Of a stretch of 64,000 nt of DNA, positions 1 through 64,000 are shown piece after piece. The DNA comes from Geomonas sp. RF6 (lineage in GTDB: Bacteria > Desulfobacterota > Desulfuromonadia > Geobacterales > Geobacteraceae), in NCBI RefSeq assembly GCF_021044625.1, contig NZ_CP087999.1:3803001-3867000 (forward strand), given 5' to 3'. A model generated the notes under the pieces. The model saw nothing but the letters and a program-made list of their open reading frames with translations, was not told the origin of the DNA and ran no database searches. The position numbers and the translations under genes are program-made. The first letter of the stretch is position 1; each line of letters starts with the position of its first letter.

Positions 1-1
1 T

Positions 2-2596
2 CGGGAGATAGCTGCTCTCGTCGACCTCCCGGCGATGACTGATCCTACTGTAACGACAGTCATGGAGATCCTCGCCGAGCTGTACCTGCCTGCCTACTGG
101 ATTGACCTCAATCTGCAGTTGCTGGTCACCTGCCGCATGGTCAACCTGAGCCTCGAGTATGGCAACTCCGATTCGTCACCGATGGGGTACGCCGCGTTAG
201 GGAGGTTGCTGGGACCGAAGTTCGGCCGGCACCTTGACGGGTACCACTTCGGCAAGGCCGGATACGACCTGGTGGAAAAACGGAAGCTTGTCGCTCTCAA
301 GGCGCGGGTCAGCGATCTCTTCGGCATAAGCACCTCTTTTTGGGTGGTGCATCTCAGGCAGGGGCTGGAGTACGCCCGCATCAGCTTGAAGGCGGGGAAC
401 GAGGTGGGGGATCTTCCCTATGCTTGTTACGCCTGCATGCACATAGTCACCTACAGGATCGCCCTTGCTGCACCACTCCAGGATGTCTATGCGGAGTCGC
501 AGACCCTGCTGGAATTTGTCAGCGCTGCGAATTACGAAGAGGTGGCGGACATAATCAGGTCGCTGCAACGCTTTATCGGGACGATCCGGGCAGAGGTGCC
601 AGGGCCCGCTCTTTGGAGTGAGGAAGTCGCAGATGACGACCGGTTTGGGGAGCATATCAGGCAGAATCGCTCCGCATTAGTGGTGGATTGGTACCTCGTG
701 GCAAAACTGCAGGCATGCGTTCTCATGGGGAAGCATGGCCAGGCGGTGAACGTTCTCGAGGAACTCGCATCATTGGTCTCCAGCTTCATGACCCAGCTCA
801 ACTACACCGACTACGTCTACTACTCTGCACTGGCGCTGGCAGGTCACCTCCCCGAGGCGCCCCCATCGACCCGGAGCGATTACCTCTCTCGCCTTGCCCT
901 TCACCTGGAGACATTGGCGGGGTGGACGCTTCACGGGCCGGACAACTTTAGGCATCGTGAGCTCCTGGTCCGGGCGGAACTGTATAGGTTGCAGGACCGC
1001 CCTGACGAAGCGGGGCCCTTATACGACGAAGCCATAGCCGCCGCACGCAAGCAGGGATTTCTGCAGCACGAAGGGCTCGCCCAGGAGCTCGCCGGCCGCT
1101 TCCACGTCTCTCGCAACGAGAAGGAGAGTGCGCGCAGGTACCTCTTTGGAGCGAGGTATGCTTTTGCGCGTTGGGGTGCGACTGCAAAGGTCGCTGCGCT
1201 GAACGCTGAGTTTCCGGCACTTTTGCGTGAGGAAAGGCAAGGAGGGGCGGTGACTCCGGAACAGCTCGATCTCTTGGCCGTCGTGAAGGCTTCACAGGCT
1301 ATTTCTCAGCAGATGGAGTTGTCGCAAGTCGTCGACACCCTTCTTCGGGTGGTAATGGAGCACAGCGGCGCTGACCGCAGCGTCCTTCTCATGATGCATG
1401 AGGGCGAGGCAGTTGCCGTTGCGAAAGCTGGTGTAGAGAGGGGGGGGGAGGTGGCGGTCCTTCAGCGGACATCGGGGAATGAACGGGCGGAAACGCCCTC
1501 CCAGGTGGTTAACTTTGTAAAGCGTGTGGGGGAACCGGTTCTCCTCGATGATGCAAGGACCCCCTCTCCCTACATGACTGATCCATACTTCGGTGACCAT
1601 CACCCCTTGTCCGTGGCGTGCCTGCCTATTGTGCGACAGAGGACTGTTGCGGGAATTATCTACCTGGAGAACCATCTGGTCGTGGGCACCTTCACCAGGA
1701 GCCGCCTCTCCCTTCTCGAGGTTCTCGCGGCCCAGGCCGCCATCTCACTGCAAAACGCGCATCTTTTCAGCGAGTTGCTTAAGGCCAAGGATGAACTGGA
1801 GGACCGGGTAAAAGAGCGAACGGCGGATCTTTCCGCAGCACTCCAAGAGCTTCAGACGGAGACCGAGAAGCGGATACGCGCGGTGGAAGAGGTCCGCGAA
1901 AAGGAGCAGATGCTCATACAACAAAGTCGTCAGGTTGCCATGGGAGATATGCTGGTGAACATTTCGCACCACTGGCGTCAGCCCTTGAACGTGGTAAGCG
2001 CCCTTGTGCAGGAACTCGGGTTTACCCACCAGCTAGGCGAGCTCACAGAAGAGGTCATGGAGCAAAACGTCGCGCAGGTTCAGGATATCATCGGTCAGTT
2101 GTCCCAGACTATCAGCGACTTTGACGAGCTTCTGACGCCGCAAAAGGAGAAGACGTACTTTGATGTCAACAGCATCATAGGGAGAACCGTGGCGTTGGTG
2201 GAGGAGAGTTTCAAGAACCACATGATTGCCATTGAGCAGGACCTTCATGGAACGTTCCAGGCGTTAGGCTCGCCCAACGACTTCAGTCAGGTCATACTGA
2301 ACCTTTTGGCAAACGCCCGCGACGCGTTCTTGGAGCGCAATATAGCTGAACGCCTCATTCGGATCGACTCCCGCGCGGAAGGTTCAACGATCATCGTGAC
2401 GGTCACCGACACCGCCGGGGGGATAGCCGAGGACATCATCGGACAAATCTTCGACCCCTACTTCACCACCAAGGAGCTAGGCAAGGGCTCCGGCATCGGG
2501 CTGTTCCTTTCCAAGATAATCATCGAGAAGAATATGGCAGGGCGTTTGACGGTGCATAACGTTGAAGGAGGAGCGCGATTCACCATAATGGTGTAA
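2..2596 (+). CDS. Sensor histidine kinase, C-terminal part (GAF + HisKA-like + HATPase), 5' end outside window
   Basis: The reading frame is open from the window edge, so the N-terminus is missing. The visible part matches the C-terminal two thirds of large multi-domain kinases (Ser/Thr kinase, AAA ATPase, TPR-like region, GAF, histidine kinase). Counting from the first ATG at 35: about residues 1-410 form the helical ATPase-associated region (CRMVNLSLEYGNSD is typical), 420-580 a GAF domain, and 590-640 a coiled coil. The H-box ISHHWRQPLN has the likely phospho-accepting His near 645. The ATPase N-box NLLANARDAF and G-boxes DTAGGI and GKGSGIGLFLS close the protein. It should autophosphorylate on histidine; signal and partner regulator are unknown. 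No receiver domain is seen. Confidence 0.88.
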   Translation, partial: REIAALVDLPAMTDPTVTTVMEILAELYLPAYWIDLNLQLLVTCRMVNLSLEYGNSDSSPMGYAALGRLLGPKFGRHLDGYHFGKAGYDLVEKRKLVALKARVSDLFGISTSFWVVHLRQGLEYARISLKAGNEVGDLPYACYACMHIVTYRIALAAPLQDVYAESQTLLEFVSAANYEEVADIIRSLQRFIGTIRAEVPGPALWSEEVADDDRFGEHIRQNRSALVVDWYLVAKLQACVLMGKHGQAVNVLEELASLVSSFMTQLNYTDYVYYSALALAGHLPEAPPSTRSDYLSRLALHLETLAGWTLHGPDNFRHRELLVRAELYRLQDRPDEAGPLYDEAIAAARKQGFLQHEGLAQELAGRFHVSRNEKESARRYLFGARYAFARWGATAKVAALNAEFPALLREERQGGAVTPEQLDLLAVVKASQAISQQMELSQVVDTLLRVVMEHSGADRSVLLMMHEGEAVAVAKAGVERGGEVAVLQRTSGNERAETPSQVVNFVKRVGEPVLLDDARTPSPYMTDPYFGDHHPLSVACLPIVRQRTVAGIIYLENHLVVGTFTRSRLSLLEVLAAQAAISLQNAHLFSELLKAKDELEDRVKERTADLSAALQELQTETEKRIRAVEEVREKEQMLIQQSRQVAMGDMLVNISHHWRQPLNVVSALVQELGFTHQLGELTEEVMEQNVAQVQDIIGQLSQTISDFDELLTPQKEKTYFDVNSIIGRTVALVEESFKNHMIAIEQDLHGTFQALGSPNDFSQVILNLLANARDAFLERNIAERLIRIDSRAEGSTIIVTVTDTAGGIAEDIIGQIFDPYFTTKELGKGSGIGLFLSKIIIEKNMAGRLTVHNVEGGARFTIMV

Positions 2597-2869
2597 TGCG
2601 GAGGCGAGGACGCTCCGAGCTTTTGCCGACCTCAGCCGTTGTGCATACAGAGGACGCGGTGCTTGCTGACCCTGGGCCCGTTACTCCCAATTCGCAAACC
2701 GATTTTTTTTCCATTTCTGCTTAAGAGGGAGCCGGGGATCGTACTGCTGCTGGAGACACGGCTGCGGGTTGTGGCGGAGCGGTGCGTGATCAGGGGCTGG
2801 GCGATCGAGCAAGGAACTCCTGCGACAGCATTTGCCCGTACACCAGCGAACCCGTAAACCCGCATCTGA

Positions 2870-3455
2870 CGAGGGAGGTAAAGTGGGACGCCCAAGGTAA
2901 AGTGGGACGCCCACAAAGTAAAGTGGGACGCCCATAAAGTAAAGTAAAGTGGGACGCCCATAAGTTAATAAGTTTCTGCTGTAAAGTGGGACGCCCATAA
3001 GTTAATAAGTTTCTGCTGCGGAAACTAATATTCTTATGGGCGTCCCTCTGTCTCCCTGCGGAAACTAATATTCTTATGGGCGTCCCTCTGTCTCCCCAGA
3101 AAATGGCGTCTTTGCCATCGAAACCAAGGGGCGGGCTAAGCTCGACAGGGGGAGGGGGCAGGAAGATGTCCGGGTCGTAAAAGAAGAGGGGGACGCCCAT
3201 AAATTTATAAGTTGGGGGGTCGCCGAAACTTATAAACTTATGGGCGTCCCCTCCGCAGCCTGGGAAAGGGTGACCGACCAGGTGGCGGGGGTGAAGTAGG
3301 CGATGAGGGTGCGGTTCTTGTTGTAAGGGGAGTCCACCGTATAGGAGGTGCTGGGGGGGTAAAGTGGGACGCCCATAAGTTGATAAGTTTCTGATGCGGA
3401 AACTGATATTCTTATGGGCGTCCCTCTGTATCCCCTGGGCGTCCCTCTGTCTCCC
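2870..3455. repeat. Dense REP-like cluster, 12 copies of GGGACGCCCA in both orientations
   Basis: The 936-bp gap 2597-3532 contains no convincing intact gene. It holds about seven forward GGGACGCCCA cores (near 2885, 2903, 2924, 2950, 2988, 3190, 3366) and five reverse TGGGCGTCCC cores (near 3037, 3077, 3241, 3415, 3437). Several forward and reverse copies face each other across TAAGTTAATAAGTTTC / GAAACTAATATTCTTA arms, forming long imperfect hairpins. Some units are tandemly duplicated. The form fits REP/BIME elements of the kind mobilised by RAYT (Y1 tyrosine) transposases; no such transposase gene is in the window. Confidence 0.85.
3095..3360 (-). pseudogene. Possible coding remnants split by REP insertions
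   Basis: On the minus strand two stretches between the repeats read like protein. One (about 3255-3357) contains YTVDSPYNKNRTLIAYF and continues into a tryptophan-containing segment. The other (about 3100-3185) contains LFFYDPDIFLPPPPVELS. Both run out of frame or stop inside repeat sequence. They could be pieces of one former surface or secreted protein gene broken up by palindromic repeats. This is inferred from residue composition only; no family was recognised. Confidence 0.25.
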
Positions 3456-3532
3456 CCGGTTCTGCAGACCTAGCCAATTCAGGATGAAAACGAGCGGCTG
3501 ACTCTTTCCGGCCCCCGTTCCCGGAGGCATCA

Positions 3533-6500
3533 ATGACAGGCCAAACCGAGCAGTCACCCCTCCCGGTTGCACCGCGCCGGGTTTTTCTGTCCTATGCGCG
3601 CGCCGACGGCCGCGACTTCGCGAAAGACCTCCATGAACGCCTCGAGAAGTTGGGGCACGTGGTGTGGCGGGACACGGTGGACATGGCAGGCGGACAGGAC
3701 TGGTGGGTGCAGATAGAGGACCGCATCAGGCAGGCGGACACGGCCGTGCTGGTGGTGACCCCTGCCGCCATGAAGTCTCCGGTGGTTCATCGCGAGTGGC
3801 TGCACGCCCGCCGCATCGGCACACCCTGCTTTCCCGTCACCGCCGACGCTGAGGTATTCAAGTCGGCGCCCCGATGGCTGGGGCAGGTGGACGTATTCGT
3901 CCTGGCGCCGGGGCATCCGGACCTCGCCACCACCTGGCTGCGCTTCGCGGACCAGATCCAGAGCCCCCCGCCCATCCGCCCCGTCCCCTTCATGGTCCCC
4001 GGCCTGCCTCCGGAGTTCGTCCCTCGCGACCGCCCCAGGGGCTCGTTGGTGCGGTCGTTCCTCGATGACCAAGGGGAAGAGCCGGCGTTTGCGACCGCAA
4101 TCGTGGAGGGGCCGCCCGGTTTCGGGAAGACGGTCCTGGCGCAGGAGGTCTGCCACGACCAGAAGATCGTGGAAGCCTTCACCGGCGGGATACTGTGGGT
4201 GAGCCTCGGGGAGCACGGGCAGGGGGCGCTTTCCGGCATGAACGCCTTGGTGAGCGCACTCAGCGGAGCGCCGGTGGCCTTCAACACTCCCGAGGAGGGG
4301 GAACCGAGGCTGACCGGACTTCTCGCGGCGCGCGACTGTCTTCTCGTGCTGGACGACGTGTGGGACGCAGCCCACGCCGCGCCGTTTCTCGCCTCGATGC
4401 ACGTCGCCCGTCTCATCACCACCCGCAGTGCCGACGCGGTGGCTGTTAAGGATGCCTCCGTATGCTTCCTGGACGAGATGGAACCGGAGGAAGCCGCCCA
4501 CACCCTATTCAACTTCCTGCCGTCGAAGGACCTCGACGCCGACGGTGAAACGGTCCGATCCTCCCTCGCCGTCCTCGCCGGCAGACTAGGTGAGTGGCCG
4601 CTCCTTCTCGGTATCTTCGGCGGCACGCTGCGGACGGAGATCGAGGTGCGCCGCCGAAGCTTCCTCGCCGCCGTAAAATGGCTTCAGGAAGGGCTGGAGG
4701 AGGTGGGACTCACCGCCTTCGACCGTCGCAGTTCCGAGGACCGCAGCGCCGCCCTCGGCAAAAGCGTGGAACTGAGCTTGAGGCCGTACACGGAAGTTGA
4801 ACGCCGGCGGCTCTTCGAACTGGCGGTCTTCCCTCCCGGGGAGCGGATCCCCGAGGAGGTGGCCCTGCGGCTGTGGTCGGCCACCTCTTCGATGAAGCAC
4901 TTCGCGGGGCAGCGCCTGCTGCTGGAATTCGGAGGGACTTTCTTCCGCTTCGCCGCGGAAGGGAAGAGCGACTCCCTCGCCCTCCGCTTCCACGATGCGC
5001 TGCGGGAGTACCTGGCGGCACAGCTGTCGGCATCGTGCGTGAAGGAGGTGCACCGCCTGCTCGTCGGCTCCTATCTCCCGCCGGGCGCGACTCCCGACGG
5101 CGTGGCGGATGACGGCTACCTCTACGACCACCTCGCCTACCACCTGCGATCCGGCGGGGACGGCCAGGCGCTCCACGCCCTCTTCAAGGATCCGCGCTGG
5201 TTTCTCGCGAGATTTTCCCAGCGTTCCGGTACCTACGACGGCCTCCTCGCCGACGTGAAAGAGGCCTCCGATGCAGCCTTCGATGCCGCCGGAGCCTGGA
5301 TCGCGGCCGGCGACCCACCAGGCGCGGTCGTCGAGCTCGCGCGCTACCGTCTGATGCGCTCCACGGTATATGGGCTCGCCAATCGACTACCTACCGAACT
5401 CGCCATGCGGGCAGTCGAACTCGGGCTTCGCACTCCGCTGCAACTCGTCAGCATCGCCGCATCCGTGCCCGACCCGTCCGATCGCGTGCGCATGCTTCAG
5501 CGTCTCCTGGACATGGGATCGGGGCTGGCGAACTACCGAAAGGACGTTGAGAGATTGGCAGTACAAACGGCTCTGGAATGGCGGGAACCGTCGGTTTATG
5601 CACTGGCCGAGCTGGCCGACCGTCTTCAGGGCGCGCAGCGGGACGCCGTGCTGCGGCAGGCGCTAAAAGCCGCCAGAGACAACGTGGCGACCTTTGCCGC
5701 CCTTTCGCGCGACCAAGAGTCGCTGGGCATCCGTGACTCCTACTCTTCGGAGCGGGAGCTCGCGCACGCTCTCGCCGCATTGGCGGGACGATTGGCCTGC
5801 GAGGACCGCAAGGCGGTCACCGCGGAGGGCCTCGGCATCGCCCGGGGCATGACGGATGTCAAGGAGCGTGCACACGCGTTGGCTGCGTGGATGAAAGTAA
5901 CTGAAGGGGATGCCGGCCGCACCTGCTACCTCGAGGCGCTCAAGGCCGCGAGAGAGGTCGAAAACCAGCAGGAAAGACTCTTTGCCCTCTCCGCCATCTC
6001 CCTCCATGCCGGTGCCGACGACAGGCGCGAGCTTCTCGACCACATCTGGAAAGAAGCGGCGTCCATAAGCGACGAACCATGGCGCGCTTTCTGCCTGGTG
6101 GGGGCCGTAGCGCAGTTCGATGACGATCGGCGCCGGCAATGCGTGGAACTCGCGCTGCGCTGCGTGGCGATCGAGCGCGAGAATCAGGCTGAGGCATGGG
6201 CGACAGGCCACGTGCTGATCCCGAAGGTACAGCCTCTGCTCGCACTGCTGGTTCCTTCACTTTTTCCTGGTGAGTTATCGGAGCTCAGGGCGGTCATCGA
6301 GAAGAGTCGCCCTAGCCAACTCTCCGTACGGATGGTCCTGCTTGAACTGGGTCTTCCCCTGACGGACCGTGATGTCGAGGCGCTCTTCGAGGAGATACTG
6401 GAACGTCGCCGTCTTCATTACGGCAATGAACGGTGGCCTTCCGAATTTGCCAAGCTTGCGCCGCACCTACCAGAAGCCATTGTCACGAGAGCTCTCGATC

Positions 6501-7549
6501 ATGCAAAAGAGATCTCAAACGAGGAGTCGTGGGCGCTCGCCGATCTTCAGTCGATCGGCGGCAGCGAAGGGGGGGCAGACACTTTCCCCGGTGCCACGGA
6601 TCATGGAGACTCCGGTATGGGGAGCAGCTGGCTGCTGAAAACGGGCGCGCCGCCCATGGACGCTGAACAGCTTTCCCTGGAACTCCAAAGGGTCGAGCAA
6701 CTTCCGAGCGAGAGAGAAAAGACCCATGCCCTCCTACCGCTCATCTCGCAACTCCCGGTTGCCAACCTGCACGAGCCGTGGCGCATCGCCGCCGGCATTC
6801 ACGACGGCTGGTACAGGTCGCAACCTCTCGCCGCGCTTTCGCTGCGCCTTGCCGGCGGGGAGCGCGACCGGGCGGCGAGCGAGGCCGTCGCGGCTCTTCT
6901 CGAGCCTGGTCCGGCGAATGCAGACCGCCGCGCCTGTATCATCGAGCAACTTGTTCCCGTTCTGACCTTGTCACTCGTGACCCGGCTGTTACACGGCGTA
7001 GCGGCTTTCGAAGAATGGGGGCGCATCCGTGCCCTGAAGGCGTTCTTTCCGCTGGTGCAGTCCGATAACCTCGAGGATGCGCTCGCCGCGGTGCGGGGTG
7101 TCACCAACGACAGCACCAAGGCTGAGTTGCTGCAGTTGCTGGTGCGCCCTTTCGGTGAAGACGAGATGCTGAAAATCGCGGAGGCAGCCGAGGAGATCGC
7201 CGACGAGTCTTGCCGCGTGCCCCTGCTGGAGCTAATCTCCGGGCACGTCTTCGGCCGCGCCCACGACACGGCCTGGGCTGCGGCCAAACGGCTGTCGCTG
7301 TCCCGGGACCGGGCAAAGGTCATGGCGCGGTTGTTGCCCGCCGCCGCTTCGAAGAAGGAAGCGCTTTTGGCGCTCGTGCGGGGAGAGTTGGCGGATGCCC
7401 TGCATCACGGACCTCAAGAGTCGCGCGCTCAGGTTCTTTCCTTCCTGGCGGACCGGCACCTCTTCGCCGGTCCAGTGCTTGACGCCGTGACGGTGGAGGG
7501 TGTCATCCAGGCGGCCAACGAAATTTGCAGCGAATGGCCGTGGCAATAG
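3533..7549 (+). CDS. TIR-NB-ARC (STAND) protein, probable NLR-like immune sensor
   Basis: 1338 aa. Residues 14-100 are a TIR domain (RVFLSYARADGRDF; Glu88 in HREWL sits where TIR NADases carry their catalytic Glu). Residues 165-320 form an NB-ARC NTPase with P-loop GPPGFGKT (193-200), Walker B LLVLDDVW (270-277) and sensor LITTR (294-298). A winged-helix region follows, and then about 750 residues of helical-repeat sequence, the usual place for ligand sensing. In characterised bacterial TIR-STAND proteins, ligand binding drives oligomerisation and TIR domains deplete NAD+; that role is inferred here. It is a single gene with no partner, standing between repeat-rich gaps outside the tRNA-borne elements. 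The ATG at 3533 is the first start in a continuous frame. Confidence 0.88.
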   Translation: MTGQTEQSPLPVAPRRVFLSYARADGRDFAKDLHERLEKLGHVVWRDTVDMAGGQDWWVQIEDRIRQADTAVLVVTPAAMKSPVVHREWLHARRIGTPCFPVTADAEVFKSAPRWLGQVDVFVLAPGHPDLATTWLRFADQIQSPPPIRPVPFMVPGLPPEFVPRDRPRGSLVRSFLDDQGEEPAFATAIVEGPPGFGKTVLAQEVCHDQKIVEAFTGGILWVSLGEHGQGALSGMNALVSALSGAPVAFNTPEEGEPRLTGLLAARDCLLVLDDVWDAAHAAPFLASMHVARLITTRSADAVAVKDASVCFLDEMEPEEAAHTLFNFLPSKDLDADGETVRSSLAVLAGRLGEWPLLLGIFGGTLRTEIEVRRRSFLAAVKWLQEGLEEVGLTAFDRRSSEDRSAALGKSVELSLRPYTEVERRRLFELAVFPPGERIPEEVALRLWSATSSMKHFAGQRLLLEFGGTFFRFAAEGKSDSLALRFHDALREYLAAQLSASCVKEVHRLLVGSYLPPGATPDGVADDGYLYDHLAYHLRSGGDGQALHALFKDPRWFLARFSQRSGTYDGLLADVKEASDAAFDAAGAWIAAGDPPGAVVELARYRLMRSTVYGLANRLPTELAMRAVELGLRTPLQLVSIAASVPDPSDRVRMLQRLLDMGSGLANYRKDVERLAVQTALEWREPSVYALAELADRLQGAQRDAVLRQALKAARDNVATFAALSRDQESLGIRDSYSSERELAHALAALAGRLACEDRKAVTAEGLGIARGMTDVKERAHALAAWMKVTEGDAGRTCYLEALKAAREVENQQERLFALSAISLHAGADDRRELLDHIWKEAASISDEPWRAFCLVGAVAQFDDDRRRQCVELALRCVAIERENQAEAWATGHVLIPKVQPLLALLVPSLFPGELSELRAVIEKSRPSQLSVRMVLLELGLPLTDRDVEALFEEILERRRLHYGNERWPSEFAKLAPHLPEAIVTRALDHAKEISNEESWALADLQSIGGSEGGADTFPGATDHGDSGMGSSWLLKTGAPPMDAEQLSLELQRVEQLPSEREKTHALLPLISQLPVANLHEPWRIAAGIHDGWYRSQPLAALSLRLAGGERDRAASEAVAALLEPGPANADRRACIIEQLVPVLTLSLVTRLLHGVAAFEEWGRIRALKAFFPLVQSDNLEDALAAVRGVTNDSTKAELLQLLVRPFGEDEMLKIAEAAEEIADESCRVPLLELISGHVFGRAHDTAWAAAKRLSLSRDRAKVMARLLPAAASKKEALLALVRGELADALHHGPQESRAQVLSFLADRHLFAGPVLDAVTVEGVIQAANEICSEWPWQ

Positions 7550-7934
7550 AGGAGTCATGAGGCTGAGCCGGCGCCGTGAGTGCTGCGTGACATCTTCACG
7601 GCGGGATGGAGAAGGGGAAAGCTTTCGTGGCAAGGAGGGGACCCAGAGCCGGACATTGCTGCCTCGTGTTTCTCTCCTCTGGCAGCGACTCCGCGAATGC
7701 ATGTCTCGATGGCGGAAAAGAGCCTGGGAAACTCTATGGGCGCCGGGATGGCGAAGAGGGAGGGGTCAAGGCTCCACAATTCACGAAGTGCGTGGAATGT
7801 GGAGCCCCGACCCCTTCTATTTCCGACCCCTTCTATTTCCACAGAGATGCGGCGTATTCCGCGGACACTGTACAGATTTACAAGGGGGAGGCGAAGCGAA
7901 TGGGTGGCGGGACGGGGATGGTGATGCAGAAACG
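7550..7934. repeat. Gene-free gap with an inverted repeat and a 16-bp tandem duplication
   Basis: No supported gene between the TIR-STAND stop and the tRNA-Val terminator. An imperfect hairpin pairs GGCTCCACA (7770-7778) with TGTGGAGCC (7798-7806). Right after it GACCCCTTCTATTTCC occurs twice in tandem (7809-7824 and 7825-7840). This looks like another dispersed palindromic repeat. Confidence 0.6.
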
Positions 7935-7958
7935 AAAAAAGCGCCTTTCGGCGCTTTT
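7935..7958 (-). terminator. Rho-independent terminator of tRNA-Val
   Basis: On the minus strand AGCGCC-GAAA-GGCGCT is followed by a run of T, 10 bases past the tRNA CCA end. Confidence 0.85.
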
Positions 7959-7968
7959 GCTGTTTTCA

Positions 7969-8043
7969 TGGTGGGCGATACTGGGATCGAACCAGTGACT
8001 TCTACCGTGTGAAGGTAGCACTCTCCCGCTGAGTTAATCGCCC
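7969..8043 (-). tRNA. tRNA-Val (anticodon CAC)
   Basis: 75 nt including encoded CCA. The acceptor stem GGGCGAT/ATCGCCC, anticodon stem CTACC/GGTAG with loop TTCACAC (anticodon CAC) and T arm ACTGG-TTCGATC-CCAGT all pair. It reads GTG codons. Confidence 0.97.
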
Positions 8044-8055
8044 ATGTGGTCAACT

Positions 8056-8084
8056 TAAATAACAGATGCCCCTTTGGTTGTCAA
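8056..8084 (-). promoter_or_regulatory. Sigma70-type promoter of tRNA-Val
   Basis: On the minus strand TTGACA (8084-8079) and TATTTA (8061-8056) are separated by 17 bp, about 12 bases before the tRNA 5' end. Confidence 0.8.
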
Positions 8085-8152
8085 CGTTAATTTTCCCCGC
8101 AGGGAGACGAGTCGGTCTCTCCCCCCGTAACTTCCGCAAGTTGCGATTCGCC

Positions 8153-8182
8153 TTGACTCCTTTCGTTAGCTGTTGCTATATT
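8153..8182 (+). promoter_or_regulatory. Sigma70-type promoter of the B12/acyl-CoA operon
   Basis: TTGACT (8153-8158), 18-bp spacer, TATATT (8177-8182). The predicted transcript would start about 12 nt before the first start codon (8202), with GGAGG at about 8191 as ribosome binding site, so the leader is very short. Confidence 0.65.
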
Positions 8183-8201
8183 CGGCCCGGCCGGAGGTTG
8201 T

Positions 8202-8948
8202 ATGTATACAGAAAACGACATGCTGGAGTTGGTACTGGAAGAGGGGATTGTCACCCTTTCTCTTAAGGAGTGTCCTCTCAACGTCGACCTGCTGCGCGTA
8301 CTCGGCGATACCTTTGCGCGCCTCGCGGGCGATCGTGACGTCGCCGGTATCCTTATAACAAGTTTCGGGCCGGAGGCGGATGCGCCGCACTCTCTTGCGC
8401 CGTCTGCGTATGCCCAGCTTGGACAGCAGGTGATGTTTGCGCTGGAAGGGGTGGGGAAGCCGGTCATTGCTGCGGCTTCCGGGCCGACTGTCGGCGCTGC
8501 TTTTGAGCTTGCCCTGGCCTGCGACTTCATTGTGGCTTCGCCGTCGGCTAGCTTCGGCTTTCCCGGCATCCTGCGGGGGGAGCTACCCTGCTTCGGCGGG
8601 ACGCAGAGGCTCACCAAGGCGGTCGGAAAGGCGCGTGCCAAGGAGATGCTCTTTACAGGAGCCGCGATCGGCGTGGACGAGGGGCTGGCGCACGGACTGG
8701 TGAACAGGATCTATCCGGATGATGAAGTAATCTCCGCCGCGCGCGGATTGTTGGCGACTATCTGTAATCAGGGGACGCTGGCGATCAGGATGGCGAAGGA
8801 GATCGTGGATGCGGGGCACGGCCTCGACCTCAGGCGCGGCTGCTTGCTTGAGCGGGATGCATTTGCGCTCTGTTTCGCGACGGAGGACCAGAGGGAGGGG
8901 ATGGGCTCCTTCCTCGAGCGCAGGCCCGCCAATTTCAAAGGAAAATGA
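8202..8948 (+). CDS. Enoyl-CoA hydratase/isomerase (crotonase) family protein
   Basis: 248 aa, usual family length. The crotonase fold is shown by the oxyanion-hole region KPVIAAASGPTVGAAFELAL and by FGGTQRL. Of the two hydratase glutamates, the first is kept (Glu102 in AAFELAL) but the second is glycine (Gly122 in FGFPGI). Classical hydration of a trans-enoyl-CoA is therefore doubtful; an isomerase, decarboxylase or other acyl-CoA activity is more likely. It is the first gene of a five-gene run with cobalamin adenosyltransferase, a B12-binding mutase subunit and MeaB, and its TGA overlaps the next ATG. The context points to methylmalonyl-CoA or related branched acyl-CoA metabolism. The substrate cannot be told from sequence. 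Confidence 0.85.
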   Translation: MYTENDMLELVLEEGIVTLSLKECPLNVDLLRVLGDTFARLAGDRDVAGILITSFGPEADAPHSLAPSAYAQLGQQVMFALEGVGKPVIAAASGPTVGAAFELALACDFIVASPSASFGFPGILRGELPCFGGTQRLTKAVGKARAKEMLFTGAAIGVDEGLAHGLVNRIYPDDEVISAARGLLATICNQGTLAIRMAKEIVDAGHGLDLRRGCLLERDAFALCFATEDQREGMGSFLERRPANFKGK

Positions 8949-9475
8949 TGCGTCTCGAACAAGGCTACGTGCAGGTTTATACCGGCAACTGCAAGGGGAA
9001 GACGACTGCCGCCCTTGGCCTCGCGCTGCGTGCTGCCGGGCGTGAGCTCATGGTGTACATGATCCAGTTCATGAAGGGTGGCGGCCCGTACGGGGAGCAC
9101 CTCGCGGCGGAGAAGCTCGCGCCTTTCCTCACCATCGTGCAGACCGGTGGAAAAGGGTGGGTGAGGGAGAACCCGACGCAGTCGGACAGGGATCTCGCGG
9201 CGGAAGGGTTTGCGCTGGCGCGGGAGGTGGTTTTAGGCGGCGCCTATGATGTCGTTATCCTCGACGAGATAAATGGTGCGGTGTCGAAAGGGCTGGTGCC
9301 CGTGGAGGACCTGCTGCAGCTCATCGCCGAAAAGCCGAAGCATGTCGAGCTCGTGCTGACGGGGCGCAATGCCCACGAAAGGGTGATCGAGGTGGCGGAT
9401 CTTGTCACGGAGATGCGGGAGATAAAGCATTATTACAAGGCGGGCGTCAAGGCTCGGGTCGGGATTGAGATGTAG
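8945..9475 (+). CDS. cobO: Cob(I)alamin adenosyltransferase, CobA/BtuR type
   Basis: 176 aa, close to the usual length. It transfers the 5'-deoxyadenosyl group of ATP to cob(I)alamin to make adenosylcobalamin, the cofactor of methylmalonyl-CoA-type mutases. Visible motifs: the family's atypical P-loop GNCKGKTTAALGLALRA near residue 15, VILDEIN, VLTGRN and the C-terminal ADLVTEMREIKHYY. It overlaps the upstream crotonase by 4 bases (ATGA), which indicates translational coupling. Together with the mutase subunit and MeaB downstream it forms a cofactor-supply module for a B12 mutase. Confidence 0.93.
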   Translation: MMRLEQGYVQVYTGNCKGKTTAALGLALRAAGRELMVYMIQFMKGGGPYGEHLAAEKLAPFLTIVQTGGKGWVRENPTQSDRDLAAEGFALAREVVLGGAYDVVILDEINGAVSKGLVPVEDLLQLIAEKPKHVELVLTGRNAHERVIEVADLVTEMREIKHYYKAGVKARVGIEM

Positions 9476-9540
9476 GTGCGGAACCCCATCCCCACCCTGT
9501 CCCTCCCCTTGAAAGGGAGGGGACGTTTGGGACGGGGCTC
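9476..9540. repeat. GC-rich palindromic intergenic repeat, CCCTCCCC...GGGGAGGG family
   Basis: CCACCCTGTCCCTCCCC followed by a TTGAAA turn and GGGAGGGG. Closely similar units occur at 11,170-11,290 (inside a coding frame) and 18,341-18,390 (opposite orientation), so this is a dispersed family in this genome. Confidence 0.7.
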
Positions 9541-9682
9541 TGGCTGAAGATGGGGTTACGGTTGCGGGGGCGTGCTTGATGGCCCGCCTGAAGCTTCGTC
9601 GTCGCAAAGTCTCCTGGAGAGCGATGGCTCCATGGACGGTTACAGCTGATTTGTTATTAGAGGTTCTTAGAGGAGGTTGCGC

Positions 9683-10087
9683 GTGGCTGAAAGAAGATTG
9701 CGTGTGCTGGTCGGGAAGCCGGGGCTGGATGGCCATGACAGAGGGGCGAAAATCATTGCGCGCGCTTTTCGCGATGCTGGTTTCGAGGTTATCTATACCG
9801 GCCTGCACCAGACTGCGGAACAGTTGGTCGCGGCCGCGATCCAGGAGGATGTGGATTGCATGGGCGTTTCCATCCTTTCCGGCGCCCACAACACGCTTCT
9901 TCCCCATATCTGTACGCTCCTCAAGGAAAAGGATGCTGACGATATCGTCGTCTTTGCCGGCGGCGTGATCCCTGAAGAGGATATCCCGGGGCTGAAGGCG
10001 GCGGGAATCCGCGAGGTCTTCACGCCGGGCGCTTCCACTGAGGCGATCGTCGCGTGGCTGCGCGAGCAGGTTCCGCCGCGGACGTAG
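9683..10087 (+). CDS. B12-binding subunit/domain of a methylmalonyl-CoA mutase-type enzyme
   Basis: 134 aa from the GTG at 9683. This start is chosen because AGGAGG ends 6 bases before it; an in-frame TTG at 9677 touches that motif. The protein is only the cobalamin-binding Rossmann-like domain: [17 protein letters not shown] contains DxHxxG, whose His replaces dimethylbenzimidazole as lower cobalt ligand. [12 protein letters not shown] and [14 protein letters not shown] are typical of the C-terminal domain of methylmalonyl-CoA, isobutyryl-CoA and ethylmalonyl-CoA mutases. The catalytic TIM-barrel subunit is not next to it and is not in this window, so it must lie elsewhere. Confidence 0.9.
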
Positions 10088-10426
10088 GCGAGTTGCCTGG
10101 ATGCGGGATTGGGTCTGGCGCAAAACCTACCCGGCCGTGCTCGCTTGGGTCGTCGCCATCGCGAAGCCATCCCGTAGAACCTGTGGCGGCTTTGCCGCCA
10201 TCGCAGGCAGGATGCCTACGCTCCAGCGCGATGGCCAGCACTACCGCCGATGAAGAATAGCGATGCGGACAGCCTTTCTCGCGGCTTCAGCAGGGGCGGG
10301 GCTACAGGGAGATCTTCGACGGGTGGCGGCTTACGGGGCAGCTCGATGCACGGATCCGCTTCGTAACCTTTCCTTCGCCATCCGCACCAGATGATGATTG
10401 CTTCCTGCCGGTTACCAAATACCACT
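10088..10426. repeat. Gap with a dispersed 50-bp repeat
   Basis: No gene supported. Bases about 10,183-10,232 (GTGGCGGCTTTGCCGCCATC ... TGCCTACGCTCCAGCGC) match, with a few differences, the reverse complement of about 60,752-60,801. It includes a small internal hairpin, GGCGGC/GCCGCC. Confidence 0.65.
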
Positions 10427-11365
10427 ATGTCCTATACCAAACTCTCCATCACTACTGCAAACGGCGTCGGATACCTGATGCTCGACTCCGGCGGGCGCTT
10501 CAATACCCTCTCGATCGGGACGCTGCGGGAGATCTCCGCTGCCTTTAAAGAGCTTTCGGCGGATCCGGCGGCGACGGTTATAGTCATCTCCGGTTTTCCC
10601 GGGGAGTCCTTTGCCGTCGGTGCCAACATCGCTGAGATGCTGGAATTCTCCCCCGGTGACGCGCTGGCTTTTGCCGACGTCGGGCAGGCTCTCTTTGAGA
10701 TGATGGAGGACGCGGATAAGCCTGTCATCGCTGCCCTCAACGGCATAACCATGGGAGGGGGATGCGACCTCTCCCTTGCCTGCGACCTGCGACTCGCCAG
10801 CGACAGCCTCCGCGTTGCCCATCCCGGCGCGCGGCTCGGGATACTTACCGGCTTCTGCGGAACTCAGAAGCTGCCACGACTTATCGGCAGGGGGCGCGCG
10901 CTGGAGGTTTTTATGACCGCTGCAACCTATAACGCAGCAGACGCTCTCGCCATGGGGTATGTGAGCCGCGTATTTCCGCAGGAGACCTTCTGGCAGGAGG
11001 TGACGGCCTTCGCGGAAGCGCTGGCGCAACGCCCCGTGGAGCTCCTTGCCACTGCGAAGACGCTGGTGAATTGCGCCGAGGACGTGGAGCTCAAAAGCGG
11101 CTGCGCCCTGGAGCGCGCCTCTTACGTCGCCCGCAAAAAAGGTTCTTCGGGGGATTCCGGCGGAACGCAGGTCAATCCTCCCCGTCCGTTGACGGGAGGG
11201 GAACAGGGGGGGGGTGACGCTGCCATCTGCTGCAACGGTGGCACCTTCCCCCCCACCCTGTCCCTCCCCCGCAAGGGGGGAGGGGACGTTTCTGCCGCGT
11301 CTTCCCCGAAAACTGCAAGCATCCTCACAAAAGGTGCGACTGCTACGAAAGGGACCATTTCATGA
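10427..11365 (+). CDS. Crotonase family protein with a repeat-derived C-terminal tail
   Basis: 312 aa from ATG 10,427 (MSYTKLS). An earlier in-frame ATG at 10,391 adds 12 unlikely residues; neither has a strong Shine-Dalgarno sequence. Crotonase motifs: SFAVGANIAEM, KPVIAALNGITMGGGCDLSL and FCGTQKLPRLIG. Both positions of the hydratase glutamates are changed (Asp in GGGCD, Gly in HPGAR), so simple hydration is unlikely. The crotonase part ends near residue 248 (SYVARKK). The last 60 or so residues are translated from GC-rich palindromic repeats (11,170-11,290) inserted in frame. The stop overlaps the meaB start (ATGA), so the extended tail keeps the coupling. Confidence 0.82.
   Translation: MSYTKLSITTANGVGYLMLDSGGRFNTLSIGTLREISAAFKELSADPAATVIVISGFPGESFAVGANIAEMLEFSPGDALAFADVGQALFEMMEDADKPVIAALNGITMGGGCDLSLACDLRLASDSLRVAHPGARLGILTGFCGTQKLPRLIGRGRALEVFMTAATYNAADALAMGYVSRVFPQETFWQEVTAFAEALAQRPVELLATAKTLVNCAEDVELKSGCALERASYVARKKGSSGDSGGTQVNPPRPLTGGEQGGGDAAICCNGGTFPPTLSLPRKGGGDVSAASSPKTASILTKGATATKGTIS
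11170..11290. repeat. Palindromic repeat pair inside the 3' end of the crotonase gene
   Basis: Two GC-rich palindromes (about 11,176-11,204 and 11,248-11,288) of the CCCTCCCC...GGGAGGGG family lie in frame near the end of the crotonase gene. The relatives at 9,476 and 18,341 are intergenic. Confidence 0.7.
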
Positions 11366-12306
11366 GCCTTGCCGAACGGGTGCTGGCCGGCGATGTGCGG
11401 GCCGCGGCGCGCCTGATGCGCGATATCGACGACCGCATGCCGAGCGCGGTGCAGGAGCTTAAGTCCCTCCACCCGCACACGGGCAGGGCCTACATCCTCG
11501 GACTCACCGGTCCGCCGGGTGCGGGTAAGTCGACCCTGGTGGACCAGATGATCGAGGCATACCGGAAGAGGGGGCTGCGCGTCGGGGTCGTCGCGGTCGA
11601 TCCCACGAGCCCGTACACGGGCGGGGCCATTCTCGGGGACCGCGTGCGCATGAACCGGCACGCGGAGGATCCGGGTGTCTTCATCCGCAGTCTCGCTACC
11701 CGCGGCGCCCTCGGCGGGCTCTCCCGATCGACCATGGACGTGGTGAACGTGATGGATGCCATGGGGATGGATGTGGTCCTCGTGGAGACGGTCGGGGTGG
11801 GGCAGGACGAGATAGACATCGCCGGCTCGGCCCACAGCACCGTCGTCGTCATGGTGCCGGGGCTCGGGGACGATATCCAGGCGATCAAGGCGGGGATCCT
11901 GGAGATCGGCGACCTCTTCGTGGTGAACAAGGCGGACCGCGACGGGGCGGAGCGGACGGTGCGCGAATTGCGCAGCATGCTGGAGATGCGCCACCCCGCG
12001 CCGGAGGCGTGGCAGCCCCGCGTGCTGAAGACGGAGGCTTTCAGGGGGGTCGGTGTCGAGGAGCTGGTGCAGGAGCTGGAGGCGCATCGCGCGTTCCTCT
12101 CTCAGACCGACACCTTGCGCAGGGTAATAGAGGAACGGAACGCACGGGTCTTTGGGGAGACATTGAAAGAGGAGCTCTACGCAATGGTTCTGCAGGGGCT
12201 GATAGAGAGCGGCGCGTATAATGAGCTCATGCAGCGGCTGCACAGTCGCGCCACCGATCCGTACAGTGCCGTAGAAGAGGTCATGGCGCGGACTTCTTTT
12301 ACTTGA
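11362..12306 (+). CDS. meaB: Methylmalonyl-CoA mutase-associated GTPase MeaB (ArgK family)
   Basis: 314 aa, family length. G3E-type P-loop GTPase that gates cofactor loading and protects methylmalonyl-CoA-type mutases during turnover. Motifs: Walker A GLTGPPGAGKSTL near residue 51, VDPTSPYTGGAILGDRVRM, VETVGVGQDE (Walker B/switch region), and the guanine-specificity motif NKAD. It starts inside the stop of the upstream crotonase (ATGA overlap). With the adenosyltransferase and the B12-binding subunit it completes the support set for an adenosylcobalamin mutase. Confidence 0.95.
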   Translation: MSLAERVLAGDVRAAARLMRDIDDRMPSAVQELKSLHPHTGRAYILGLTGPPGAGKSTLVDQMIEAYRKRGLRVGVVAVDPTSPYTGGAILGDRVRMNRHAEDPGVFIRSLATRGALGGLSRSTMDVVNVMDAMGMDVVLVETVGVGQDEIDIAGSAHSTVVVMVPGLGDDIQAIKAGILEIGDLFVVNKADRDGAERTVRELRSMLEMRHPAPEAWQPRVLKTEAFRGVGVEELVQELEAHRAFLSQTDTLRRVIEERNARVFGETLKEELYAMVLQGLIESGAYNELMQRLHSRATDPYSAVEEVMARTSFT

Positions 12307-12422
12307 CCCACTTTGGCAAAAGTGTTATCACTGCGACGCAGCAGGCTTTTTCTGAATGGTTGTTAGTTAGCGTCACCCGGCTTCTGCGGCGGCCGGGGCT
12401 AAATCTGGAATCGAGCAGGACC

Positions 12423-12447
12423 ATGGGGCGAGAGCCCCATTATGTTT
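12423..12447 (+). terminator. Hairpin with T-rich tail between meaB and the L,D-transpeptidase gene
   Basis: ATGGGGC-GAGA-GCCCCAT followed by TATGTTTTTG. It ends 18 bases before the next start codon, so it could terminate the meaB operon or act as a leader hairpin of the next gene. Confidence 0.5.
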
Positions 12448-12464
12448 TTGGGGGAATGTAGTAA

Positions 12465-13304
12465 ATGCTTCGTAAGTTTGCCTTCTTTTTCGCTCTGGCT
12501 ATTTTCGCCGGCATCGTGGTGTACAATCCGCTGGCAACGTCGGACCCCGGCGCCAACCCCAAAGACCCCGCCCGTGAGGACCTTTCCCGCGTGGAATACC
12601 CAAGCCTCGCCGGTATCGCCTGGCGGCCGCACTTCATGATGCCTTCGGAGACGCTGGAGTCTCTCTTTGGCGAAGACTGGCCCTACGTGGCGCGTTTCAA
12701 CCGCATCGACCGTCGTCACGTCTACCCGGGGATGACCATCAAGGTCCCCCTGGACATGAATACCTGCAGGAAGTACACGCCGATGCCCGAGGAATACGAG
12801 CCGGCACGCAATCACGAGAAATACATCCTCATCGATCTGACGGAGCAGTGGATGGGCGCCTACCAGTACGGCAAGCTCGTTTTCTCCGTTCCGGCAGCGA
12901 CCGGTGCCGCGGGTCATGAGACGCCGGTCGGGATCTTCCAGGTCGACGCCCGCCACAAGAATCATACCTCCTCCCTGTACAAGACCGAGGACCAGACTGC
13001 GCAGTACCCGATGGACAATGCGATCCGCTTTCACGTCGGGGCGGACAACGTCTCCTACTGGATTCACGCGAGGGACCTCCCCGGGAAGCCCGCCTCGCAC
13101 GGATGCGTCGGGCTCTACGACGAGGGGATGCAGAACCGGGTGTACGGCATTCCCGAGCGCCCGGTGCTCCTGGACTCGGAGCGCCTCTACGCCTGGGCGG
13201 TGGGGGACGACGTTTACGAGGAAGCGGATTCGGGCGAACTGGAGCTCGTGGAGGACGGCCCGATGGTGGAGGTGCGGGGGGCCAACCCGGTCTACCGCAG
13301 GTGA
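12465..13304 (+). CDS. Exported L,D-transpeptidase (YkuD domain) with LysM-like segment
   Basis: 279 aa. Residues 1-20 are a hydrophobic signal or anchor sequence (FAFFFALAIFAGIVVY). Residues about 45-95 look like a degenerate LysM domain ending PGMTIKVP. Residues about 118-245 are the YkuD catalytic domain with the signature His201...SHGCVGL, nucleophile Cys214. Such enzymes form 3-3 peptidoglycan cross-links or attach lipoproteins to meso-diaminopimelate in the periplasm; which reaction is used here is not visible. GGGGGAAT lies about 10 bases before the ATG. Probably monocistronic. Confidence 0.9.
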   Translation: MLRKFAFFFALAIFAGIVVYNPLATSDPGANPKDPAREDLSRVEYPSLAGIAWRPHFMMPSETLESLFGEDWPYVARFNRIDRRHVYPGMTIKVPLDMNTCRKYTPMPEEYEPARNHEKYILIDLTEQWMGAYQYGKLVFSVPAATGAAGHETPVGIFQVDARHKNHTSSLYKTEDQTAQYPMDNAIRFHVGADNVSYWIHARDLPGKPASHGCVGLYDEGMQNRVYGIPERPVLLDSERLYAWAVGDDVYEEADSGELELVEDGPMVEVRGANPVYRR

Positions 13305-13415
13305 CAGCGGACGTCGCGGGGCGATAGCGCCTTGACCTCGGCGGGGGGTAGGGGGGACAATGTGTAAAGCCTGAAAGCGAGCTGAACCGAACCTACTTGA
13401 ACTGCCGGAGTCTTC

Positions 13416-14045
13416 GTGCAAGAGCTTCTCAGGGATTATCTGCAGGTACACGGATACTGGGTCCTTTTCCTCGGGACCTTTCTGGAAGGGGAAGCGATCC
13501 TCATCTTCGCCGGGTTCATGGCCTTCCAGGGATACCTCAATATCTACGGCGTCATCCTCGCCGCCCTTGCCGGCTCTTTTCTCGGGGACCAGGCGTACTT
13601 CTACCTCGGGCGCCTCAAAGGGCAGTTCCTCCTCAGGGTCTTCACCACCGTCTCCAAGAAGTTCCGCAAGGGGCTCCTGCTCATCGAGCGCTACGGCAAC
13701 TTCGTCGCTTTCGCCTCGCGCTACACCTACGGCTTCAGGATACTGCTCCCCATCATCCTCGGGATGACCACCTTTTCCAGCCGCAAGTTCCTGATCCTCA
13801 ACCTGGTCAGCGCCCTTTCCTGGTCGATCATCTTTGCGCTCTGCGGCTTCCTCTTCGGGAAGGGTGCATCCTTTTTCTTCGACGACCTGGAGCGGTACGA
13901 GCCGTATCTGCTCCTCGCGCTGGCGCTTCTTGTGGTCTGCGCCTACATCGCCCACTATCTCGCCCACTGCTGGCGCAGAAGGAAGAGATACCAGCGCCTG
14001 AAGAAACGGCGCGAAAGCAGAAATGACACCTCGCAGGCGGGGTGA
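13416..14045 (+). CDS. DedA family (SNARE-associated/VTT) membrane protein
   Basis: 209 aa from a GTG at 13,416 preceded by GCCGGAG. It is an inner-membrane protein with hydrophobic segments near residues 15-40, 45-65, 100-130 and 140-190. The DedA signatures are FLEGEAILIFAGFMA and GSFLGDQAYFYLGRLKG, and RYTYGFRILLPIILGM carries the conserved arginines. The basic tail RRRKRYQRLKKRR is cytoplasmic. Some DedA proteins are lipid flippases (undecaprenyl phosphate or phosphatidylethanolamine); the substrate here is unknown. Its end lies just before trmJ, suggesting cotranscription. Confidence 0.9.
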   Translation: MQELLRDYLQVHGYWVLFLGTFLEGEAILIFAGFMAFQGYLNIYGVILAALAGSFLGDQAYFYLGRLKGQFLLRVFTTVSKKFRKGLLLIERYGNFVAFASRYTYGFRILLPIILGMTTFSSRKFLILNLVSALSWSIIFALCGFLFGKGASFFFDDLERYEPYLLLALALLVVCAYIAHYLAHCWRRRKRYQRLKKRRESRNDTSQAG

Positions 14046-14062
14046 GGAGGATCTGTTATTTT

Positions 14063-14809
14063 ATGCAGCTGAAAGATAGAGTGAGCATCGTCCTCGTCGG
14101 GACCCAGAGCCCCGGCAACATAGGCATGGTCTGCCGCGCAATGAAGAACATGGGGCTGTACGACCTGCGGCTGGTGAACCCATGCGAGGTGAATCACCCG
14201 GAGGCGCTGAAGTTCGCGGTCTCGGCGCGCGATCTCCTGGAGTCGGCGCGCATATTCACGTCGCTCCCCGAGGCGATCGCCGACTGCGAATTCTCCGTCG
14301 CCACCACAAGGCGGCACGGCAAATACCGCCAGGAGATCCAGAACCCGGACGAGGTGGTCTCCCGCTTCGCCTCGTGCCCCCCGCACAGCAGGCTCGCGCT
14401 CGTCTTCGGAAGGGAGGACAACGGCCTCACCACCGAGGAGGTGGCGCTTTGCCGCTGGCAGTCGACGATCCCCACCGGGGACGAATACGGTTCGCTGAAC
14501 CTCTCCCAGGCTGTGCTGATTTTCTGCTACGAGCTCTTCAGGGGAACGGTAACGGCTCCCGCAGAGCCCGTCGCCGTGAGGGAACTGGCGGGTCCTGAGG
14601 CGCTGGAGCACCTCTACGGACAGATGGAGCGCACCCTCCTGCGCATCGGCTTTCTGAACCCTCAAAATCCGGACCACATCATGCGCACCATGCGGCGCAT
14701 CTACGCCCGGGCGGAGCTGGACGAGCGCGAGGTGTCGGTGCTGCGCGGCATGCTCTCGCAGATCGACTGGGCAGCGTCCGAGTTCAAGGGGAAAAAAGGA
14801 CAGCAATGA
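14063..14809 (+). CDS. trmJ: tRNA (cytidine/uridine-2'-O-)-methyltransferase TrmJ
   Basis: 248 aa from ATG 14,063, with GAGGAGG (14,044-14,050) upstream; the GTG at 14,042 overlaps that motif and is less likely. SPOUT-class methyltransferase that 2'-O-methylates position 32 of tRNAs using SAM. Motifs: VLVGTQSPGNIGMVCRAMKN at the N-terminus, LVFGREDNGLT, and the trefoil-knot motif GDEYGSLNLSQAVLIFCYEL. The roughly 80-residue helical C-terminus fits TrmJ rather than TrmL. It overlaps the next gene by 4 bases. Confidence 0.92.
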   Translation: MQLKDRVSIVLVGTQSPGNIGMVCRAMKNMGLYDLRLVNPCEVNHPEALKFAVSARDLLESARIFTSLPEAIADCEFSVATTRRHGKYRQEIQNPDEVVSRFASCPPHSRLALVFGREDNGLTTEEVALCRWQSTIPTGDEYGSLNLSQAVLIFCYELFRGTVTAPAEPVAVRELAGPEALEHLYGQMERTLLRIGFLNPQNPDHIMRTMRRIYARAELDEREVSVLRGMLSQIDWAASEFKGKKGQQ

Positions 14810-15102
14810 CGGTAGATACCTCCCTCGGCCTCCTGGCCGGGGCCATCACCAGCGGCGCGGCAATCCCCCAGGTCCTGCGCACCTTCCGCACGAAGCAGGT
14901 GCGCGACCTCTCGATCTGGCAGCCGATACTCCTTGATATCGGTATGTCCCTCTGGCTCGCCTACGGCCTCCTCCTGAACGATCTCCCGCTCATCGCCGCG
15001 AATTCCTTCTCCATCATCTGCTACAGCGCGCTTATCGTCATGAAGGTGCGCTACGGCAGGGAAGAGGATCTGCCGTGTCGGGCTGAGTTTGATCCGGAGT
15101 AA
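14806..15102 (+). CDS. SemiSWEET-type (PQ-loop) sugar transporter
   Basis: 98 aa with three predicted membrane segments (about 5-25, 38-58, 62-82) and a proline-glutamine pair at 22-23 (SGAAIPQVLRTFRTKQVRDLS). This is the minimal three-helix bundle that dimerises into a uniporter for mono- or disaccharides. It is translationally coupled to trmJ by an ATGA overlap, although no functional link between them is known. Substrate unknown. Confidence 0.88.
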   Translation: MTVDTSLGLLAGAITSGAAIPQVLRTFRTKQVRDLSIWQPILLDIGMSLWLAYGLLLNDLPLIAANSFSIICYSALIVMKVRYGREEDLPCRAEFDPE

Positions 15103-15478
15103 GCGCGCTCACGCACCGGCGGCGTTTTCTGCCGTATCACCGAACCCGCCCCGCTGCGCCTTCTTTCCCGCCGTTCGGTACTCTCTTTGAGGAGGTTCCG
15201 TTTTCCATCATCTCCCCTTTAACAAAGGTTTCCGCCAACATTCCCCCATCTACCGCCTCTTTCAATTGTTAAAAAAAGCCCATTCTTTCGTTAAATATGC
15301 TAAAGTAATTTTCGTGCTTGCCAGATGTTAGAGATTGTTACTCTTTGGAGGGGGAGAGGCCTTAGTTGTCCACTGTCTTTTCCGATCGAGGGTCGTTCAA
15401 ACCGGTGCAGCATTGATGATCTTCTCGCAAAAACACTTTGATCCCCATTGCATACAAGTCTCAGAAAGAAGGTGGCAG
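15103..15478. other. Non-coding gap before surE, likely promoter region of surE-pcm-rpoS
   Basis: No gene seen. The second half (15,240-15,345) is AT-rich relative to its surroundings and is the likely promoter zone, but no single -35/-10 pair stands out. Confidence 0.45.
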
Positions 15479-16225
15479 TTGAAGATACTTTTGACCAACG
15501 ATGATGGAGTGCACGCTCCCGGCCTCGCTGCGCTCAGGAAACGGATCTCCGAGATTGCCGAAACTGTCGTCGTGGCACCGGACAGGGAGCAGAGCGCGGT
15601 GAGCCACTCCCTCACGCTGCATCATCCGCTGCGCGTCGTGAAGGTTTCCGAGAATGTATTCTCCGTCGACGGCACCCCGACCGACTGCGTCAACCTCGGG
15701 GTGCACAGCCTCCTTTCCTTCAAGCCGGACCTGGTCATTTCCGGGGTGAACCGCGGCGCCAACCTCGCCGACGACGTCACCTACTCTGGAACGGTGGCCG
15801 CGGCCCTCGAGGCGACGCTGATGGGGATACCCGCCTTTGCGATCTCGCTCGCTACCGCCGGGGATGGGGAGCACTACGACGCCGCGGCCCTCTTCGCTGC
15901 CCGGCTCGCTCGCACTGTCGTGGAGAAGGGGCTCCCCCCCGACACCTTCCTCAATGTGAACGTGCCGGACCTCGCGCACGACACCTTGCAGCCGCCCCTC
16001 ATCACCTCCCAGGGGAAGAGGCGCTACGAGGGGACGATCGTCGACAAGGTCGATCCGCGCGGCAGGAGCTACTACTGGATCGGCACCGCCGACCTCAATC
16101 TGCAGGACCTTCCGGGGACCGATTACCACGCCGTTTCGCGCGGTCACATCTCGGTAACCCCCCTTCATTTCGACCTTACCAACTACGCGTCGCTGGAGGC
16201 GGTGAAGGGTTGGCAGATGCGCTGA
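15479..16225 (+). CDS. surE: 5'/3'-nucleotidase SurE
   Basis: 248 aa from a TTG at 15,479. It is chosen because AGAAGGTGG lies 5-8 bases upstream and the protein then begins with the family N-terminus KILLTNDDGVHAPGL. A frame extending to 15,335 would add 48 residues with no homology. The metal-binding NDDG motif, VVVAPDREQSAVSHSLT and VISGVNRGANLADDVTYSGT are all present. SurE dephosphorylates nucleoside monophosphates and short polyphosphates, chiefly in stationary phase. The order surE-pcm-rpoS is a classic proteobacterial stress locus. Confidence 0.95.
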   Translation: MKILLTNDDGVHAPGLAALRKRISEIAETVVVAPDREQSAVSHSLTLHHPLRVVKVSENVFSVDGTPTDCVNLGVHSLLSFKPDLVISGVNRGANLADDVTYSGTVAAALEATLMGIPAFAISLATAGDGEHYDAAALFAARLARTVVEKGLPPDTFLNVNVPDLAHDTLQPPLITSQGKRRYEGTIVDKVDPRGRSYYWIGTADLNLQDLPGTDYHAVSRGHISVTPLHFDLTNYASLEAVKGWQMR

Positions 16226-16284
16226 AGCTGGACTTTTAGAGATTCATTTGCTATAAACTCCCCCTGCATCAGATCGGGGGGAAG

Positions 16285-16935
16285 ATGGATTTTGCGGTAG
16301 CACGAAAGAGGATGGTAGAGGCTCAACTGGTGAAGCGGGGGATCACGGACCAGCGGGTCATAGGAGCCATGCTCAACATACCGAGGCACATATTCGTGGA
16401 GGAGGCGATGTCGGCGCAGGCCTACAGCGACGGGTCCCTCCCCATCGGAGAGAAGCAGACGATCTCGCAGCCGTTCATGGTGGCGAAGATGACCGAGATG
16501 TTGGAGCTCACCGGGCGCGAAAAGGTGCTGGAGCTCGGTACCGGCTCCGGATACCAGGCCGCTGTGCTCGCCACCCTGGCGGACCGGGTGTACACGGTGG
16601 AGAGGATTCGCCCGCTGGCCCTGAAGGCGCGGAAAGCCCTGGACAGCTTGGGCCTTTTGAATGTGAACTTAAGGATTGCCGATGGAACCGAAGGGTGGCC
16701 TGAGGAAGCACCCTTTGACGCCATACTCGTTACTGCAGGCGCCCCGGAGGTGCCGCAGTGTCTGGTCGACCAGCTCGCTATTGGAGGGCGGCTCGTCATC
16801 CCGGTGGGGGACAGGACGGACCAGCGGCTGGTGAGGGTGGTCAGAAATCCGGACGGCTCAGTCGTCGGGGATGTATCTCTTGATTGTCGATTCGTACGTC
16901 TGATTGGGAAACATGGCTGGAGCGAAGAGCCGTAG
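16285..16935 (+). CDS. pcm: Protein-L-isoaspartate O-methyltransferase
   Basis: 216 aa, family length. It methylates isoaspartyl residues in aged proteins with SAM so that they can revert to aspartate. Seen: the conserved region [23 protein letters not shown] motif [17 protein letters not shown], the acidic ribose-binding residue in VYTVERI, and [13 protein letters not shown]. It lies 59 bp after surE and 30 bp before rpoS, consistent with one stationary-phase operon. Confidence 0.96.
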
Positions 16936-16965
16936 CTTGACGACTCTCTCATAAGGAGCCTGAGC

Positions 16966-17970
16966 ATGCAGAACGACGAAATCGTAGAGGAGCAAAAAGA
17001 CGGGCTGTTCATGGATGGCGACCAGGACCCCGATGCCCTGGAACTGGAAGAAGTCGAAGAAGAGGACACCCACGCCGAAGTAGAGGAGGAAGAGATAAAG
17101 GCGGCGGTGGTCGAGCACTTTGACGACGCAATCAAGCTCTACCTGCGCGAGATCCAGAAGACGAAGCTCCTCACCGCAGACGAGGAGAAGGAGCTCGCGG
17201 CGCGCATCGACAACGGGGACAAGGCGGCCAGAGACCGCATGATTGTTTCCAACCTGAGGCTGGTAGTAAAGATCGCCAAACGCTACATCAACCGCGGGCT
17301 CCCCTTCCTCGACCTGATCGAAGAGGGGAACATGGGGCTCATCAAGGCGGTCGAGCGTTTCAAGCTCAGCAAGGAGTGCCGTTTCTCCACCTACGCCACC
17401 TGGTGGATCAGGCAGTCGATCGAGCGTGCGCTGGTGAACCAGTCGCGCACCATCCGCCTTCCGGTGCACGTATCAGACGACATCAACAAGATGCTGCGGG
17501 TGACCCGTGAGCTGGTGCAGAAGATGAACCGGGAGCCGTCGATAAAGGAAGTAGCCGACGCCCTCGACGTGAACGTAACCTACGTGCGCCGTCTCATGGT
17601 GCTCCTGAAAAAGACCTATTCCATCGAGCGGCCGATGGGGGAGAACAACGACTACTTCCTCATCGACACCATCGAGGACACCTCCACCGTCTCGCCCGCG
17701 GTGCTGCTGGAAGACCTGAACAAGTACGAACTGGTGTCGAAGTGGTTTGACACCCTTTCGGACGGCGAGAAGAAGATCCTGACGCTCCGTTTCGGGCTCG
17801 ACGACAAGGATCCGCAGACGCTGGACACCATCGGCAGGAGCTTCGGCGTGACCCGCGAGCGGATCAGGCAGATCGAGGCGAAGTCGCTGGAGAAGCTGAG
17901 AAAGATCGTGGAAGCGACTGACATCATGGGGAAGCAGCAACCCGCCAACACGACGACACCGACGAAATAG
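16966..17970 (+). CDS. rpoS: RNA polymerase sigma factor RpoS (sigma70 family, group 2)
   Basis: 334 aa. After an acidic N-terminus (ELEEVEEEDTHAEVEEEE) come region 1.2 (DAIKLYLREIQKTKLLTADE), region 2 (NLRLVVKIAKRY, LIEEGNMGLIKAVERF, FSTYATWWIRQSIERAL), region 3 and region 4 with the helix-turn-helix TRERIRQIEAKSLEKLRK. Region 1.1 of RpoD is absent. Gene order surE-pcm-rpoS supports RpoS; nlpD, often between pcm and rpoS in other proteobacteria, is missing. In Geobacter RpoS governs stationary-phase survival and oxygen tolerance. AAGGAG lies 10 bases before the ATG. Confidence 0.95.
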   Translation: MQNDEIVEEQKDGLFMDGDQDPDALELEEVEEEDTHAEVEEEEIKAAVVEHFDDAIKLYLREIQKTKLLTADEEKELAARIDNGDKAARDRMIVSNLRLVVKIAKRYINRGLPFLDLIEEGNMGLIKAVERFKLSKECRFSTYATWWIRQSIERALVNQSRTIRLPVHVSDDINKMLRVTRELVQKMNREPSIKEVADALDVNVTYVRRLMVLLKKTYSIERPMGENNDYFLIDTIEDTSTVSPAVLLEDLNKYELVSKWFDTLSDGEKKILTLRFGLDDKDPQTLDTIGRSFGVTRERIRQIEAKSLEKLRKIVEATDIMGKQQPANTTTPTK

Positions 17971-18400
17971 GGAAGGGGGGGCCTCTCACGGGAGGCTCCC
18001 GCCCCCAAGCGTCCCTTCGGTAACGACGAAGGGAGGGAGGACGGGGCCCATGTAGGCCGGAATAAGCGTCAGCGTTTCCGGCATCCCCGCCGGCCTCACC
18101 AGAGACGCCCCGCCCAACGTCCCCTCAGTACAGAGGAGAGGGGCAGGGAGGATGGGGTCCATGTAGGCCGGAATAAGCGCCAGCGTTTCCGGCATCCCCC
18201 GCCGGCCTCACCGGAGACGCCGGGCCCAACGGTCCCCTCAGGATAGAAGCGAGGTGCAGGGGGGAATTGAGGTCCACCGTAGGCCGGAATAAGCGCCAGC
18301 GTTTCCGGCATCCCCCGCCGACCTCACCGGAGACGCCCCGCCCAACGTCCTCTCCCTTTCAAGGGGAGGGCCAGGGTGGGGATGGGGTTTCACAGCAGCG
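17971..18400. repeat. Three tandem copies of a 110-120 bp REP-containing unit plus a GC palindrome
   Basis: The 500-bp gap between rpoS and apt holds no gene. Units at about 18,051, 18,162 and 18,279 each begin GTAGGCCGGAATAAGCG(C/T)CAGC, run through GTTTCCGGCATCCCC and end in CACCGGAGACGCC. GTAGGCCGGAATAAGCG...TTTCCGGC is itself an imperfect palindrome; a relative in reverse orientation lies at about 56,983-57,010. A GC palindrome like those at 9,476 and 11,170 closes the block (18,341-18,390). Confidence 0.82.
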
Positions 18401-18470
18401 TAACAACCCAGGCAACCTTCCGCCACGGGCATTGCAATAAAATAAGCAGACAAGGAGCGGCAACAGTCCA

Positions 18471-18986
18471 ATGGACCAACTGAAAGACATCATCCGGGAC
18501 GTCCCGGATTTCCCTAAGAAGGGGATCCTTTTCAAAGACATCACCACCCTGCTGGCCGACGCCAAGTCGTTCCAGCGCATGGTGGACCTTCTGGCCCACC
18601 GCTACATCGGCGAGAAGATCGACAAAGTCGTCGGGGTAGAGGCGCGCGGCTTCGTCATCGGCGCAGCGCTGGCATACAAACTCGGAGCCGGCATAGTACT
18701 GGTCAGGAAGCCGGGGAAGCTCCCCTCCGAGACCTTCAAAAAGACGTATGCGCTGGAGTACGGCACCGACACCCTGGAGATCCACACCGACGCCATCAAG
18801 CCGGGGGAGCGGGTGCTGATTGCCGACGACCTTCTGGCGACCGGCGGCACGATGGCCGCCGTCGTGGACATGGTGCAGACCATGGGGGGGGATCTTTTCG
18901 AGTGCTGCTTCATGGCAGAGCTGGAATTCCTGAACGGCCAGAAGAAACTGCCCGAAGGGAAGGTCTTCTCGCTGCTGAAATACTAA
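18471..18986 (+). CDS. apt: Adenine phosphoribosyltransferase
   Basis: 171 aa, family length. It converts adenine plus PRPP into AMP (purine salvage, cytoplasm). Motifs: the N-terminus [20 protein letters not shown] is diagnostic of Apt, [13 protein letters not shown] and [10 protein letters not shown] follow, and the PRPP-binding motif [14 protein letters not shown] lies near residues 104-117. It probably starts its own transcript after the repeat block; tRNA-Arg follows 54 bp downstream with its own promoter. Confidence 0.96.
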
Positions 18987-18995
18987 TGAAATCAC

Positions 18996-19024
18996 TTGCA
19001 AAGCAGGCGATGCTATAGTATATA
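18996..19024 (+). promoter_or_regulatory. Promoter of tRNA-Arg
   Basis: TTGCAA (18,996-19,001), 17-bp spacer, TATATA (19,019-19,024), about 16 bases before the tRNA. Confidence 0.7.
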
Positions 19025-19040
19025 GATCGTCTGACTTCAA

Positions 19041-19117
19041 GTCCCCGTAGCTCAGCAGGATAGAGCACTTCCCTCCTAAGGAAGGGGTCGGACGTTCGAA
19101 TCGTCTCGGGGACGCCA
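19041..19117 (+). tRNA. tRNA-Arg (anticodon CCT), integration site of the accessory elements
   Basis: 77 nt with encoded CCA. Acceptor GTCCCCG/CGGGGAC, anticodon stem CTTCC/GGAAG with loop CTCCTAA (anticodon CCT) and T arm GGACG-TTCGAAT-CGTCT all pair. The 3' 45 nt are repeated at 32,397-32,441, and the last 24 nt plus downstream terminator at 53,234. The gene remains intact after integration. Confidence 0.97.
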
Positions 19118-19118
19118 A
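19073..19118 (+). repeat. attL: tRNA 3'-end core repeat, copy 1
   Basis: 46 bp from the anticodon loop to one base beyond CCA, identical to 32,397-32,442. The last part is shared with 53,234-53,260. Confidence 0.92.
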
Positions 19119-19128
19119 AAGAATCAAA

Positions 19129-19159
19129 GGGTTACGGCTTAGGCTGTAACCCTTTTTTT
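19129..19159 (+). terminator. Rho-independent terminator of tRNA-Arg, element copy
   Basis: GGGTTACGGC-TTAG-GCTGTAACCC plus seven T. A second copy at 53,269-53,298 differs at two stem positions yet keeps all ten pairs. Confidence 0.9.
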
Positions 19160-19164
19160 ATGCT

Positions 19165-19182
19165 GGGTTGCGTATGGGTTGC
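19165..19182 (+). repeat. Putative integrase arm sites, left end of element A
   Basis: GGGTTGC at 19,165-19,171 and 19,176-19,182, starts 11 bp apart. The same heptamer with the same spacing occurs at the right end of the element. Confidence 0.7.
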
Positions 19183-19376
19183 AAGGTAGCTGTTTGCGGT
19201 TTTGTGAAGTGCATAGTAATGACTCCGCTGAAATCTGTTAATACGCGGGGAAGCCCTAGAGAAAACATTCGGAGTTGCTTTTCGCGATAACAAAAATTAT
19301 CCGGGCGGTTTGATCTGTGGTAATCTGGCGCCCTCATTTGTGACCGTAACTTGCTCATTGGAGACAAAGGACCTTC

Positions 19377-22300
19377 ATGACTTCAGCATTTGACAAATTT
19401 AGAGACTTCCTCCGGGAGATGTTCCAGTACGACACCAACGACCTGGACTTCGGTATCTTCAAGATTCTGAAGCTGAAGCGGACCTATATCGAACAGTTCA
19501 TCAGCGGCGACGGTCCGGACGACCTGAAGGCAACCGTTGCCCGTGAACTGGCGCGGGTGGAAAACACCGACGTGGAAGCCGCTTTCATGTGGCTGGAGCC
19601 CTACTGCGAGGACTTGGGCAAGCGGACCCGCGAGGCGTGGCAGGCCCTGAAGCAGGACCCGCTCAATGCCGACCTGAAAACCCGGCTGGAGGCGGCCATA
19701 GACGCCCTGGACGAGAATGCAGACAAGGCGGAAGCGGCCAGGGAAAAGGTAGCGCTCTGGGTTGCCGGACAACAGACTTCGTCGGCCAACATTGAAGAGC
19801 GGCTCTACAACTACCTGCTGAACTTCTTCGAGCTCTACTACCAAAACGGCGATTTCGGTTACAACAGCCGTGCCGCCAACGCCTTCAAGGTGCCGTACGA
19901 GGCGGACTACGACGGCACCGACACCTTTTTCCACTGGAAGCACAAGGACAGCTACTACATCAAGACCGGGGCGAGCTTCCCCAGTGTGAAATGCGAGTTG
20001 GCCGGGAAGCGGCTAGAGTTCCGCCTGGAATCCGGCGGCGAGAGCGAAGCCGAGGCCACGGCACAGAACAACAACAAAGACAAGGAGATCAAGCTCTACC
20101 GGCTGGCGCGGATTGAGGAGCAGGACGGCGTTTGGCAGGTGGTGTTCCATCTGGCGAAGACGGGGACGCCGAAAACGGAGCTCTACTCGAAAGTGTGGGC
20201 GGCCCTGTTCGACGCCGAAGCAGACCTCACCCCGTACCTCTTCAGGAAAGAGGGAGCGGGCGACGGTGGCAAACCGGTCTTCAACGAATTGGCCTCCGAC
20301 TTCGACAAAACCGAAGGCGGACAGGTGAAGGGGGTCAACCAACTCCGGCTGAAGGAAGAGAGCTACTACAAGGAGCTGGCCAAACGGCCCGAGTTCGCCG
20401 GACTGGGGAAGAATGAGTCCGACCGGGTCGAGGCGCTGCGAACCAATCCGACCGCCGCCGCCCTCTACCGGCTGGACACAACGCTGAACCAGTTCTACGT
20501 GGGGAACGACGCCGACTACTTCATCCACAAGGATCTGCGCGGCTTCCTGACACGGGAGAAGGACCGCTTCATCAAGAACGTCATCTTTTCCGATTTAGAT
20601 ACGCTCCTCAACCGGAATATCGACAACACCACTCTCATCATCGGCCGGGGGGTCAACGCCGTGGCCAGCCGGATCATCGAATTCCTCGACACACTGGAGA
20701 CCTTCCAGCGGAATATCTTCACCCTAAAGAAGAAGGTGATCGACACCCACTGGCTCATCTCCGTTGGGAAAATTCCGGAGCGGTTTCATGGCGCTATTTC
20801 CGCCAATGCAGAGCAGGTGCGTCAGTTCAGAGAGATGTACGGGGTCGCCATCGAGAGCCTGGAGCAGTTGAAGGAGCATCCGACCTTGGTGGTGGATACG
20901 TCGCTATTCGCAACCGAGTGGGCGCTAGAGCTCTTGTCCGACCCGGCGTTCGACAACCTGGACGAGCAGACCGACGGGGTGCTGATTCACTCGGAGAACT
21001 GGCAGGCTTTGAATCTATTGCAGGATAAGTACCGGGGGCAGGTGAAATGCATCTACATCGACCCGCCGTACAACACGGGGGGTGACGGTTTCCTCTACAA
21101 GGACTCGTTTCGCCATTCAAGTTGGGCTGCCATGATGGCGGACCGGTTGCAGCTCGCCAGTGCCCTGCTGAACCGGGATGGGGTGTTGTTCGCCAGCAGC
21201 GACGACAAGGAGCGGACACAGCTTGAGACCATTCTCAGGGAAACCTTCGGTTCGGGAAACCGGGTCGAGGAGCTGATCTGGGCGCAGAACTCCACGAAAA
21301 ACCAGTCGCCGACCTACTCCAACAACCATGAGTATGTCCAGGTGTTCGCCACCGACCTGGACCGGGTCAAGGCCGACCCGACCATGTTCCGGGAGCCGAA
21401 ACCTGGCTATGCCGAAATGATGGAACTGGTGGAACGGCTCAATCCCGAGTACCCCCCAATTAAGGTGATAGAGAAGGCAATCGCCGAGCTGTTCGAGCAG
21501 CATCGGCGGGAGTTCCGGGCTGAGCTGGAGGAGCAGGGGGTTGAGTTTGACAAGAATCTTGATCTTTGGAAGGGGCTCTACAACTATAAGCATGCCGAGT
21601 ATAGGGATGAGAAGGGCCAACTCGTGTCCGAAAAAGAAGCGAGAAGTCGTAAATCAAGGATCTGGATTTGGAGAGAAAGCGATACGTCGATGCCTTTGGT
21701 GTCTGCAGGTTCGAAAAAACCGAGCGTGAGGGACCCAAACGATCCCAATTATCGATTTTATACTCCGCCACACGAAATAACCGGAAAGCCCTGTCCGGCA
21801 CCTAAGAGAGGTTGGGTTTGGCCGAGAAAACCATTGGCAGGTTTCAGCCAGTCTTTTGAGGAGTTGGATGCTGATAAGCGAATTGCTTACGGGGCGAATG
21901 AAGACAAAATCCCACAGGTAAAGCGTTTTATTCATGAAGTGGACACGAATGTCGGCAGATCGGTAGTTATTGATTACACTGATGGCGAAAAGGAACTTAC
22001 CTCACTTACCGGAAAAACACACAGCTTTGCAAATCCAAAACCGACAACCCTGATCGAACGGTTCGTTCAGCAGACCACCTCTACCGGTGAATGGGTGCTG
22101 GACTTTTTCGCCGGTTCCGGCACTACCGGACATGCCGTCCTGCATAGTGACGAGCAGCGCCGGTTCATGCTGACGGAGATGGGCGACTACTTCGACAAAA
22201 TCCTCAAGCCCCGTATCATGCGGGTGCTCTACTCGACCCACTGGAAGGACGGCGCTCCGGTCATGCCGGGACGACAGCCTCATATTATCAAAGTTCAGCA

Positions 22301-22796
22301 CCTCGAGCAGTACGAAGACCTGCTGGCCAACCTGGAGACCGCCTGGGACGGCGAGACGCTCCCTAAGGGTCTGCCGGTGCAGTACCTTTTCCGGCCTGAG
22401 CACAACAGGCTGGTGGCGAGCCTCGATCTCTCCCGCCCCTTCAGCCAGACCATCAAGGCCGGCAAGGCGCGGGAAGAGAAGACCATCGACCTGATGGAGA
22501 GCTGGCTCTACCTACAGGGGTACTGGGTCAAGTCACGGCGGGTCTACACCGAGAGCGACAAAACCTACCTCGCTGTGGAAACCACCATCGGCGTGCTGGT
22601 GGTCTTCCGCGACATCGATACCGGCGAGGATGACAGCGCGGCACTGAACGCCATCATCGACCGCTACAAGGGAGAGAGCGGCGAATTTACTGTGACCCGG
22701 CTGGAGGTGAACTGCGACGCCGACATCCGACGGGTGAAGCTGCCCGTATCGCTGGTGCAGGCGACCGATTTCGACCGGGGGGCTTCATGGAGCTGA
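19377..22796 (+). CDS. mod: Type III-like DNA methyltransferase (Mod) with long N-terminal extension
   Basis: 1139 aa. The SAM-dependent amino-methyltransferase core is at residues about 520-950: catalytic IYIDPPYNTGG with DPPY at 562-565, and the SAM-binding motif VLDFFAGSGTTGHAV at about 907-921. DPPY before FxGxG is the beta order found in type III Mod proteins. Usual Mod proteins have about 600-700 residues; this one has about 540 extra N-terminal residues of mainly helical sequence. The stop overlaps the res start by 10 bases, so subunits are probably coupled. GGAGA precedes the ATG. It should methylate adenine in an asymmetric site; the site itself is not readable from sequence. Confidence 0.9.
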   Translation: MTSAFDKFRDFLREMFQYDTNDLDFGIFKILKLKRTYIEQFISGDGPDDLKATVARELARVENTDVEAAFMWLEPYCEDLGKRTREAWQALKQDPLNADLKTRLEAAIDALDENADKAEAAREKVALWVAGQQTSSANIEERLYNYLLNFFELYYQNGDFGYNSRAANAFKVPYEADYDGTDTFFHWKHKDSYYIKTGASFPSVKCELAGKRLEFRLESGGESEAEATAQNNNKDKEIKLYRLARIEEQDGVWQVVFHLAKTGTPKTELYSKVWAALFDAEADLTPYLFRKEGAGDGGKPVFNELASDFDKTEGGQVKGVNQLRLKEESYYKELAKRPEFAGLGKNESDRVEALRTNPTAAALYRLDTTLNQFYVGNDADYFIHKDLRGFLTREKDRFIKNVIFSDLDTLLNRNIDNTTLIIGRGVNAVASRIIEFLDTLETFQRNIFTLKKKVIDTHWLISVGKIPERFHGAISANAEQVRQFREMYGVAIESLEQLKEHPTLVVDTSLFATEWALELLSDPAFDNLDEQTDGVLIHSENWQALNLLQDKYRGQVKCIYIDPPYNTGGDGFLYKDSFRHSSWAAMMADRLQLASALLNRDGVLFASSDDKERTQLETILRETFGSGNRVEELIWAQNSTKNQSPTYSNNHEYVQVFATDLDRVKADPTMFREPKPGYAEMMELVERLNPEYPPIKVIEKAIAELFEQHRREFRAELEEQGVEFDKNLDLWKGLYNYKHAEYRDEKGQLVSEKEARSRKSRIWIWRESDTSMPLVSAGSKKPSVRDPNDPNYRFYTPPHEITGKPCPAPKRGWVWPRKPLAGFSQSFEELDADKRIAYGANEDKIPQVKRFIHEVDTNVGRSVVIDYTDGEKELTSLTGKTHSFANPKPTTLIERFVQQTTSTGEWVLDFFAGSGTTGHAVLHSDEQRRFMLTEMGDYFDKILKPRIMRVLYSTHWKDGAPVMPGRQPHIIKVQHLEQYEDLLANLETAWDGETLPKGLPVQYLFRPEHNRLVASLDLSRPFSQTIKAGKAREEKTIDLMESWLYLQGYWVKSRRVYTESDKTYLAVETTIGVLVVFRDIDTGEDDSAALNAIIDRYKGESGEFTVTRLEVNCDADIRRVKLPVSLVQATDFDRGASWS

Positions 22797-25700
22797 AGCT
22801 CTACAACCGGCTGAAGCGCGAGCTGTTGGGCGACTTGGCAACTGCCGCCGAGCAGAACGTCACCGTTTACCAGGGGGTGGTGGAGCGCTACGCCCCGCAG
22901 ACTGAGTCGGGGATTCCTCGCCCCTATTCCCAGAGCATCCAAGGGTGGCTATCTTTCTACAACCGGCTCATCGCCCGGCCGGTGCAGCTCCGTTACTACC
23001 AGATCCTCGCCCTTTATTTTACCGAGGCGGTGCTGCGCAAGATCCGCAACCGGGAAAAGGGATATCAGGGCCGGACCATGCTGGCCTACTGGATGGCCAC
23101 CGGCAGCGGCAAGACCCTGCTGATGCACCTCAACATCCTCCAGTTCATCGACCATATCGGCGGCTGGCGGGCCTTCGACGAGCTGCAGATTATCCTGACC
23201 ACGCCGGGGGTCAACCTGATCGAGCAGCATCGCCGCGAGGTGGTTCCGCTCATCGAAAAGCTCAACCAGCAGTGTGCTGGCCGCATCAGGCTCACCATCG
23301 ACTCGACTCAGTCGCTTCTGAACCGGGAAAAGCATTTCTTCGACCTGCCGGACCACAAGCGGGTCTTCCGACTGGTGCTGGTGGATGAAGGGCACATTGG
23401 CCTCTCCAGCAGCGGTACGGATCTGGGGAAGTTCAAGGAGCTGCGCCACAATCTGGCCGACTACCCCAACGCCTTCCTGTTCGAGTATTCCGCCACCTAC
23501 CACGGCATTGCCGACCGGCATATCGAGGAGTATGGCGAGCAGATCGTCTACGACTACAACTACTATCGCTTTTTCAAGGACGGTTACGGCAAGGATTTCT
23601 CCGTGGCCCGCATCGCCGACGACGCCTTCGATGCTGGCCGCGAATGCTGGGAAAATTTCACCACCGCCTTCCGCACCCTGGCGGATAAGCTGGCCATCCA
23701 CCAGGAGCTGCGGGTGAGCCTCGCCACCGGCACCGAGGGGCTCCCCTTCACCGGCTTCTTTCCGGACAAGCCGCTCCTGGCCTTCATGGGGCGCACGGTG
23801 GAGGACTCGAAGGACGAGGGGAAAAGCGACGAGGTCTCCGACATCCGCAAGCTCCTCGGCTTTCTGGCCCGGCTCACCTTCGAGGAGAAGGAGCAGTTGC
23901 TGGAGGTATTTAACGGCCAGATCGCCGGCCCCCTGACCCTTACCCGCTGCCCGGCGGTGACGGACGAAATCCTCCTCTCCTGGGGGGATGGCGAATACTG
24001 GGGGATCATTAACGTCGGTAACGGCGACAAGTTTTTCAACGACTCCAAGGACCACCCCGACCTGAAGGGCCCAGACGGTGGCATGCTGGCGCAGCTGCGC
24101 AAGAGCCCGATCATCGAAAGCCGTTTCCACTTCTCCCAGCTGGACACCGCGGCGAGCCCCATCACCGTGCTCATCGGCAGCCGGAAGTTTGCCGAGGGGT
24201 GGAACTGTTTCCGGCTCTCGGTCATCGGCTTGGTGAATCTCGGGTCCACCAAGGGGAACAAGATCATCCAGATCTTCGGCCGCGGGGTACGGCTGAAAGG
24301 GTTGAAGAACGACGGCAAGCGCCATGAGCCGGCGCACCATGACGACTACGAAGGGCTGAAGCTCCCCGATACGCCGGTGAGCCGCCTGCGGCGGCTGGAG
24401 ACACTGAACATCTTCAGCCTGAAAAAGAGCTACCTTGATACCTTTCTAAAGGCGCTGGAGGCCGATCTTCCTACGTGGACCGTGGAGCGTTCCGTACCGG
24501 TGGCCCCGGCCGCGGTCTGGGTGGGGGGGCGGACGAAGTGGAAAACAGTCCAGTTCGACGACTACCGCGACAAGCTGAAGGTTTTCAAGGTGGGGAAACA
24601 CCGAGACGAGCCGACCCTGATTGCAGTGCGGGCCGAATCTGGCCGCTGGTGCTGGCGCTATCTGGGCGATGGCAGCGAACTGTGCGAGGAGATGCCCAGT
24701 TTCTCCATCTGCCTCGACTATCGAGCTGACACCACGGCGGGAGGGGCCAATATCGCCGCCGAACTGCTGGAGCGGGTGCGGCAGCAGGCAGCTTTCCTTC
24801 CCATGGTGGAGTTGCACCGGCTGCTAGAGCGCTGGCAGGAGTCGCGGCGCATCCGGCTGTATCACGGGAATGACGAAAAGCTCCTTCCGGTTACCATCGA
24901 CTGGCTGCTCGAACTGGTCGGCGCGGTCTACTACCAGGCTCATCTGGACGAGCGGAGCTGGCCGGCCGTGGAACGGCTTCTGTTCCAGACCGTTCAGGAT
25001 ACGCTGGATAAGATCCATCATAAGCTGATCTACGACATCAACACCAGGCGCTACCGCTACGACGAGCTGATGACCCAGGCCGCTCCGGGGGGGGACGGGG
25101 ATTTCATAGATCGGTATCAGGTTACGCTGGAATTCCCCGACCAGGCGCGGAAGGCAGCATTCGAGACCACATATCCGACGGATGTCCCGGAGCAGCTTAA
25201 ACTCTCCTTCAACGATCCCCGCACGGTCTATGCGCCTCTCCTGAACCAGGACCGGGAAGCGCTGGAGAAAGAGTTGGGGCTGAAACCAAACTCCCTGAAA
25301 CTGACAATTTCGCCCGATTCACTCAACGCCGGAGAACGGAAGTTTGTCCAGGATCTCCACGACTATCTACACGATCCTGTCATGAAGGGGCGGTATGACA
25401 AGCACGAATTCTACCTGCTCCGCAACGTGCAGAGCCTCCGCTCTGTTGGCGTCTACCTGGAGAGTGAGACGCGGGCGTTCTTCCCCGATTTCGTCCTCTG
25501 GGTAATGCACAAGGACCGGACCCACATCTTCTTGATCGATCCTAAGGGGCAGACGGGCATCACCGATTGGTCGAAACTGGAGGAGAACGAGAAGGTACGC
25601 ATCTCTACGGGAAACCACCTGCCGGAGCTGGCGCGGAGGCTCTCTCAACAGTACGGCAAGCAGTTCAAGGTCGATTCGTTCATCCTGCTGAGGGATTCGT

Positions 25701-25882
25701 CGCCGATGGGTAAACTGAAAGCACTCACTCCGACTGCTGATGAACTGAAAATGGTCGAACAGATGAAGGCAAAGCATGTACTTCGACTGGACTGGCACGC
25801 TCGGAATGAGGCGGGTGACAACCAATCAGCGTATTGGGATGGAAAGACGTACCTTGATTTTATGTTTGAGCAGTTGATTTGA
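22787..25882 (+). CDS. res: Type III-like restriction subunit (Res): SF2 helicase plus nuclease
   Basis: 1031 aa. SF2 helicase motifs: Walker A MATGSGKT (103-110), Walker B VDEGH (199-203), SATYHG (motif III) and IIQIFGRGVRLKG (motif VI). The C-terminus carries a PD-(D/E)XK-type nuclease: Pro903-Asp904 in FFPDFVLW and Asp918-Pro-Lys920 in FLIDPKGQ. It would use ATP to move along DNA or communicate between unmethylated sites and cut beside them. It forms an overlapping pair with mod and sits as cargo next to attL, as defence genes often do on satellite-like elements. Length is near the family norm. Confidence 0.9.
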   Translation: MELKLYNRLKRELLGDLATAAEQNVTVYQGVVERYAPQTESGIPRPYSQSIQGWLSFYNRLIARPVQLRYYQILALYFTEAVLRKIRNREKGYQGRTMLAYWMATGSGKTLLMHLNILQFIDHIGGWRAFDELQIILTTPGVNLIEQHRREVVPLIEKLNQQCAGRIRLTIDSTQSLLNREKHFFDLPDHKRVFRLVLVDEGHIGLSSSGTDLGKFKELRHNLADYPNAFLFEYSATYHGIADRHIEEYGEQIVYDYNYYRFFKDGYGKDFSVARIADDAFDAGRECWENFTTAFRTLADKLAIHQELRVSLATGTEGLPFTGFFPDKPLLAFMGRTVEDSKDEGKSDEVSDIRKLLGFLARLTFEEKEQLLEVFNGQIAGPLTLTRCPAVTDEILLSWGDGEYWGIINVGNGDKFFNDSKDHPDLKGPDGGMLAQLRKSPIIESRFHFSQLDTAASPITVLIGSRKFAEGWNCFRLSVIGLVNLGSTKGNKIIQIFGRGVRLKGLKNDGKRHEPAHHDDYEGLKLPDTPVSRLRRLETLNIFSLKKSYLDTFLKALEADLPTWTVERSVPVAPAAVWVGGRTKWKTVQFDDYRDKLKVFKVGKHRDEPTLIAVRAESGRWCWRYLGDGSELCEEMPSFSICLDYRADTTAGGANIAAELLERVRQQAAFLPMVELHRLLERWQESRRIRLYHGNDEKLLPVTIDWLLELVGAVYYQAHLDERSWPAVERLLFQTVQDTLDKIHHKLIYDINTRRYRYDELMTQAAPGGDGDFIDRYQVTLEFPDQARKAAFETTYPTDVPEQLKLSFNDPRTVYAPLLNQDREALEKELGLKPNSLKLTISPDSLNAGERKFVQDLHDYLHDPVMKGRYDKHEFYLLRNVQSLRSVGVYLESETRAFFPDFVLWVMHKDRTHIFLIDPKGQTGITDWSKLEENEKVRISTGNHLPELARRLSQQYGKQFKVDSFILLRDSSPMGKLKALTPTADELKMVEQMKAKHVLRLDWHARNEAGDNQSAYWDGKTYLDFMFEQLI

Positions 25883-26024
25883 TCGCGACTGCGAGGGGTA
25901 ACGACGCTAACCAGAGCTCGCCCGATGGGGAAAGCTGCTTTTTCCGTCACCGCATCCCGCGCAAAGGCGCGTGAAGAAATGCAGCCCGTCTTGGACAATT
26001 GCAAAGCGTTGTCTTTTGCGGAAT
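25883..26024. other. Short gap after res
   Basis: Nothing recognised. It lies between the convergent res gene and the leftward genes of element A. Confidence 0.4.
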
Positions 26025-26270
26025 TTATGTGACCGCATCGCGGGGACTTTTGGAGACATACTCTTGGGGCTCCCCCTCTATGCCGAGCAGCGTCATGTCG
26101 GGGGAGCGGGTTTGCTTGGAGATTGACCGCGGCGCAATGCAGATCAAGTGCGGTCCATAGGTGCCTATGAAGTGCCCGAAAGCACCGGGGGTAACCTCTA
26201 GCCACTCCGCAGCGGCTTCCCTTCCCGGTCCGCTAATCTGAATCGATCCGAGCTCATCCCACGGCCCCAA
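26025..26270 (-). CDS. Possible small protein, unrecognised
   Basis: An 81-aa frame from a TTG start. The sequence (WDELGSIQISGPGREAAAEW...) has a protein-like composition and GC3, but there is no clear ribosome binding site and no family is recognised. It could be a remnant of a larger element gene. It lies in the same direction as the other small leftward genes. Confidence 0.3.
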   Translation of the reverse strand: MGPWDELGSIQISGPGREAAAEWLEVTPGAFGHFIGTYGPHLICIAPRSISKQTRSPDMTLLGIEGEPQEYVSKSPRDAVT

Positions 26271-26351
26271 TGCCTCAATGGGGCCTCACCTTTTAAAGTC
26301 TGCATCGTGATTTTCATTCCATACGTTCTGACACGACTACTTTTTTCACGA

Positions 26352-26714
26352 TCAATGAGGAGGTGTCATTGCACGGCGTATAGCTTCCTTCTCTGCCTCG
26401 GTGGGGTGGTACACCTTGCCGCTTGCCGTGCAGATCCCGTCGAACTCCCTCCCGAATTTCTTGCTATACCTCTGCAGCAGCTGCCCATAGTGAAGACGCT
26501 TCCGTTTGTAGTCCATGAGGTACTGCGCCTGGTACGAGTTCATATCTACCATGCCGCTGGTCTGCGTGTAAAAGAGGTTCTTCGCGTCAGCGTATTCTGC
26601 CTTTGCCACGCAGATATCCTCTTCTGCGGCTTGTTGCTCGTCTGTTTTAGAGGTATTTCCTCCCCACGCCATCACCGGCACCAGGATGATCAGTCCTATC
26701 ACCAATCTCCGCAT
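26352..26714 (-). CDS. Small exported protein, unknown function
   Basis: 120 aa. AAGGAGGG lies 6 bases before the ATG, which supports the gene strongly. Residues 1-18 (MRRLVIGLIILVPVMAWG) form a signal peptide with a likely cleavage site just after. The mature part is charged and helical (QAQYLMDYKRKRLHYGQLLQ) with two cysteines (Cys35 and about Cys95). No family recognised. Position in element A, downstream of replication genes, suggests cargo or host-interaction function, but nothing in the sequence defines it. Confidence 0.65.
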   Translation of the reverse strand: MRRLVIGLIILVPVMAWGGNTSKTDEQQAAEEDICVAKAEYADAKNLFYTQTSGMVDMNSYQAQYLMDYKRKRLHYGQLLQRYSKKFGREFDGICTASGKVYHPTEAEKEAIRRAMTPPH

Positions 26715-26879
26715 AGTTATCCCTCCTTGGATAATCGAGAATTACAGGTTTTGCACGCTTTGCGTGCAGGCTTATGACCTTGAGGGTTTTTCCCCCGTCC
26801 CCTTTGATGCAACGGCGCTACGCTAGCCTCACAGCGTTGTCGCTGAGATCGGCAAGAACGCCTGTAGTCCTACCGGATG

Positions 26880-27032
26880 TTATCGCGGCAACTGGGTGAT
26901 GGACTTATCCTTCTCCCTCTCTTTGTCTGACTTGTCCATATCGTCAGCAAACCGAAGCGCTCGCTTCAACAGTTCTATCTTACGCCGGTACTTCTCCTCT
27001 TCTGGCGTAGACGTACACTCCCGTTTCACCAC
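26880..27032 (-). CDS. Small charged protein, unknown
   Basis: 50 aa from GTG 27,032, with GGAGGGAGA directly upstream on the minus strand. Longer versions of this frame would run through that binding site. The protein is almost entirely charged helix (EEEKYRRKIELLKRALRFAD). It overlaps the preceding gene by 7 bases, suggesting translational coupling. Function unknown. Confidence 0.5.
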   Translation of the reverse strand: MVKRECTSTPEEEKYRRKIELLKRALRFADDMDKSDKEREKDKSITQLPR

Positions 27033-27250
27033 GATTCTCCCTCCTGGTACTCCTCGTCGATAAAACCAGGAATCCTGCTGCCCTCCCTGGTGTGGGTCCC
27101 GTTCCAGAATCCTGGCGGCGGAACAGCACCCCCTGCGAGGTCCCAATCGGTTTCCAGGGTGTCTTCTCCCAGTAGGTCCTCGGTGCCGTCGATCATTCCG
27201 TCTCGGATTGTGTTACCTTTCCGGCGCTCGTAAAGTGCCTGCGGTGACAT
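27026..27250 (-). CDS. Small acidic protein, unknown
   Basis: 74 aa. GGAGG lies 8 bases before the ATG (minus strand). The sequence is acidic and proline/glycine-containing (GEDTLETDWDLAGGAVPPPG), without membrane segments or known motif. It is first of a coupled pair with 26,880-27,032. Unrecognised; typical of small element genes. Confidence 0.5.
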   Translation of the reverse strand: MSPQALYERRKGNTIRDGMIDGTEDLLGEDTLETDWDLAGGAVPPPGFWNGTHTREGSRIPGFIDEEYQEGESW

Positions 27251-27618
27251 GCGTCGTTACCTCCTCACGTGGGTTGCCTTAAAGGTAGTAAAGCCGCAGC
27301 CGCAAAATGATGGCGTGATATCGGTTCCTTCAGAGGGTTCATGCTGAGCTGTGGTCAGCATCGAGAAGGGGCTCGCACTTCTCTTCCAGGATCCTCCCTA
27401 GTAGAAACTCATCACCCTCTGTGCTCGCTCGCAGAGGGTGAGGTGGTTGCCCCGGTTGACCTTTTGACTCTGCAAATGCTTTTTTTATGGAGTCGGAAAA
27501 TTCCCTAGGCAGTTCGTTTAATTCGGTTTACTCCGCTACAAAAATGCGTGAGAAATGCCAAAAACGCTACAATTTTCATGTCCTGGGCTATCTTTTGAGT
27601 TCAGCTCCATCTGATCGC
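27251..27618. other. Gap in element A, possible operon boundary
   Basis: No gene supported on either strand; the short frames here lack ribosome binding sites. It separates the DnaB-like helicase stop from the small leftward genes and is the likely site of a terminator and a new promoter, but none is clear. Confidence 0.35.
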
Positions 27619-28872
27619 TCAATCGGCTGTCAGAATCCGAATTTCAGTGATTCGTTGCGTGGTTCGGTCAAACTGCATTTCGATGTCGAGCCCTACGGGG
27701 CCTTGGCGGTTCTTGTCGATGGTCAGGATGTCGCGCTTCTTGTCGTCCTGCCAGAACAGTAAGAGGCTATGAGCCTTCTGGGCGATCTTGAAACACCCTG
27801 CGAGCTCGGCTTTAGTAGGGCGCCCCTTCGCGTTGCCTTGCCTGTTTAGCTGGGCCATCACTACGATGTGGATTCCAAGTGCCTTCGCGCAGTCCACCAG
27901 CTTCTGGGCAAACCTCGCGAGCCTCGCCTCTTCCGTCTCCTTCGAATCCCCGCTGTGGCTGATTTCGCCGATGTAGTCAACAAAAGCGACTTCGATTTTG
28001 TGTTGGATCACATACCGGGTGATGAGGGAGGTGATCTCTTCGATGGTGCGTGGGCTGCTGTCGGTCATGAACATGCCGGTCGTGTAGAACTCCTTGCCGA
28101 AAGCTACGGCTATTTCTGGACAGTTGCCACTTTCGATGTCCTTCACCTTCAGGCCGGAAAGGATCCCGCACATACGATCAAGGTTCAAGTCAACGTCATT
28201 CTCGTTGGAGATGAAGAGCGCCCGGTGTCTAGCGGTGAGCAGGTTGAAGAAGAGGTTGAGGGCAAGAGTGGATTTCCCAAATCCCGTAGCGGCGGCAATG
28301 ACCGTCATCCTCTTGGGACTGATACCGCGGAGGAGCTTGTCGAGGAGGGAGTACCCGGTGCCAGGTCCGTCCGGCTTGTCCGGGTCTTCGCGTCCTTCCT
28401 GTAGCTTCATCACGCGCCTGCATAGAGCTGCGGCGTCGAAGACCACCTTGGAGTTGTTGCTGATCGTTACCTCTGCAGCGAGGTCTGAGAATCTCTTGGC
28501 TATCTCCTCGGGCGTCAGCGTCTCCAGTTGGGCTAGCGTCTGCTGAATCTGCCAGGTAATGTGTCGCTTGTGGAAAAGGTCGCGCACTTTCCGGGCCTTT
28601 GGTAGGACGAGGGAAGGGATGATATCCTCTGTTAGGCACTCGGCCAGCATCTGCGGCGAAACCTCGGCAACCTTTGCCAGGGTCCTGAGGTCGGTCAGTG
28701 CCTTCTTCTCGTACTGCATAACGAAAGCCTTGAACGTCAAGCCTAGCTGGCGGTGGTGAAACATCTCGGGCTTGAGGATGCCCCGGACGTCCAGGAAAGT
28801 TTCCGGGTCCATGAGGAGGGCACCGATAATTTCACGCTCGGCTGCAACATCTGCAAAACTTGGCGCTTTCAT
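27619..28872 (-). CDS. DnaB-like replicative helicase of element A
   Basis: 417 aa from ATG 28,872, where its start overlaps the upstream stop (ATGA) and the protein begins MKAPSFADVAAEREIIGALL, typical of the DnaB N-terminal domain. A longer frame to 29,016 adds residues that shadow the upstream gene. The RecA-like C-terminal domain has Walker A AAATGFGKSTLALNL, Walker B EVAFVDYIGEIS and GIHIVVMAQLNRQG. It would unwind the replication fork of the element, loaded by the product of the preceding gene. This points to autonomous replication after excision. Confidence 0.88.
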   Translation of the reverse strand: MKAPSFADVAAEREIIGALLMDPETFLDVRGILKPEMFHHRQLGLTFKAFVMQYEKKALTDLRTLAKVAEVSPQMLAECLTEDIIPSLVLPKARKVRDLFHKRHITWQIQQTLAQLETLTPEEIAKRFSDLAAEVTISNNSKVVFDAAALCRRVMKLQEGREDPDKPDGPGTGYSLLDKLLRGISPKRMTVIAAATGFGKSTLALNLFFNLLTARHRALFISNENDVDLNLDRMCGILSGLKVKDIESGNCPEIAVAFGKEFYTTGMFMTDSSPRTIEEITSLITRYVIQHKIEVAFVDYIGEISHSGDSKETEEARLARFAQKLVDCAKALGIHIVVMAQLNRQGNAKGRPTKAELAGCFKIAQKAHSLLLFWQDDKKRDILTIDKNRQGPVGLDIEMQFDRTTQRITEIRILTAD

Positions 28873-29570
28873 AGCAATTCCATCACCTCTTCCTTTGTTT
28901 TCCTGCGCTCCTGGGGGGTACAGCCTAGAGCTCGCTTGATGCGAGTGGCATCGTTCCGGTGCCAGGTCCTGACGGCGGCCTTCCAATCCTTCATTTTGTT
29001 CTTGCCGACCATCCACCCCTTCGAGGCGTAGAAATCAACAAAGTGTTGAGCGTTGCCGTCATAGCCAATCTCTTCCATGTAGGCTTGAACATCTTCTTCT
29101 GTCGGTACGGTGAACCTTTTGGACATATCAAGTTCTTTTCCTTCTTTACTTTCTTGTTCTGGTACCGTTTTCGGTACTGCCTTCGGCCTGTTTTTAGTAC
29201 CGGCTTCGGTTCCATCTTCGGTACTGCCGCATTGGTACTCGTCATAATTTGTTATGCAAATTAAGGAGCTTACCGCCAAATTCTTCAGTACTATTTCTTG
29301 CGTTATTCTCTCGTCAGCCTTCAGTTCGGCGAGGAATCTAATCACCTTCCCCTTGCTCCACTTCCACCTATCCGCCAGAGCTTCCTGGGAATAGCCGACT
29401 TGCCCGCGGCGCACAGGGATCTTGATTCCGCGCCTTCGGATGTGGCCGACCTTGTGGTTTGCGAGCAAAAGCAGGTCTACCCAAGCCTGCGCCCTGGTGA
29501 AAGGCTCACCAAGCCATAGATCATGATCTGCAAGCACCCGGTGCAGTTTTACCCATCCGGCGGCACTCAT
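28869..29570 (-). CDS. Phage-type replication initiator / helicase loader-like protein
   Basis: 233 aa. The N-terminal 100 residues form a winged helix typical of phage replication proteins (GWVKLHRVLADHDLWL, RRGQVGYSQEALADRWKWSK). A variable threonine/lysine linker follows. The C-terminus HFVDFYASKGWMVGKNKMKD with KAAVRTWHRND is common in phage O/DnaD-like initiators placed before a helicase gene. Both ends overlap neighbours by ATGA (56-codon gene upstream, helicase downstream), so the three genes are one translational unit. It probably binds the element origin and recruits the helicase. Confidence 0.82.
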   Translation of the reverse strand: MSAAGWVKLHRVLADHDLWLGEPFTRAQAWVDLLLLANHKVGHIRRRGIKIPVRRGQVGYSQEALADRWKWSKGKVIRFLAELKADERITQEIVLKNLAVSSLICITNYDEYQCGSTEDGTEAGTKNRPKAVPKTVPEQESKEGKELDMSKRFTVPTEEDVQAYMEEIGYDGNAQHFVDFYASKGWMVGKNKMKDWKAAVRTWHRNDATRIKRALGCTPQERRKTKEEVMELL

Positions 29571-29737
29571 GGCAGGGGTATGATTCCTTTCAGAAGGTCG
29601 AGTTTACTAACGGGAATGATGATCTCCCGGCGGATGTGGCGATCATAGACGACGGCATAGAAGCCGATCACCTTGCCGTGCGGCGGCTCCGGCCTTGCGA
29701 TCTTAGGTGAATTATTTTTGGGGTATGATCGATTCAC
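29567..29737 (-). CDS. 56-codon gene upstream of the replication initiator, unknown
   Basis: 56 aa from GTG 29,737, preceded by GGAGGG with 7-base spacing. Its stop overlaps the next gene (CCATGAGT). The protein contains GKVIGFYAVVYDRHIRREI, a beta-rich stretch, and ends KLDLLKGIIPLP. The good binding site and coupled stop support a real gene despite its small size. Function unknown; perhaps a DNA-binding or replication accessory protein. Confidence 0.6.
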   Translation of the reverse strand: MNRSYPKNNSPKIARPEPPHGKVIGFYAVVYDRHIRREIIIPVSKLDLLKGIIPLP

Positions 29738-29769
29738 AGGATGCCCTCCAAGTTTTAGAACCAGCCGGC

Positions 29770-30054
29770 TTACCTAGCTTTTAGTGCACCAAATCTGTAC
29801 CGAACACCGTTCCCAACTTTGATATACGGAACCTGGGGGGACACTCCGCCGTTGAGTCGGTCCAGTCGCAGCCACTGGACAGACTTCGTGAGATACGCTG
29901 CGGCTTCAAACTCATCCAACAAGGCGTCATCGCCGAGGGCTTGGACCTTACTGGACAGCCTCTCCATGGCGCCGGCACGTTTTTCCGCAAACATTTCAGC
30001 CCGACGCCGTCTCTTCTCTTCCGGTGTTGATGCCTTATAGGGTTTCCTACTCAT
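29770..30054 (-). CDS. AlpA/excisionase-like DNA-binding protein
   Basis: 94 aa. GGAGG lies 6 bases before the ATG. A basic N-terminus (KRRRRAEMFAEKRAG) is followed by a MerR-type winged helix: DEFEAAAYLTKSVQWLRLDR ... VPYIKVGNGVRYRFGAL, matching the AlpA/excisionase pattern (xxAAxYLxxS...PxxKxGxxVRYR). Such proteins activate integrase or excision and replication in satellites. Here it stands between the integrase operon and the replication operon, all leftward, so it is a plausible switch protein. Confidence 0.75.
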   Translation of the reverse strand: MSRKPYKASTPEEKRRRRAEMFAEKRAGAMERLSSKVQALGDDALLDEFEAAAYLTKSVQWLRLDRLNGGVSPQVPYIKVGNGVRYRFGALKAR

Positions 30055-30164
30055 TTTCCACCTCCAAAAAAAATCCGGTTGCTTCCGTTGTTGCTAACGG
30101 ATGTAACCGGATTTCTAAAGTGTCGGTGAAAAAGGCGTTCTTGCGGGCTACCAGTGATTCAAAT

Positions 30165-30929
30165 TTACGCGGTGATTCTTTCGTACCTCTCTCTAACTGT
30201 CTGTGTGGCTTTGGCGTGTCCCAGCTTCCCCCAACACCACGGGTATGTTACTTCTAAAAGTTTTGCCGAAAGGGTGTAGTAATCATACCGGCCATATTCT
30301 CCTACCTCTCTACCGGTCAATGCCTTCTTCATAGTTTCAACGAGTTGCTTTATAATTGGATTCCACTCAGTACGGCTGGTTATGCTTTTATATTCCGACC
30401 CATCCGGCTTGTATCTTGATTTTGCATTAATTTCAGTGTCTAAAAAGTCACGATAAGCTGTGGCCAAAGCAAGTGCTTCTTGCAAAGGCTCAAGTACTAC
30501 TGTCGGGTAAAATCTGGACTCGCTGCACGCCTTGATATGGGAAGAAATGCGTTTTATCGTGGCGTTTAGTTCTTTTCTGGTTTGTCTTGCGCCTTTAGTT
30601 TTGCTGTAGGTGTAAGTCGTAGTGCCGCCGTCCCACAGCACATCGTAGGCCTTTGGTTTAATAACTTTGCAGACTGCTCGTGTGACTTCAGCAGGAAAAT
30701 CTTTCAAGACTTTCTTGATGGCCGCTCCACTGGGCACTCCTCTATGCTCATCAAAGAGCATTTTTTCTGCAAGGTGGAGAAAGAATTTTTGCTTATTAGC
30801 ATCTAGCCTTTCAAAGTCAGCAAATTTGTCTGTAAACAGGAGCATAAACTTTAACTCTTGCTTCGCTGGTGTGTCTAAATCGTTCCAATCCTTCCGAACG
30901 ATGGCTGCATAATCTTTCTTATCGCTCAT
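30165..30929 (-). CDS. Unknown protein cotranscribed with integrase A
   Basis: 254 aa. Its ATG overlaps the integrase stop (ATGA at 30,929-30,926), so it is translated with the integrase. It is mostly helical and lysine-rich (KDWNDLDTPAKQELKFMLLF; KKALTGREVGEYGRYDYYTL) and has no signal peptide or membrane segment. No family recognised. Coupling to the integrase suggests a recombination or excision accessory role, but that is inference. Confidence 0.65.
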   Translation of the reverse strand: MSDKKDYAAIVRKDWNDLDTPAKQELKFMLLFTDKFADFERLDANKQKFFLHLAEKMLFDEHRGVPSGAAIKKVLKDFPAEVTRAVCKVIKPKAYDVLWDGGTTTYTYSKTKGARQTRKELNATIKRISSHIKACSESRFYPTVVLEPLQEALALATAYRDFLDTEINAKSRYKPDGSEYKSITSRTEWNPIIKQLVETMKKALTGREVGEYGRYDYYTLSAKLLEVTYPWCWGKLGHAKATQTVRERYERITA

Positions 30930-32209
30930 AGGGAAGGTACCCTTCTCCTTTCCTCAAGATTCACGATCTTAGTCACCTGCTTCTGTTGCTTCTCAATAAG
31001 TGTTTTTGCGGCAAGGAGCACAGAGACCGGCCGAGTGACGCAACCGAGTATGAGGTCAGTGATTTCCTGCATTTTGCGATGGGGACCGCTGTTCTCAAAA
31101 TCGAAGATGTAGCCACCTGTCACGTCAGTGATTGAGTGATTTACGAGCCGTTTAATCAATGTCTCTGAAATGCCCAGACTCGCCGCCGCACTCATAAACG
31201 TACGCCGCAAGTCGTGCGGGTTGAATTTGAATCCGGCAGCCTCGGATATTGCGGCTACTGCCTTCTTGGGCTCGACGAGGTGTCCCGATTCGCTCGTAAG
31301 AGACGGGAAGACGTACTCATTCACCTTGGTTTCTTTTCGTTGCTTGAGGAGGTCGCATAGGAAATTAGAGAGGGGGAGTGTATGGTCCTTCCCGTTCTTC
31401 GTGTCCCTGGCGATCAACGTCTTCCCCTTCAGGTCTATATCCTCCCAGCGGAGGGAAAAACCTTCACTGCGCCTGAGGCCCGTTAGCAATAACAGCATCA
31501 AATAATCAGCGATGTCCTGGTTGCGGTAGTCAATGACCGCTAGGTACCACGCTGGCAGCAGATGTGCCTGCACGACCCCGGTTCGCCTCTCGGACGGATT
31601 CCACTTGGTCCGTGGTATCCTTGCCGGGTTCTCAGGTAACAGGCGCTTGTTGGCATAGAATACGGCTCTAACGGTGCGAACGAATTTGTTCGCAGATTCC
31701 TTGAAGCCCTTTCGCGTTATCTCGGTATGCTTCTTCAAAACCATTTCCGGCGTAATGCTCTTCACCGGCTTGTTCATCCAATCGGCAGCGTGATTTTGCA
31801 ACAGCCCGCGGTAAATCTTGATCGTGTTCTCTTTCAAGTTCGGGTTGTCCAGAAAGTAGTTCTCAAGGGCTTGGGCCACCGTGATGCCCTGCTCTCGGCG
31901 AGTCTTCTTTGCCTCATTCGGGTTCACACCCGCCTCGATATCGGCGACGATCACCGCGGCTCGTTTCCTGGCGTTGAGTTTTGGGTCATTGTGGTCGGGA
32001 AGAAACACACCATGGTCGCCGATCACGACGCGGGTCATTCTGCCGTTGCACCGCTTCGCCACGCAGTAGACCGCTTTGGTCCCGCTGAGCCGTACAAGGA
32101 AACCTTTGATCTCAGTGTCGTACACGTCCCTGCGTGCTGCACCTGTAGCCATGTGCTCAGCAAGCATTTTGTTGACGCGGTCCTTCGTCAGCTTAAATCT
32201 CGTCGCCAT
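30926..32209 (-). CDS. int: Tyrosine integrase of element A
   Basis: 427 aa from ATG 32,209 (MATRFKLTKDRVNKM), with AAGGGAGA upstream. A longer frame reads through the GGGTTGC arm-site repeats and is not credible. The N-terminal arm-binding domain (IKGFLVRLSGTKAVYCVAKR) is followed by a core-binding SAM-like domain and the catalytic domain: Arg in LTGLRRSEGF, HDLRRTF, VNHSIT, and a nucleophile Tyr in TGGYIFD. It lies beside the att copy at 32,397 and should catalyse recombination into tRNA-Arg. Confidence 0.92.
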   Translation of the reverse strand: MATRFKLTKDRVNKMLAEHMATGAARRDVYDTEIKGFLVRLSGTKAVYCVAKRCNGRMTRVVIGDHGVFLPDHNDPKLNARKRAAVIVADIEAGVNPNEAKKTRREQGITVAQALENYFLDNPNLKENTIKIYRGLLQNHAADWMNKPVKSITPEMVLKKHTEITRKGFKESANKFVRTVRAVFYANKRLLPENPARIPRTKWNPSERRTGVVQAHLLPAWYLAVIDYRNQDIADYLMLLLLTGLRRSEGFSLRWEDIDLKGKTLIARDTKNGKDHTLPLSNFLCDLLKQRKETKVNEYVFPSLTSESGHLVEPKKAVAAISEAAGFKFNPHDLRRTFMSAAASLGISETLIKRLVNHSITDVTGGYIFDFENSGPHRKMQEITDLILGCVTRPVSVLLAAKTLIEKQQKQVTKIVNLEERRRVPSL

Positions 32210-32225
32210 TCGGAGGTCTCCCTTA

Positions 32226-32300
32226 GGGTTGCTATTGGGTTGCAGATTGTGGCGTGGGTTGCAACCGGGTTGCGGTAAAGTTGATGTGCCTTTGGGTTGC
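32226..32300 (+). repeat. Putative integrase arm sites, right end of element A
   Basis: GGGTTGC at 32,226, 32,237, 32,256, 32,267 and 32,294. The first two pairs have starts 11 bp apart, like the pair at 19,165/19,176. They lie between the integrase start and att. Confidence 0.75.
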
Positions 32301-32396
32301 AATTAGCAACCAATATACTACCAACCCCACGTTATGCAAGCCTTTTTAGCAACAGACGAAGGAAGGGGATAAACCATTGGGTGGTGTGCCGAAGAA

Positions 32397-32442
32397 CTCC
32401 TAAGGAAGGGGTCGGACGTTCGAATCGTCTCGGGGACGCCAA
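32397..32442 (+). repeat. Internal att: tRNA 3'-end core repeat, copy 2
   Basis: 46 bp identical to 19,073-19,118. It lacks the upstream half of the tRNA and the terminator, so it is not a functional tRNA. It marks the junction of elements A and B. Confidence 0.9.
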
Positions 32443-32492
32443 TTTCATAACTAGCTGATATAGCTGGTAAAAAATAAAGCCTCTCAATGCTA

Positions 32493-32511
32493 GGTATACA
32501 ACAAGGTATAC
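32493..32511 (+). repeat. Putative integrase arm sites, left end of element B
   Basis: GGTATAC at 32,493-32,499 and 32,505-32,511, just before the first integrase gene. A matching pair occurs at 53,104 and 53,116. Confidence 0.6.
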
Positions 32512-32526
32512 AAGGAGCGAGAGGCT

Positions 32527-33813
32527 TTGTCATATCCAACACACCTAATCACGGTCAATAGGCGGTTCTACTACAAGATTAAAGTCCCTGCTGACCTGTC
32601 CCATCTGTTCCCCTGCAAGTTCATCAAGAAGTCACTCCAGACAGACCAGTTGCACGCTGCTAAGACCATGCTGCGGTATTGCGAGTTCAAGACTCACAAT
32701 GCCTTCGCATTGCTAAGGACTGGTACGTTAGCACCGGACCAGGCTCAGCGGGTGGTGAATAGCTTGCTGCCTGTACAGAAGGAACAGCGACCCAAGGGGA
32801 AGACGGTCATGGATGTCATCAAGACGTACACGGCTGAAAAGGAGTCAGGCTGGACAGATAAGACCAAGATAGAGGTGGAAGGCGTCTTCAAGCTGCTGGT
32901 GGATATACTCGGCGACATTGAGATAACGACGATCACCAGACCAATGTTGGTAGAGCTGAGGTCATCGCTGCTGCGAGTACCACCACATTTCTACAAGAGG
33001 AACCCAGGCAAGTCGGTGAAGCAGGCTGTAGCGTCAAGTGACGGGCCGGGGATAAGTATTAAGTCCGTGAATAAGCATATGGCCAGGGTTGGCAGCCTCC
33101 TCAAGTACTGCTGTGAGCATGGCCTTATCCCCAATAACCCCGGTACAGGACTGCAACTGTCCGAGAAGCAGAGAGCCGACGAAGAGAGGAGCTCGTATAG
33201 CCCTGAAGACATCAAGAAGATTGTCGCTAACCTGCCACTTGATGCCGCTACGCCTGAACGATACTGGATACCGCTGATAGGCCTGTATTCGGGGATGAGG
33301 TTAAACGAGATCTGTCAGCTTCATACGGAAGACGTTCTAAATGTTGAGGGCCATTGGTGTTTCAATATCAATGGTATCGGTGACAAGCGGCTTAAGAATG
33401 CGGCAAGTGCCAGAGTTATACCTCTTCACCCGGCATTAATAGACCTTGGCTTCCTTCAGCATGTGGAAAAGATGAAGGAGGGCAAATATCCCCGGCTGTG
33501 GATGAATCTTGAGCATATACGGCTACATGGGTATACCAACGGGATCGGCAAGTGGTATCAAAGATTCAACCGCGAATACGTCACTGAAGACCCCAAGAAG
33601 GTCTTTCACAGCATGAGGCATACCGTAGCTGATGCCCTAAAGCAAAAAGGCGTCTCAGAGGGAATTATAGCCGAAATACTAGGGCATTCACACGCGAGTA
33701 TTACCAGTGGTAGATATGGTAAGCGGTACCAGCCTAAGGTGCTACTGGATGCATTGTCGCAGTTGAGTTACGAAGTTGTCTTTCCTGCAAGGAAAAAACG
33801 ACAAGAAACTTGA
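32527..33813 (+). CDS. int: Tyrosine integrase, left end of element B
   Basis: 428 aa from TTG 32,527, preceded by AAGGAGCGAGAGG. The N-terminus (HLITVNRRFYYKIKVPADLS) has the short beta-rich form found in phage integrases of the DUF6538 type. Catalytic residues: Arg in YSGMRLNEICQL, HSMRHTVAD, LGHSHASITSGRYG with the following Tyr as nucleophile region. It lies directly inside the internal att copy and behind the GGTATA pair. A second integrase sits at the other end of the same element. Confidence 0.9.
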   Translation: MSYPTHLITVNRRFYYKIKVPADLSHLFPCKFIKKSLQTDQLHAAKTMLRYCEFKTHNAFALLRTGTLAPDQAQRVVNSLLPVQKEQRPKGKTVMDVIKTYTAEKESGWTDKTKIEVEGVFKLLVDILGDIEITTITRPMLVELRSSLLRVPPHFYKRNPGKSVKQAVASSDGPGISIKSVNKHMARVGSLLKYCCEHGLIPNNPGTGLQLSEKQRADEERSSYSPEDIKKIVANLPLDAATPERYWIPLIGLYSGMRLNEICQLHTEDVLNVEGHWCFNINGIGDKRLKNAASARVIPLHPALIDLGFLQHVEKMKEGKYPRLWMNLEHIRLHGYTNGIGKWYQRFNREYVTEDPKKVFHSMRHTVADALKQKGVSEGIIAEILGHSHASITSGRYGKRYQPKVLLDALSQLSYEVVFPARKKRQET

Positions 33814-33841
33814 AATTTTAATAAAAATATGTTTTTATGAG

Positions 33842-33995
33842 GCGCGGCTTGTAGGCAGATTTGTTATTGTGAATCGCAATATAAGAAACCAAAGTCAGGG
33901 AGTGTTGCTTCCCACAGACGTACCGCACTTTGGCTACTAGCATTATGACTTTACGTTACTTGACGTTATCGCTTAAGAGTGCCTACGAGCCGCGT
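33842..33995 (+). ncRNA. Retron msr-msd non-coding RNA
   Basis: The flanking a1/a2 inverted repeats are clear: 33,842-33,857 (GCGCGGCTTGTAGGCA) pairs over all 16 bases with 33,980-33,995 (TGCCTACGAGCCGCGT), with two G-U pairs. Inside are a short msr-like hairpin (33,866-33,880, ATTGTG-AAT-CGCAAT) and a larger one closed by CCAAAGT (33,889-33,895) and ACTTTGG (33,927-33,933) with an inner GGGA/TCCC stem. The RNA ends 22 bases before the RT start, the usual retron order. Which part is reverse-transcribed cannot be fixed by eye. Confidence 0.8.
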
Positions 33996-34017
33996 ACAAT
34001 TCTCAGGTAAGATCCTC

Positions 34018-35769
34018 ATGTCATCTCTTGAAAAGCTGAAAAAAGCAGTTACTCTCAGCGATCTAGCAGTCCTTCTTGGTTATAAGCCTAAAGCAGTATC
34101 TTACATACTATACAAGCTCTCGCTTGAAGAAAAATATACAGTATTTACCATACCCAAGAAGGGTGGTGGTGAGCGTACAATAAAAGCACCTACAGAGCAG
34201 TTAAAGCGATTACAGAAACGCTTGGCTGATCATCTAGGCAAGTGCTATGAGGAAATATATACCAAAGGTCCTCATAAGAATCCTTTATGTCACGCTTTCA
34301 GAAAAAAATTTTCTATTGTGACAAATGCGGAAAATCATGTCAATAGACGGCATGTTTTTAATGCGGATATCAAAGACTTCTTTCCCACAATCCATTTTGG
34401 CAGAGTGAGAGGATTTTTTATTAAGAATGTGCACTTCACGCTTGAGCCTAAAGTGGCAACCGTCATTGCTCAAATAGCTTGTTGTGGGGACGAACTGCCT
34501 CAGGGGAGTCCATGTTCTCCAGTGATATCAAACCTTGTGGCCGGGCACTTAGATATAAGAATGGCTACGTTGGCTAAAAAGGCCAAGTGTACATATTCGA
34601 GATATGCAGATGACTTAACATTTTCAACCAATCGCAAAGAATTTCCAGATCTTATTGCTGTTCTAAAAGAAGGAAGTGACAAAGAATGGACAGCAGGTCC
34701 AGGGCTGTTGAAAGAACTTAAGCGAGCTGATTTTACGATTAATGAAAGGAAAACATCATTACAAAATTCCACCGGGAGACAAATTGCCACTGGGCTTGTA
34801 GTCAATGACAAGGTAAACGTCCGGCGTGAATACTACAAACAAGCTAGATCAATGTGTTACTCCCTGTTTTTGAACGGTGACTTTTACAGGGGGAGTCATC
34901 ATGTCAGCACAATTGAACAACCTGTAGCGAGCAGTGATGTTCAGGCGGAAGCAAGTGCTGAGAAGCATGCAAAAAGTGGCACTTTAAATTACTTGGAGGG
35001 TGTACTCAGTTACATTTACAGTGTTAAAGCATCTCACGACCAGCGGAAGACTTGCGCTAAAAGGAGCTACCCTTCAGCTGTAATGAAGTTGTATAGGCAG
35101 TTTCTTCATTACAAACATTTTTTTGTATTACAAAAGCCCCTTATAATATGCGAAGGAAAAACAGATGTCATATATTTGAAATGCGCCTTGAGGCAATTAG
35201 GTAAAAGCCACCCTAGTTTAATCAAGTTAAATGGCAAAGAATTTGTGTATGAAGTAAGCTTTCTGAATATGAGTAAAAATCTTAAGGAAGTTTTTGCTAT
35301 GTCAGAAGGTACGCCTGGGCTAGCCAGTATAATGGAGAATTTCCATAAAAATATGGCAGGCTTTGAAGGTGAGGGTAAAAAACATCCTGTTATTCTGCTT
35401 GTCGATAACGATTCAGGTGCCAAAGAAATTAAGAAGAAGATTGATCACAAAAACCCCGCAAAAACATTTCATCGTTATGCTGATAATCTTTATGTCATAC
35501 TAATTCCTAATAAACCTGGACAAGAAGAAACGGCTATAGAGCATCTGTTCGACGCAAAAACGTTATCGACTACGATTGACGGAAAGAAGTTTAACAGTAG
35601 TGCCGAGCTTAATCCAAAAACAGAGTACGGAAAGATAGTTTTTGCAGAAAAGGTGATAAAAGCAAATCAGCAAAACATAGATTTCAGTGGATTTGACAGT
35701 ATTTTGCAACAGTTCGAAGCTGTAATTGTAGACTATAACAAACAACAAACTCAAAGTGTTACATCCTAA
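34018..35769 (+). CDS. Retron reverse transcriptase fused to a TOPRIM domain
   Basis: 583 aa from ATG 34,018; the longer frame from GTG 33,979 reads through the a2 repeat. RT motifs in order: NAENH at 103-107 (retron NAxxH), NADIKDFFPTI, LPQGSPCSPVISN, catalytic YADD at 196-199, and TGLVVN at 258-263 (retron VTG motif). Residues about 372-500 are TOPRIM-like: LIICEGKTDV with Glu379, and LLVDNDSG with Asp463/Asp465. Retrons make msDNA (a DNA-RNA hybrid) and act as anti-phage systems. Fusion to TOPRIM is a recognised subtype (type I-C as I recall it), where TOPRIM is the probable toxic effector. No ATPase partner is adjacent. Confidence 0.9.
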   Translation: MSSLEKLKKAVTLSDLAVLLGYKPKAVSYILYKLSLEEKYTVFTIPKKGGGERTIKAPTEQLKRLQKRLADHLGKCYEEIYTKGPHKNPLCHAFRKKFSIVTNAENHVNRRHVFNADIKDFFPTIHFGRVRGFFIKNVHFTLEPKVATVIAQIACCGDELPQGSPCSPVISNLVAGHLDIRMATLAKKAKCTYSRYADDLTFSTNRKEFPDLIAVLKEGSDKEWTAGPGLLKELKRADFTINERKTSLQNSTGRQIATGLVVNDKVNVRREYYKQARSMCYSLFLNGDFYRGSHHVSTIEQPVASSDVQAEASAEKHAKSGTLNYLEGVLSYIYSVKASHDQRKTCAKRSYPSAVMKLYRQFLHYKHFFVLQKPLIICEGKTDVIYLKCALRQLGKSHPSLIKLNGKEFVYEVSFLNMSKNLKEVFAMSEGTPGLASIMENFHKNMAGFEGEGKKHPVILLVDNDSGAKEIKKKIDHKNPAKTFHRYADNLYVILIPNKPGQEETAIEHLFDAKTLSTTIDGKKFNSSAELNPKTEYGKIVFAEKVIKANQQNIDFSGFDSILQQFEAVIVDYNKQQTQSVTS

Positions 35770-36134
35770 TAATTATACACTGGCCTAGATTTGCAACGGT
35801 TGCGTTTAAACGATAAGGACGCTGCAACCCTTGAGCGCTGTAGTTGTTCCAGTTGGCGCAAGGGTGGGGCGTAGGTGGTTGTTGTCACAGATGCATTGAC
35901 GGCTGTGATGGCTTTCAGGCGCTATGCCAAGATCACCAGTTCCGCTTCTCAATCATTATCTAAAAGGCAGATAACGATTTCGAACCGGGCCCAAAAACCT
36001 GCAATTTCATCTACATAACGTTTGCATGAATAAGCTGGTATTTGGTAAAGTCCCGTAAAATATCCCGTTCCCTTGGGTGTAAGTGTACGATATTGCACGC
36101 TTTAAAAGGGATATGTAATCCGTTAGGAGCCGGA
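35770..36134. other. Gap after the retron
   Basis: No gene or tRNA supported. An imperfect inverted repeat around GCAACGGTTGCG (about 35,794) and CGCTGCAACCC (about 35,820) follows the RT stop closely and may be a weak terminator. Confidence 0.4.
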
Positions 36135-36920
36135 ATGGTCAGGTTTGAGCAGTTTGATTATGAAATATTCGGGGTCGAAGATACCTGGCACTTATCCAAG
36201 TCGTTGGATATATTGACCAGCTTCGAAATGGAAAACAAAGGTTACTTTGAACGGCAAAACTTCGAGGTCATTTTCGACAAAGTTAAAAACAAGTACAGGC
36301 TGTACCTTACTAAAATGATGGTAAATAAGATACTCCATTACCATACCCCGAAAGAAGTGTACGAAGAAATGGAGGACTTGTACGGGGAGTATCCAGAATA
36401 TGTAATAGACCCGCTTACGACAACCTTTAGTCGAGATGTGCTGTTAAGGTGCATTGAAGATAACAACTTGCTTGACGTTGATCTTGTTGCACTTAAAAGA
36501 CTCCTATTTTGTGCTCAAAATGCCGTTAAAGTTAGCCGTCATGAGGGACACCATGATCTAATTCATGTTTCAGCTCAAAATTCAGACCATACACGAAAAT
36601 GTGTGTATGGTGCTAATGAAAAGTGGTCAGCAAACAGAAGTATTAAGAATAAGATAACAAAGTATGTCATTGAAACTGTTGCTGATGGGTGTATGTGTAA
36701 TCATGCACAGCTTGGTAGATTCATATACGAAAAGTCAGTTGATAAAGAGACAGGAGAATATTTGCTGGAAGGAGCAGATGATGCAAAAGTTTCTGAAGAA
36801 GTAGTGATACAGACAGTTAAGGTAGTATTTGAGGCAGAAGGCATATCCAGGATAAAGGGGATGCCTGGGGTAAAGGATTGTAAAGATTGCTCCGTTCACC
36901 AAAAAGAATTTAAGAAGTAG
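36135..36920 (+). CDS. Unknown protein next to the retron
   Basis: 261 aa from ATG 36,135 (MVRFEQFDYEIFGVED), with AGGAGC five bases upstream. The frame reaching back to 36,042 has no binding site. It is AT-rich like the retron. The protein is soluble and mixed alpha/beta, and ends in a cysteine-containing tail (GVKDCKDCSVHQKEFKK) with a possible CxxC metal site; further Cys/His residues (CMCNH near 200) could belong to the same site. No family recognised. It could be a retron accessory or an unrelated element gene. Confidence 0.6.
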   Translation: MVRFEQFDYEIFGVEDTWHLSKSLDILTSFEMENKGYFERQNFEVIFDKVKNKYRLYLTKMMVNKILHYHTPKEVYEEMEDLYGEYPEYVIDPLTTTFSRDVLLRCIEDNNLLDVDLVALKRLLFCAQNAVKVSRHEGHHDLIHVSAQNSDHTRKCVYGANEKWSANRSIKNKITKYVIETVADGCMCNHAQLGRFIYEKSVDKETGEYLLEGADDAKVSEEVVIQTVKVVFEAEGISRIKGMPGVKDCKDCSVHQKEFKK

Positions 36921-37061
36921 AATGTCAAGGAGGGGACCCCATACCCCCCCTTATGCGACGCATAACCCACCTCATCGTCTTCTCTGAGTCCCTATTTCTG
37001 TGTACTGTCCTCGCCATCAAGCTGGTTCGCCAGCAATCACAAAGATGAGGGAGACAGAGAG

Positions 37062-37535
37062 ATGACACAGGAAATTATCAACGACTCGAACAACACCGCT
37101 AACCCCGCCGTAGACACCCCTTCTGGCCAGCTTCAGGCAGAAGGCGGCCAGCCGACCACCAATGCCGAAGAGGAGCAACGCGCATCCTCCACGGCACCGG
37201 TTTCAGGCCCCACTACCACCATTGATCCAGCAGTCGTAGCAACCTTGTATCAGAAGCTAAACAAGGCATCGAGCAGTGCTTTCTACATGAGCAATCCGAA
37301 GCGTATCGAGAAATTGGAAGAGGCTCTGATTATTCCTGTATCTGATGATAAGTCTTTCCAGATGTTTTTCACTCATGCATCCCGCGAGCTTGAGCGTGAC
37401 GCATACCGTAAGGCTCGGGAATCCCGCACTATGCCCGAACTGGTAACTGAGCGGCAAATCATGGAAGAGGCTCAGAGGCGGTACGAGGCAAAACACGGGA
37501 AATCAGCGGTCATAAACGAAGAATACCTGGCTTAG
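37062..37535 (+). CDS. Unknown protein before the primase-helicase
   Basis: 157 aa with GAGGGAGA shortly before the ATG. The N-terminal 60 residues are low-complexity (Asn, Thr, Ala, Pro, Gln) and probably disordered. The C-terminal 95 are helical and charged (FFTHASRELERDAYRKARES; RYEAKHGKSAVINEEY). The pattern, disordered head then short helical domain, is common in plasmid and phage accessory proteins. It is followed by a GC hairpin (37,550-37,569) and the primase-helicase gene, so it may belong to the replication operon. Confidence 0.55.
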   Translation: MTQEIINDSNNTANPAVDTPSGQLQAEGGQPTTNAEEEQRASSTAPVSGPTTTIDPAVVATLYQKLNKASSSAFYMSNPKRIEKLEEALIIPVSDDKSFQMFFTHASRELERDAYRKARESRTMPELVTERQIMEEAQRRYEAKHGKSAVINEEYLA

Positions 37536-37549
37536 TCTTCGCAACTAAT

Positions 37550-37569
37550 GCGGGGGAGGAATCCCCCGC
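37550..37569 (+). terminator. GC hairpin between unknown gene and primase-helicase
   Basis: GCGGGGGA-GGAA-TCCCCCGC without a T run. It may be a weak terminator, processing site or translation-affecting hairpin. Confidence 0.4.
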
Positions 37570-37590
37570 CACATTTAAAGGGAAAAGAAC

Positions 37591-39030
37591 ATGCGAAATA
37601 TATACGAGGTGATGTCGCGGTTGGCGATGCAAAATGTTTCAGGAGTACCTACGCCACCTGTTAATCGCTTTTCAGTTCCTGAAGATGCCATAACAACTGA
37701 CTATGGGAACTGCCTTCGATTTGTTCACCATTTCGGAAAGGATGTTTTTTATGACCATCACAGTAAAAGGTGGTTTATTTGGAACGGTAGGTGCTGGGAG
37801 GTGGATTCTAGGGAACGCATCAAGCAGCTTGCGACAGAAAGCGTAATGAAAATCCGTGAAGTCGAATTGCCACACTTTCACGATCCTGATCAGAAAGGAC
37901 GCCTCACAAAATGGATTGCAAAGAGCTTGAATAAGACGAGGATCAACAGTGTCGTTGAGATGGCGCGAGGTGAGTTACCATCACCAGGACAGCTAGACAA
38001 GGAGGTATATCTCCTCAATGTTCAAAATGGGACTGTTGACCTCCGTACAGGTGAACTGTTTCCACACAATAGGGATCACTATTTTACTAAACTTTGTGAA
38101 ATAGATTTCAGCCGTAGCGCTTCGTGTCCAAAATGGCATGCTTTTCTTAACATGGCCTTTCAGGGAAACGAGAGGTTGATAAGGTATTTTCAGAAAGTGA
38201 TCGGATACTGCTTAACGGGTGACACTGGAGAAAAATGCTTTTTCATCTGCTGGGGGCCTGGAGGAAATAACGGTAAATCAATGATTATAAACGTGATGAG
38301 GGATATTCTAGGCCCAGACTACAGTGTGATGATTGCGGCTGAGACTCTGTTGACGAGGAGATTCCAGAACCCAATCAGAACAGACTTGGTTCGGCTTCAA
38401 GGACACAGGTTTGCGTCTGCATCGGAGACGCATAGGCAGTACCAGTTTGATGAAGGACTGATCAAGGGGATGTCTGGAGGTGATGCTATTACAGCCAGAC
38501 CCTTAAGAGCTTCCGAGGTAGAGTTCGTTCCAGAGTTCAAACTGTTCATAGCGACAAACCACCTCCCTAAGTTGAACTTGAACGATCCGGCTTTAGTTGA
38601 ACGAGTAGTAATTATCCCGTTCCTGGTATCGATACCACAAAATGAACGTAACAGGCATTTCAAGGACGAGCTTCTAGCAGAGGAACGTGAAGGAATACTT
38701 GCATGGGCGGTAGAGGGCAGCGTAATGTGGGCCAATGAGGGCCTTGGTGCTATACCTCTGGAAGAGCGCCCTGCTGCAGAAGTTAGTCCAGCAAGCAGCA
38801 TCGAACACTTTGTGAACACGTGTTGCTGCGTAGGTGAAGGTTTGCGGTGTGGCTCCTCGGCGTTGTATGAAGCATATACCGGATACCATGCTCGGATTTC
38901 GGACGGCAGCGATGTTATACCTGCGAGTACGTTTTACCGTCATCTTAGTGATCTAGGTTACGTTCCCGATCATGGAAGAGCTTATAACGAACGGGTGGGA
39001 ATTGCTCTCACATCAACACCAACCGGTTAG
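37591..39030 (+). CDS. D5-type (P4-like) primase-helicase C-terminal protein
   Basis: 479 aa. Residues about 60-180 match the D5 N-terminal region (NCLRFVHHFGKDVFYDHHSK; LLNVQNGTVDLRTGEL), and 190-390 the SF3 helicase: Walker A WGPGGNNGKSMI, Walker B-like FVPEFKLFIATNHLPKL. The C-terminal 90 residues look like a winged helix (YEAYTGYHARISDGSD). It would unwind DNA at the element origin. No N-terminal primase (AEP or Toprim) domain is visible. Paired with 37,062-37,535, and followed by an iteron-like region that may be its origin. Confidence 0.87.
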   Translation: MRNIYEVMSRLAMQNVSGVPTPPVNRFSVPEDAITTDYGNCLRFVHHFGKDVFYDHHSKRWFIWNGRCWEVDSRERIKQLATESVMKIREVELPHFHDPDQKGRLTKWIAKSLNKTRINSVVEMARGELPSPGQLDKEVYLLNVQNGTVDLRTGELFPHNRDHYFTKLCEIDFSRSASCPKWHAFLNMAFQGNERLIRYFQKVIGYCLTGDTGEKCFFICWGPGGNNGKSMIINVMRDILGPDYSVMIAAETLLTRRFQNPIRTDLVRLQGHRFASASETHRQYQFDEGLIKGMSGGDAITARPLRASEVEFVPEFKLFIATNHLPKLNLNDPALVERVVIIPFLVSIPQNERNRHFKDELLAEEREGILAWAVEGSVMWANEGLGAIPLEERPAAEVSPASSIEHFVNTCCCVGEGLRCGSSALYEAYTGYHARISDGSDVIPASTFYRHLSDLGYVPDHGRAYNERVGIALTSTPTG

Positions 39031-40051
39031 TATGCAGCACGCAACCTAGTGGCCACGCCCCCTACGGGTGATGACTCTGTGAAGGTGTGAAGGTGCTACT
39101 TTCAGAAATACATTTATTATTTTAAAAAATAGAGAAGTATATCCTTCACGCCTTCACGAAACAAACATTCTACGGATTGTGAACGCGATCCCGATAACTG
39201 TGCTTGCGAGACTACCCACTTGAAACGAGTATGCGCGATTGCCGTATATGTAAACATCTGAGCTTTTACAGAGACTTTAAACATACATAGTCTTGCAGTA
39301 TATGAATACACTGGTTGTTTGTGCTTATGATACGCATTTGTATAGCGTCTTAGTTGTCAGTACAGTGGCTAGGATGTTCGTCAGGTCAACTTGCTTGATT
39401 TGTATAGTTGCACGTTTGTTGATTATTTGCATTGTTGTCATGTAACGTAAGCACACACATGGCCTTCATGGCCATTAGAGCATGTCTAACTGGTTGTCTT
39501 AATGCTGCTAAGTAACTTCCCTGTAACGACACCCCGATCGTAACATTGAAGCAAACAACCATCCTCAAGATACACCCCCCCCTGTACACCATCGAAATCA
39601 AAAAAAATCGAAAGTTGTAACAAGGAGAGGTGTAATTACACCACTAATTAGATAAGGAAAGGTGCGCCCAGGTCTAGTTTTACCGCACGTCAACTGCACT
39701 CGCGGCTAGGCTGACAGTTGAACTCCCTTTATCTCCCGCAGAACTAATCTCTAGGACACATCGTGAAATCTGGAGTGTGCAGCTCATTTATTGTACCGAT
39801 ACTGCGAGGTCGGTTCACCCTTAAAACGTCATTAAGACATGTGCCCCAGGGTGTTTAATTGCGGGGGCTTGTGCTTATGAAATAGCCACTATTTTGGGAG
39901 CAGACGTACTTTCTGCCCATAATTGATAATAACGGCACATACTAGTATTCATTCCCGATTTGCAAGATTTCGTTCCTTCACCTAAGGAACCATTATCCAG
40001 TTATTAACAAGTACCTAACCACGGTTAGAACTAAAATATCTGGAGACAATA
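39031..40051. other. 1-kb AT-rich gap with a candidate replication origin
   Basis: No gene supported on either strand. Just behind the helicase gene, GTGAAGG occurs at 39,079 and 39,087, and its inverse CCTTCAC at 39,143 and 39,151. The two pairs face each other across 49 bp of very AT-rich DNA (39,094-39,142). Iterons flanking an AT-rich segment beside an SF3 helicase gene resemble P4-type origins. The rest (39,160-40,051) holds no motif I can name. Confidence 0.5.
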
Positions 40052-40561
40052 ATGGTTACTATGATTGATGGTGCGAAAGAAATCCCTGGTTTTGAGGGGT
40101 TATATGCGATTACGAGAGATGGTGTGGTTTATAGCTTGCCAAGAAAATTTAGTCCCAAGTTGCTGGTCATGAAAGAAGTTGGGACCTACCATGGTTATGT
40201 AAGAGTCGTGTTGAGCGGGGAAGACAGAACAAAGCTATACTACGTTCACCGGTTGGTAGCTGAGACATACATCCCAAATACAGAAAATAAACCGATGATA
40301 AATCACAAGAATGGCATTAAAACAGATAATCGAGTTAGCAATTTAGAGTGGGTAACATGCCTGGAGAACCATACACATGCCTTTGAGAATGGAAGGTATC
40401 CACGGCAGATCATCCACCCCTCGGAGAAGATAAAAGTGGTTGAAATGGTAAGGCAGGGTATCCCAATTGACGTAGTAGGGGAACGGTTTGGTCTTAAACC
40501 AATGGGGGTGGAGTCCCTGTTACGAAGATATCGAGAGCCAGAGTTAAGACAGGCTGCCTAG
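40052..40561 (+). CDS. HNH homing-type endonuclease (NUMOD4-HNH)
   Basis: 169 aa; GGAGA is 6 bases before the ATG. N-terminal NUMOD4 motif IPGFEGLYAITRDGVVYSL, then the HNH core: YVHRLVAETYIPN, INHKNGIKTDNRVSNLEWVT. The C-terminus has a helix-turn-helix (IDVVGERFGLKPMGVESLLR), which would give sequence specificity. Free-standing homing-like nucleases of this type are common in phages and mobile elements. A terminator follows. Confidence 0.88.
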   Translation: MVTMIDGAKEIPGFEGLYAITRDGVVYSLPRKFSPKLLVMKEVGTYHGYVRVVLSGEDRTKLYYVHRLVAETYIPNTENKPMINHKNGIKTDNRVSNLEWVTCLENHTHAFENGRYPRQIIHPSEKIKVVEMVRQGIPIDVVGERFGLKPMGVESLLRRYREPELRQAA

Positions 40562-40581
40562 GGAATGCTGACACAAAAGAA

Positions 40582-40612
40582 GCCCTATCGATTTAATTGA
40601 TAGGGCCTTTCT
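40582..40612. terminator. Hairpin between convergent HNH and parB genes
   Basis: GCCCTATC (40,582-40,589) pairs with GATAGGGC; a CTTT-rich flank follows on + and an A/T-rich one on -. It probably serves both converging genes. Confidence 0.7.
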
Positions 40613-40651
40613 GTACCTGATCACCAGCGAGTATCGGTATGCCGATCCAAC

Positions 40652-41431
40652 CTAAGCACCTATACTCCCAAGCTTATTTTGAATCTCATGCAACAATTCC
40701 TGTAGCTTGTCGATGAATACTTCCCTATCATCACCAAGGGCATCGAGGTCTATACCCTTAATGCACTTAAGGGTGTTGTCACTAGAGGTAATAGCCTTCT
40801 TGGTGATAGTCAGTCTAGGTCTCTTTATCTCCTTCTTGGGCATACCAAGGGAGGCAATAAGGGCATCATAAGCCTTCTTCTGGGATGTAGGTCTTTTGAT
40901 CCTGGCTATCTTGAGTAATACGCCTCTACTAAGTTCTTTCCTTCCTCTAGCATCCTCACGTATTTCCTCTGATAAGGCCATCAACCCTAAGATATCAGAT
41001 ATGGTGTTCTGGGCCTTACCTACCATGTTACCTAGCTGTTCTTGAGTGTAGCCGTACTTGGTCTTGAGGTTGTTAACTGCCTCAGCTTCATCGACAGGAT
41101 GCAGATCAACCCTCTGGATATTGTCCACGAGGGCTATCTCATCGTACTTTTCGGTGTCAATGAAGATCCCATTGATGGTGGTCTTGCCTAAAGATTTGCA
41201 AGCCTTAAATCTTCTTTCTCCTGCTACAAGGATCAGGTTCTTGTCGTGATCCTGTCTGAAAATGATAGGTGAGAGAAGACCATGTACCTCGATGGATTGC
41301 TTAAGCTCTTGTAGCTCTGAATCATCTATGTGCTTGCGAGGCTGAGACGGGTCAGGCTTGAGGTCGCTGAGGGAAATGCTGTAGAGCTTGCCTTTCTTGA
41401 ACAAAGCTGTCTCTTTAGGTGTTGTCGTCAT
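40652..41431 (-). CDS. ParB/Spo0J-like partition protein
   Basis: 259 aa; GAGGAGGTG lies about 6 bases before the ATG. ParB N-terminal CTPase domain: LKPDPSQPRKHIDDSELQEL, ILVAGERRFKACKSLG (the GERRxxA motif) and DNIQRVDLHPVDEA (NxQRxDLxPxEEA). A helix-turn-helix follows (YTQEQLGNMVGKAQNTISDI). It should bind parS-like sites; no ParA ATPase gene is found in the element, so it may work with the host ParA or serve as a regulator. It is the only leftward gene in the middle of element B. Confidence 0.9.
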   Translation of the reverse strand: MTTTPKETALFKKGKLYSISLSDLKPDPSQPRKHIDDSELQELKQSIEVHGLLSPIIFRQDHDKNLILVAGERRFKACKSLGKTTINGIFIDTEKYDEIALVDNIQRVDLHPVDEAEAVNNLKTKYGYTQEQLGNMVGKAQNTISDILGLMALSEEIREDARGRKELSRGVLLKIARIKRPTSQKKAYDALIASLGMPKKEIKRPRLTITKKAITSSDNTLKCIKGIDLDALGDDREVFIDKLQELLHEIQNKLGSIGA

Positions 41432-41543
41432 TTAATCACCTCCTCAGAATTTGTGTTAAGGGAAAGTATCCTAATTTTCTCCTAACTTCAATAGAATATG
41501 TGACGATTTTGAATGACACGAACGTGTAAATGTTTAGGTAGAC

Positions 41544-42188
41544 ATGATTAAAAAAAACTGTTATATAGTCACAATCTTACTTGGAGGACGAATCTTGCAG
41601 TTCAGAACTCCACCCCCTACTGCATCGCACAGTTTTCTCTCCTCCTGGTTCGTCACGTTTCTTGTACCTCTTCTTTTAGTTTTTCCAAATTCCTCACTGG
41701 CGAAAAATCCGATCCGCTCCATACAGGGCACCGTCAGCAAAGTAACAGACGGAGATTCCATAACGGTTAACGATATTCTTGGTACGAAGGTCAAAGTGCG
41801 CCTTTATGGCATAGATGCACCTGAGACTGAAAAGTCAAATACAAAAACTGGAAAGGTATCAAGTCCTGGACAACCCTATGCGAATCAAGCATGGGAAGCT
41901 TTGGGCAATAAGGTTTACCATCAGGCTGTGCGTCTTGATGTAATGAGTATAGATCGCTACAAACGGCTCGTTTGTTTAGTTTGGATTGGGAGTCGGAGTA
42001 TCAACAGAGAAATGGTTGCTGAGGGATGGGCATGGGCCTACAGGGAGTATTTGGGTGGCGCGTATAGTTCTGAATACGTAAGTGCAGAGGACAGAGCTAG
42101 AAATAATAAATTGGGCCTTTGGCAACAGTACAACCCTCAGCCTCCGTGGGAATTCAGGAAATATGTACGAATGAAAAGAAGCCTGTAG
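41544..42188 (+). CDS. Thermonuclease-family (SNase) protein with membrane/signal segment
   Basis: 214 aa. A hydrophobic segment at about 33-48 (SSWFVTFLVPLLLVFP) precedes the SNase domain, implying export or membrane anchoring. The SNase fold is shown by VSKVTDGDSITV, VRLYGIDAPE, and MVAEGWAWAYREYLG. Such enzymes cut single- and double-stranded DNA or RNA with calcium. It is first of a run of nuclease genes. The start is not certain: only a weak AGGTAG precedes the ATG at 41,544. Confidence 0.85.
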   Translation: MIKKNCYIVTILLGGRILQFRTPPPTASHSFLSSWFVTFLVPLLLVFPNSSLAKNPIRSIQGTVSKVTDGDSITVNDILGTKVKVRLYGIDAPETEKSNTKTGKVSSPGQPYANQAWEALGNKVYHQAVRLDVMSIDRYKRLVCLVWIGSRSINREMVAEGWAWAYREYLGGAYSSEYVSAEDRARNNKLGLWQQYNPQPPWEFRKYVRMKRSL

Positions 42189-42202
42189 TAAGGAGGTCCA
42201 AA

Positions 42203-43123
42203 GTGATTGCTCTTTCTCCGACTGATACAAATTGGTTTCAGTTTCTCCGGAAACGTCCTGAAATTTCAGTGGTAAACTTCTGGACTCCGACTGACTGGAA
42301 TATAGCCACTTTACACAAAGGTGACTACTGGTACTTCGTTCTTAAGGGCAGTGAACCTAGAAAGATTGGAGGAGGGGGGCGTTTCCTTCGTTATGAATTG
42401 ATTTCAGCAAGTGAGGCTTGGAAGCGTTATGACATTGGAAATGGCGCTGCAAGTTATGACGATATGGTTGGTAGGCTCAATGCTTACAGGGATAAACGAT
42501 CTCAAGAAACGTCCGATCGTGACCCAAAAATAGGTTGCATTCTCCTTGACCAGTGCATATTCCTTCCTGATCTCCACCAAAAAACGCCCTCAGATTATGG
42601 GCTTGAGTTTCCACCTCAGATAGTTAAATACAAAACTTTCAAGACTTCTCCAATTGACCTCGTCAAACAGGCTCCACCAGCAAATGCCCTGTTAGCGGAG
42701 ACTGATGGTGACTCTTTCCCTAGTAGTGAAGAAGACGCTAGGAAGAAAACTATGGCGTCAATAGTAAGGCGACAAGGGCAACCGCAGTTTCGGCAGGCGC
42801 TGATGAGCGCCTATGGTGGTAAATGTGCTATCACAGGCTGTGATTCCTCTGATGCCCTTGAAGCTGCCCATATTACGCCCTATTTAGGGGCGCACACCAA
42901 CACTGTGCCAAATGGAATCTTGCTTAGGGCCGATATCCACACCCTGTTTGATCTCGGAAAGATCACGATATCTCCACATGACTTTAGAGTGATACTTCAT
43001 CCAGAGCTTCGAGCAGGGCATTACAGCTATTTGACTGGGAAAATGGTCTCTGTACCTAAAGACAAAACGCTATGGCCAGCGAGACCTGCGCTTGAAAAGC
43101 ATAAAAGAGAGAGTGGGCTATGA
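42203..43123 (+). CDS. HNH endonuclease (HNH_2 type) with N-terminal recognition-like domain
   Basis: 306 aa from GTG 42,203, with AAGGAGGT 5 bases upstream; the longer frame overlaps the SNase gene. The N-terminal 120 residues (LHKGDYWYFVLKGSEPRKIG, RYELISASEAWKRYDIGNGA) resemble the PUA/EVE-like readers found on modification-dependent nucleases, though that is inference. The C-terminus is HNH_2: GGKCAITGCDSSDALEAAHI, LLRADIHTLFDLGKI. It overlaps the MazG-like gene by 4 bases. Probably a restriction enzyme acting on foreign or modified DNA. Confidence 0.85.
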   Translation: MIALSPTDTNWFQFLRKRPEISVVNFWTPTDWNIATLHKGDYWYFVLKGSEPRKIGGGGRFLRYELISASEAWKRYDIGNGAASYDDMVGRLNAYRDKRSQETSDRDPKIGCILLDQCIFLPDLHQKTPSDYGLEFPPQIVKYKTFKTSPIDLVKQAPPANALLAETDGDSFPSSEEDARKKTMASIVRRQGQPQFRQALMSAYGGKCAITGCDSSDALEAAHITPYLGAHTNTVPNGILLRADIHTLFDLGKITISPHDFRVILHPELRAGHYSYLTGKMVSVPKDKTLWPARPALEKHKRESGL

Positions 43124-43464
43124 CAAGTCAGCAAGATCTTTTGGAAAACCTGAGACGCTTCGTAGCTGATAGGAATTGGACCCAATTTCATGACCCCAAA
43201 AATCTTAGCATGCTATTGGCTTCCGAAGTGGGAGAACTGTTGGCAGAACTAAGATGGGTCTCCAATGCCGAAGCAGACTCAGTACTAAAGCAAGGCGAAA
43301 AGAGGCAACGCATTGAATACGAGCTCGGTGACGTATATATCGCACTTTTGTTGCTGGCTGAACGTGTTGGAATAGATTTAGTTTCTGCTGCAGAAAGGAA
43401 ACTTGCTGTAAATCTAGCAAACTATCCAGTAGAAACGTTCTATGGGGTAGCAGATCGGAAGTAG
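43120..43464 (+). CDS. MazG-like nucleotide pyrophosphohydrolase
   Basis: 114 aa. MazG-type all-alpha NTP-PPase: WTQFHDPKNLSMLLASEVGE with the metal-binding ExxE (EVGELLAE) and the second pair in IEYELGDVYIALLLLAE. It hydrolyses NTP/dNTP (or alarmones) to monophosphate and PPi. Translationally coupled to the upstream HNH nuclease (ATGA) and followed by two more HNH genes, so it may shape nucleotide pools during defence, or remove modified nucleotides. Length matches short MazG-like proteins. Confidence 0.85.
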   Translation: MTSQQDLLENLRRFVADRNWTQFHDPKNLSMLLASEVGELLAELRWVSNAEADSVLKQGEKRQRIEYELGDVYIALLLLAERVGIDLVSAAERKLAVNLANYPVETFYGVADRK

Positions 43465-43503
43465 GAGATCGTTTGCAACAACAAATTTGTCCAGGAGTAT
43501 TCT

Positions 43504-44247
43504 GTGCTAAGTCCTGAAGCTAAGAGTTTGCTCAACTACCTCGTCTCACAGCTTAAAGCTGGTTATGTAAAGCCAGGTAAACCAGAAACTTACTTGTCTT
43601 ACAGTAACGTACATAACGCATTAGGCTTGTCTATGAGGGGACAGACCGTCGGGCAAAGCCTTGAACATCAAGGCATGCGTGAGCTTGCAGAATGGATATA
43701 CGAGAAAGGATATCCCGCTATAACGGGCGTCATTATTACTCAAATTTCCTTTATGCCCGGAAGGGGATACTTTGAGGTTTACGGTAAAAAAGATGAGGAT
43801 TTTGCGTGGTGGGAGAGTGAGATACGGAAGGCTGCAGATTTCAATTGGGAAGTTGTAGACTCTCGTTTTGACAATAACGAAGTAATATATCCAGACGATG
43901 TGCCAAAAGAAATTATACATAAAGAAGGCGCTTCAAAAACTGTGCGAGTAAATATTTATGAAAGAGACGTTGATGCTCGACGTAAATGTATTGCTCACTA
44001 CGGTTTTAAATGCGCTGCATGTGGAGTCAGTATGGAGCAGCTGTACGGAGTCATAGGCATGAACTACATTCATGTTCACCATTTGGTCCCGATCTCCTCA
44101 ATAGGTACGGAATATATAGTAGACCCTATAAAGGATTTGAGGCCCGTCTGTCCTAACTGTCATTCCATGATTCATAGAGATCCTAACAATGTATTGTCGA
44201 TAGAACAGGTTAAGGTGTCAATGTTTGAAGCAAGGAAAATAGTGTAA
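43504..44247 (+). CDS. HNH endonuclease (McrA-like C-terminus), first of a related pair
   Basis: 247 aa from GTG 43,504 with AGGAG 7 bases upstream. The N-terminal 150 residues are unrecognised. The C-terminus is a zinc-type HNH: FKCAACGVSM, IHVHHLVPISSIG, LRPVCPNCHSMIHR. The two CxxC pairs and HH are kept. The following nuclease (44,351) has the same HNH layout, so the two genes share a recent or modular origin at the C-terminus but differ upstream. Likely a restriction or homing nuclease. Confidence 0.87.
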   Translation: MLSPEAKSLLNYLVSQLKAGYVKPGKPETYLSYSNVHNALGLSMRGQTVGQSLEHQGMRELAEWIYEKGYPAITGVIITQISFMPGRGYFEVYGKKDEDFAWWESEIRKAADFNWEVVDSRFDNNEVIYPDDVPKEIIHKEGASKTVRVNIYERDVDARRKCIAHYGFKCAACGVSMEQLYGVIGMNYIHVHHLVPISSIGTEYIVDPIKDLRPVCPNCHSMIHRDPNNVLSIEQVKVSMFEARKIV

Positions 44248-44350
44248 GGAGTGGCACCAAATTTAATGCATGTAGTATTGAGATACTGACACTCCAGAGA
44301 GTGCGTCGTTCTTGAAGGAAGTTGCCAGCAGTCTGCAAAAGGACTCATTA

Positions 44351-45373
44351 GTGATACCAAGAGAGATAAAAAGGGACCACCTTTTATATGCAATAAAAGA
44401 AATTGACTCTGACGGGGTCCCTCCAGAAAGGGAATCTACTGTGTGGCTACTGCGACATGAGGGAAAGGATTATCCGCCCAAATACGTCATATCCATTGCT
44501 GGAAAGTATGCGCTGGGGTATGAATACAGCCACGAAAAATTCTCGGGTGGACCGAGAACTAATAGCTTCCTTAGAGACAGAGGGTTTGAAATCATATCAA
44601 AACAAGGAGTTAAGTCTTTCTCTTGGAAAATTGTAGATGACAACAATGTTACGAAAATCTTAGACAAATCGTCCTTCCTACATCGAGGTACTGGTATTCC
44701 ACAGGAGATAAGATCATTTTTCCTAGAAGGACAACTTGGTCCTGGGGAGAGGGTGGACATCACACTGGCTGTCGGAGGCGAGGTATATTCTGCCAATATA
44801 ACGATGGAATCTCAGGGAACCGCACGTACCCGGCTCTTCTGGGATGCCGCCTTTACCTCGCTGCTACACACATCATACCCGCATCACCTCCGCCAGTACC
44901 AAACAGATCAACAGCCGAGCAAGCAAATCGTGATGCAATTGGGACGTATTAATGGCTATCGCTCCTATGCAGTAATGTTTGGGGCGAAGGTATCGGAACA
45001 GGATATAACCAAAGATGTTGAGGCTGAGCAGGTAGAAGACGTGGGCCCTAGGCTGGAGGGTGGAGTAAAGGAGTATTACGGCAGAAGATATGAGCGTGAT
45101 GCCATCAACCGCCAGAAGGCCATAGAGCATCACGGCTTAGCATGTAACATATGTGGCTTTAATTTTGAAAAGATGTATGGGGAGAGAGGTAGTGGTTACA
45201 TAGAGGTCCATCATATTAAACCAATCAGCACGTTTGGGAAAGAACAGCATGTTGATCCGAGAACAGATCTAATTACAGTTTGCTGCAATTGTCATAGAAT
45301 GATACACCGCCGGTCGGATGAGATGCTCTCAGTAGACGATGTGAAAGGAATTATTCTCAAAAGATATCCATAA
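44351..45373 (+). CDS. HNH endonuclease (McrA-like) with N-terminal winged-helix-like domain
   Basis: 340 aa from GTG 44,351, with AAGGA 7 bases upstream; an in-frame TTG at 44,312 lacks a binding site. The N-terminus (IPREIKRDHLLYAIKEIDSD, GKDYPPKYVISIAGKYA) is a domain I associate with restriction endonucleases. The C-terminus is HNH: LACNICGFNF, IEVHHIKPISTFG, LITVCCNCHRMIHRR. Zinc cysteines and both histidines are kept. Third HNH nuclease within 3.2 kb. No methyltransferase accompanies the group, so self-protection, if needed, must come another way. Confidence 0.86.
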   Translation: MIPREIKRDHLLYAIKEIDSDGVPPERESTVWLLRHEGKDYPPKYVISIAGKYALGYEYSHEKFSGGPRTNSFLRDRGFEIISKQGVKSFSWKIVDDNNVTKILDKSSFLHRGTGIPQEIRSFFLEGQLGPGERVDITLAVGGEVYSANITMESQGTARTRLFWDAAFTSLLHTSYPHHLRQYQTDQQPSKQIVMQLGRINGYRSYAVMFGAKVSEQDITKDVEAEQVEDVGPRLEGGVKEYYGRRYERDAINRQKAIEHHGLACNICGFNFEKMYGERGSGYIEVHHIKPISTFGKEQHVDPRTDLITVCCNCHRMIHRRSDEMLSVDDVKGIILKRYP

Positions 45374-45421
45374 TATTTGCGCATTATGGAATGGATATAT
45401 GATGGAGGGTACAACAACTTT

Positions 45422-45625
45422 ATGTATGTATATAGTTTTAAGGTGGAGTATAGGAAGTTAGGTGATGGTATATGCCATCATATTATGGTTGATATTCACG
45501 ATGCATTAGACACGCATCAGGCAGCTAAACAAGTGTTACCAGAAATTACTCGAATGCTTGGCACCGACCGCTTCGAAATAATAAATGTTTTTCAGCCAAA
45601 GGTAATACCTGAAAAGTGTTATTGA
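45422..45625 (+). CDS. Small protein, unknown
   Basis: 67 aa from ATG 45,422, preceded by GGAGGG at 12 bases. A longer frame to a TTG at 45,377 is possible. The sequence starts MYVYSFKVEYRKLGDG and has an alternating strand-helix pattern (YSFKVEYRK, DALDTHQAAKQVLPEITRML). No family recognised. It lies between the HNH genes and the possible nuclease at 45,645. Confidence 0.4.
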   Translation: MYVYSFKVEYRKLGDGICHHIMVDIHDALDTHQAAKQVLPEITRMLGTDRFEIINVFQPKVIPEKCY

Positions 45626-45644
45626 AAATTTAATAGGTGAGGCT

Positions 45645-46640
45645 ATGCTCTGGTCTAAAATTGCATCATATGAAGAGGCACCATTCGAAACCGAGGCCGA
45701 GCTTGAGGCTGCGATAGTTGATGCAGCAGATCAGCTTTTTGGAGAGAAGCGGATTTACATCGATGTTAAGAAGAAGATTGGCGCAAAAGGGAAGACTAAC
45801 AACATTCCTGACGGCTACCTCATCGATCTATCCAGTAAAAAGGAGCCTAAACTATACGTCGTAGAAAATGAGCTTGCCAAGCACGATCCTCTAAAACATA
45901 TTGCTGTGCAAATACTCGAATTTTCTCTGTCGTTCGAGACATCGCCGTATCTTTTAAAGAACATTTTAAAAACGGAAATAGTTTCAAATGCGACTGTACA
46001 CGCGAAGTGTCAAAAATATGTAACGGAGAATAACTTCGAAAACCTGGATGTCCTATTGGAGAAGATTATCTATGGTAAAGACCGATTCAATGCACTCGTC
46101 ATAATAGACTCTCTGTCGGACGAGCTTGAGAAAGTGCTAATTTCACGTTTTCAGTTTCCAGTTGAAATCCTCACCCTCCAGCGGTTTTGCACAAGCTCTG
46201 GTGACAAAATGTTCCAGTTTCAGCCCTTCCTTGTAGATATTGTTGGTGCTGGGGAAGAGGCTTCGCTGACAACATTACAGCTAGATCCTTCAGAAATAGA
46301 TACGATCGTAGTCCCTGCTAGGGAAGATGGCTTCCTCGAAACTTTTATTGGAGAAAATCGGTGGTATCAGATCAGAATCCATCCGAGTATGAGACCTAAG
46401 ATCAAGCACATAGCGGTATATCGAGTAGCGCCGGAATCAGCGATTACCCATATTGCACCTGTCTTATCTATTGAGCAGTGGGAAGATACCGCCAAGTATG
46501 TTCTCAACTTTGCGTCACCTGCGCAAGAAATTACGCCAATCCGTCTTGTCCCTAAAGGCAAGGTGAAGGCTCCACAATGCCCAAGGTACACCTCTAAGGC
46601 TAGACTTGAAGCCGCTAGCAGTTTAGATGAGGCATTCTAG
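45645..46640 (+). CDS. Possible PD-(D/E)XK-superfamily nuclease-like protein
   Basis: 331 aa with AGGTGAGG before the ATG. Residues 13-80 have the layout of PD-(D/E)XK proteins: FETEAELEAAIVDAADQLFG, then IPDGYLIDL (Pro55-Asp56), then LYVVENELAKHD (Glu74, Glu76). The canonical lysine is not in place (ENE instead of ExK), so activity is uncertain. The rest (190-331) is unrecognised. It follows three HNH nucleases, consistent with a nuclease island. It could instead be a binding protein with a nuclease-like fold. Confidence 0.5.
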   Translation: MLWSKIASYEEAPFETEAELEAAIVDAADQLFGEKRIYIDVKKKIGAKGKTNNIPDGYLIDLSSKKEPKLYVVENELAKHDPLKHIAVQILEFSLSFETSPYLLKNILKTEIVSNATVHAKCQKYVTENNFENLDVLLEKIIYGKDRFNALVIIDSLSDELEKVLISRFQFPVEILTLQRFCTSSGDKMFQFQPFLVDIVGAGEEASLTTLQLDPSEIDTIVVPAREDGFLETFIGENRWYQIRIHPSMRPKIKHIAVYRVAPESAITHIAPVLSIEQWEDTAKYVLNFASPAQEITPIRLVPKGKVKAPQCPRYTSKARLEAASSLDEAF

Positions 46641-46892
46641 ATTTCTAGGTTTGCTATCTTATTGTCGCCCAGTCAAATGTAAAAGTATATTTCACATCAT
46701 CTCTCGTTGTGATATTTCGCCTGCAGGCGACAGCATAGCGATTACCTTCAAAGACTAACATCATGCTGCTGATGACGTGCGGCATTGCCCGCGCTGAGGA
46801 GAAAGCTTCTATAGGAAGTACTACGTAAAAAGCCAAGGTTGTTGAGATTGATAATTTGTAGCTTACATTTGTAATCGACTGCGGAGGTCATC

Positions 46893-47489
46893 ATGCCTAA
46901 GATGTCGCTGACTGACTTTGTGGAAATTGTTTCGAAAGCTGGAACTGAAAAAGCAGCCAAGATTGCCAAAGTAAAGCATAGGACAGGTTATAACCCAGCA
47001 ACAGATTTCTATAAAAAAATGAGGGAAAGGCTAATCTCAATACACCAAGGAGACCATGATAGAGAATACCTGTTGGACCTAGGGTATGTTAGCGACACCA
47101 AGAAGCTAAAACATTTTGGTTCAGTAGCACATGGGTATGTAAAGTGGTGGGGTAAAAAGCAAATTGCCTGGTTCCCCCCGCCTAACTATCCGTATGTCTA
47201 TAATTCTTTTCAAATCGGGGTCAATCCTGAATTAGGACTTGCCTTCGATAATAAAAAGTATGTCATCAAGCTATATCTTAAGTGTGATGAAATCCCTAAG
47301 AGCAGGATTGATGTTGTTTTGCACCTGATGGAAAGGTCCCTAAGACCCTATTGCTCTGAAGACACGGTAATGGCGATACTTGATGTTCGGAATTCGAAGC
47401 TTATCACCGAGTCTGGCTCTTCTAAATATGTAGATGCAATGATATCTGCTGAATTGGCGTTCATAGAAGCGATTTGGCCTAATGTTTGA
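46893..47489 (+). CDS. Unknown protein
   Basis: 198 aa; GGAGG 5 bases before the ATG makes the gene credible. A basic N-terminus (FVEIVSKAGTEKAAKIAKVK) is followed by a globular region with many aromatics (KQIAWFPPPNYPYVYNSFQI) and predicted strands. No signal peptide or membrane segment. No family recognised. It may belong to the same transcript as the next two genes, which follow with spacing of 30 bases. Confidence 0.6.
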   Translation: MPKMSLTDFVEIVSKAGTEKAAKIAKVKHRTGYNPATDFYKKMRERLISIHQGDHDREYLLDLGYVSDTKKLKHFGSVAHGYVKWWGKKQIAWFPPPNYPYVYNSFQIGVNPELGLAFDNKKYVIKLYLKCDEIPKSRIDVVLHLMERSLRPYCSEDTVMAILDVRNSKLITESGSSKYVDAMISAELAFIEAIWPNV

Positions 47490-47519
47490 TGATAAATAAT
47501 TTTTGAAGTGAGGAGAATG

Positions 47520-48362
47520 ATGTCAGATAAGAATTATGGCCGTGTGTACGAGTTGCAACTGCCCAAACCCGCTAAATTGAATTTTAAACAATTACAGCAT
47601 GCCTTCGAATCTGCATATAAATCGGGTTCACCATATACGACAAGCAGTGGTGTTATCTATGTTAAAGATGTTCAAGACATGTCAAACTGTTTTGTCGTCT
47701 TATTTGGTAAGGACAACGCAGATGCCTCGAATTATAAGAGGGATAAGAAAGTCGGAAAGTCTTTTCAGAAAATCAACATTGACGAGTCCAAAGAAGTTCT
47801 TGCAGATTTCACACATGTAGCAATTAGCAAGACCAAGAGGCTTGATGGCTACTCAGTAATCGCAGAAAAAAATCGGATGTTTAGGTTCGGGTCGCTGTAC
47901 AATCTGTTTTTTTACGTCTTGGGAACATCTGAGTACTTTGAGTTAGGCAGAAGGGTAGTAAGTGATTACGTGAAAGAAATCAACAACGCAAAACGTGTTC
48001 TTGAAATAAAACAAATTGATAACGAACCAGACATGCCTAATATACCCGGCTATCACAATGAGGACGATAAAACCTTTACAGTCCAAAGCACATTTGAAAT
48101 TAAGGCGATCCCCAGAGGCTCGATTGGTAAAAAGTTGGTTAATAGGTTCATTCCTACATTCAGTAAGAAGGATGGTGTGAAAACAATTGTCACCATCGTA
48201 AATAAAGCTGGAATGAAGATTTCCTTGGACTTCGATGAGCCAGAATGTGAAACGGGGCTGTTAGTAGAGTTGCCACTCAATACGAAAACTGAGAAAGTGC
48301 AAACGATGATCGCTGAAAAGATGGACCTACTTATCATTCAGGACAACCAAGGCAAGCTATGA
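47520..48362 (+). CDS. Unknown soluble protein coupled to a 4-TM protein
   Basis: 280 aa from ATG 47,520, with GAGGAG 4 bases upstream. Mixed alpha/beta without an enzyme signature I can name (YGRVYELQLPKPAKLNFKQL; VIAEKNRMFRFGSLYNLFFY). Its stop overlaps the start of the membrane protein gene (ATGA), so the two are made together. A soluble protein of about 300 residues with a four-helix membrane partner recalls the Kiwa defence system in layout only; gene order and residues do not clearly match. Candidate new two- or three-gene system with 46,893-47,489. Confidence 0.6.
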   Translation: MSDKNYGRVYELQLPKPAKLNFKQLQHAFESAYKSGSPYTTSSGVIYVKDVQDMSNCFVVLFGKDNADASNYKRDKKVGKSFQKINIDESKEVLADFTHVAISKTKRLDGYSVIAEKNRMFRFGSLYNLFFYVLGTSEYFELGRRVVSDYVKEINNAKRVLEIKQIDNEPDMPNIPGYHNEDDKTFTVQSTFEIKAIPRGSIGKKLVNRFIPTFSKKDGVKTIVTIVNKAGMKISLDFDEPECETGLLVELPLNTKTEKVQTMIAEKMDLLIIQDNQGKL

Positions 48363-48895
48363 TATCAAAGGGCTCCCTCCATAAAACCAAAAAAATTTAT
48401 GCAAATTTATTGACCTCTGTATTGGATCAACAGCGTATACTTAACAGCGGGTTGGGTGAATATAAGAATATATTGCAGTGGTGGATACCACTTGTTGGGA
48501 CGGTTGCCTTTTACTGCATATCTATGGTATTGCACACTAGATTAACCAAGATGATTAGTAGCCTTATTGCAATCCTGCCGTCTTTGACCGGTTTTTTAAT
48601 TGCTGCTGCTACGATTCTTATTTCAATTAATAATGATCGTATTTCTGCAAAGCCTAAAGGATGTAATTACAATTACAAGCAGGTTGGGGGAGCAATTTTT
48701 TTTAAATGCATTAAACTGGCTTTATATTTATTGGTATTTTCTTTTTTAACCCCAGAATCTTTGCCTGGATGTTTTTTTGAGTCTACCTTCTGGACTATTC
48801 CTATTATAAAATTTATTATCCTTGCATTGTTTACTAAAATGATTGTTTTAATGTTGTATGGTTTGTTATTTTTGTCGAGCGCAATTGAGTCGTAA
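48359..48895 (+). CDS. Four-helix membrane protein, unknown
   Basis: 178 aa. Hydrophobic segments near residues 41-60, 66-88, 111-130 and 145-172; a positively charged N-terminus and the loop NNDRISAKPKGCNYNYKQ between the second and third. No transporter signature. It is coupled by overlap to the preceding soluble protein and ends that run of genes. In known defence systems such small membrane partners disrupt the membrane or anchor a sensor; here that is conjecture. Confidence 0.6.
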   Translation: MISKGSLHKTKKIYANLLTSVLDQQRILNSGLGEYKNILQWWIPLVGTVAFYCISMVLHTRLTKMISSLIAILPSLTGFLIAAATILISINNDRISAKPKGCNYNYKQVGGAIFFKCIKLALYLLVFSFLTPESLPGCFFESTFWTIPIIKFIILALFTKMIVLMLYGLLFLSSAIES

Positions 48896-49105
48896 TTCGC
48901 ATCCATAAGTAGTGACCTTCAAATTTGATTTTCATTTTTGTGATTTTTAAAATCGAATCTCGTAAATCTGATTTGCGGATAGACCCGGGGGGGGGATCAA
49001 ATACACTGGCGAAAAATACATAAAGGGAGGTAAGCTCATAACGGGTCCCATCTAGCTCAGCTAGGCGCGACCCCACCCTTCAACTTACCCAAACAACTAC
49101 ACTTA

Positions 49106-49134
49106 GGGACGGCGTCTTTGCCGTCCCTTTTTTC
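49106..49134 (+). terminator. Rho-independent terminator before the first small paralogue
   Basis: GGGACGGC-GTCTTT-GCCGTCCC followed by TTTTTT. The rest of the gap 48,896-49,105 holds nothing recognised. Confidence 0.88.
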
Positions 49135-49188
49135 TTAGCCATTAGTCAGGCCAATCGAAGAAGCCTGACAATCCAACGGCTAAGGAGG
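49135..49188 (+). promoter_or_regulatory. Folded leader, copy 1 (nested hairpins ending in the ribosome binding site)
   Basis: Outer stem TTAGCC (49,135-49,140) with GGCTAA (49,178-49,183), inner stem TCAGGC (49,146-49,151) with GCCTGA (49,163-49,168), then GGAGG (49,184-49,188). The same arrangement, nearly identical in sequence, precedes the second paralogue at 49,460-49,515. It lies directly after a terminator, so it may be a post-transcriptional control element or a protein-binding palindrome. Confidence 0.6.
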
Positions 49189-49193
49189 CAACC

Positions 49194-49388
49194 ATGTTGA
49201 CGACCATCATCACCAGAACAATCGTATCCGCAGACAACCTTGTACAGCAAACACGTGTCAAAGCCGAAATAGTCAGAGAAGTCGCTGGCATAGCTCACGG
49301 CATTATCAAACAGAACCTGCCTGAATATCGTGAAGATCTTAAGGCCAAACTGCTCGACAAGATAAACAACTCACTCCAGAAGAGCTAA
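49194..49388 (+). CDS. Small helical protein, paralogue 1
   Basis: 64 aa; GGAGG 5 bases before ATG. Paralogous to 49,523-49,717: both share a pattern of IVxxDxxxQQxxxKAxxVxEVxGIxHxIIKxNxPxxRxDLKxKxLxKxxxxLQK. Helical and amphipathic; no known family. The gene, its folded leader and a terminator form a unit that occurs twice in tandem. Confidence 0.7.
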   Translation: MLTTIITRTIVSADNLVQQTRVKAEIVREVAGIAHGIIKQNLPEYREDLKAKLLDKINNSLQKS

Positions 49389-49432
49389 CCCAGGCTCCTA
49401 TCACCAAATAACCTACCACAGCACAACTACTT

Positions 49433-49459
49433 CAAGGGGGCTTTATGCCCCCTTTTTTC
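49433..49459 (+). terminator. Rho-independent terminator between the small paralogues
   Basis: GGGGGC-TTTAT-GCCCCC followed by TTTTTT. Confidence 0.88.
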
Positions 49460-49515
49460 TTAGCCATAGAGTCAGGCCAATCGAAGAAGCCTGACCATTC
49501 CAACGGCTAAGGAGG
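49460..49515 (+). promoter_or_regulatory. Folded leader, copy 2
   Basis: TTAGCC (49,460-49,465)/GGCTAA (49,505-49,510) around TCAGGC (49,472-49,477)/GCCTGA (49,489-49,494), followed by GGAGG (49,511-49,515). The inner loop CAATCGAAGAA is identical to copy 1. Confidence 0.6.
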
Positions 49516-49522
49516 TATCACC

Positions 49523-49717
49523 ATGTGCATCTCTACTCTCATTACCAAAGCAATCGTCGCAACCGACCGTGCCTGCCAGCAGGCGAAGATCAAAGCATCC
49601 GTGGTCAAGGAGGTGTCCGGTATCGGGCACCAGATCATCAAGGACAACATGCCTTCCTTCAGGGACGACCTCAAAGAGAAGGTGCTGGCCAAGGTCACCG
49701 CTCAGCTTCAGAAGTAA
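49523..49717 (+). CDS. Small helical protein, paralogue 2
   Basis: 64 aa; GGAGG 7 bases before ATG. About half of the residues match paralogue 1 (KAIVATDRACQQAKIKASVV; GIGHQIIKDNMPSFRDDLKE). Its GC content is higher than that of paralogue 1, so the duplication is not recent or the copies arrived separately. Next is ardC. Function unknown; small helical proteins near antirestriction genes are often anti-defence or regulatory, but nothing here proves it. Confidence 0.68.
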   Translation: MCISTLITKAIVATDRACQQAKIKASVVKEVSGIGHQIIKDNMPSFRDDLKEKVLAKVTAQLQK

Positions 49718-49832
49718 CACACCCACCAGACTAACCTAAGCCACACCACCAGACAACCCATACCACGACAAGGGAGATAGCCACACTACCAGCCGTACAT
49801 GGGATACGTGCGTCTACCTCCCGAAGGAGCCA

Positions 49833-50708
49833 ATGATGAACGTCTACGAGGTCATCAACACTCGCATTATGGAACTGTTAGCCCAAGGGACAGTACCCTG
49901 GCGCAAGACCTGGAACGCTACCACCAATCAACCTAAGAACCTGATTACCAAGAAGGACTATCGCGGTGTCAACGTGTTCCTTCTGGCATGCATGCCCTAT
50001 AGCTCGCCGTACTGGCTAACCTTCAAGCAAGCCCAGGACAAAGGCGGCTTCGTGCGTAAAGGCGAGAAGTCTACACCTGTCGTGTTCTGGAAGTGGCTGG
50101 ACCGTAAGGATGCCAATGTTGAAGGCGAGGAAGCTGTCACGGGTAATGGCAAGATTCCCATGCTCAGGTACTACTCAGTGTTCAACCTGGAGCAGGTAGA
50201 TGGAATTGAGCCACCACCGGCAACGGAGACAGTTCACCGGTTCACTTTTATTGAGCAGGCAGAGCAGATCATAGCTGGCATGCCGATGAAGCCGACTGTT
50301 CACTACGGTGGCCACAGAGCATCATACTCACCCTTGCTCGATGTAGTAAAAATGCCAAAGCCTGAAGCATTTGAGACACCTACCGACTTCTATGCAACGT
50401 ACCTGCACGAGCTTACGCATGCTACCGGTCACGCGAGCAGGTTAGGGCGCAAGGGTATCCTTGAGCCTTCATACTTCGGTAGCCACGAGTACAGCAAGGA
50501 GGAACTTGTTGCCGAAATGGGGGCTACCTTTTTGTGTGCTCATGCTGGCATCGAGCAACCGATCATCGAGAACAGTGCTGCTTATATCCAGGGCTGGCTA
50601 CGTAACCTCAAGAACGATAAGACGCTTCTGGTGCATGCAGCAGCACAGGCTCAGAAGGCGTCCGACTACATCTTGAATGTTATGCCGCATGAAGACTTAG
50701 CAGACTAA
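49833..50708 (+). CDS. ardC: ArdC-like antirestriction protein
   Basis: 291 aa; GAAGGAG precedes an ATGATG start. N-terminal single-stranded-DNA-binding domain (MNVYEVINTRIMELLAQGTV, PWRKTWN, FLLACMPYSSPYWLTFKQA) and C-terminal metalloprotease-like domain with HELTHATGH and a downstream glutamate in KEELVAEMGATFL. In plasmid pSa, ArdC coats incoming ssDNA and protects it from restriction during conjugation. Its presence suggests that this part of element B derives from a conjugative or mobilisable plasmid, though no relaxase is present. Confidence 0.92.
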   Translation: MMNVYEVINTRIMELLAQGTVPWRKTWNATTNQPKNLITKKDYRGVNVFLLACMPYSSPYWLTFKQAQDKGGFVRKGEKSTPVVFWKWLDRKDANVEGEEAVTGNGKIPMLRYYSVFNLEQVDGIEPPPATETVHRFTFIEQAEQIIAGMPMKPTVHYGGHRASYSPLLDVVKMPKPEAFETPTDFYATYLHELTHATGHASRLGRKGILEPSYFGSHEYSKEELVAEMGATFLCAHAGIEQPIIENSAAYIQGWLRNLKNDKTLLVHAAAQAQKASDYILNVMPHEDLAD

Positions 50709-50731
50709 CGAACCATTATGACCACCACAGG

Positions 50732-50767
50732 GGAAGGGGCATCGCCTACCAAGGGCGTGCCCCTTCC
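50732..50767 (+). terminator. Strong GC hairpin after ardC
   Basis: GGAAGGGGCA pairs with TGCCCCTTCC, with an inner GCC/GGC pair. Only a short T stretch follows, so it may terminate weakly or serve as a leader hairpin of the next gene. Confidence 0.5.
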
Positions 50768-50788
50768 GTCGTTTATATGGAGAATTAC

Positions 50789-51133
50789 ATGCAACCTATC
50801 CACTGCCCGAGCATCAAGGTCCACAGCAGCCAACTCGACCAAGGGACCTACATCAACGGATTCATCCTCGAACACCAAGGTAACAACTACCAGTTGCCTG
50901 GAAGTGCAGGAGATACCATCTACGTCTTTACCCAGAGCATAGCGATTTACGTGCTCGCTACCAATAAGGGCCTAGGTCACATGCGGCTGAACGCTTATAT
51001 GGTGCCTCAACCTGATGCGATCAACGGGGTCTATATGCACACACCCCAAGAGATCATCGACCACCTGGGGGCGGAGTGGGAGCAACTATCACCGACGGAA
51101 ATGCTCGAAAACCTGATGGACTGCCTAATCTAA
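50789..51133 (+). CDS. Unknown protein between ardC and radC
   Basis: 114 aa from ATG 50,789 with GGAG 6 bases upstream. Beta-rich start (IKVHSSQLDQGTYINGFILE; YQLPGSAGDTIYVFTQSIAI), helical end (TPQEIIDHLGAEWEQLSPTE). No family recognised. Close spacing to radC (13 bp) implies cotranscription with an accessory plasmid operon. Confidence 0.6.
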   Translation: MQPIHCPSIKVHSSQLDQGTYINGFILEHQGNNYQLPGSAGDTIYVFTQSIAIYVLATNKGLGHMRLNAYMVPQPDAINGVYMHTPQEIIDHLGAEWEQLSPTEMLENLMDCLI

Positions 51134-51146
51134 GGAGGATAATCCC

Positions 51147-51650
51147 ATGACTATAGATACCCTGTTCGGACCAGCAGAAGTCCCGGCGACCAAGCCCAGG
51201 ACCATCAAACTCAAGACGATCAAGGCAGTATATGAAACTATCACGGTAGCGGAGGGAACCGGCAACTACCTGTCATCGAAGATCCGCTACACGTCACCTA
51301 CGCAAGTTTTTGATACCTTCGCCTTCCTGAAGGACGAGACAAAGGAGTACTTCATTGCTTTGCACCTGGACGGTAAGAATCGGATCTTGGCGGTGGACAT
51401 ATGCAGCATCGGCAGCTTGAATCAGAGCATTGTCCATCCCAGAGAGGTTTACAAGACTGCACTCCTGTCTTCGGCAGCAGCTATCATCTTGATCCACAAC
51501 CATCCTTCAGGTGATCCCATACCAAGCACTGAAGACATGGAGGTTACCCGTAGGCTGCGGGACGCTGGCGATCTTGTGGGTATCAAGGTGCTTGACCATA
51601 TTGTGATCGGAGACAGCTATTACTCGTTTTCAGAGAGAGGTGTCATATGA
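51147..51650 (+). CDS. RadC-like JAB-domain protein
   Basis: 167 aa; AAGGAGG before the ATG. JAB/MPN domain with metal-binding motif LIHNHPSGDPIPSTED (HxHx7-10D form) and ISIGSLNQS-like region (DICSIGSLNQSIVHPREVYK). RadC-like genes are frequent in mobile elements with ArdC; the activity (peptidase or nuclease) is unsettled in the family. It lacks the N-terminal helix-hairpin-helix of chromosomal RadC, as mobile versions usually do. The stop overlaps the next start. Confidence 0.9.
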   Translation: MTIDTLFGPAEVPATKPRTIKLKTIKAVYETITVAEGTGNYLSSKIRYTSPTQVFDTFAFLKDETKEYFIALHLDGKNRILAVDICSIGSLNQSIVHPREVYKTALLSSAAAIILIHNHPSGDPIPSTEDMEVTRRLRDAGDLVGIKVLDHIVIGDSYYSFSERGVI

Positions 51651-51979
51651 CAACCTGTGAATATTGCGGGAAGACACTTAGGGTTGGGGAGACGTTACAA
51701 GGGATCAGGTCCGGGACCTTAGCAGCGTCTGGTTTCATAGCAGCCCGCGATTCTGCGGAAGTCATTTTCTGTGAATCGTGCGGAAGCAAACTCTTGCAGT
51801 ACGTCTATTCATCCCTTGACACGCGTGCTCTTCCATACCCGACCATCTTCAGAATGGTGACGGAGCTTTCACAACTCATGAGGAACGGATACCTGCTGAT
51901 TCACAACATTGGCAAGCTACCGAGTGCGGATCAGATAGCCCTCCAGCATCTGATAACAGCGTGCAAGGAGACAAGGTAA
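51647..51979 (+). CDS. Zinc-ribbon protein, unknown
   Basis: 110 aa, coupled to radC by ATGA. Two cysteine pairs, CEYCGK (4-7) and CESCGS (42-45), form a likely zinc ribbon at the N-terminus; the C-terminal half is helical (FRMVTELSQLMRNGYLLIHN). Probably binds nucleic acid or protein; no named family. Confidence 0.65.
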   Translation: MTTCEYCGKTLRVGETLQGIRSGTLAASGFIAARDSAEVIFCESCGSKLLQYVYSSLDTRALPYPTIFRMVTELSQLMRNGYLLIHNIGKLPSADQIALQHLITACKETR

Positions 51980-52014
51980 AGGCAGCCTGCACACCTTTCA
52001 TAATGAAACTAAAC

Positions 52015-52036
52015 CAGAGCCAAGGGGCTCTTTTTT
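52015..52036 (+). terminator. Rho-independent terminator before integrase 2
   Basis: AGAGCC-AAGG-GGCTCT followed by TTTT. It ends the ardC-radC group. Confidence 0.82.
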
Positions 52037-52063
52037 ATGCCCCAAATATACGGAGGTATCACA

Positions 52064-53098
52064 ATGTCAGTCTACAGACGAAGCAAAAACGGCGTGTTCT
52101 ACATGGATTACGTCTATAAGGGCATGAGGGTCTACAAGACAACTGGCAAGTACACCAAGCGTGACGCCAAGCTCATTGAAGCTGCCGACAAGCAGCGCCT
52201 TAGAGATGAGGCGACGTTACCACCTGTTGAGAAGTCGTCGCGGTTGCTTCTTAGCGAAGCTGTTGAGCAGACACATGAGGCGAAATGGAAGGCTAACAAG
52301 GACGCAGTTGGTACGTATAGGCGGGCACAGGGCCTTATCGGACTGATAGGGGACATACCTATCCGCTCAATAACGGAGGACACCGTTGAAGCTCTCATGT
52401 CCATGCTTGAGGTGAAGGGCGTACAGACCGCCACGGTCAATAGGTATCTGGCAACATTGAAGACTATTCTCAAATATAAGAAGCAACCGTATGACCATAT
52501 CCGGCTCAAGAAGGAGCGGAAGGGGAGAATCCGAGTACTATCCCAGGATGAGGAGCAGATGGTTGTCACGTTGTTGCGTGACAGCCATCACTCCGATAGT
52601 AGGCGGTATTTCGGAGAGGTTGCGGACCTTGTAGAGGTGCTTACGGACACCGGTTGCAGGCTGTCGGAGCTGCTGAACCTCCGGTATGAGGAGGTGGACT
52701 TTGATACTGGCCTCATCTCCATATGGATCAACAAGGGGGAGCGACCGAGGAGCATTCCGATGACGAGCAGGGTACGCGGCATCCTGGAGACAAGACAGGC
52801 TGAGGTAGTAAAGCCGTTTGCCATCTCCATCAACAAGGTAGAGTATGCATGGGGCTGGGTCCGGAGGCAAATGAACCTTCAACATGACAAGGAGTTCGTC
52901 CTACATGCCTTGAGGCATACGTGCGCATCGAGGTTGGTGAACCGCGGAGTAGACCTTTATGTCGTGAAAGAGTGGTTGGGGCATTCAACTATTCAGATAA
53001 CAGAAAGGTACGCTCACCTCAACCCAAACAAGTTGCTACACGCTGTGGAGGTGCTGGAGGAGCCAAGGTGTCAAACCCTTTCGCGAGATAGGGCTTGA
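52064..53098 (+). CDS. int: Tyrosine integrase, right end of element B
   Basis: 344 aa from ATG 52,064 with GGAGGT 6 bases upstream. Short phage-type integrase: MSVYRRSKNGVFYMDYVYKG at the N-terminus, a SAM-like core-binding domain (SEAVEQTHEAKWKANKDAVG), and the catalytic domain with Arg in TGCRLSELLNLRYEEVD, HALRHTCASRL, LGHSTIQITERYAH. It lies 135 bp before the att copy at 53,234 and behind no other gene. Unlike the first integrase of this element it belongs to the XerC-like shorter class, so the two are not recent duplicates. Confidence 0.92.
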   Translation: MSVYRRSKNGVFYMDYVYKGMRVYKTTGKYTKRDAKLIEAADKQRLRDEATLPPVEKSSRLLLSEAVEQTHEAKWKANKDAVGTYRRAQGLIGLIGDIPIRSITEDTVEALMSMLEVKGVQTATVNRYLATLKTILKYKKQPYDHIRLKKERKGRIRVLSQDEEQMVVTLLRDSHHSDSRRYFGEVADLVEVLTDTGCRLSELLNLRYEEVDFDTGLISIWINKGERPRSIPMTSRVRGILETRQAEVVKPFAISINKVEYAWGWVRRQMNLQHDKEFVLHALRHTCASRLVNRGVDLYVVKEWLGHSTIQITERYAHLNPNKLLHAVEVLEEPRCQTLSRDRA

Positions 53099-53103
53099 AG
53101 TTA

Positions 53104-53122
53104 GGTATAGAATTGGGTATAA
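53104..53122 (+). repeat. Putative integrase arm sites, right end of element B
   Basis: GGTATA at 53,104 and 53,116, starts 12 bp apart, matching the left-end pair at 32,493/32,505 in orientation and spacing. Confidence 0.6.
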
Positions 53123-53233
53123 AAGCAGCAGATGGGAGCATCGGAGGCTCCAGCTTACTACCCATATCTGTTGGTGGATAGGTAAGAGAATCAGTTAGTT
53201 AGGGGGACCTCCCCCCTAGGATAAGGGCGTCTA

Positions 53234-53260
53234 GTTCGAATCGTCTCGGGGACGCCAAAA
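53234..53260 (+). repeat. attR: tRNA 3'-end core repeat, copy 3
   Basis: 27 bp identical to 19,094-19,120 (T arm to beyond CCA); similarity to the left side continues through the terminator to about 53,298. Confidence 0.92.
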
Positions 53261-53268
53261 GAATCAAA

Positions 53269-53298
53269 GGGTTATGGCTTAGGCCGTAACCCTTTTTT
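53269..53298 (+). terminator. Original tRNA-Arg terminator, now displaced
   Basis: GGGTTATGGC-TTAG-GCCGTAACCC plus six T. It is the counterpart of 19,129-19,159 and probably the ancestral chromosomal copy. Confidence 0.9.
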
Positions 53299-53301
53299 GT
53301 T

Positions 53302-53795
53302 GTGCGCCCGGCAGGGCGCGTGGCGCGCACGCGCCATCCTGTCAGCCGTGGTGGCGGACAGGTGACTTGGAGGTGAAAGTCCTCTACGGACCCTGATGGT
53401 GGGAACCGTTAGCCGAACGGCAAGGGTGTCCGGGGCGACCCGGAATCTGCAGGAAGCAGGCAAAGCCCCGGCCTGACGAACAGGAATCGCATACGAGGCA
53501 GTCGCATCTGGGCGAGAAGGCAATGATCTTCGAAGCCCGATAACCATCCGGGAAGATACGGCTGTATATTCGGCGGGTATATGGGGTGAAGGTCGCGCGC
53601 ATTACCCGGGGAGGTCTGCCGTCCCGCACTAGGCGAAATCCCGGAGCAGGGCGACCTGGAGACAGGTTGCCCCATGTTCGGCAGAAGTCAGCAGAGGCCA
53701 TATGAGCCGGAGTAACCAACCGGCAAAGGGCTGAACACGTTGGAACGGACAGAGCCTGGAGTTTCGATGACGCGAAGGAGGGCAAAAGCCTCGGT
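53302..53795 (+). mobile_element. Group II intron remnant, 5' part only
   Basis: It begins GTGCGCCCGG, the usual group II 5' consensus, and continues with about 490 nt of GC-rich, paired sequence without long frames, as in domain I-IV RNA. The last 60 nt could be the first codons of the intron-encoded protein. It starts three bases after the T run of a terminator hairpin, the preferred target of class IIC introns. The 3' part, including reverse transcriptase and domains V-VI, is missing; an IS30 remnant follows. Confidence 0.6.
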
Positions 53796-53808
53796 TGTGA
53801 ACCTGAAT

Positions 53809-54237
53809 TCAAGTTGTAAGTGCACCACGCACTGATGTTCGCAGAACTTCGGCAGGCGTCCGGTAGGCGAGGCACTTTCTAGGTCGTTCGTTCACCTGTC
53901 TGACGATCAGGTCCAGTTCTTCGTCTGAGACCTTCCGGAAGTCGAACCCTTTCGGAAAGTACTGTCTCAAGATCCCGTTGGTATTTTCGTTGGTGCCCCG
54001 CTGCCAGGCAGCGTAAGGATCTGCAAAATACACGGTCAAACCTGTCTTGGCTTCCAGTTCTTTGAATTGCGAGAATTCGCTGCCGTTATCCACGGTTAGG
54101 GTCTGGCGAAGTCTGCGAGGAAGGCGCTGGAAGGATCTGGCACTTTCCTCCGTCATCGTCGCAGCCTTTCTGTCTGCGAGCCTCGCAGCCACTAAAAAAC
54201 GCGTTTTCCGCTCGACGTATGTAGCAGGTGGATTCTA
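53809..54237 (-). pseudogene. IS30-family transposase, C-terminal remnant
   Basis: On the minus strand the frame is open from an in-frame TAG at about 54,238 to the stop at 53,809. It shows the IS30 DDE core end: ATYVERKTRFLVAARLADRK, LTVDNGSEFSQFKELE, VYFADPYAAWQRGTNENTNG, and QVNERPRKCLAYRTPAEVL. About 140 residues remain of the usual 320-380, with helix-turn-helix and first catalytic Asp gone, so it is inactive. The remnant is bracketed by 12-bp direct repeats (TAAGTGCACCAC at 53,817 and 54,242). Confidence 0.85.
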
Positions 54238-54256
54238 TTCTTAAGTGCACCACCTG

Positions 54257-54336
54257 AGGGGTCAGGTCTGGACATTGACACGTCCTGGTAAGTCTGTGAG
54301 AAGCGTTCGATTTTTCCAAGTCCAGACCTGACCCCT
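54257..54336. repeat. Inverted repeat of the GGGGTCAGGTCT family
   Basis: AGGGGTCAGGTCTGGA (54,257-54,272) and its exact inverse at 54,321-54,336, 48 bp apart. The core GGGGTCAGGTCT recurs in the palindrome at 56,773-56,824. Confidence 0.8.
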
Positions 54337-54445
54337 CGATTGCTGACACCTCGATTGCTCTTGATTGCTTCGATTGCTCTAAAGCAAGATGAGGGCGCCA
54401 TTGGGCATGGCAACGAGGTTGCGCGACCTGCCGTTACCGACCACT

Positions 54446-54484
54446 AAAAAGGGGCCACAGATGATATGTGTGGCCCCTTTTTTG
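54446..54484. terminator. Bidirectional terminator after the lipoprotein hydrolase gene
   Basis: GGGGCCACA (54,451-54,459) pairs with TGTGGCCCC (54,469-54,477), flanked by five A and seven T, so it works in both directions. Confidence 0.88.
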
Positions 54485-54509
54485 ATTTCCAAGGGGGAAA
54501 GCGCCGGAT

Positions 54510-55853
54510 CTACTGCTTGAAGCTGTCCAGCCATCGCCACCCGTTACTCAGCTCGGGGACGGCGGCAGAGAAGTGCACTGTCTGCACGGGGTTGTCGGAG
54601 ATGCTGATGGTTGCCGGCTCCGCAACGAGTGATACCCATTGCTTCGCGCCGGCGGTGCTGAAGGCATTGAAGGCTACTTGTGAGTTGGCGAAGGGAACCA
54701 GGTCATCTTCTCGGTGGTGTATCATCCTCATCGGCACGTTCGGAGCCCAGCCGCGGTAGGAGTCATTCTCCCTCAGGATCGAGACCACCTGGCTTGTGTC
54801 GCTGGCGAGCTGGTCTATGAACTGCTGGGTCAGGCTGCTCTTTGGCACGATCAGCTGTACAGGGCTGAAGCTCATTCCCATCGCCTTGCTGATATCCTCC
54901 GACCGAGTGTTGCCGTTTACCAGCGCTGCGATAGTTGGATCCTTCAGCGCGAATGCGGGGCTGAAAACATTCGTCACCGATCCGTAGGCGTAGTTGTAGC
55001 CCGTCAGCAGGAACGGAACGAAGTAAGGGGCTTTGAACGGGGCATCGGACAGGATGACTGCGCGCATCGTGCCGGAGAGGTCGTGAGGGCCGGAAAGGGG
55101 GGCGGAGGCGGTGACAGGGAACTCCGCTGCGTGATTCAGCTGTAACTGTCGGGTCGCAACCATTGTTACGTACCCCCCCTCTGAATATCCCATAAGGAAG
55201 AGCTGGCTGTTCCAGGTGCAGGGGGCACTGCTCCCCGTGATGATGTCGCGGCTTGCCCTCAGCATGTCGATCACCTGCTGGGCCAGCGAGGCGCCATGGA
55301 CGGCAGGGTGGGGATCTGTATTGTCTCCCATCCCTTCATAGTCCGGCATGGCTACGGCATAGCCTGTTGAGGCTATCGCCGCTGCAACCATCACTTCGGG
55401 GTAATCGGTAGGCCTGTCCCGGTGCAGCAGGTACTGGGACGGTGAGAAGGGGCGGTATGTTTCGGTCGCGTGCTGGTACATGAGGATTGGCACTGACGGT
55501 TTCGAATTTGAGCGCTGCGGAAGGATAAGCAGGCCGGTCATGCTGTGCAACTGGCCGTCGGCGCCGGTGGACTGATAGGTCACCTTCCGCATCTCCAGAT
55601 CATAGCTTGCACTGGAGAGCAAGCTGCCGAAGCTGGTGATGAAACTGGTCCAGTCCCACCCCTTTAATGCGGCGTCTGTCTGCTGCTGAATGCTGTTGCT
55701 GATGCTGGTGAGCAGGGCACCGGCGTTTATGTTGACCGTGCCGCCGTTTTCCGACGATGATGATGAGGAGGAGGACCCACAGCCTGTGGTGAAGAGGGTG
55801 ATGGCGACAACTGCCACGTGGAATGCGCGCCTGATGCCAGGTGAGCTGGTCAT
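54510..55853 (-). CDS. Alpha/beta hydrolase lipoprotein (secretory lipase-like)
   Basis: 447 aa from ATG 55,853 with AGGAGG 8 bases upstream. Residues 1-24 are a signal sequence ending in a lipobox-like TTGC (Cys25), followed by a serine-rich linker, so the protein is probably an outer-membrane or periplasmic lipoprotein. Catalytic serine in LFLMGYSEGGYVTM (GxSxG); the His/Asp pair is probably in RMIHHREDDLVPF near the C-terminus. VAMPDYEGMGDN and GLLILPQ resemble secretory lipases and feruloyl-esterase-like hydrolases. Substrate unknown. Monocistronic, ending at a strong terminator. Confidence 0.85.
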   Translation of the reverse strand: MTSSPGIRRAFHVAVVAITLFTTGCGSSSSSSSSENGGTVNINAGALLTSISNSIQQQTDAALKGWDWTSFITSFGSLLSSASYDLEMRKVTYQSTGADGQLHSMTGLLILPQRSNSKPSVPILMYQHATETYRPFSPSQYLLHRDRPTDYPEVMVAAAIASTGYAVAMPDYEGMGDNTDPHPAVHGASLAQQVIDMLRASRDIITGSSAPCTWNSQLFLMGYSEGGYVTMVATRQLQLNHAAEFPVTASAPLSGPHDLSGTMRAVILSDAPFKAPYFVPFLLTGYNYAYGSVTNVFSPAFALKDPTIAALVNGNTRSEDISKAMGMSFSPVQLIVPKSSLTQQFIDQLASDTSQVVSILRENDSYRGWAPNVPMRMIHHREDDLVPFANSQVAFNAFSTAGAKQWVSLVAEPATISISDNPVQTVHFSAAVPELSNGWRWLDSFKQ

Positions 55854-56162
55854 GACTGTTTCCTCCTGAGTACGGCGGATGGGATAGCTGCTCAATGCCA
55901 ACACTCAGTATATCCCGCGGAGTCATAACGGCATCATTACCTCCTGCCATTGAAGATTTTTCCCGCTGCGCACGCATAGCACGATCCCTCTGCCAGTCTT
56001 CTCAAGATACAGATAGATCGCACCTTTTTAAATCACTTCAGCAGCCCTGCAAGGTTTTCGGGGCTGTCAGCGGAGAGTTTTCTATTTCCTTCCCTTTCGA
56101 ATATGATATTAAATCTCCCGACTGTCAGAAGCTCAAGGCCCTTTTGGGGGAGGTCACTGCCT
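55854..56162. other. Gap between divergent genes
   Basis: It contains the divergent promoters for 55,853 (leftward) and 56,163 (rightward). No gene or repeat recognised. Confidence 0.4.
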
Positions 56163-56468
56163 ATGAAATGGAAGGGACAGCAGAAAGCGAGGATGGTGCA
56201 TGGTGTCGCCTGGTACAGCCCGGATCAGTGGGAACGGCTTCTGGAGATTTCCGATGATCGGGACGTGCTTGAGAAGACGTATGCGGAGTGGGAGCGCTTT
56301 GCAATGCGGGCAATGAAGGACTTGACCCGGCAGGGACTCTCGCTGAAAAAGGTGCCGGTGGATTTAGACTTGCTCCTGGCGTGGTGTCAGAGACAGAATG
56401 TACCGATAGATGGTGCCGCACGGTCTCTATTTGTAGCGGCGAAAATGAAGGAGGCCGACAAAGGATAG
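56163..56468 (+). CDS. Conserved small protein, unknown
   Basis: 101 aa from ATG 56,163 with GGGGGAGG about 10 bases upstream. It has a tryptophan-rich pattern: VAWYSPDQWERLLEISDDRD, LEKTYAEWERFAMRAMKDL, VDLDLLLAWCQRQNVPIDGA. I recall uncharacterised proteins of this form in Geobacter genomes, but no function is known. Soluble, helical. The next frame downstream is a broken gene. Confidence 0.65.
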   Translation: MKWKGQQKARMVHGVAWYSPDQWERLLEISDDRDVLEKTYAEWERFAMRAMKDLTRQGLSLKKVPVDLDLLLAWCQRQNVPIDGAARSLFVAAKMKEADKG

Positions 56469-56489
56469 CCTGGCGGCGCGGTCGAATCT

Positions 56490-56772
56490 ATGGAAGGGGG
56501 TGGGGACTTGCCACTAAGTGTGAGGCAAATCGAGCGGGAGAAGCGGACTATCCTGCACATGGTGCAGATCTACTGCGCCTGCCACCGGCATGTCGCATCG
56601 GGGATTTGTGCGGAGTGTACTGCTGTCGTGCGCTAGCGCTACCAGCGCATAGAGGCGTGCCCGTACCTTGGCGGAAGGAAGGCGGCGTGCGGGGTGTGCC
56701 GTTCCAACTTTTTCCAGCACGAGATGCGTCAGCAGTTCGCCCGGATCATGCGGGAGAGCGGGCCCCTGCAAA
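56490..56772 (+). pseudogene. YgbA-like (nitrous-oxide-stimulated promoter family) gene with in-frame amber codon
   Basis: Read from ATG 56,490 the frame gives IEREKRTILHMVQIYCACHR and GICAECTAVVR, a TAG at 56,634-56,636, then in the same frame RYQRIEACPYLGGRKAACGV and FQHEMRQQFARIMRESGPL. Both halves together match the small cysteine-rich YgbA family (CxxC pairs, EC, final R..MRxSGP). The single stop breaks it, and the C-terminus runs straight into a palindromic repeat at 56,773. It is either a recent pseudogene or read through at low level. YgbA is linked to nitrosative stress. Confidence 0.65.
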
Positions 56773-56824
56773 AACCTTATAATTCAAGACCTGACCCCGG
56801 GGTCAGGTCTTGAATTATAAGGTT
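56773..56824. repeat. Perfect 52-bp palindrome
   Basis: Left arm 56,773-56,798 and right arm 56,799-56,824 are exact inverses without a spacer. The centre is GACCCCGGGGTC; the arms contain TTATAATTCAAGACCTGACC. It shares the AGACCTGACCCC core with 54,257-54,336. Confidence 0.95.
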
Positions 56825-56999
56825 CTGTAACGCATGTGGCTTCGCCATCCGATCCTGACCTGACGCTTGCCCACTTCCGCGATGCGGTCCGTGGCGGCAG
56901 GGGAGGGGGTGCCCACCAATAGGGGGAGCGGGATAGGCCCCGGCACCTTTCCGATTTCGGCGGTACCCTGACTGCCACCTTGTGCCGGAAACGCTTCGC
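56825..56999. repeat. Gap with a REP-like copy
   Basis: It contains nothing recognised except GCCGGAAACGCTTCGCTTAT followed by TCCGGCCGACA (about 56,981-57,012), the inverse of the REP in the rpoS-apt gap; this unit runs into the last codons of the next gene. Confidence 0.6.
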
Positions 57000-59249
57000 T
57001 TATTCCGGCCGACATTGTTCCCTTCTCTTGAGGACGGGGCACTGCCCGATGAATTCGGTGCGCTGCTGGGGGGAACGGAATTTCAGCGGCTCCATCATCA
57101 GTCCCACCTGCTCCGCAAAGCTTACTGCGCCTGCAAAGATGGCCGCTACGGAGCCGTCGTCAGCGCTCTCGGTCTCCGGTTTGTACACTGTCGTCTTTCC
57201 GCTCTGCTTCCCATGCAGCGCCACGTATATCCGCACTCCACTTCCCTCCTTCACGGAGCAGATGAATCCCTGGCAGCTTTCCTGTCCCTTGCCGTCCGGC
57301 GCGATGCTGGCGAAGTTGGTGGAGCGGTGCACCTCGACCACGTCGTCTGGTGCCTCGTACTCGATTGCTGTACGGCCCCGCTCCAGGAGGAAGAGTACAG
57401 GCGCTCCTCCCTCTTCGGAAAAGGAGGGGAAAAAGGAGCCGCCATCCGGTGCGGAGAAGTCGGCGGCCTCGGGGGGGAGCAGCACGGGCATGGCGGGCAT
57501 CGCGGAGAGCCATTCACCAGCTCCCGCCGGCTCGACGAATGCGTGGTAGCGATCACCGCCCCCTGCCGCTTCGGTTGCAGACGCCTCTTCCTTGCCGAGT
57601 ATGCCGGATGGACTCTCCGGCGGCGCAGTCGCTGCACCTTGCTGCCGCTGCATCTGGTCGAGGAGCCGTTGTGACTCTTCAAGCTCTGCCTCGATCTTTT
57701 CCAGGCGCTGCGACCGCTCGGCGGCGGCCTCGTGCAGCGTCTCCTGTCCCGCGCGAAGCGCCGCGATCTCCACACGCAGCGCTTCCAGTTCGGCGTCTTT
57801 GGCTGAGGCCTCTTCCTGGAGCTTCCGGAGTCGCGACAGCGCTGCGGCACGTTCTTTGGTTAACGCCGCCACTGTCTCCCGCAGGGTATCGGTTCCGGCA
57901 CTGGCCGTTTCCTTCTCTGCTGTGATCTCCGTTGCTCTCTTCACTGCGGCATCGCGCTCGACGGCGAGATCCGCAGCTTCCTGCTTCGCGGTTGCTGCAG
58001 CGCTCGCCAGCGCCGCGTTCTCCTGCTCGAGCTCCTTGTTACGCCGCTCCGTCTCGTCACGCTCCGTGCGGAGAAGGGCGGCCTCTTCCTGCAGGACCGT
58101 CAGCTCTGATGAAGTGCCTTCAAAGTGGAGCACCGACTGAGCCAGCTTGTCCCTTTCCTCTGTCAGGGCCTTCCTTTCGCGTTCCGCCTTTTCGAGCTCC
58201 GCCGCCATGTGCGCCTGGCCTGCCGATACTTCCTGCACCTTTGCCGATAGAGCTTGGTTCTCCGCCGTCACGGCCTCGAGCGAATCTCGCAGGTCCGATA
58301 TGAGTTTCGCCGTTGCCCCTTCCTGCTCCACGCGGTGCCGTGTTTCCTCGACGAATGCCTTGTTGCAGCGGTCGGCATCGACGCGCTGCCGGGCAAGAAG
58401 AGCGGCCTCTTCGCGTAGTGCCGTCGTCTCAGCGGAAACCTCTTCGAGACGCTGCGCCAGCTTCTCCCTTTCCGCCGCCAGTTGAAGGTTTGCCGCCTGC
58501 GCGCTGGTGAGCTCCGCGGCTGAGGTCTGCTGAAGTGCGGAGAGGTTATGCACCTGCGCCGACAGGTCATCCCTCTCCGAGCCCACTTTCTCCAGTTCCT
58601 TTCTGAGTTCCTCCAGGGCCTGCGCCGACCTCTCCTGCTCGGATTCCTTCTTTTCTTCGGCGAGAAGTGCGAGCGTTGCTACCGTTGCCAGCGTTTCCAC
58701 GGCTGCAGCCGCTGCACCGGCGGCAACCGGGGCAATGGCTGCGACCGCTCCCGCGGGTACCGGTGCCGCAGATGGCGGAGATATCGGTGCCGATTGTGGT
58801 GCTGGTGGGACGACTTCTGAGATATCCTGGGGCGAGGCGTATGGGGCGTCCTTCACCCGCTCGTTCTTCGCGAAAGTCCGCGGTGGAGTGAATATCTTCA
58901 GCCCCTGCAGCACGACCTCCCGCAGCGCGGGGCTGTAGTCGAGATTGACGGGCTCCAGCGCAAATCCCATCGACCGGGCAAATCCGATCCCTTCCTCCAC
59001 AGATTCGCCGTAGTTCTTCACGCTTTCATTCGCGCCGGTCCTGGTGTAGATGACGCTCTCACCATGCCGGGAGGTGAACGCAACATACACCTGCACTTTC
59101 GTCTTCTTCTTTACCGCGCAGACGTACGCGGTCCTCTTCTCCGGCTTCGAGCCGTTCAGGGAGACGGAGAGAGGGTCCGATTGAAAGATCTCCAGTACAT
59201 CCGACTCCGCTTCTTCTATCCACTTCAGTGCGGTATTCAGCGCAAACAT
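57000..59249 (-). CDS. Large coiled-coil protein with duplicated end domains, under riboswitch control
   Basis: 749 aa from ATG 59,249 with AGGGA upstream. Residues about 35-115 (AYVCAVKKKTKVQVYVAFTS ... EEGIGFARSMGFALEPVNLD) and about 640-735 (GFICSVKEGSGVRIYVALHG ... AGAVSFAEQVGLMMEPLKFR) are copies of one domain of unknown type. Between them lie a Pro/Ala-rich linker (150-190) and about 330 residues of coiled coil (200-560, many EE/RR heptads). No signal peptide or membrane segment. It may be a cytoplasmic scaffold or filament. A GEMM-I riboswitch with terminator lies in its leader, so a cyclic dinucleotide should control its expression. Confidence 0.7.
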   Translation of the reverse strand: MFALNTALKWIEEAESDVLEIFQSDPLSVSLNGSKPEKRTAYVCAVKKKTKVQVYVAFTSRHGESVIYTRTGANESVKNYGESVEEGIGFARSMGFALEPVNLDYSPALREVVLQGLKIFTPPRTFAKNERVKDAPYASPQDISEVVPPAPQSAPISPPSAAPVPAGAVAAIAPVAAGAAAAAVETLATVATLALLAEEKKESEQERSAQALEELRKELEKVGSERDDLSAQVHNLSALQQTSAAELTSAQAANLQLAAEREKLAQRLEEVSAETTALREEAALLARQRVDADRCNKAFVEETRHRVEQEGATAKLISDLRDSLEAVTAENQALSAKVQEVSAGQAHMAAELEKAERERKALTEERDKLAQSVLHFEGTSSELTVLQEEAALLRTERDETERRNKELEQENAALASAAATAKQEAADLAVERDAAVKRATEITAEKETASAGTDTLRETVAALTKERAAALSRLRKLQEEASAKDAELEALRVEIAALRAGQETLHEAAAERSQRLEKIEAELEESQRLLDQMQRQQGAATAPPESPSGILGKEEASATEAAGGGDRYHAFVEPAGAGEWLSAMPAMPVLLPPEAADFSAPDGGSFFPSFSEEGGAPVLFLLERGRTAIEYEAPDDVVEVHRSTNFASIAPDGKGQESCQGFICSVKEGSGVRIYVALHGKQSGKTTVYKPETESADDGSVAAIFAGAVSFAEQVGLMMEPLKFRSPQQRTEFIGQCPVLKRREQCRPE

Positions 59250-59291
59250 GACGCTCCCTAGGCAAGTCAGCCTATGTAACGGTTCCGGCGC

Positions 59292-59333
59292 AAAAAAACC
59301 GGGTTGCCGCAAATGATATTTCGGCAACCCGGC
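59292..59333 (-). terminator. Riboswitch expression platform: terminator in the leader of the coiled-coil gene
   Basis: Minus strand GCCGGGTTGCCG ... CGGCAACCCGG followed by TTTTTTT (59,298-59,292). Its 5' arm is the 3' part of the GEMM aptamer, so aptamer folding and termination exclude each other. Confidence 0.88.
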
Positions 59334-59398
59334 TGTCTGACGTGAGACCCGTGGGCTTTCCGCCCCACCCTCGCGGATGGTTTAGTATTGTCGTGTAT
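59322..59398 (-). promoter_or_regulatory. GEMM-I type cyclic dinucleotide riboswitch, copy 1
   Basis: Minus strand: ACCATCCGCGAGGGTGGGGC, then GGAAAGCC, a variable hairpin, GACAGCCGGGTTGCCGA. This is the GEMM-I pattern with a GNRA-type tetraloop and tetraloop receptor. The aptamer's 3' strand is the 5' arm of the terminator. In Geobacter many GEMM-I RNAs respond to 3',3'-cGAMP rather than c-di-GMP; the base before the junction appears to be A rather than G, which favours cGAMP, but this is an alignment by eye. Confidence 0.82.
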
Positions 59399-59419
59399 CT
59401 GAATGTTATGTGGGTGCCA

Positions 59420-59447
59420 AATATAGCAAAGGGGGAGCAGAATGCAA
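59420..59447 (-). promoter_or_regulatory. Promoter of riboswitch copy 1 transcript
   Basis: Minus strand TTGCAT (59,447-59,442), 16-bp spacer, TATATT (59,425-59,420), about 20 bases before the aptamer. Confidence 0.6.
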
Positions 59448-59701
59448 TAGAGATTTCGCTCCGATCTCTGCCACTTAGGGCGCCTCTAACCCTTCGGGAT
59501 GAGACGGTGCGTAGGGGCGGGAAAAACTTCTTTCGGAGCAGATCGCGCGCAGTGGCCGTGACAGCTTCCTGACAAAAAGTGAATTGTTGCTAAAGTATGG
59601 CATAGTAAGTGGCATCCAATCTTCGCCCACACTCTCAGAAGGATGCATGTCACCACTGCAGCAGCTTTCAATGAGAGCGTCTGCGCCAACAGGAGTTACT
59701 C

Positions 59702-60535
59702 GTGGAGATGAACAACCTGGCAAATCCGAAAGTTTCCCTCCTCTACGTCGAAGATGATCAGACGACGCAGGAAGTCGTGAGCGACGCCATTCGCAGGAGC
59801 TTTCCCACTCTGGACGTTCTTGTCGGGAAAACGGGGGAAGAGGGGCTTGAGCTTTTCGAGAGGCACCGTCCACAGATCGTCATCACCGACATCATGGTGC
59901 CGGGGATGAACGGGATGGAGATGGCAAAGCATGTGCGCGCCGAAAGCTCCACCGTGCTTATTATCGCCGCCACTGCCTACAACAATTCGGAATTCCTGCT
60001 CGACGCCATCAAGGTCGGTGTGACCCATTTTCTGCTCAAGCCGCTGGATCTCAACTCCCTGCTTCAGGCGGTACGCGAGTCCATTTCCAGGGTCGAGTTG
60101 GAGTGGGAGATGAAGGTGGAAAAGGAGCTTTTCTGGAAGCTGTCGCACGTTGTACAGCAGAGTCCCAGCAGCGTCATTGTCGCCAACGCGCGCGGCACCA
60201 TCGAATACGTGAACAGCAGGTTTGCGAGCGACAGCGGTTTTGCCGCGGAGGATATTCTCGGGCAGAGCCTGCGCCTCATCTTTTCCGAGGCGCGCCCCTT
60301 CGACAATTACGAGATTATCTGGAGCACCTTGAGACGCGGTCTGCACTGGCGTGGGCAGGTGCTGCGGCGCAGAAAGAACGGCGAGTTCCTCTTTCAGGAT
60401 GTCTGCATTTTCCCCCTTTCAGGTGACGGCGGCCTGATCACCCACTATGTAGCGGTGCTGGATGATGTCGCCAATCGTGCGGAAAGCAAGAGGGTCTGCC
60501 CGGTGAACACCTCGGCAAATGGCGCAGGAGCCTAG
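59702..60535 (+). CDS. Response regulator with REC and PAS domains, no output enzyme
   Basis: 277 aa from GTG 59,702 with AGGAG 6 bases upstream (an ATG at 59,708 is possible). REC domain 10-130: LLYVEDDQTT acidic pair, phospho-acceptor Asp63 in ITDIMVPG, Thr in AATAYNN, Lys in FLLKPLD. A linker helix leads to a PAS domain at about 145-260 (SSVIVANARGTIEYVNSRFA, GQVLRRRKNGEFLFQDVCIF). No kinase, GGDEF, EAL or DNA-binding domain follows, so it probably acts through protein contact. The kinase partner is not nearby. Confidence 0.88.
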   Translation: MEMNNLANPKVSLLYVEDDQTTQEVVSDAIRRSFPTLDVLVGKTGEEGLELFERHRPQIVITDIMVPGMNGMEMAKHVRAESSTVLIIAATAYNNSEFLLDAIKVGVTHFLLKPLDLNSLLQAVRESISRVELEWEMKVEKELFWKLSHVVQQSPSSVIVANARGTIEYVNSRFASDSGFAAEDILGQSLRLIFSEARPFDNYEIIWSTLRRGLHWRGQVLRRRKNGEFLFQDVCIFPLSGDGGLITHYVAVLDDVANRAESKRVCPVNTSANGAGA

Positions 60536-60584
60536 ATCTCCTGGCGTGCCCCTGATGGGGCTGTAATAATTCCATCGCAGGAGA

Positions 60585-60612
60585 GGCTCGTGGCCGCCAC
60601 CACGAGCCTTTT
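60585..60612 (+). terminator. Terminator of the REC-PAS gene
   Basis: GGCTCGTGG (60,585-60,593), loop, CCACGAGCC (60,600-60,608), TTTT. Confidence 0.85.
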
Positions 60613-60980
60613 CTGTGTGTGCAACTTGTCGTCGTCTGGCCAAGCCAGGGGAAAGTTGACCAATGAAGGGGCGCACGAGGCCTCGCGTCCCCCCTTTGCG
60701 AAGGTTCTTCCGGGAATCCTGGGGAAAGGCGCTAAGAGCATCCGGGGGCCCCCGCGCTGGAGCGTAGGCATCTTGCCTGCGATGGCGGCGCAGCCGCCAC
60801 AGACCACGCGGCTGGCGCCGCGGCTACAGGCTGGGAAGCCTGTGCTCCAGCGCCGCGCCACTAGCGTCCCCTCACGCCAACGGAAGGGGGTCGTTACGCT
60901 GAGTTCCCGGAATACCCAGAAGAACTTTTGTGAAGGGGACGCGAGGTCTTGTCGGTCAGTGCGCTTTTTGGGGAGTTCAT
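60613..60980. repeat. Gap with the dispersed repeat seen at 10,183
   Basis: No gene supported. Bases about 60,752-60,801 match 10,183-10,232 in inverse orientation. The extension to about 60,860 (GGCGCCGCGGCTACAGGCTG ... GCCTGTGCTCCAGCGCC) is a further imperfect palindrome of the same type. Confidence 0.65.
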
Positions 60981-62600
60981 ATGATACGCGACGCGCTCCT
61001 GGAGCGCCTGAGGGAGGGGGAAGTCTTCGATCTGCTCATCATCGGCGGGGGGAGCGTGGGATGCGGCATCGCCCTTGACGCTGCCACTCGCGGGCTTTCG
61101 GTGGCGCTGGTGGAGCAGGGGGATTTTGCCTCCGGGACCAGCGGCCGGAGCACGAAGCTTTTGCACGGCGGTGTCCGCTACCTGGAGGCGGCTCTGCTGC
61201 GCTTTGACCGGGTCCAGTTTCGCCTCGTGCGCGAGGCGCTTTTTGAGCGGGCCCTTCTCTTGCGTCTCGCCCCGCATCTCACTCGCCGCCTCACCCTTGT
61301 CACTCCGGTGTATCGGAACCTTGAGCTTCCCTACATTTTCGCAGGGTTAAAGATATACGACGCTCTTTCGGGAAAGATGGGTATCGGCCCCAGCCGCCTG
61401 CTGAGCAGGACCGAGACGCTGCGGCGGTGTCCGGCGATCCGCGGGATGGGGCTCAAGGGGGGCGTGCTCTACTATGACGGCCAGTTCGACGACGCCCGCA
61501 TGAACCTGGCGCTGGCCCTTACCGCTCTCCAGCACGGCGCGCTGGTCGTCAATCATGTCGAGGCGGTATCTCTGCTGAAGGAAAAGGGAATGGTGGCGGG
61601 TGCGGTGGCGCGTGATGCCTATACGGCAGAGACTTTCCGCATCCGGGCACGGGGGGTGATCAACGCGGCTGGACCTCGCGCGGATCGGGTGCGCCTGCTC
61701 GATGACGCCGGGGCAGCTCCGCTCCTGCGCCCCAGCTCGGGGGTGCACATCGTGCTCGACCGCAGATTCGCACCGCCTGATGCAGGTATCACCATTCCGC
61801 GCACTGAAGACGGCAGGGTTCTCTTCCTGCTGCCGTGGCAGGGGCATTGTCTTGTCGGCACTACGGACGAGCCGGCAAGCTGCGACGACGACCCGGTTGC
61901 CACGGAAGGGGAGATCGAGTACCTGCTGCGTCACCTGAACCGCTACCTCTCCGTGCGGGTGCAGCGCTCCGACGTGAAGGCGGCCTGGTCGGCGCTCCGA
62001 CCGCTCCTGTCTCGCGACCCTTTGGCAATGACGGCGCGGCTGGCCCGGGATCACCTGGTGACGGTGTCCTCCAGCGGCCTCATCACCGTGGCAGGGGGGA
62101 AGTGGACCACCTACCGGCGCATGGCGATGGATGCGGTCGACGCTGCGGTAACTCGTCACTCGCTGCCGCAGTGCTCCCCCTGCTGCACGGAAAAGATTCT
62201 GCTGGCAGGGGCGGAAGGTTTCGACCCGCACGCGTCGCTACGCCTGCCGGAGGGGAGGGCGCTCCCTGCGGAGAGTGCGCGTCATCTTCTCAGAACGTAT
62301 GGAGCGAAAGCTCAGGAGGTGGCGAGCCTCTGTCACGGCGAGCTTGCGGAAGCGCTGGTGCAGGGGCATCCGTATCTGAAGGGAGAGGTACTCTATGCGG
62401 TGCGCCATGAGCTCGCTCTCTCTGCCGCCGACGTGCTTGCCCGCCGACTGCCGCTGGCGCTGATAGACGCTGTCGCGGCTCGTGCCGCCGCGGAAGTCGT
62501 AATTTGCTTGATGGCGCGAGAGCTTGGCTGGGATGCTGTCAGGGAAGGGAAGGAGAGGGGGGATCTGGAAAGGGTCCTACCGGCCAGCGGCACTACCTGA
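60981..62600 (+). CDS. glpD: FAD-dependent glycerol-3-phosphate dehydrogenase
   Basis: 539 aa from ATG 60,981 with GGGGAG upstream; a frame to 60,930 is less likely. It oxidises sn-glycerol 3-phosphate to dihydroxyacetone phosphate at the inner membrane and passes electrons to quinone. Motifs: FAD-binding LLIIGGGSVGCGIALDAATR near residues 18-37, GTSGRSTKLLHGGVRYLE (GlpD signature), VINAAGPRADRV and TVAGGKWTTYRRMAMDA. The C-terminal domain is as in bacterial GlpD. Single gene; no glpF or glpK nearby. Confidence 0.93.
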   Translation: MIRDALLERLREGEVFDLLIIGGGSVGCGIALDAATRGLSVALVEQGDFASGTSGRSTKLLHGGVRYLEAALLRFDRVQFRLVREALFERALLLRLAPHLTRRLTLVTPVYRNLELPYIFAGLKIYDALSGKMGIGPSRLLSRTETLRRCPAIRGMGLKGGVLYYDGQFDDARMNLALALTALQHGALVVNHVEAVSLLKEKGMVAGAVARDAYTAETFRIRARGVINAAGPRADRVRLLDDAGAAPLLRPSSGVHIVLDRRFAPPDAGITIPRTEDGRVLFLLPWQGHCLVGTTDEPASCDDDPVATEGEIEYLLRHLNRYLSVRVQRSDVKAAWSALRPLLSRDPLAMTARLARDHLVTVSSSGLITVAGGKWTTYRRMAMDAVDAAVTRHSLPQCSPCCTEKILLAGAEGFDPHASLRLPEGRALPAESARHLLRTYGAKAQEVASLCHGELAEALVQGHPYLKGEVLYAVRHELALSAADVLARRLPLALIDAVAARAAAEVVICLMARELGWDAVREGKERGDLERVLPASGTT

Positions 62601-62638
62601 GCTGGGGAAGCTTCCTGAAAGGCGCGACGTCTCCAACA

Positions 62639-62666
62639 TTGACTTTGCGGTGTATATATGCATAAT
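62639..62666 (+). promoter_or_regulatory. Promoter of riboswitch copy 2 transcript
   Basis: TTGACT (62,639-62,644), 16-bp spacer, CATAAT (62,661-62,666), about 25 bases before the aptamer. Confidence 0.65.
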
Positions 62667-62689
62667 GCGGCTCGCTTCATACAATCAGC

Positions 62690-62775
62690 GATAGACGATA
62701 ATACTCAACCATCCGCGAGGGTGGGGCGGAAAGCCTATTGGGTCTCTCTGAGACAGCCGGGTTGCCGAAATATCA
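62690..62775 (+). promoter_or_regulatory. GEMM-I type cyclic dinucleotide riboswitch, copy 2
   Basis: AACCATCCGCGAGGGTGGGG, CGGAAAGCC, variable hairpin GGGTCTCTCTGAGAC, then AGCCGGGTTGCCGAAATATC. The core is nearly identical to copy 1 at 59,322-59,398 (same GCGA tetraloop and receptor sequences), while the variable hairpin differs. Confidence 0.85.
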
Positions 62776-62808
62776 GCGCACTCTATGATATTCGCTCCGG
62801 CTTTTTTT
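62755..62808 (+). terminator. Riboswitch expression platform: terminator before the UPF0158 gene
   Basis: AGCCGG (62,755-62,760) pairs with CCGGCT (62,797-62,802), with an inner AATATC/GATATT pair, followed by a run of T. The 5' arm overlaps the aptamer, as in copy 1. Confidence 0.82.
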
Positions 62809-62869
62809 GCGTCCGCTGTGCTCCTTTGTGTGCCCCCGGACGTGTCGCCGGTGATCGAGAAGGGCCGCA

Positions 62870-63289
62870 ATGAGATTCGGAAAGATTGAAGATGCCTTCT
62901 ATTTCGTAAGCAGCGCCGCTCCCGGCGATCACGTTGCCGTGCTGAACCGCAAAACCGGCGAGCTCTTTTTCGGCTCCGACCTTGCCGGACACGACCACCT
63001 GCCGGATGACCTGGACCGCAACGAGGACGACTACCTGGAGATACCGCACAAGAATGACCTTTGTCTCGGCATCGCCGTCGTCACCGACTTTGTCCGTACC
63101 CGCTGCACAGAGCATATGGACACCGTACGCGGTATCTTCTCGCGTCCGGGCGCCTACAGCCGCTACAAGTCGTTTCTTTCCGAGGTGGGGCTTCTGCAGG
63201 AATGGTACTGCTTCGAGATGGACCGGCTCGGGGAGTCGCTCCTTTCGTGGTGCAGGGAAAGCGGGGTGGACCTTGAAGATCGTTCCTGA
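62870..63289 (+). CDS. UPF0158 family protein under riboswitch control
   Basis: 139 aa. It matches the UPF0158 pattern: FFGSDLAGHDHLPDD, YLEIPHKNDLCLG, DTVRGIFSRPGAYSRYKSFL, GLLQEWYCFEMDRLGESLLS, and a final WCRESGVDL. Small cytoplasmic protein of unknown function. The leader holds a GEMM-I riboswitch with terminator and its own promoter; the gene seems to be alone in its transcript. AGAAGGG lies 6 bases before the ATG. Confidence 0.85.
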   Translation: MRFGKIEDAFYFVSSAAPGDHVAVLNRKTGELFFGSDLAGHDHLPDDLDRNEDDYLEIPHKNDLCLGIAVVTDFVRTRCTEHMDTVRGIFSRPGAYSRYKSFLSEVGLLQEWYCFEMDRLGESLLSWCRESGVDLEDRS

Positions 63290-63317
63290 CCGCAGCCCGC
63301 CTTTTTCGATCATCTGC

Positions 63318-63920
63318 CTAGAGCTTTCCGTACCGCCACCCTGTCAGTTCCTGCACCGCTCTGCTTGAACTGTGCCGCAGGACATTCCCAACGCTGAGAA
63401 CTCCCTCCACCCCCAGAAGGGCCTCCTTCCTCTGCGGACCGCCGGGATAGTCGGCGAGGCTTCCGACCGACCTGAGTATCCTGTGCGAAGGGATCAGAAT
63501 GGAAATAGGGGTTCTCTCAATCGCTGCCTGGAGCCCTTGTGAAGTGAGCGTCTCGCATCCACTCTGCCGGATTACATCCCGCAGCAGAGCCTCCGGTCGC
63601 ACGGTCCGACCGTACGGCACCGTCCTGAGCGCTTCCCATACCTCCAGCTGCTGCCGGGACCCGCGAGGGGCGAGGGGGAAGTCGTGGTTTCCGACCTTGC
63701 CGCCAAAGTAGCACTTGAGATACAGCTTCAACCACCTGAACACCTCGATGTCCGGCCGCGTCTCCCAATCGGATACTTCCATCGGGTAGTGCTTCTGGCC
63801 GATGAACCACAGGCCGGTCAAGAAGGTCTCCTCGGCTGCGGCAGTCATCATACCGAGCGGAGTTTCTATCGTGCAGGTGCAGGTAACCTGCTCGGGCTCC
63901 GTGTACTCTTTTGGCGCCAT
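63318..63920 (-). CDS. Ogt/MGMT-like protein with Ser in place of the catalytic Cys (ATL-like)
   Basis: 200 aa, full Ogt length: N-terminal RNase H-like domain (CTIETPLGMMTAAAEETFLT, GLWFIGQKHYP) and C-terminal winged helix. The active-site motif, PCHR in alkyltransferases, is ILIPSHRIL here: Ser145 (codon TCG) replaces Cys. The helix that normally reads RAVG is SQGLQ, so the arginine finger also seems lost. Alkyltransferase-like (ATL) proteins, which bind O6-alkylguanine and recruit excision repair, have Trp or Ala at this place; a Ser form could act alike. It converges with the UPF0158 gene. Confidence 0.85.
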   Translation of the reverse strand: MAPKEYTEPEQVTCTCTIETPLGMMTAAAEETFLTGLWFIGQKHYPMEVSDWETRPDIEVFRWLKLYLKCYFGGKVGNHDFPLAPRGSRQQLEVWEALRTVPYGRTVRPEALLRDVIRQSGCETLTSQGLQAAIERTPISILIPSHRILRSVGSLADYPGGPQRKEALLGVEGVLSVGNVLRHSSSRAVQELTGWRYGKL

Positions 63921-64000
63921 ATATCATGTACTCCTCTATGGATAGGGCACGAGAAGAGAGTCTGCCGAGTCGGCCGCTGCGTCCGCACGAGGCGCAGCGG

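Follow-up and report, generated by a model that had tools for sequence, protein, structure and literature searches.

The closest described relatives of the element analysed here are GEMM-Ib riboswitches of Geobacter species. The pilM riboswitch of G. metallireducens is described as a transcriptional ON switch that drives a pilus gene cluster and whose terminator sequesters C75, the pairing partner of the ligand (PMC9262584). For the G. sulfurreducens pgcA gene (GSU1761), which encodes an extracellular cytochrome, ligand binding by the riboswitch has been measured and anti-termination by cGAMP has been inferred; the same paper reports that deletion of gacA lowers pgcA expression and that cGAMP promotes growth of this organism on extracellular metal (PMC6456294). 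An uncharacterised target is in itself nothing new, since 'hypothetical' genes with GEMM-I elements have been described for G. sulfurreducens (PMC6456294, PMC10599522); one of them, GSU1018 (KN400_1038), encodes a 'hypothetical protein', and its riboswitch was mutated in electrode-evolved strains (PMC10599522, PMC13194489).

We analysed a window of 64,000 nucleotides from Geomonas sp. RF6 (positions 3,803,001 to 3,867,000 of contig NZ_CP087999.1) in which a GEMM-I element precedes a single gene for an unnamed, predicted rod protein. As in the pilM riboswitch, a cGAMP-type aptamer is excluded by a terminator that takes the ligand-pairing C, and the ON logic published for pilM would apply here as well; the pilM element, however, drives a pilus gene cluster rather than a lone gene. 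The likeness extends to the pgcA riboswitch, although its target is a cytochrome and its ligand binding a measurement, whereas here the target is a rod protein and the ligand is predicted from sequence. GSU1018 resembles our gene in being an uncharacterised Geobacter gene under a GEMM-I element, and it may be an ortholog of the rod protein. A published G. sulfurreducens primer stretch gave no match in eight genomes of one genus (g11) or in 48 genomes of the family. Our literature search, whose scope lay outside the two 2015 lists of GEMM-I targets (Kellenberger, Nelson), found no description of the rod-protein family or its history. The best joint explanation of the results, with a probability of about 0.75, is that a Geobacterales family of rod proteins, which carry the same domain at both ends, is controlled at the level of transcription by a GEMM-Ib riboswitch that senses 3',3'-cGAMP. 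The anatomy and conservation of this system and the homology of its domains were established by computation.

The aptamer (59396-59320, minus strand) matches the Rfam GEMM-I (c-di-GMP-I) model RF01051 with 51.1 bits against a gathering score of 35 (E 4.8e-7, reckoned for 64 kb, both strands and 4227 families), and it is a new member of this known class, with a cGAMP-type (GEMM-Ib) pocket. The c-di-GMP-I-GGC model (RF03167) scores 55.0 bits on the same element, which is under its own cut-off of 59. Its P2 hairpin is capped by a GCGA tetraloop of the GNRA kind, in CCGCGAGG; a GNRA tetraloop closing P2 is typical of the GEMM-I class. An intrinsic terminator hairpin follows at 59332-59299 (minus strand; 11-nt arms at 59332-59322 and 59309-59299, 12-nt loop, -24.2 kcal/mol), with a run of seven T at 59298-59292 directly after it. 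The first terminator arm is part of the aptamer and includes C 59324, the counterpart of the ligand-pairing C, so the aptamer and terminator folds are mutually exclusive. RNA 59400-59286 folds at -46.4 kcal/mol (z -3.82; none of 200 shuffles was as low), and its minimum-energy fold is the terminator form. The riboswitch and terminator recognised in the sequence-only reading are thus both present, and its expectation that ligand binding should permit read-through, drawn from the strand that aptamer and terminator share, agrees with the placement of the arm within the aptamer and with the ON logic published for pilM (PMC9262584). The hairpin at 59332-59299 is absent from the list of a simple terminator scan because its 12-nt loop exceeds the 3-8 nt that the scan allows. 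Upstream, the pair TTGCAT-16 nt-TATATT (59447-59420, minus strand) was picked out by eye as a possible weak promoter, only a suggestion, and is not in the list of a promoter scan; downstream, a Shine-Dalgarno-like AGGGAG (59259-59254, minus strand) lies ahead of the ATG at 59249.

By analogy with pilM, the window riboswitch would work as an ON switch. When no ligand is present, the 3' strand of the aptamer would pair with the downstream arm and transcription would end; with cGAMP bound, the aptamer would keep its 3' strand, the terminator would be blocked and the gene would be transcribed. Both the ON direction and the identity of the ligand are predicted from the sequence together with published relatives.

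The specificity position of the aptamer, which contacts the ligand and corresponds to A14 of 4YAZ and G20 of Vc2, is A (window 59386) in place of G, as in GEMM-Ib elements. When the numbering is aligned (our own alignment), the J1/2 residues given as ligand contacts in 4YAZ, a crystal structure of the cGAMP riboswitch, namely G8, A9, A11, A12, A14 and C15 (PMC6274999), are all matched in the window aptamer, by G, A, A, A and C at 59392, 59391, 59389, 59388 and 59385 and by the A at 59386. The genome holds 27 GEMM-I elements over the cut-off, 22 with an AATACT-type J1/2 like that of the window element and five that differ. (Four GEMM-I elements stand in a row within about 660 bases, G000:C1:3033428-3034088, ahead of a 177-aa ORF; these are L010, L014, L015 and L019.) A occupies the specificity position in all 41 of the GEMM-I elements found upstream of rod-protein genes at Geobacterales loci (below).

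The genome also has 31 matches to the GGDEF domain; 28 of these stretches were fetched and the motif could be read in 24, in which the putatively Hypr-defining site is Asp in 22, Thr in one and Ser in one. The Ser-type domain (L128, G000:C1:3561235-3561708) has as its top PDB match 6d9m, at 210 bits versus 119 for the next best, with the Ser aligned. PMC6456294 gives 6D9M as a Hypr GGDEF structure and PMC8835794 terms the serine Hypr-defining, and we infer that the aligned Ser is this residue and that the host encodes a predicted Hypr-type GGDEF cyclase. A GGDEF protein encoded at G000:C1:1470200-1470900 (L130) has Thr where Hypr enzymes have Ser. Since the pocket has an A and the host has a Hypr-type GGDEF gene, cGAMP is the likelier ligand than c-di-GMP. 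The opposite case, in which the cellular ligand of the RNA is c-di-GMP, alone or along with cGAMP, and the gene is part of c-di-GMP signalling, we consider unlikely. The matching family model is indeed c-di-GMP-I, the GEMM-Ib RNA of omcST is reported to respond to both ligands (PMC6456294), and most of the readable host GGDEF domains have the ordinary Asp; against this stand the invariant A at the specificity position, the Hypr-type gene, and the related pgcA riboswitch, for which a roughly 1200-fold selectivity for cGAMP is quoted (PMC6456294). One study of G. metallireducens reports that some of the predicted cGAMP targets went up at low cGAMP (PMC12285248).

The gene that would be controlled by cGAMP occupies 59249-57000 on the minus strand, an open frame of 749 codons from the ATG at 59249, and its product has an end domain at each terminus and a helical middle. 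The N-terminal domain (residues 1-132 used here; 59249-58854) and the C-terminal domain (residues 610-744; 57422-57018) both give alpha+beta models, with pLDDT 84.5 and 89.4, respectively. When profiles made from alignments of 42 sequences (N) and 38 sequences (C) are compared, hhalign finds the two ends homologous (probability 99.9%, E 8.7e-35), which bears out the earlier claim that the end domains of the 749-aa protein are duplicates. The middle (residues 201-560; 58649-57570) is about 71% helix formers with 3% Pro+Gly and is predicted to be a helical rod or coiled coil, which has matches to coiled-coil families below their cut-offs. The sequence-only reading had called it a coiled coil; the helix-rich, Pro- and Gly-poor composition agrees with this, but the heptad signal (z 2.3-2.4 versus shuffles) gives only moderate support. 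In 41 relatives the heptad z, taken over about 480 aa, runs from -1.2 to 6.4, and with values down to -1.2 some members may be single helices and not coiled coils.

Pfam and NCBIfam searches of the whole protein returned only coil-type matches, all under the cut-off; in a Pfam search of 38 C-domain members no family matched more than two (best E 0.024), and the N-domain profile searched by sequence against PDB chains gave a best E of 0.17. The top structural match of both heads is the WGR domain of PARP (N head: Z 6.1, rmsd 3.8, 90 residues aligned; C head: Z 5.0, rmsd 4.1, 92 aligned); these Z scores are too low to use for assigning the heads to that fold, as a Z below 8 may reflect a mere common arrangement. 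This match bears on the idea, which we think quite unlikely, that the protein binds nucleic acid or is an SMC-like chromosome organiser and not an envelope or surface tether: WGR is a DNA-binding domain and the rod matches SMC and Rad50 models weakly, but those matches are far under the curated cut-offs and typical of coiled coils, and Foldseek found nothing for the N head in the PDB at E <= 0.001. No signal peptide is evident by eye in the window protein, and its Ala-rich stretch, where hydropathy rises to 1.91 at residue 166, was counted against a tether. One relative (G005) apparently has the C-type domain only. Just 3' of the rod gene is a 20-bp perfect-looking palindrome (56775-56822), and a similar stretch, perhaps a dispersed repeat, lies 3' of another GEMM-I element (L006). 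Farther along are group II intron pieces at 53429-53731 on the plus strand (D1D4-3, 126.7 bits; D1D4-1, 54 bits) and, by eye, a transposase-like ORF at 53809-54192 on the minus strand.

The pairing of riboswitch and rod gene recurs across the Geobacterales. Homologs of the rod protein are present in 43 of 58 relatives, its own genome counted. Forty-five regions were fetched as a first set, two of them 3' fragments, leaving 43 loci with a 5' end; a search with covariance model R1 detects a same-strand GEMM-I element upstream of the gene in 25 of these, and its distance from the start, where the element can be placed, is mostly about 50-290 nt. R1 was built from 38 elements, 11 of which are themselves upstream elements of the rod gene and so match the model by construction, and the Rfam model alone had already detected 11 of the 25. 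A wider profile search found the end domain in 62 of 141 Geobacterales genomes, and a second set of 18 further loci (5' regions) yielded upstream GEMM-I elements in 15; three genomes whose domain matches are fragments only (G018, G090 and G120) were left out of the locus counts. With the window included, 41 of the 62 Geobacterales loci with a 5' end (41 of 59 genomes) have an upstream GEMM-I element, versus none of 30 PfkB loci from the same relatives (117,568 bases) that served as the control. The sequence-only reading had expected a new kind of target; this recurrence speaks against an odd single case.

The overlapping terminator is also conserved. A T-run hairpin that begins inside the aptamer accompanies 37 of the 41 upstream elements, all except those at L092, L146, L154 and L155, where none was detected; an overlapping terminator of -14 kcal/mol or lower is found in 36 of 41, versus 36 of 410 when the downstream sequence is shuffled. 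The element is missing at 21 of the 62 loci, including those of every sampled member of four genera (g9, g10, g19 and g22), so the pairing is not obligatory. A tree of the end domain (42 rows; G005 and the four-copy G006 gene were left out) implies at least five gains or losses of the element (bootstrap range 4-6), and the element is found in both main branches, so either it is old and was lost several times or it was gained repeatedly. The rod gene is present in one of six genomes with three or fewer GEMM-I elements versus 42 of 52 with more, a correlation on which we do not rely, since most of the six are closely related. No conserved gene neighbours were found across the 45 Geobacterales loci; the commonest, an ABC-type ATPase family, is near 14 of them. 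In the window a REC-PAS protein gene (59702-60535, plus strand) is divergent from the riboswitch gene, and members of the REC-PAS cluster are near the rod gene in four of 45 relative loci, which may reflect only a common domain.

A second cGAMP-type GEMM-I aptamer lies in the window at 62693-62769 on the plus strand (RF01051, 41.8 bits) with its own overlapping terminator (-16.4 kcal/mol), ahead of a 139-aa UPF0158-like gene at 62870-63289 on the same strand (Pfam 20.9 bits, cut-off 21.1). Relatives of the UPF0158-like protein occur in nine of 58 genomes, its own included, and a scan of the eight other loci found no GEMM-I nearby, so this is not a conserved pairing. That the element of the rod gene is itself a decayed or non-functional copy, one among the 27 of its genome, is very improbable: GEMM-I elements are abundant (at least one in 57 of 58 relatives) and chance pairings are possible, as the second window element illustrates, but at 41 of the 62 loci the gene has stayed with its aptamer and overlapping terminator, although N-domain identity has fallen to 25-41%. 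It had also been supposed that GEMM-I targets are mainly surface electron-transfer genes, and this does not describe the present genome, in which the first or second ORFs downstream of the other elements, picked mechanically, hold at most one CXXCH; their Pfam matches include fn3/Ig-like, L,D-transpeptidase, beta-barrel, NiFe hydrogenase small subunit, REC-PilZ and histidine kinase families.

The end domain also occurs outside the Geobacterales. Of 395 genomes drawn from the phylum, 23 match the N-domain profile, five of them Geobacterales and 18 from elsewhere. In the latter (loci L158-L175; other Desulfobacterota-type genomes) the same domain as in the heads of the window protein is encoded once, in frames of 164-358 aa (E 2.3e-7 to 6.0e-19 with profile A2), and no GEMM-I element is near any of the 18, whereas the window protein has two copies flanking a rod. 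All 18 regions have at least one of MTAP/PNP-type, PfkB, TPR and RodZ genes nearby. The domain gene was kept by ORF picking in 13 of them, in 12 of which it adjoins the TPR gene and in one the PfkB gene. The TPR protein is closest to the PilW and Tgl models, under both cut-offs, and by eye resembles an exported lipoprotein (LGGC box).

The PfkB survey within the Geobacterales took 30 loci and left out 28 further relatives with PfkB. PfkB and TPR are adjacent there without the domain in 25 of the 30 (64-306 nt between the matches), and four more have no TPR in reach and no domain; the genome of the window itself showed no single-domain copy when its PfkB-TPR site was searched for one. At the remaining locus, in G006 (L078, G006:C195:16500-24500), a 755-aa protein with four copies of the end domain sits in place within an MTAP-PfkB-TPR-RodZ cluster. 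In a tree of the domains all N heads form one group (support 96/93) and all C heads another (97/87); copy 2 of the G006 protein joins the N heads (91/85), and copies 3 and 4 join the C heads (82/71), though not firmly, and long branches were flagged. The ancestor of the end domain was probably encoded by a single-copy gene of an MTAP-PfkB-[domain]-TPR(PilW/Tgl-like)-RodZ cluster. The simplest history would be duplication within the operon, followed by relocation, an inserted rod now separating the copies: in the Geobacterales the domain would have been duplicated, left the cluster, gained the helical rod and, in most lineages, come under a cGAMP switch.

As to function, our guess, offered tentatively, is that the rod protein serves as a tether or spacer, with partners of one kind bound at its two heads, and that it is made in the cGAMP-high state. 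The genes of the original operon are suggestive of machinery for pili or cell shape, and the more specific proposal, a little more tentative again, is that cGAMP turns on a two-headed rod that ties together copies of an envelope or pilus-assembly component by means of heads taken from a small protein of the PfkB/PilW-Tgl-like TPR-RodZ cluster. The TPR neighbour is seemingly exported, so its direct contact with a cytoplasmic head is doubtful.

Signalling by cGAMP in Geobacter is known through cell-surface targets and several unnamed genes. With the present analysis, one of the unnamed targets becomes a defined protein family whose parts have names, whose switch is conserved at 41 of 62 loci and whose origin can be traced to the neighbourhood of PilW/Tgl-like and RodZ genes. 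Deletion in laboratory strains could now probe its function, which opens a route to the question of what is built in the cell by a surface-linked second messenger. If the proposed function is true, the surface-contact signal would build a scaffold inside the cell as well as exported cytochromes and pili.
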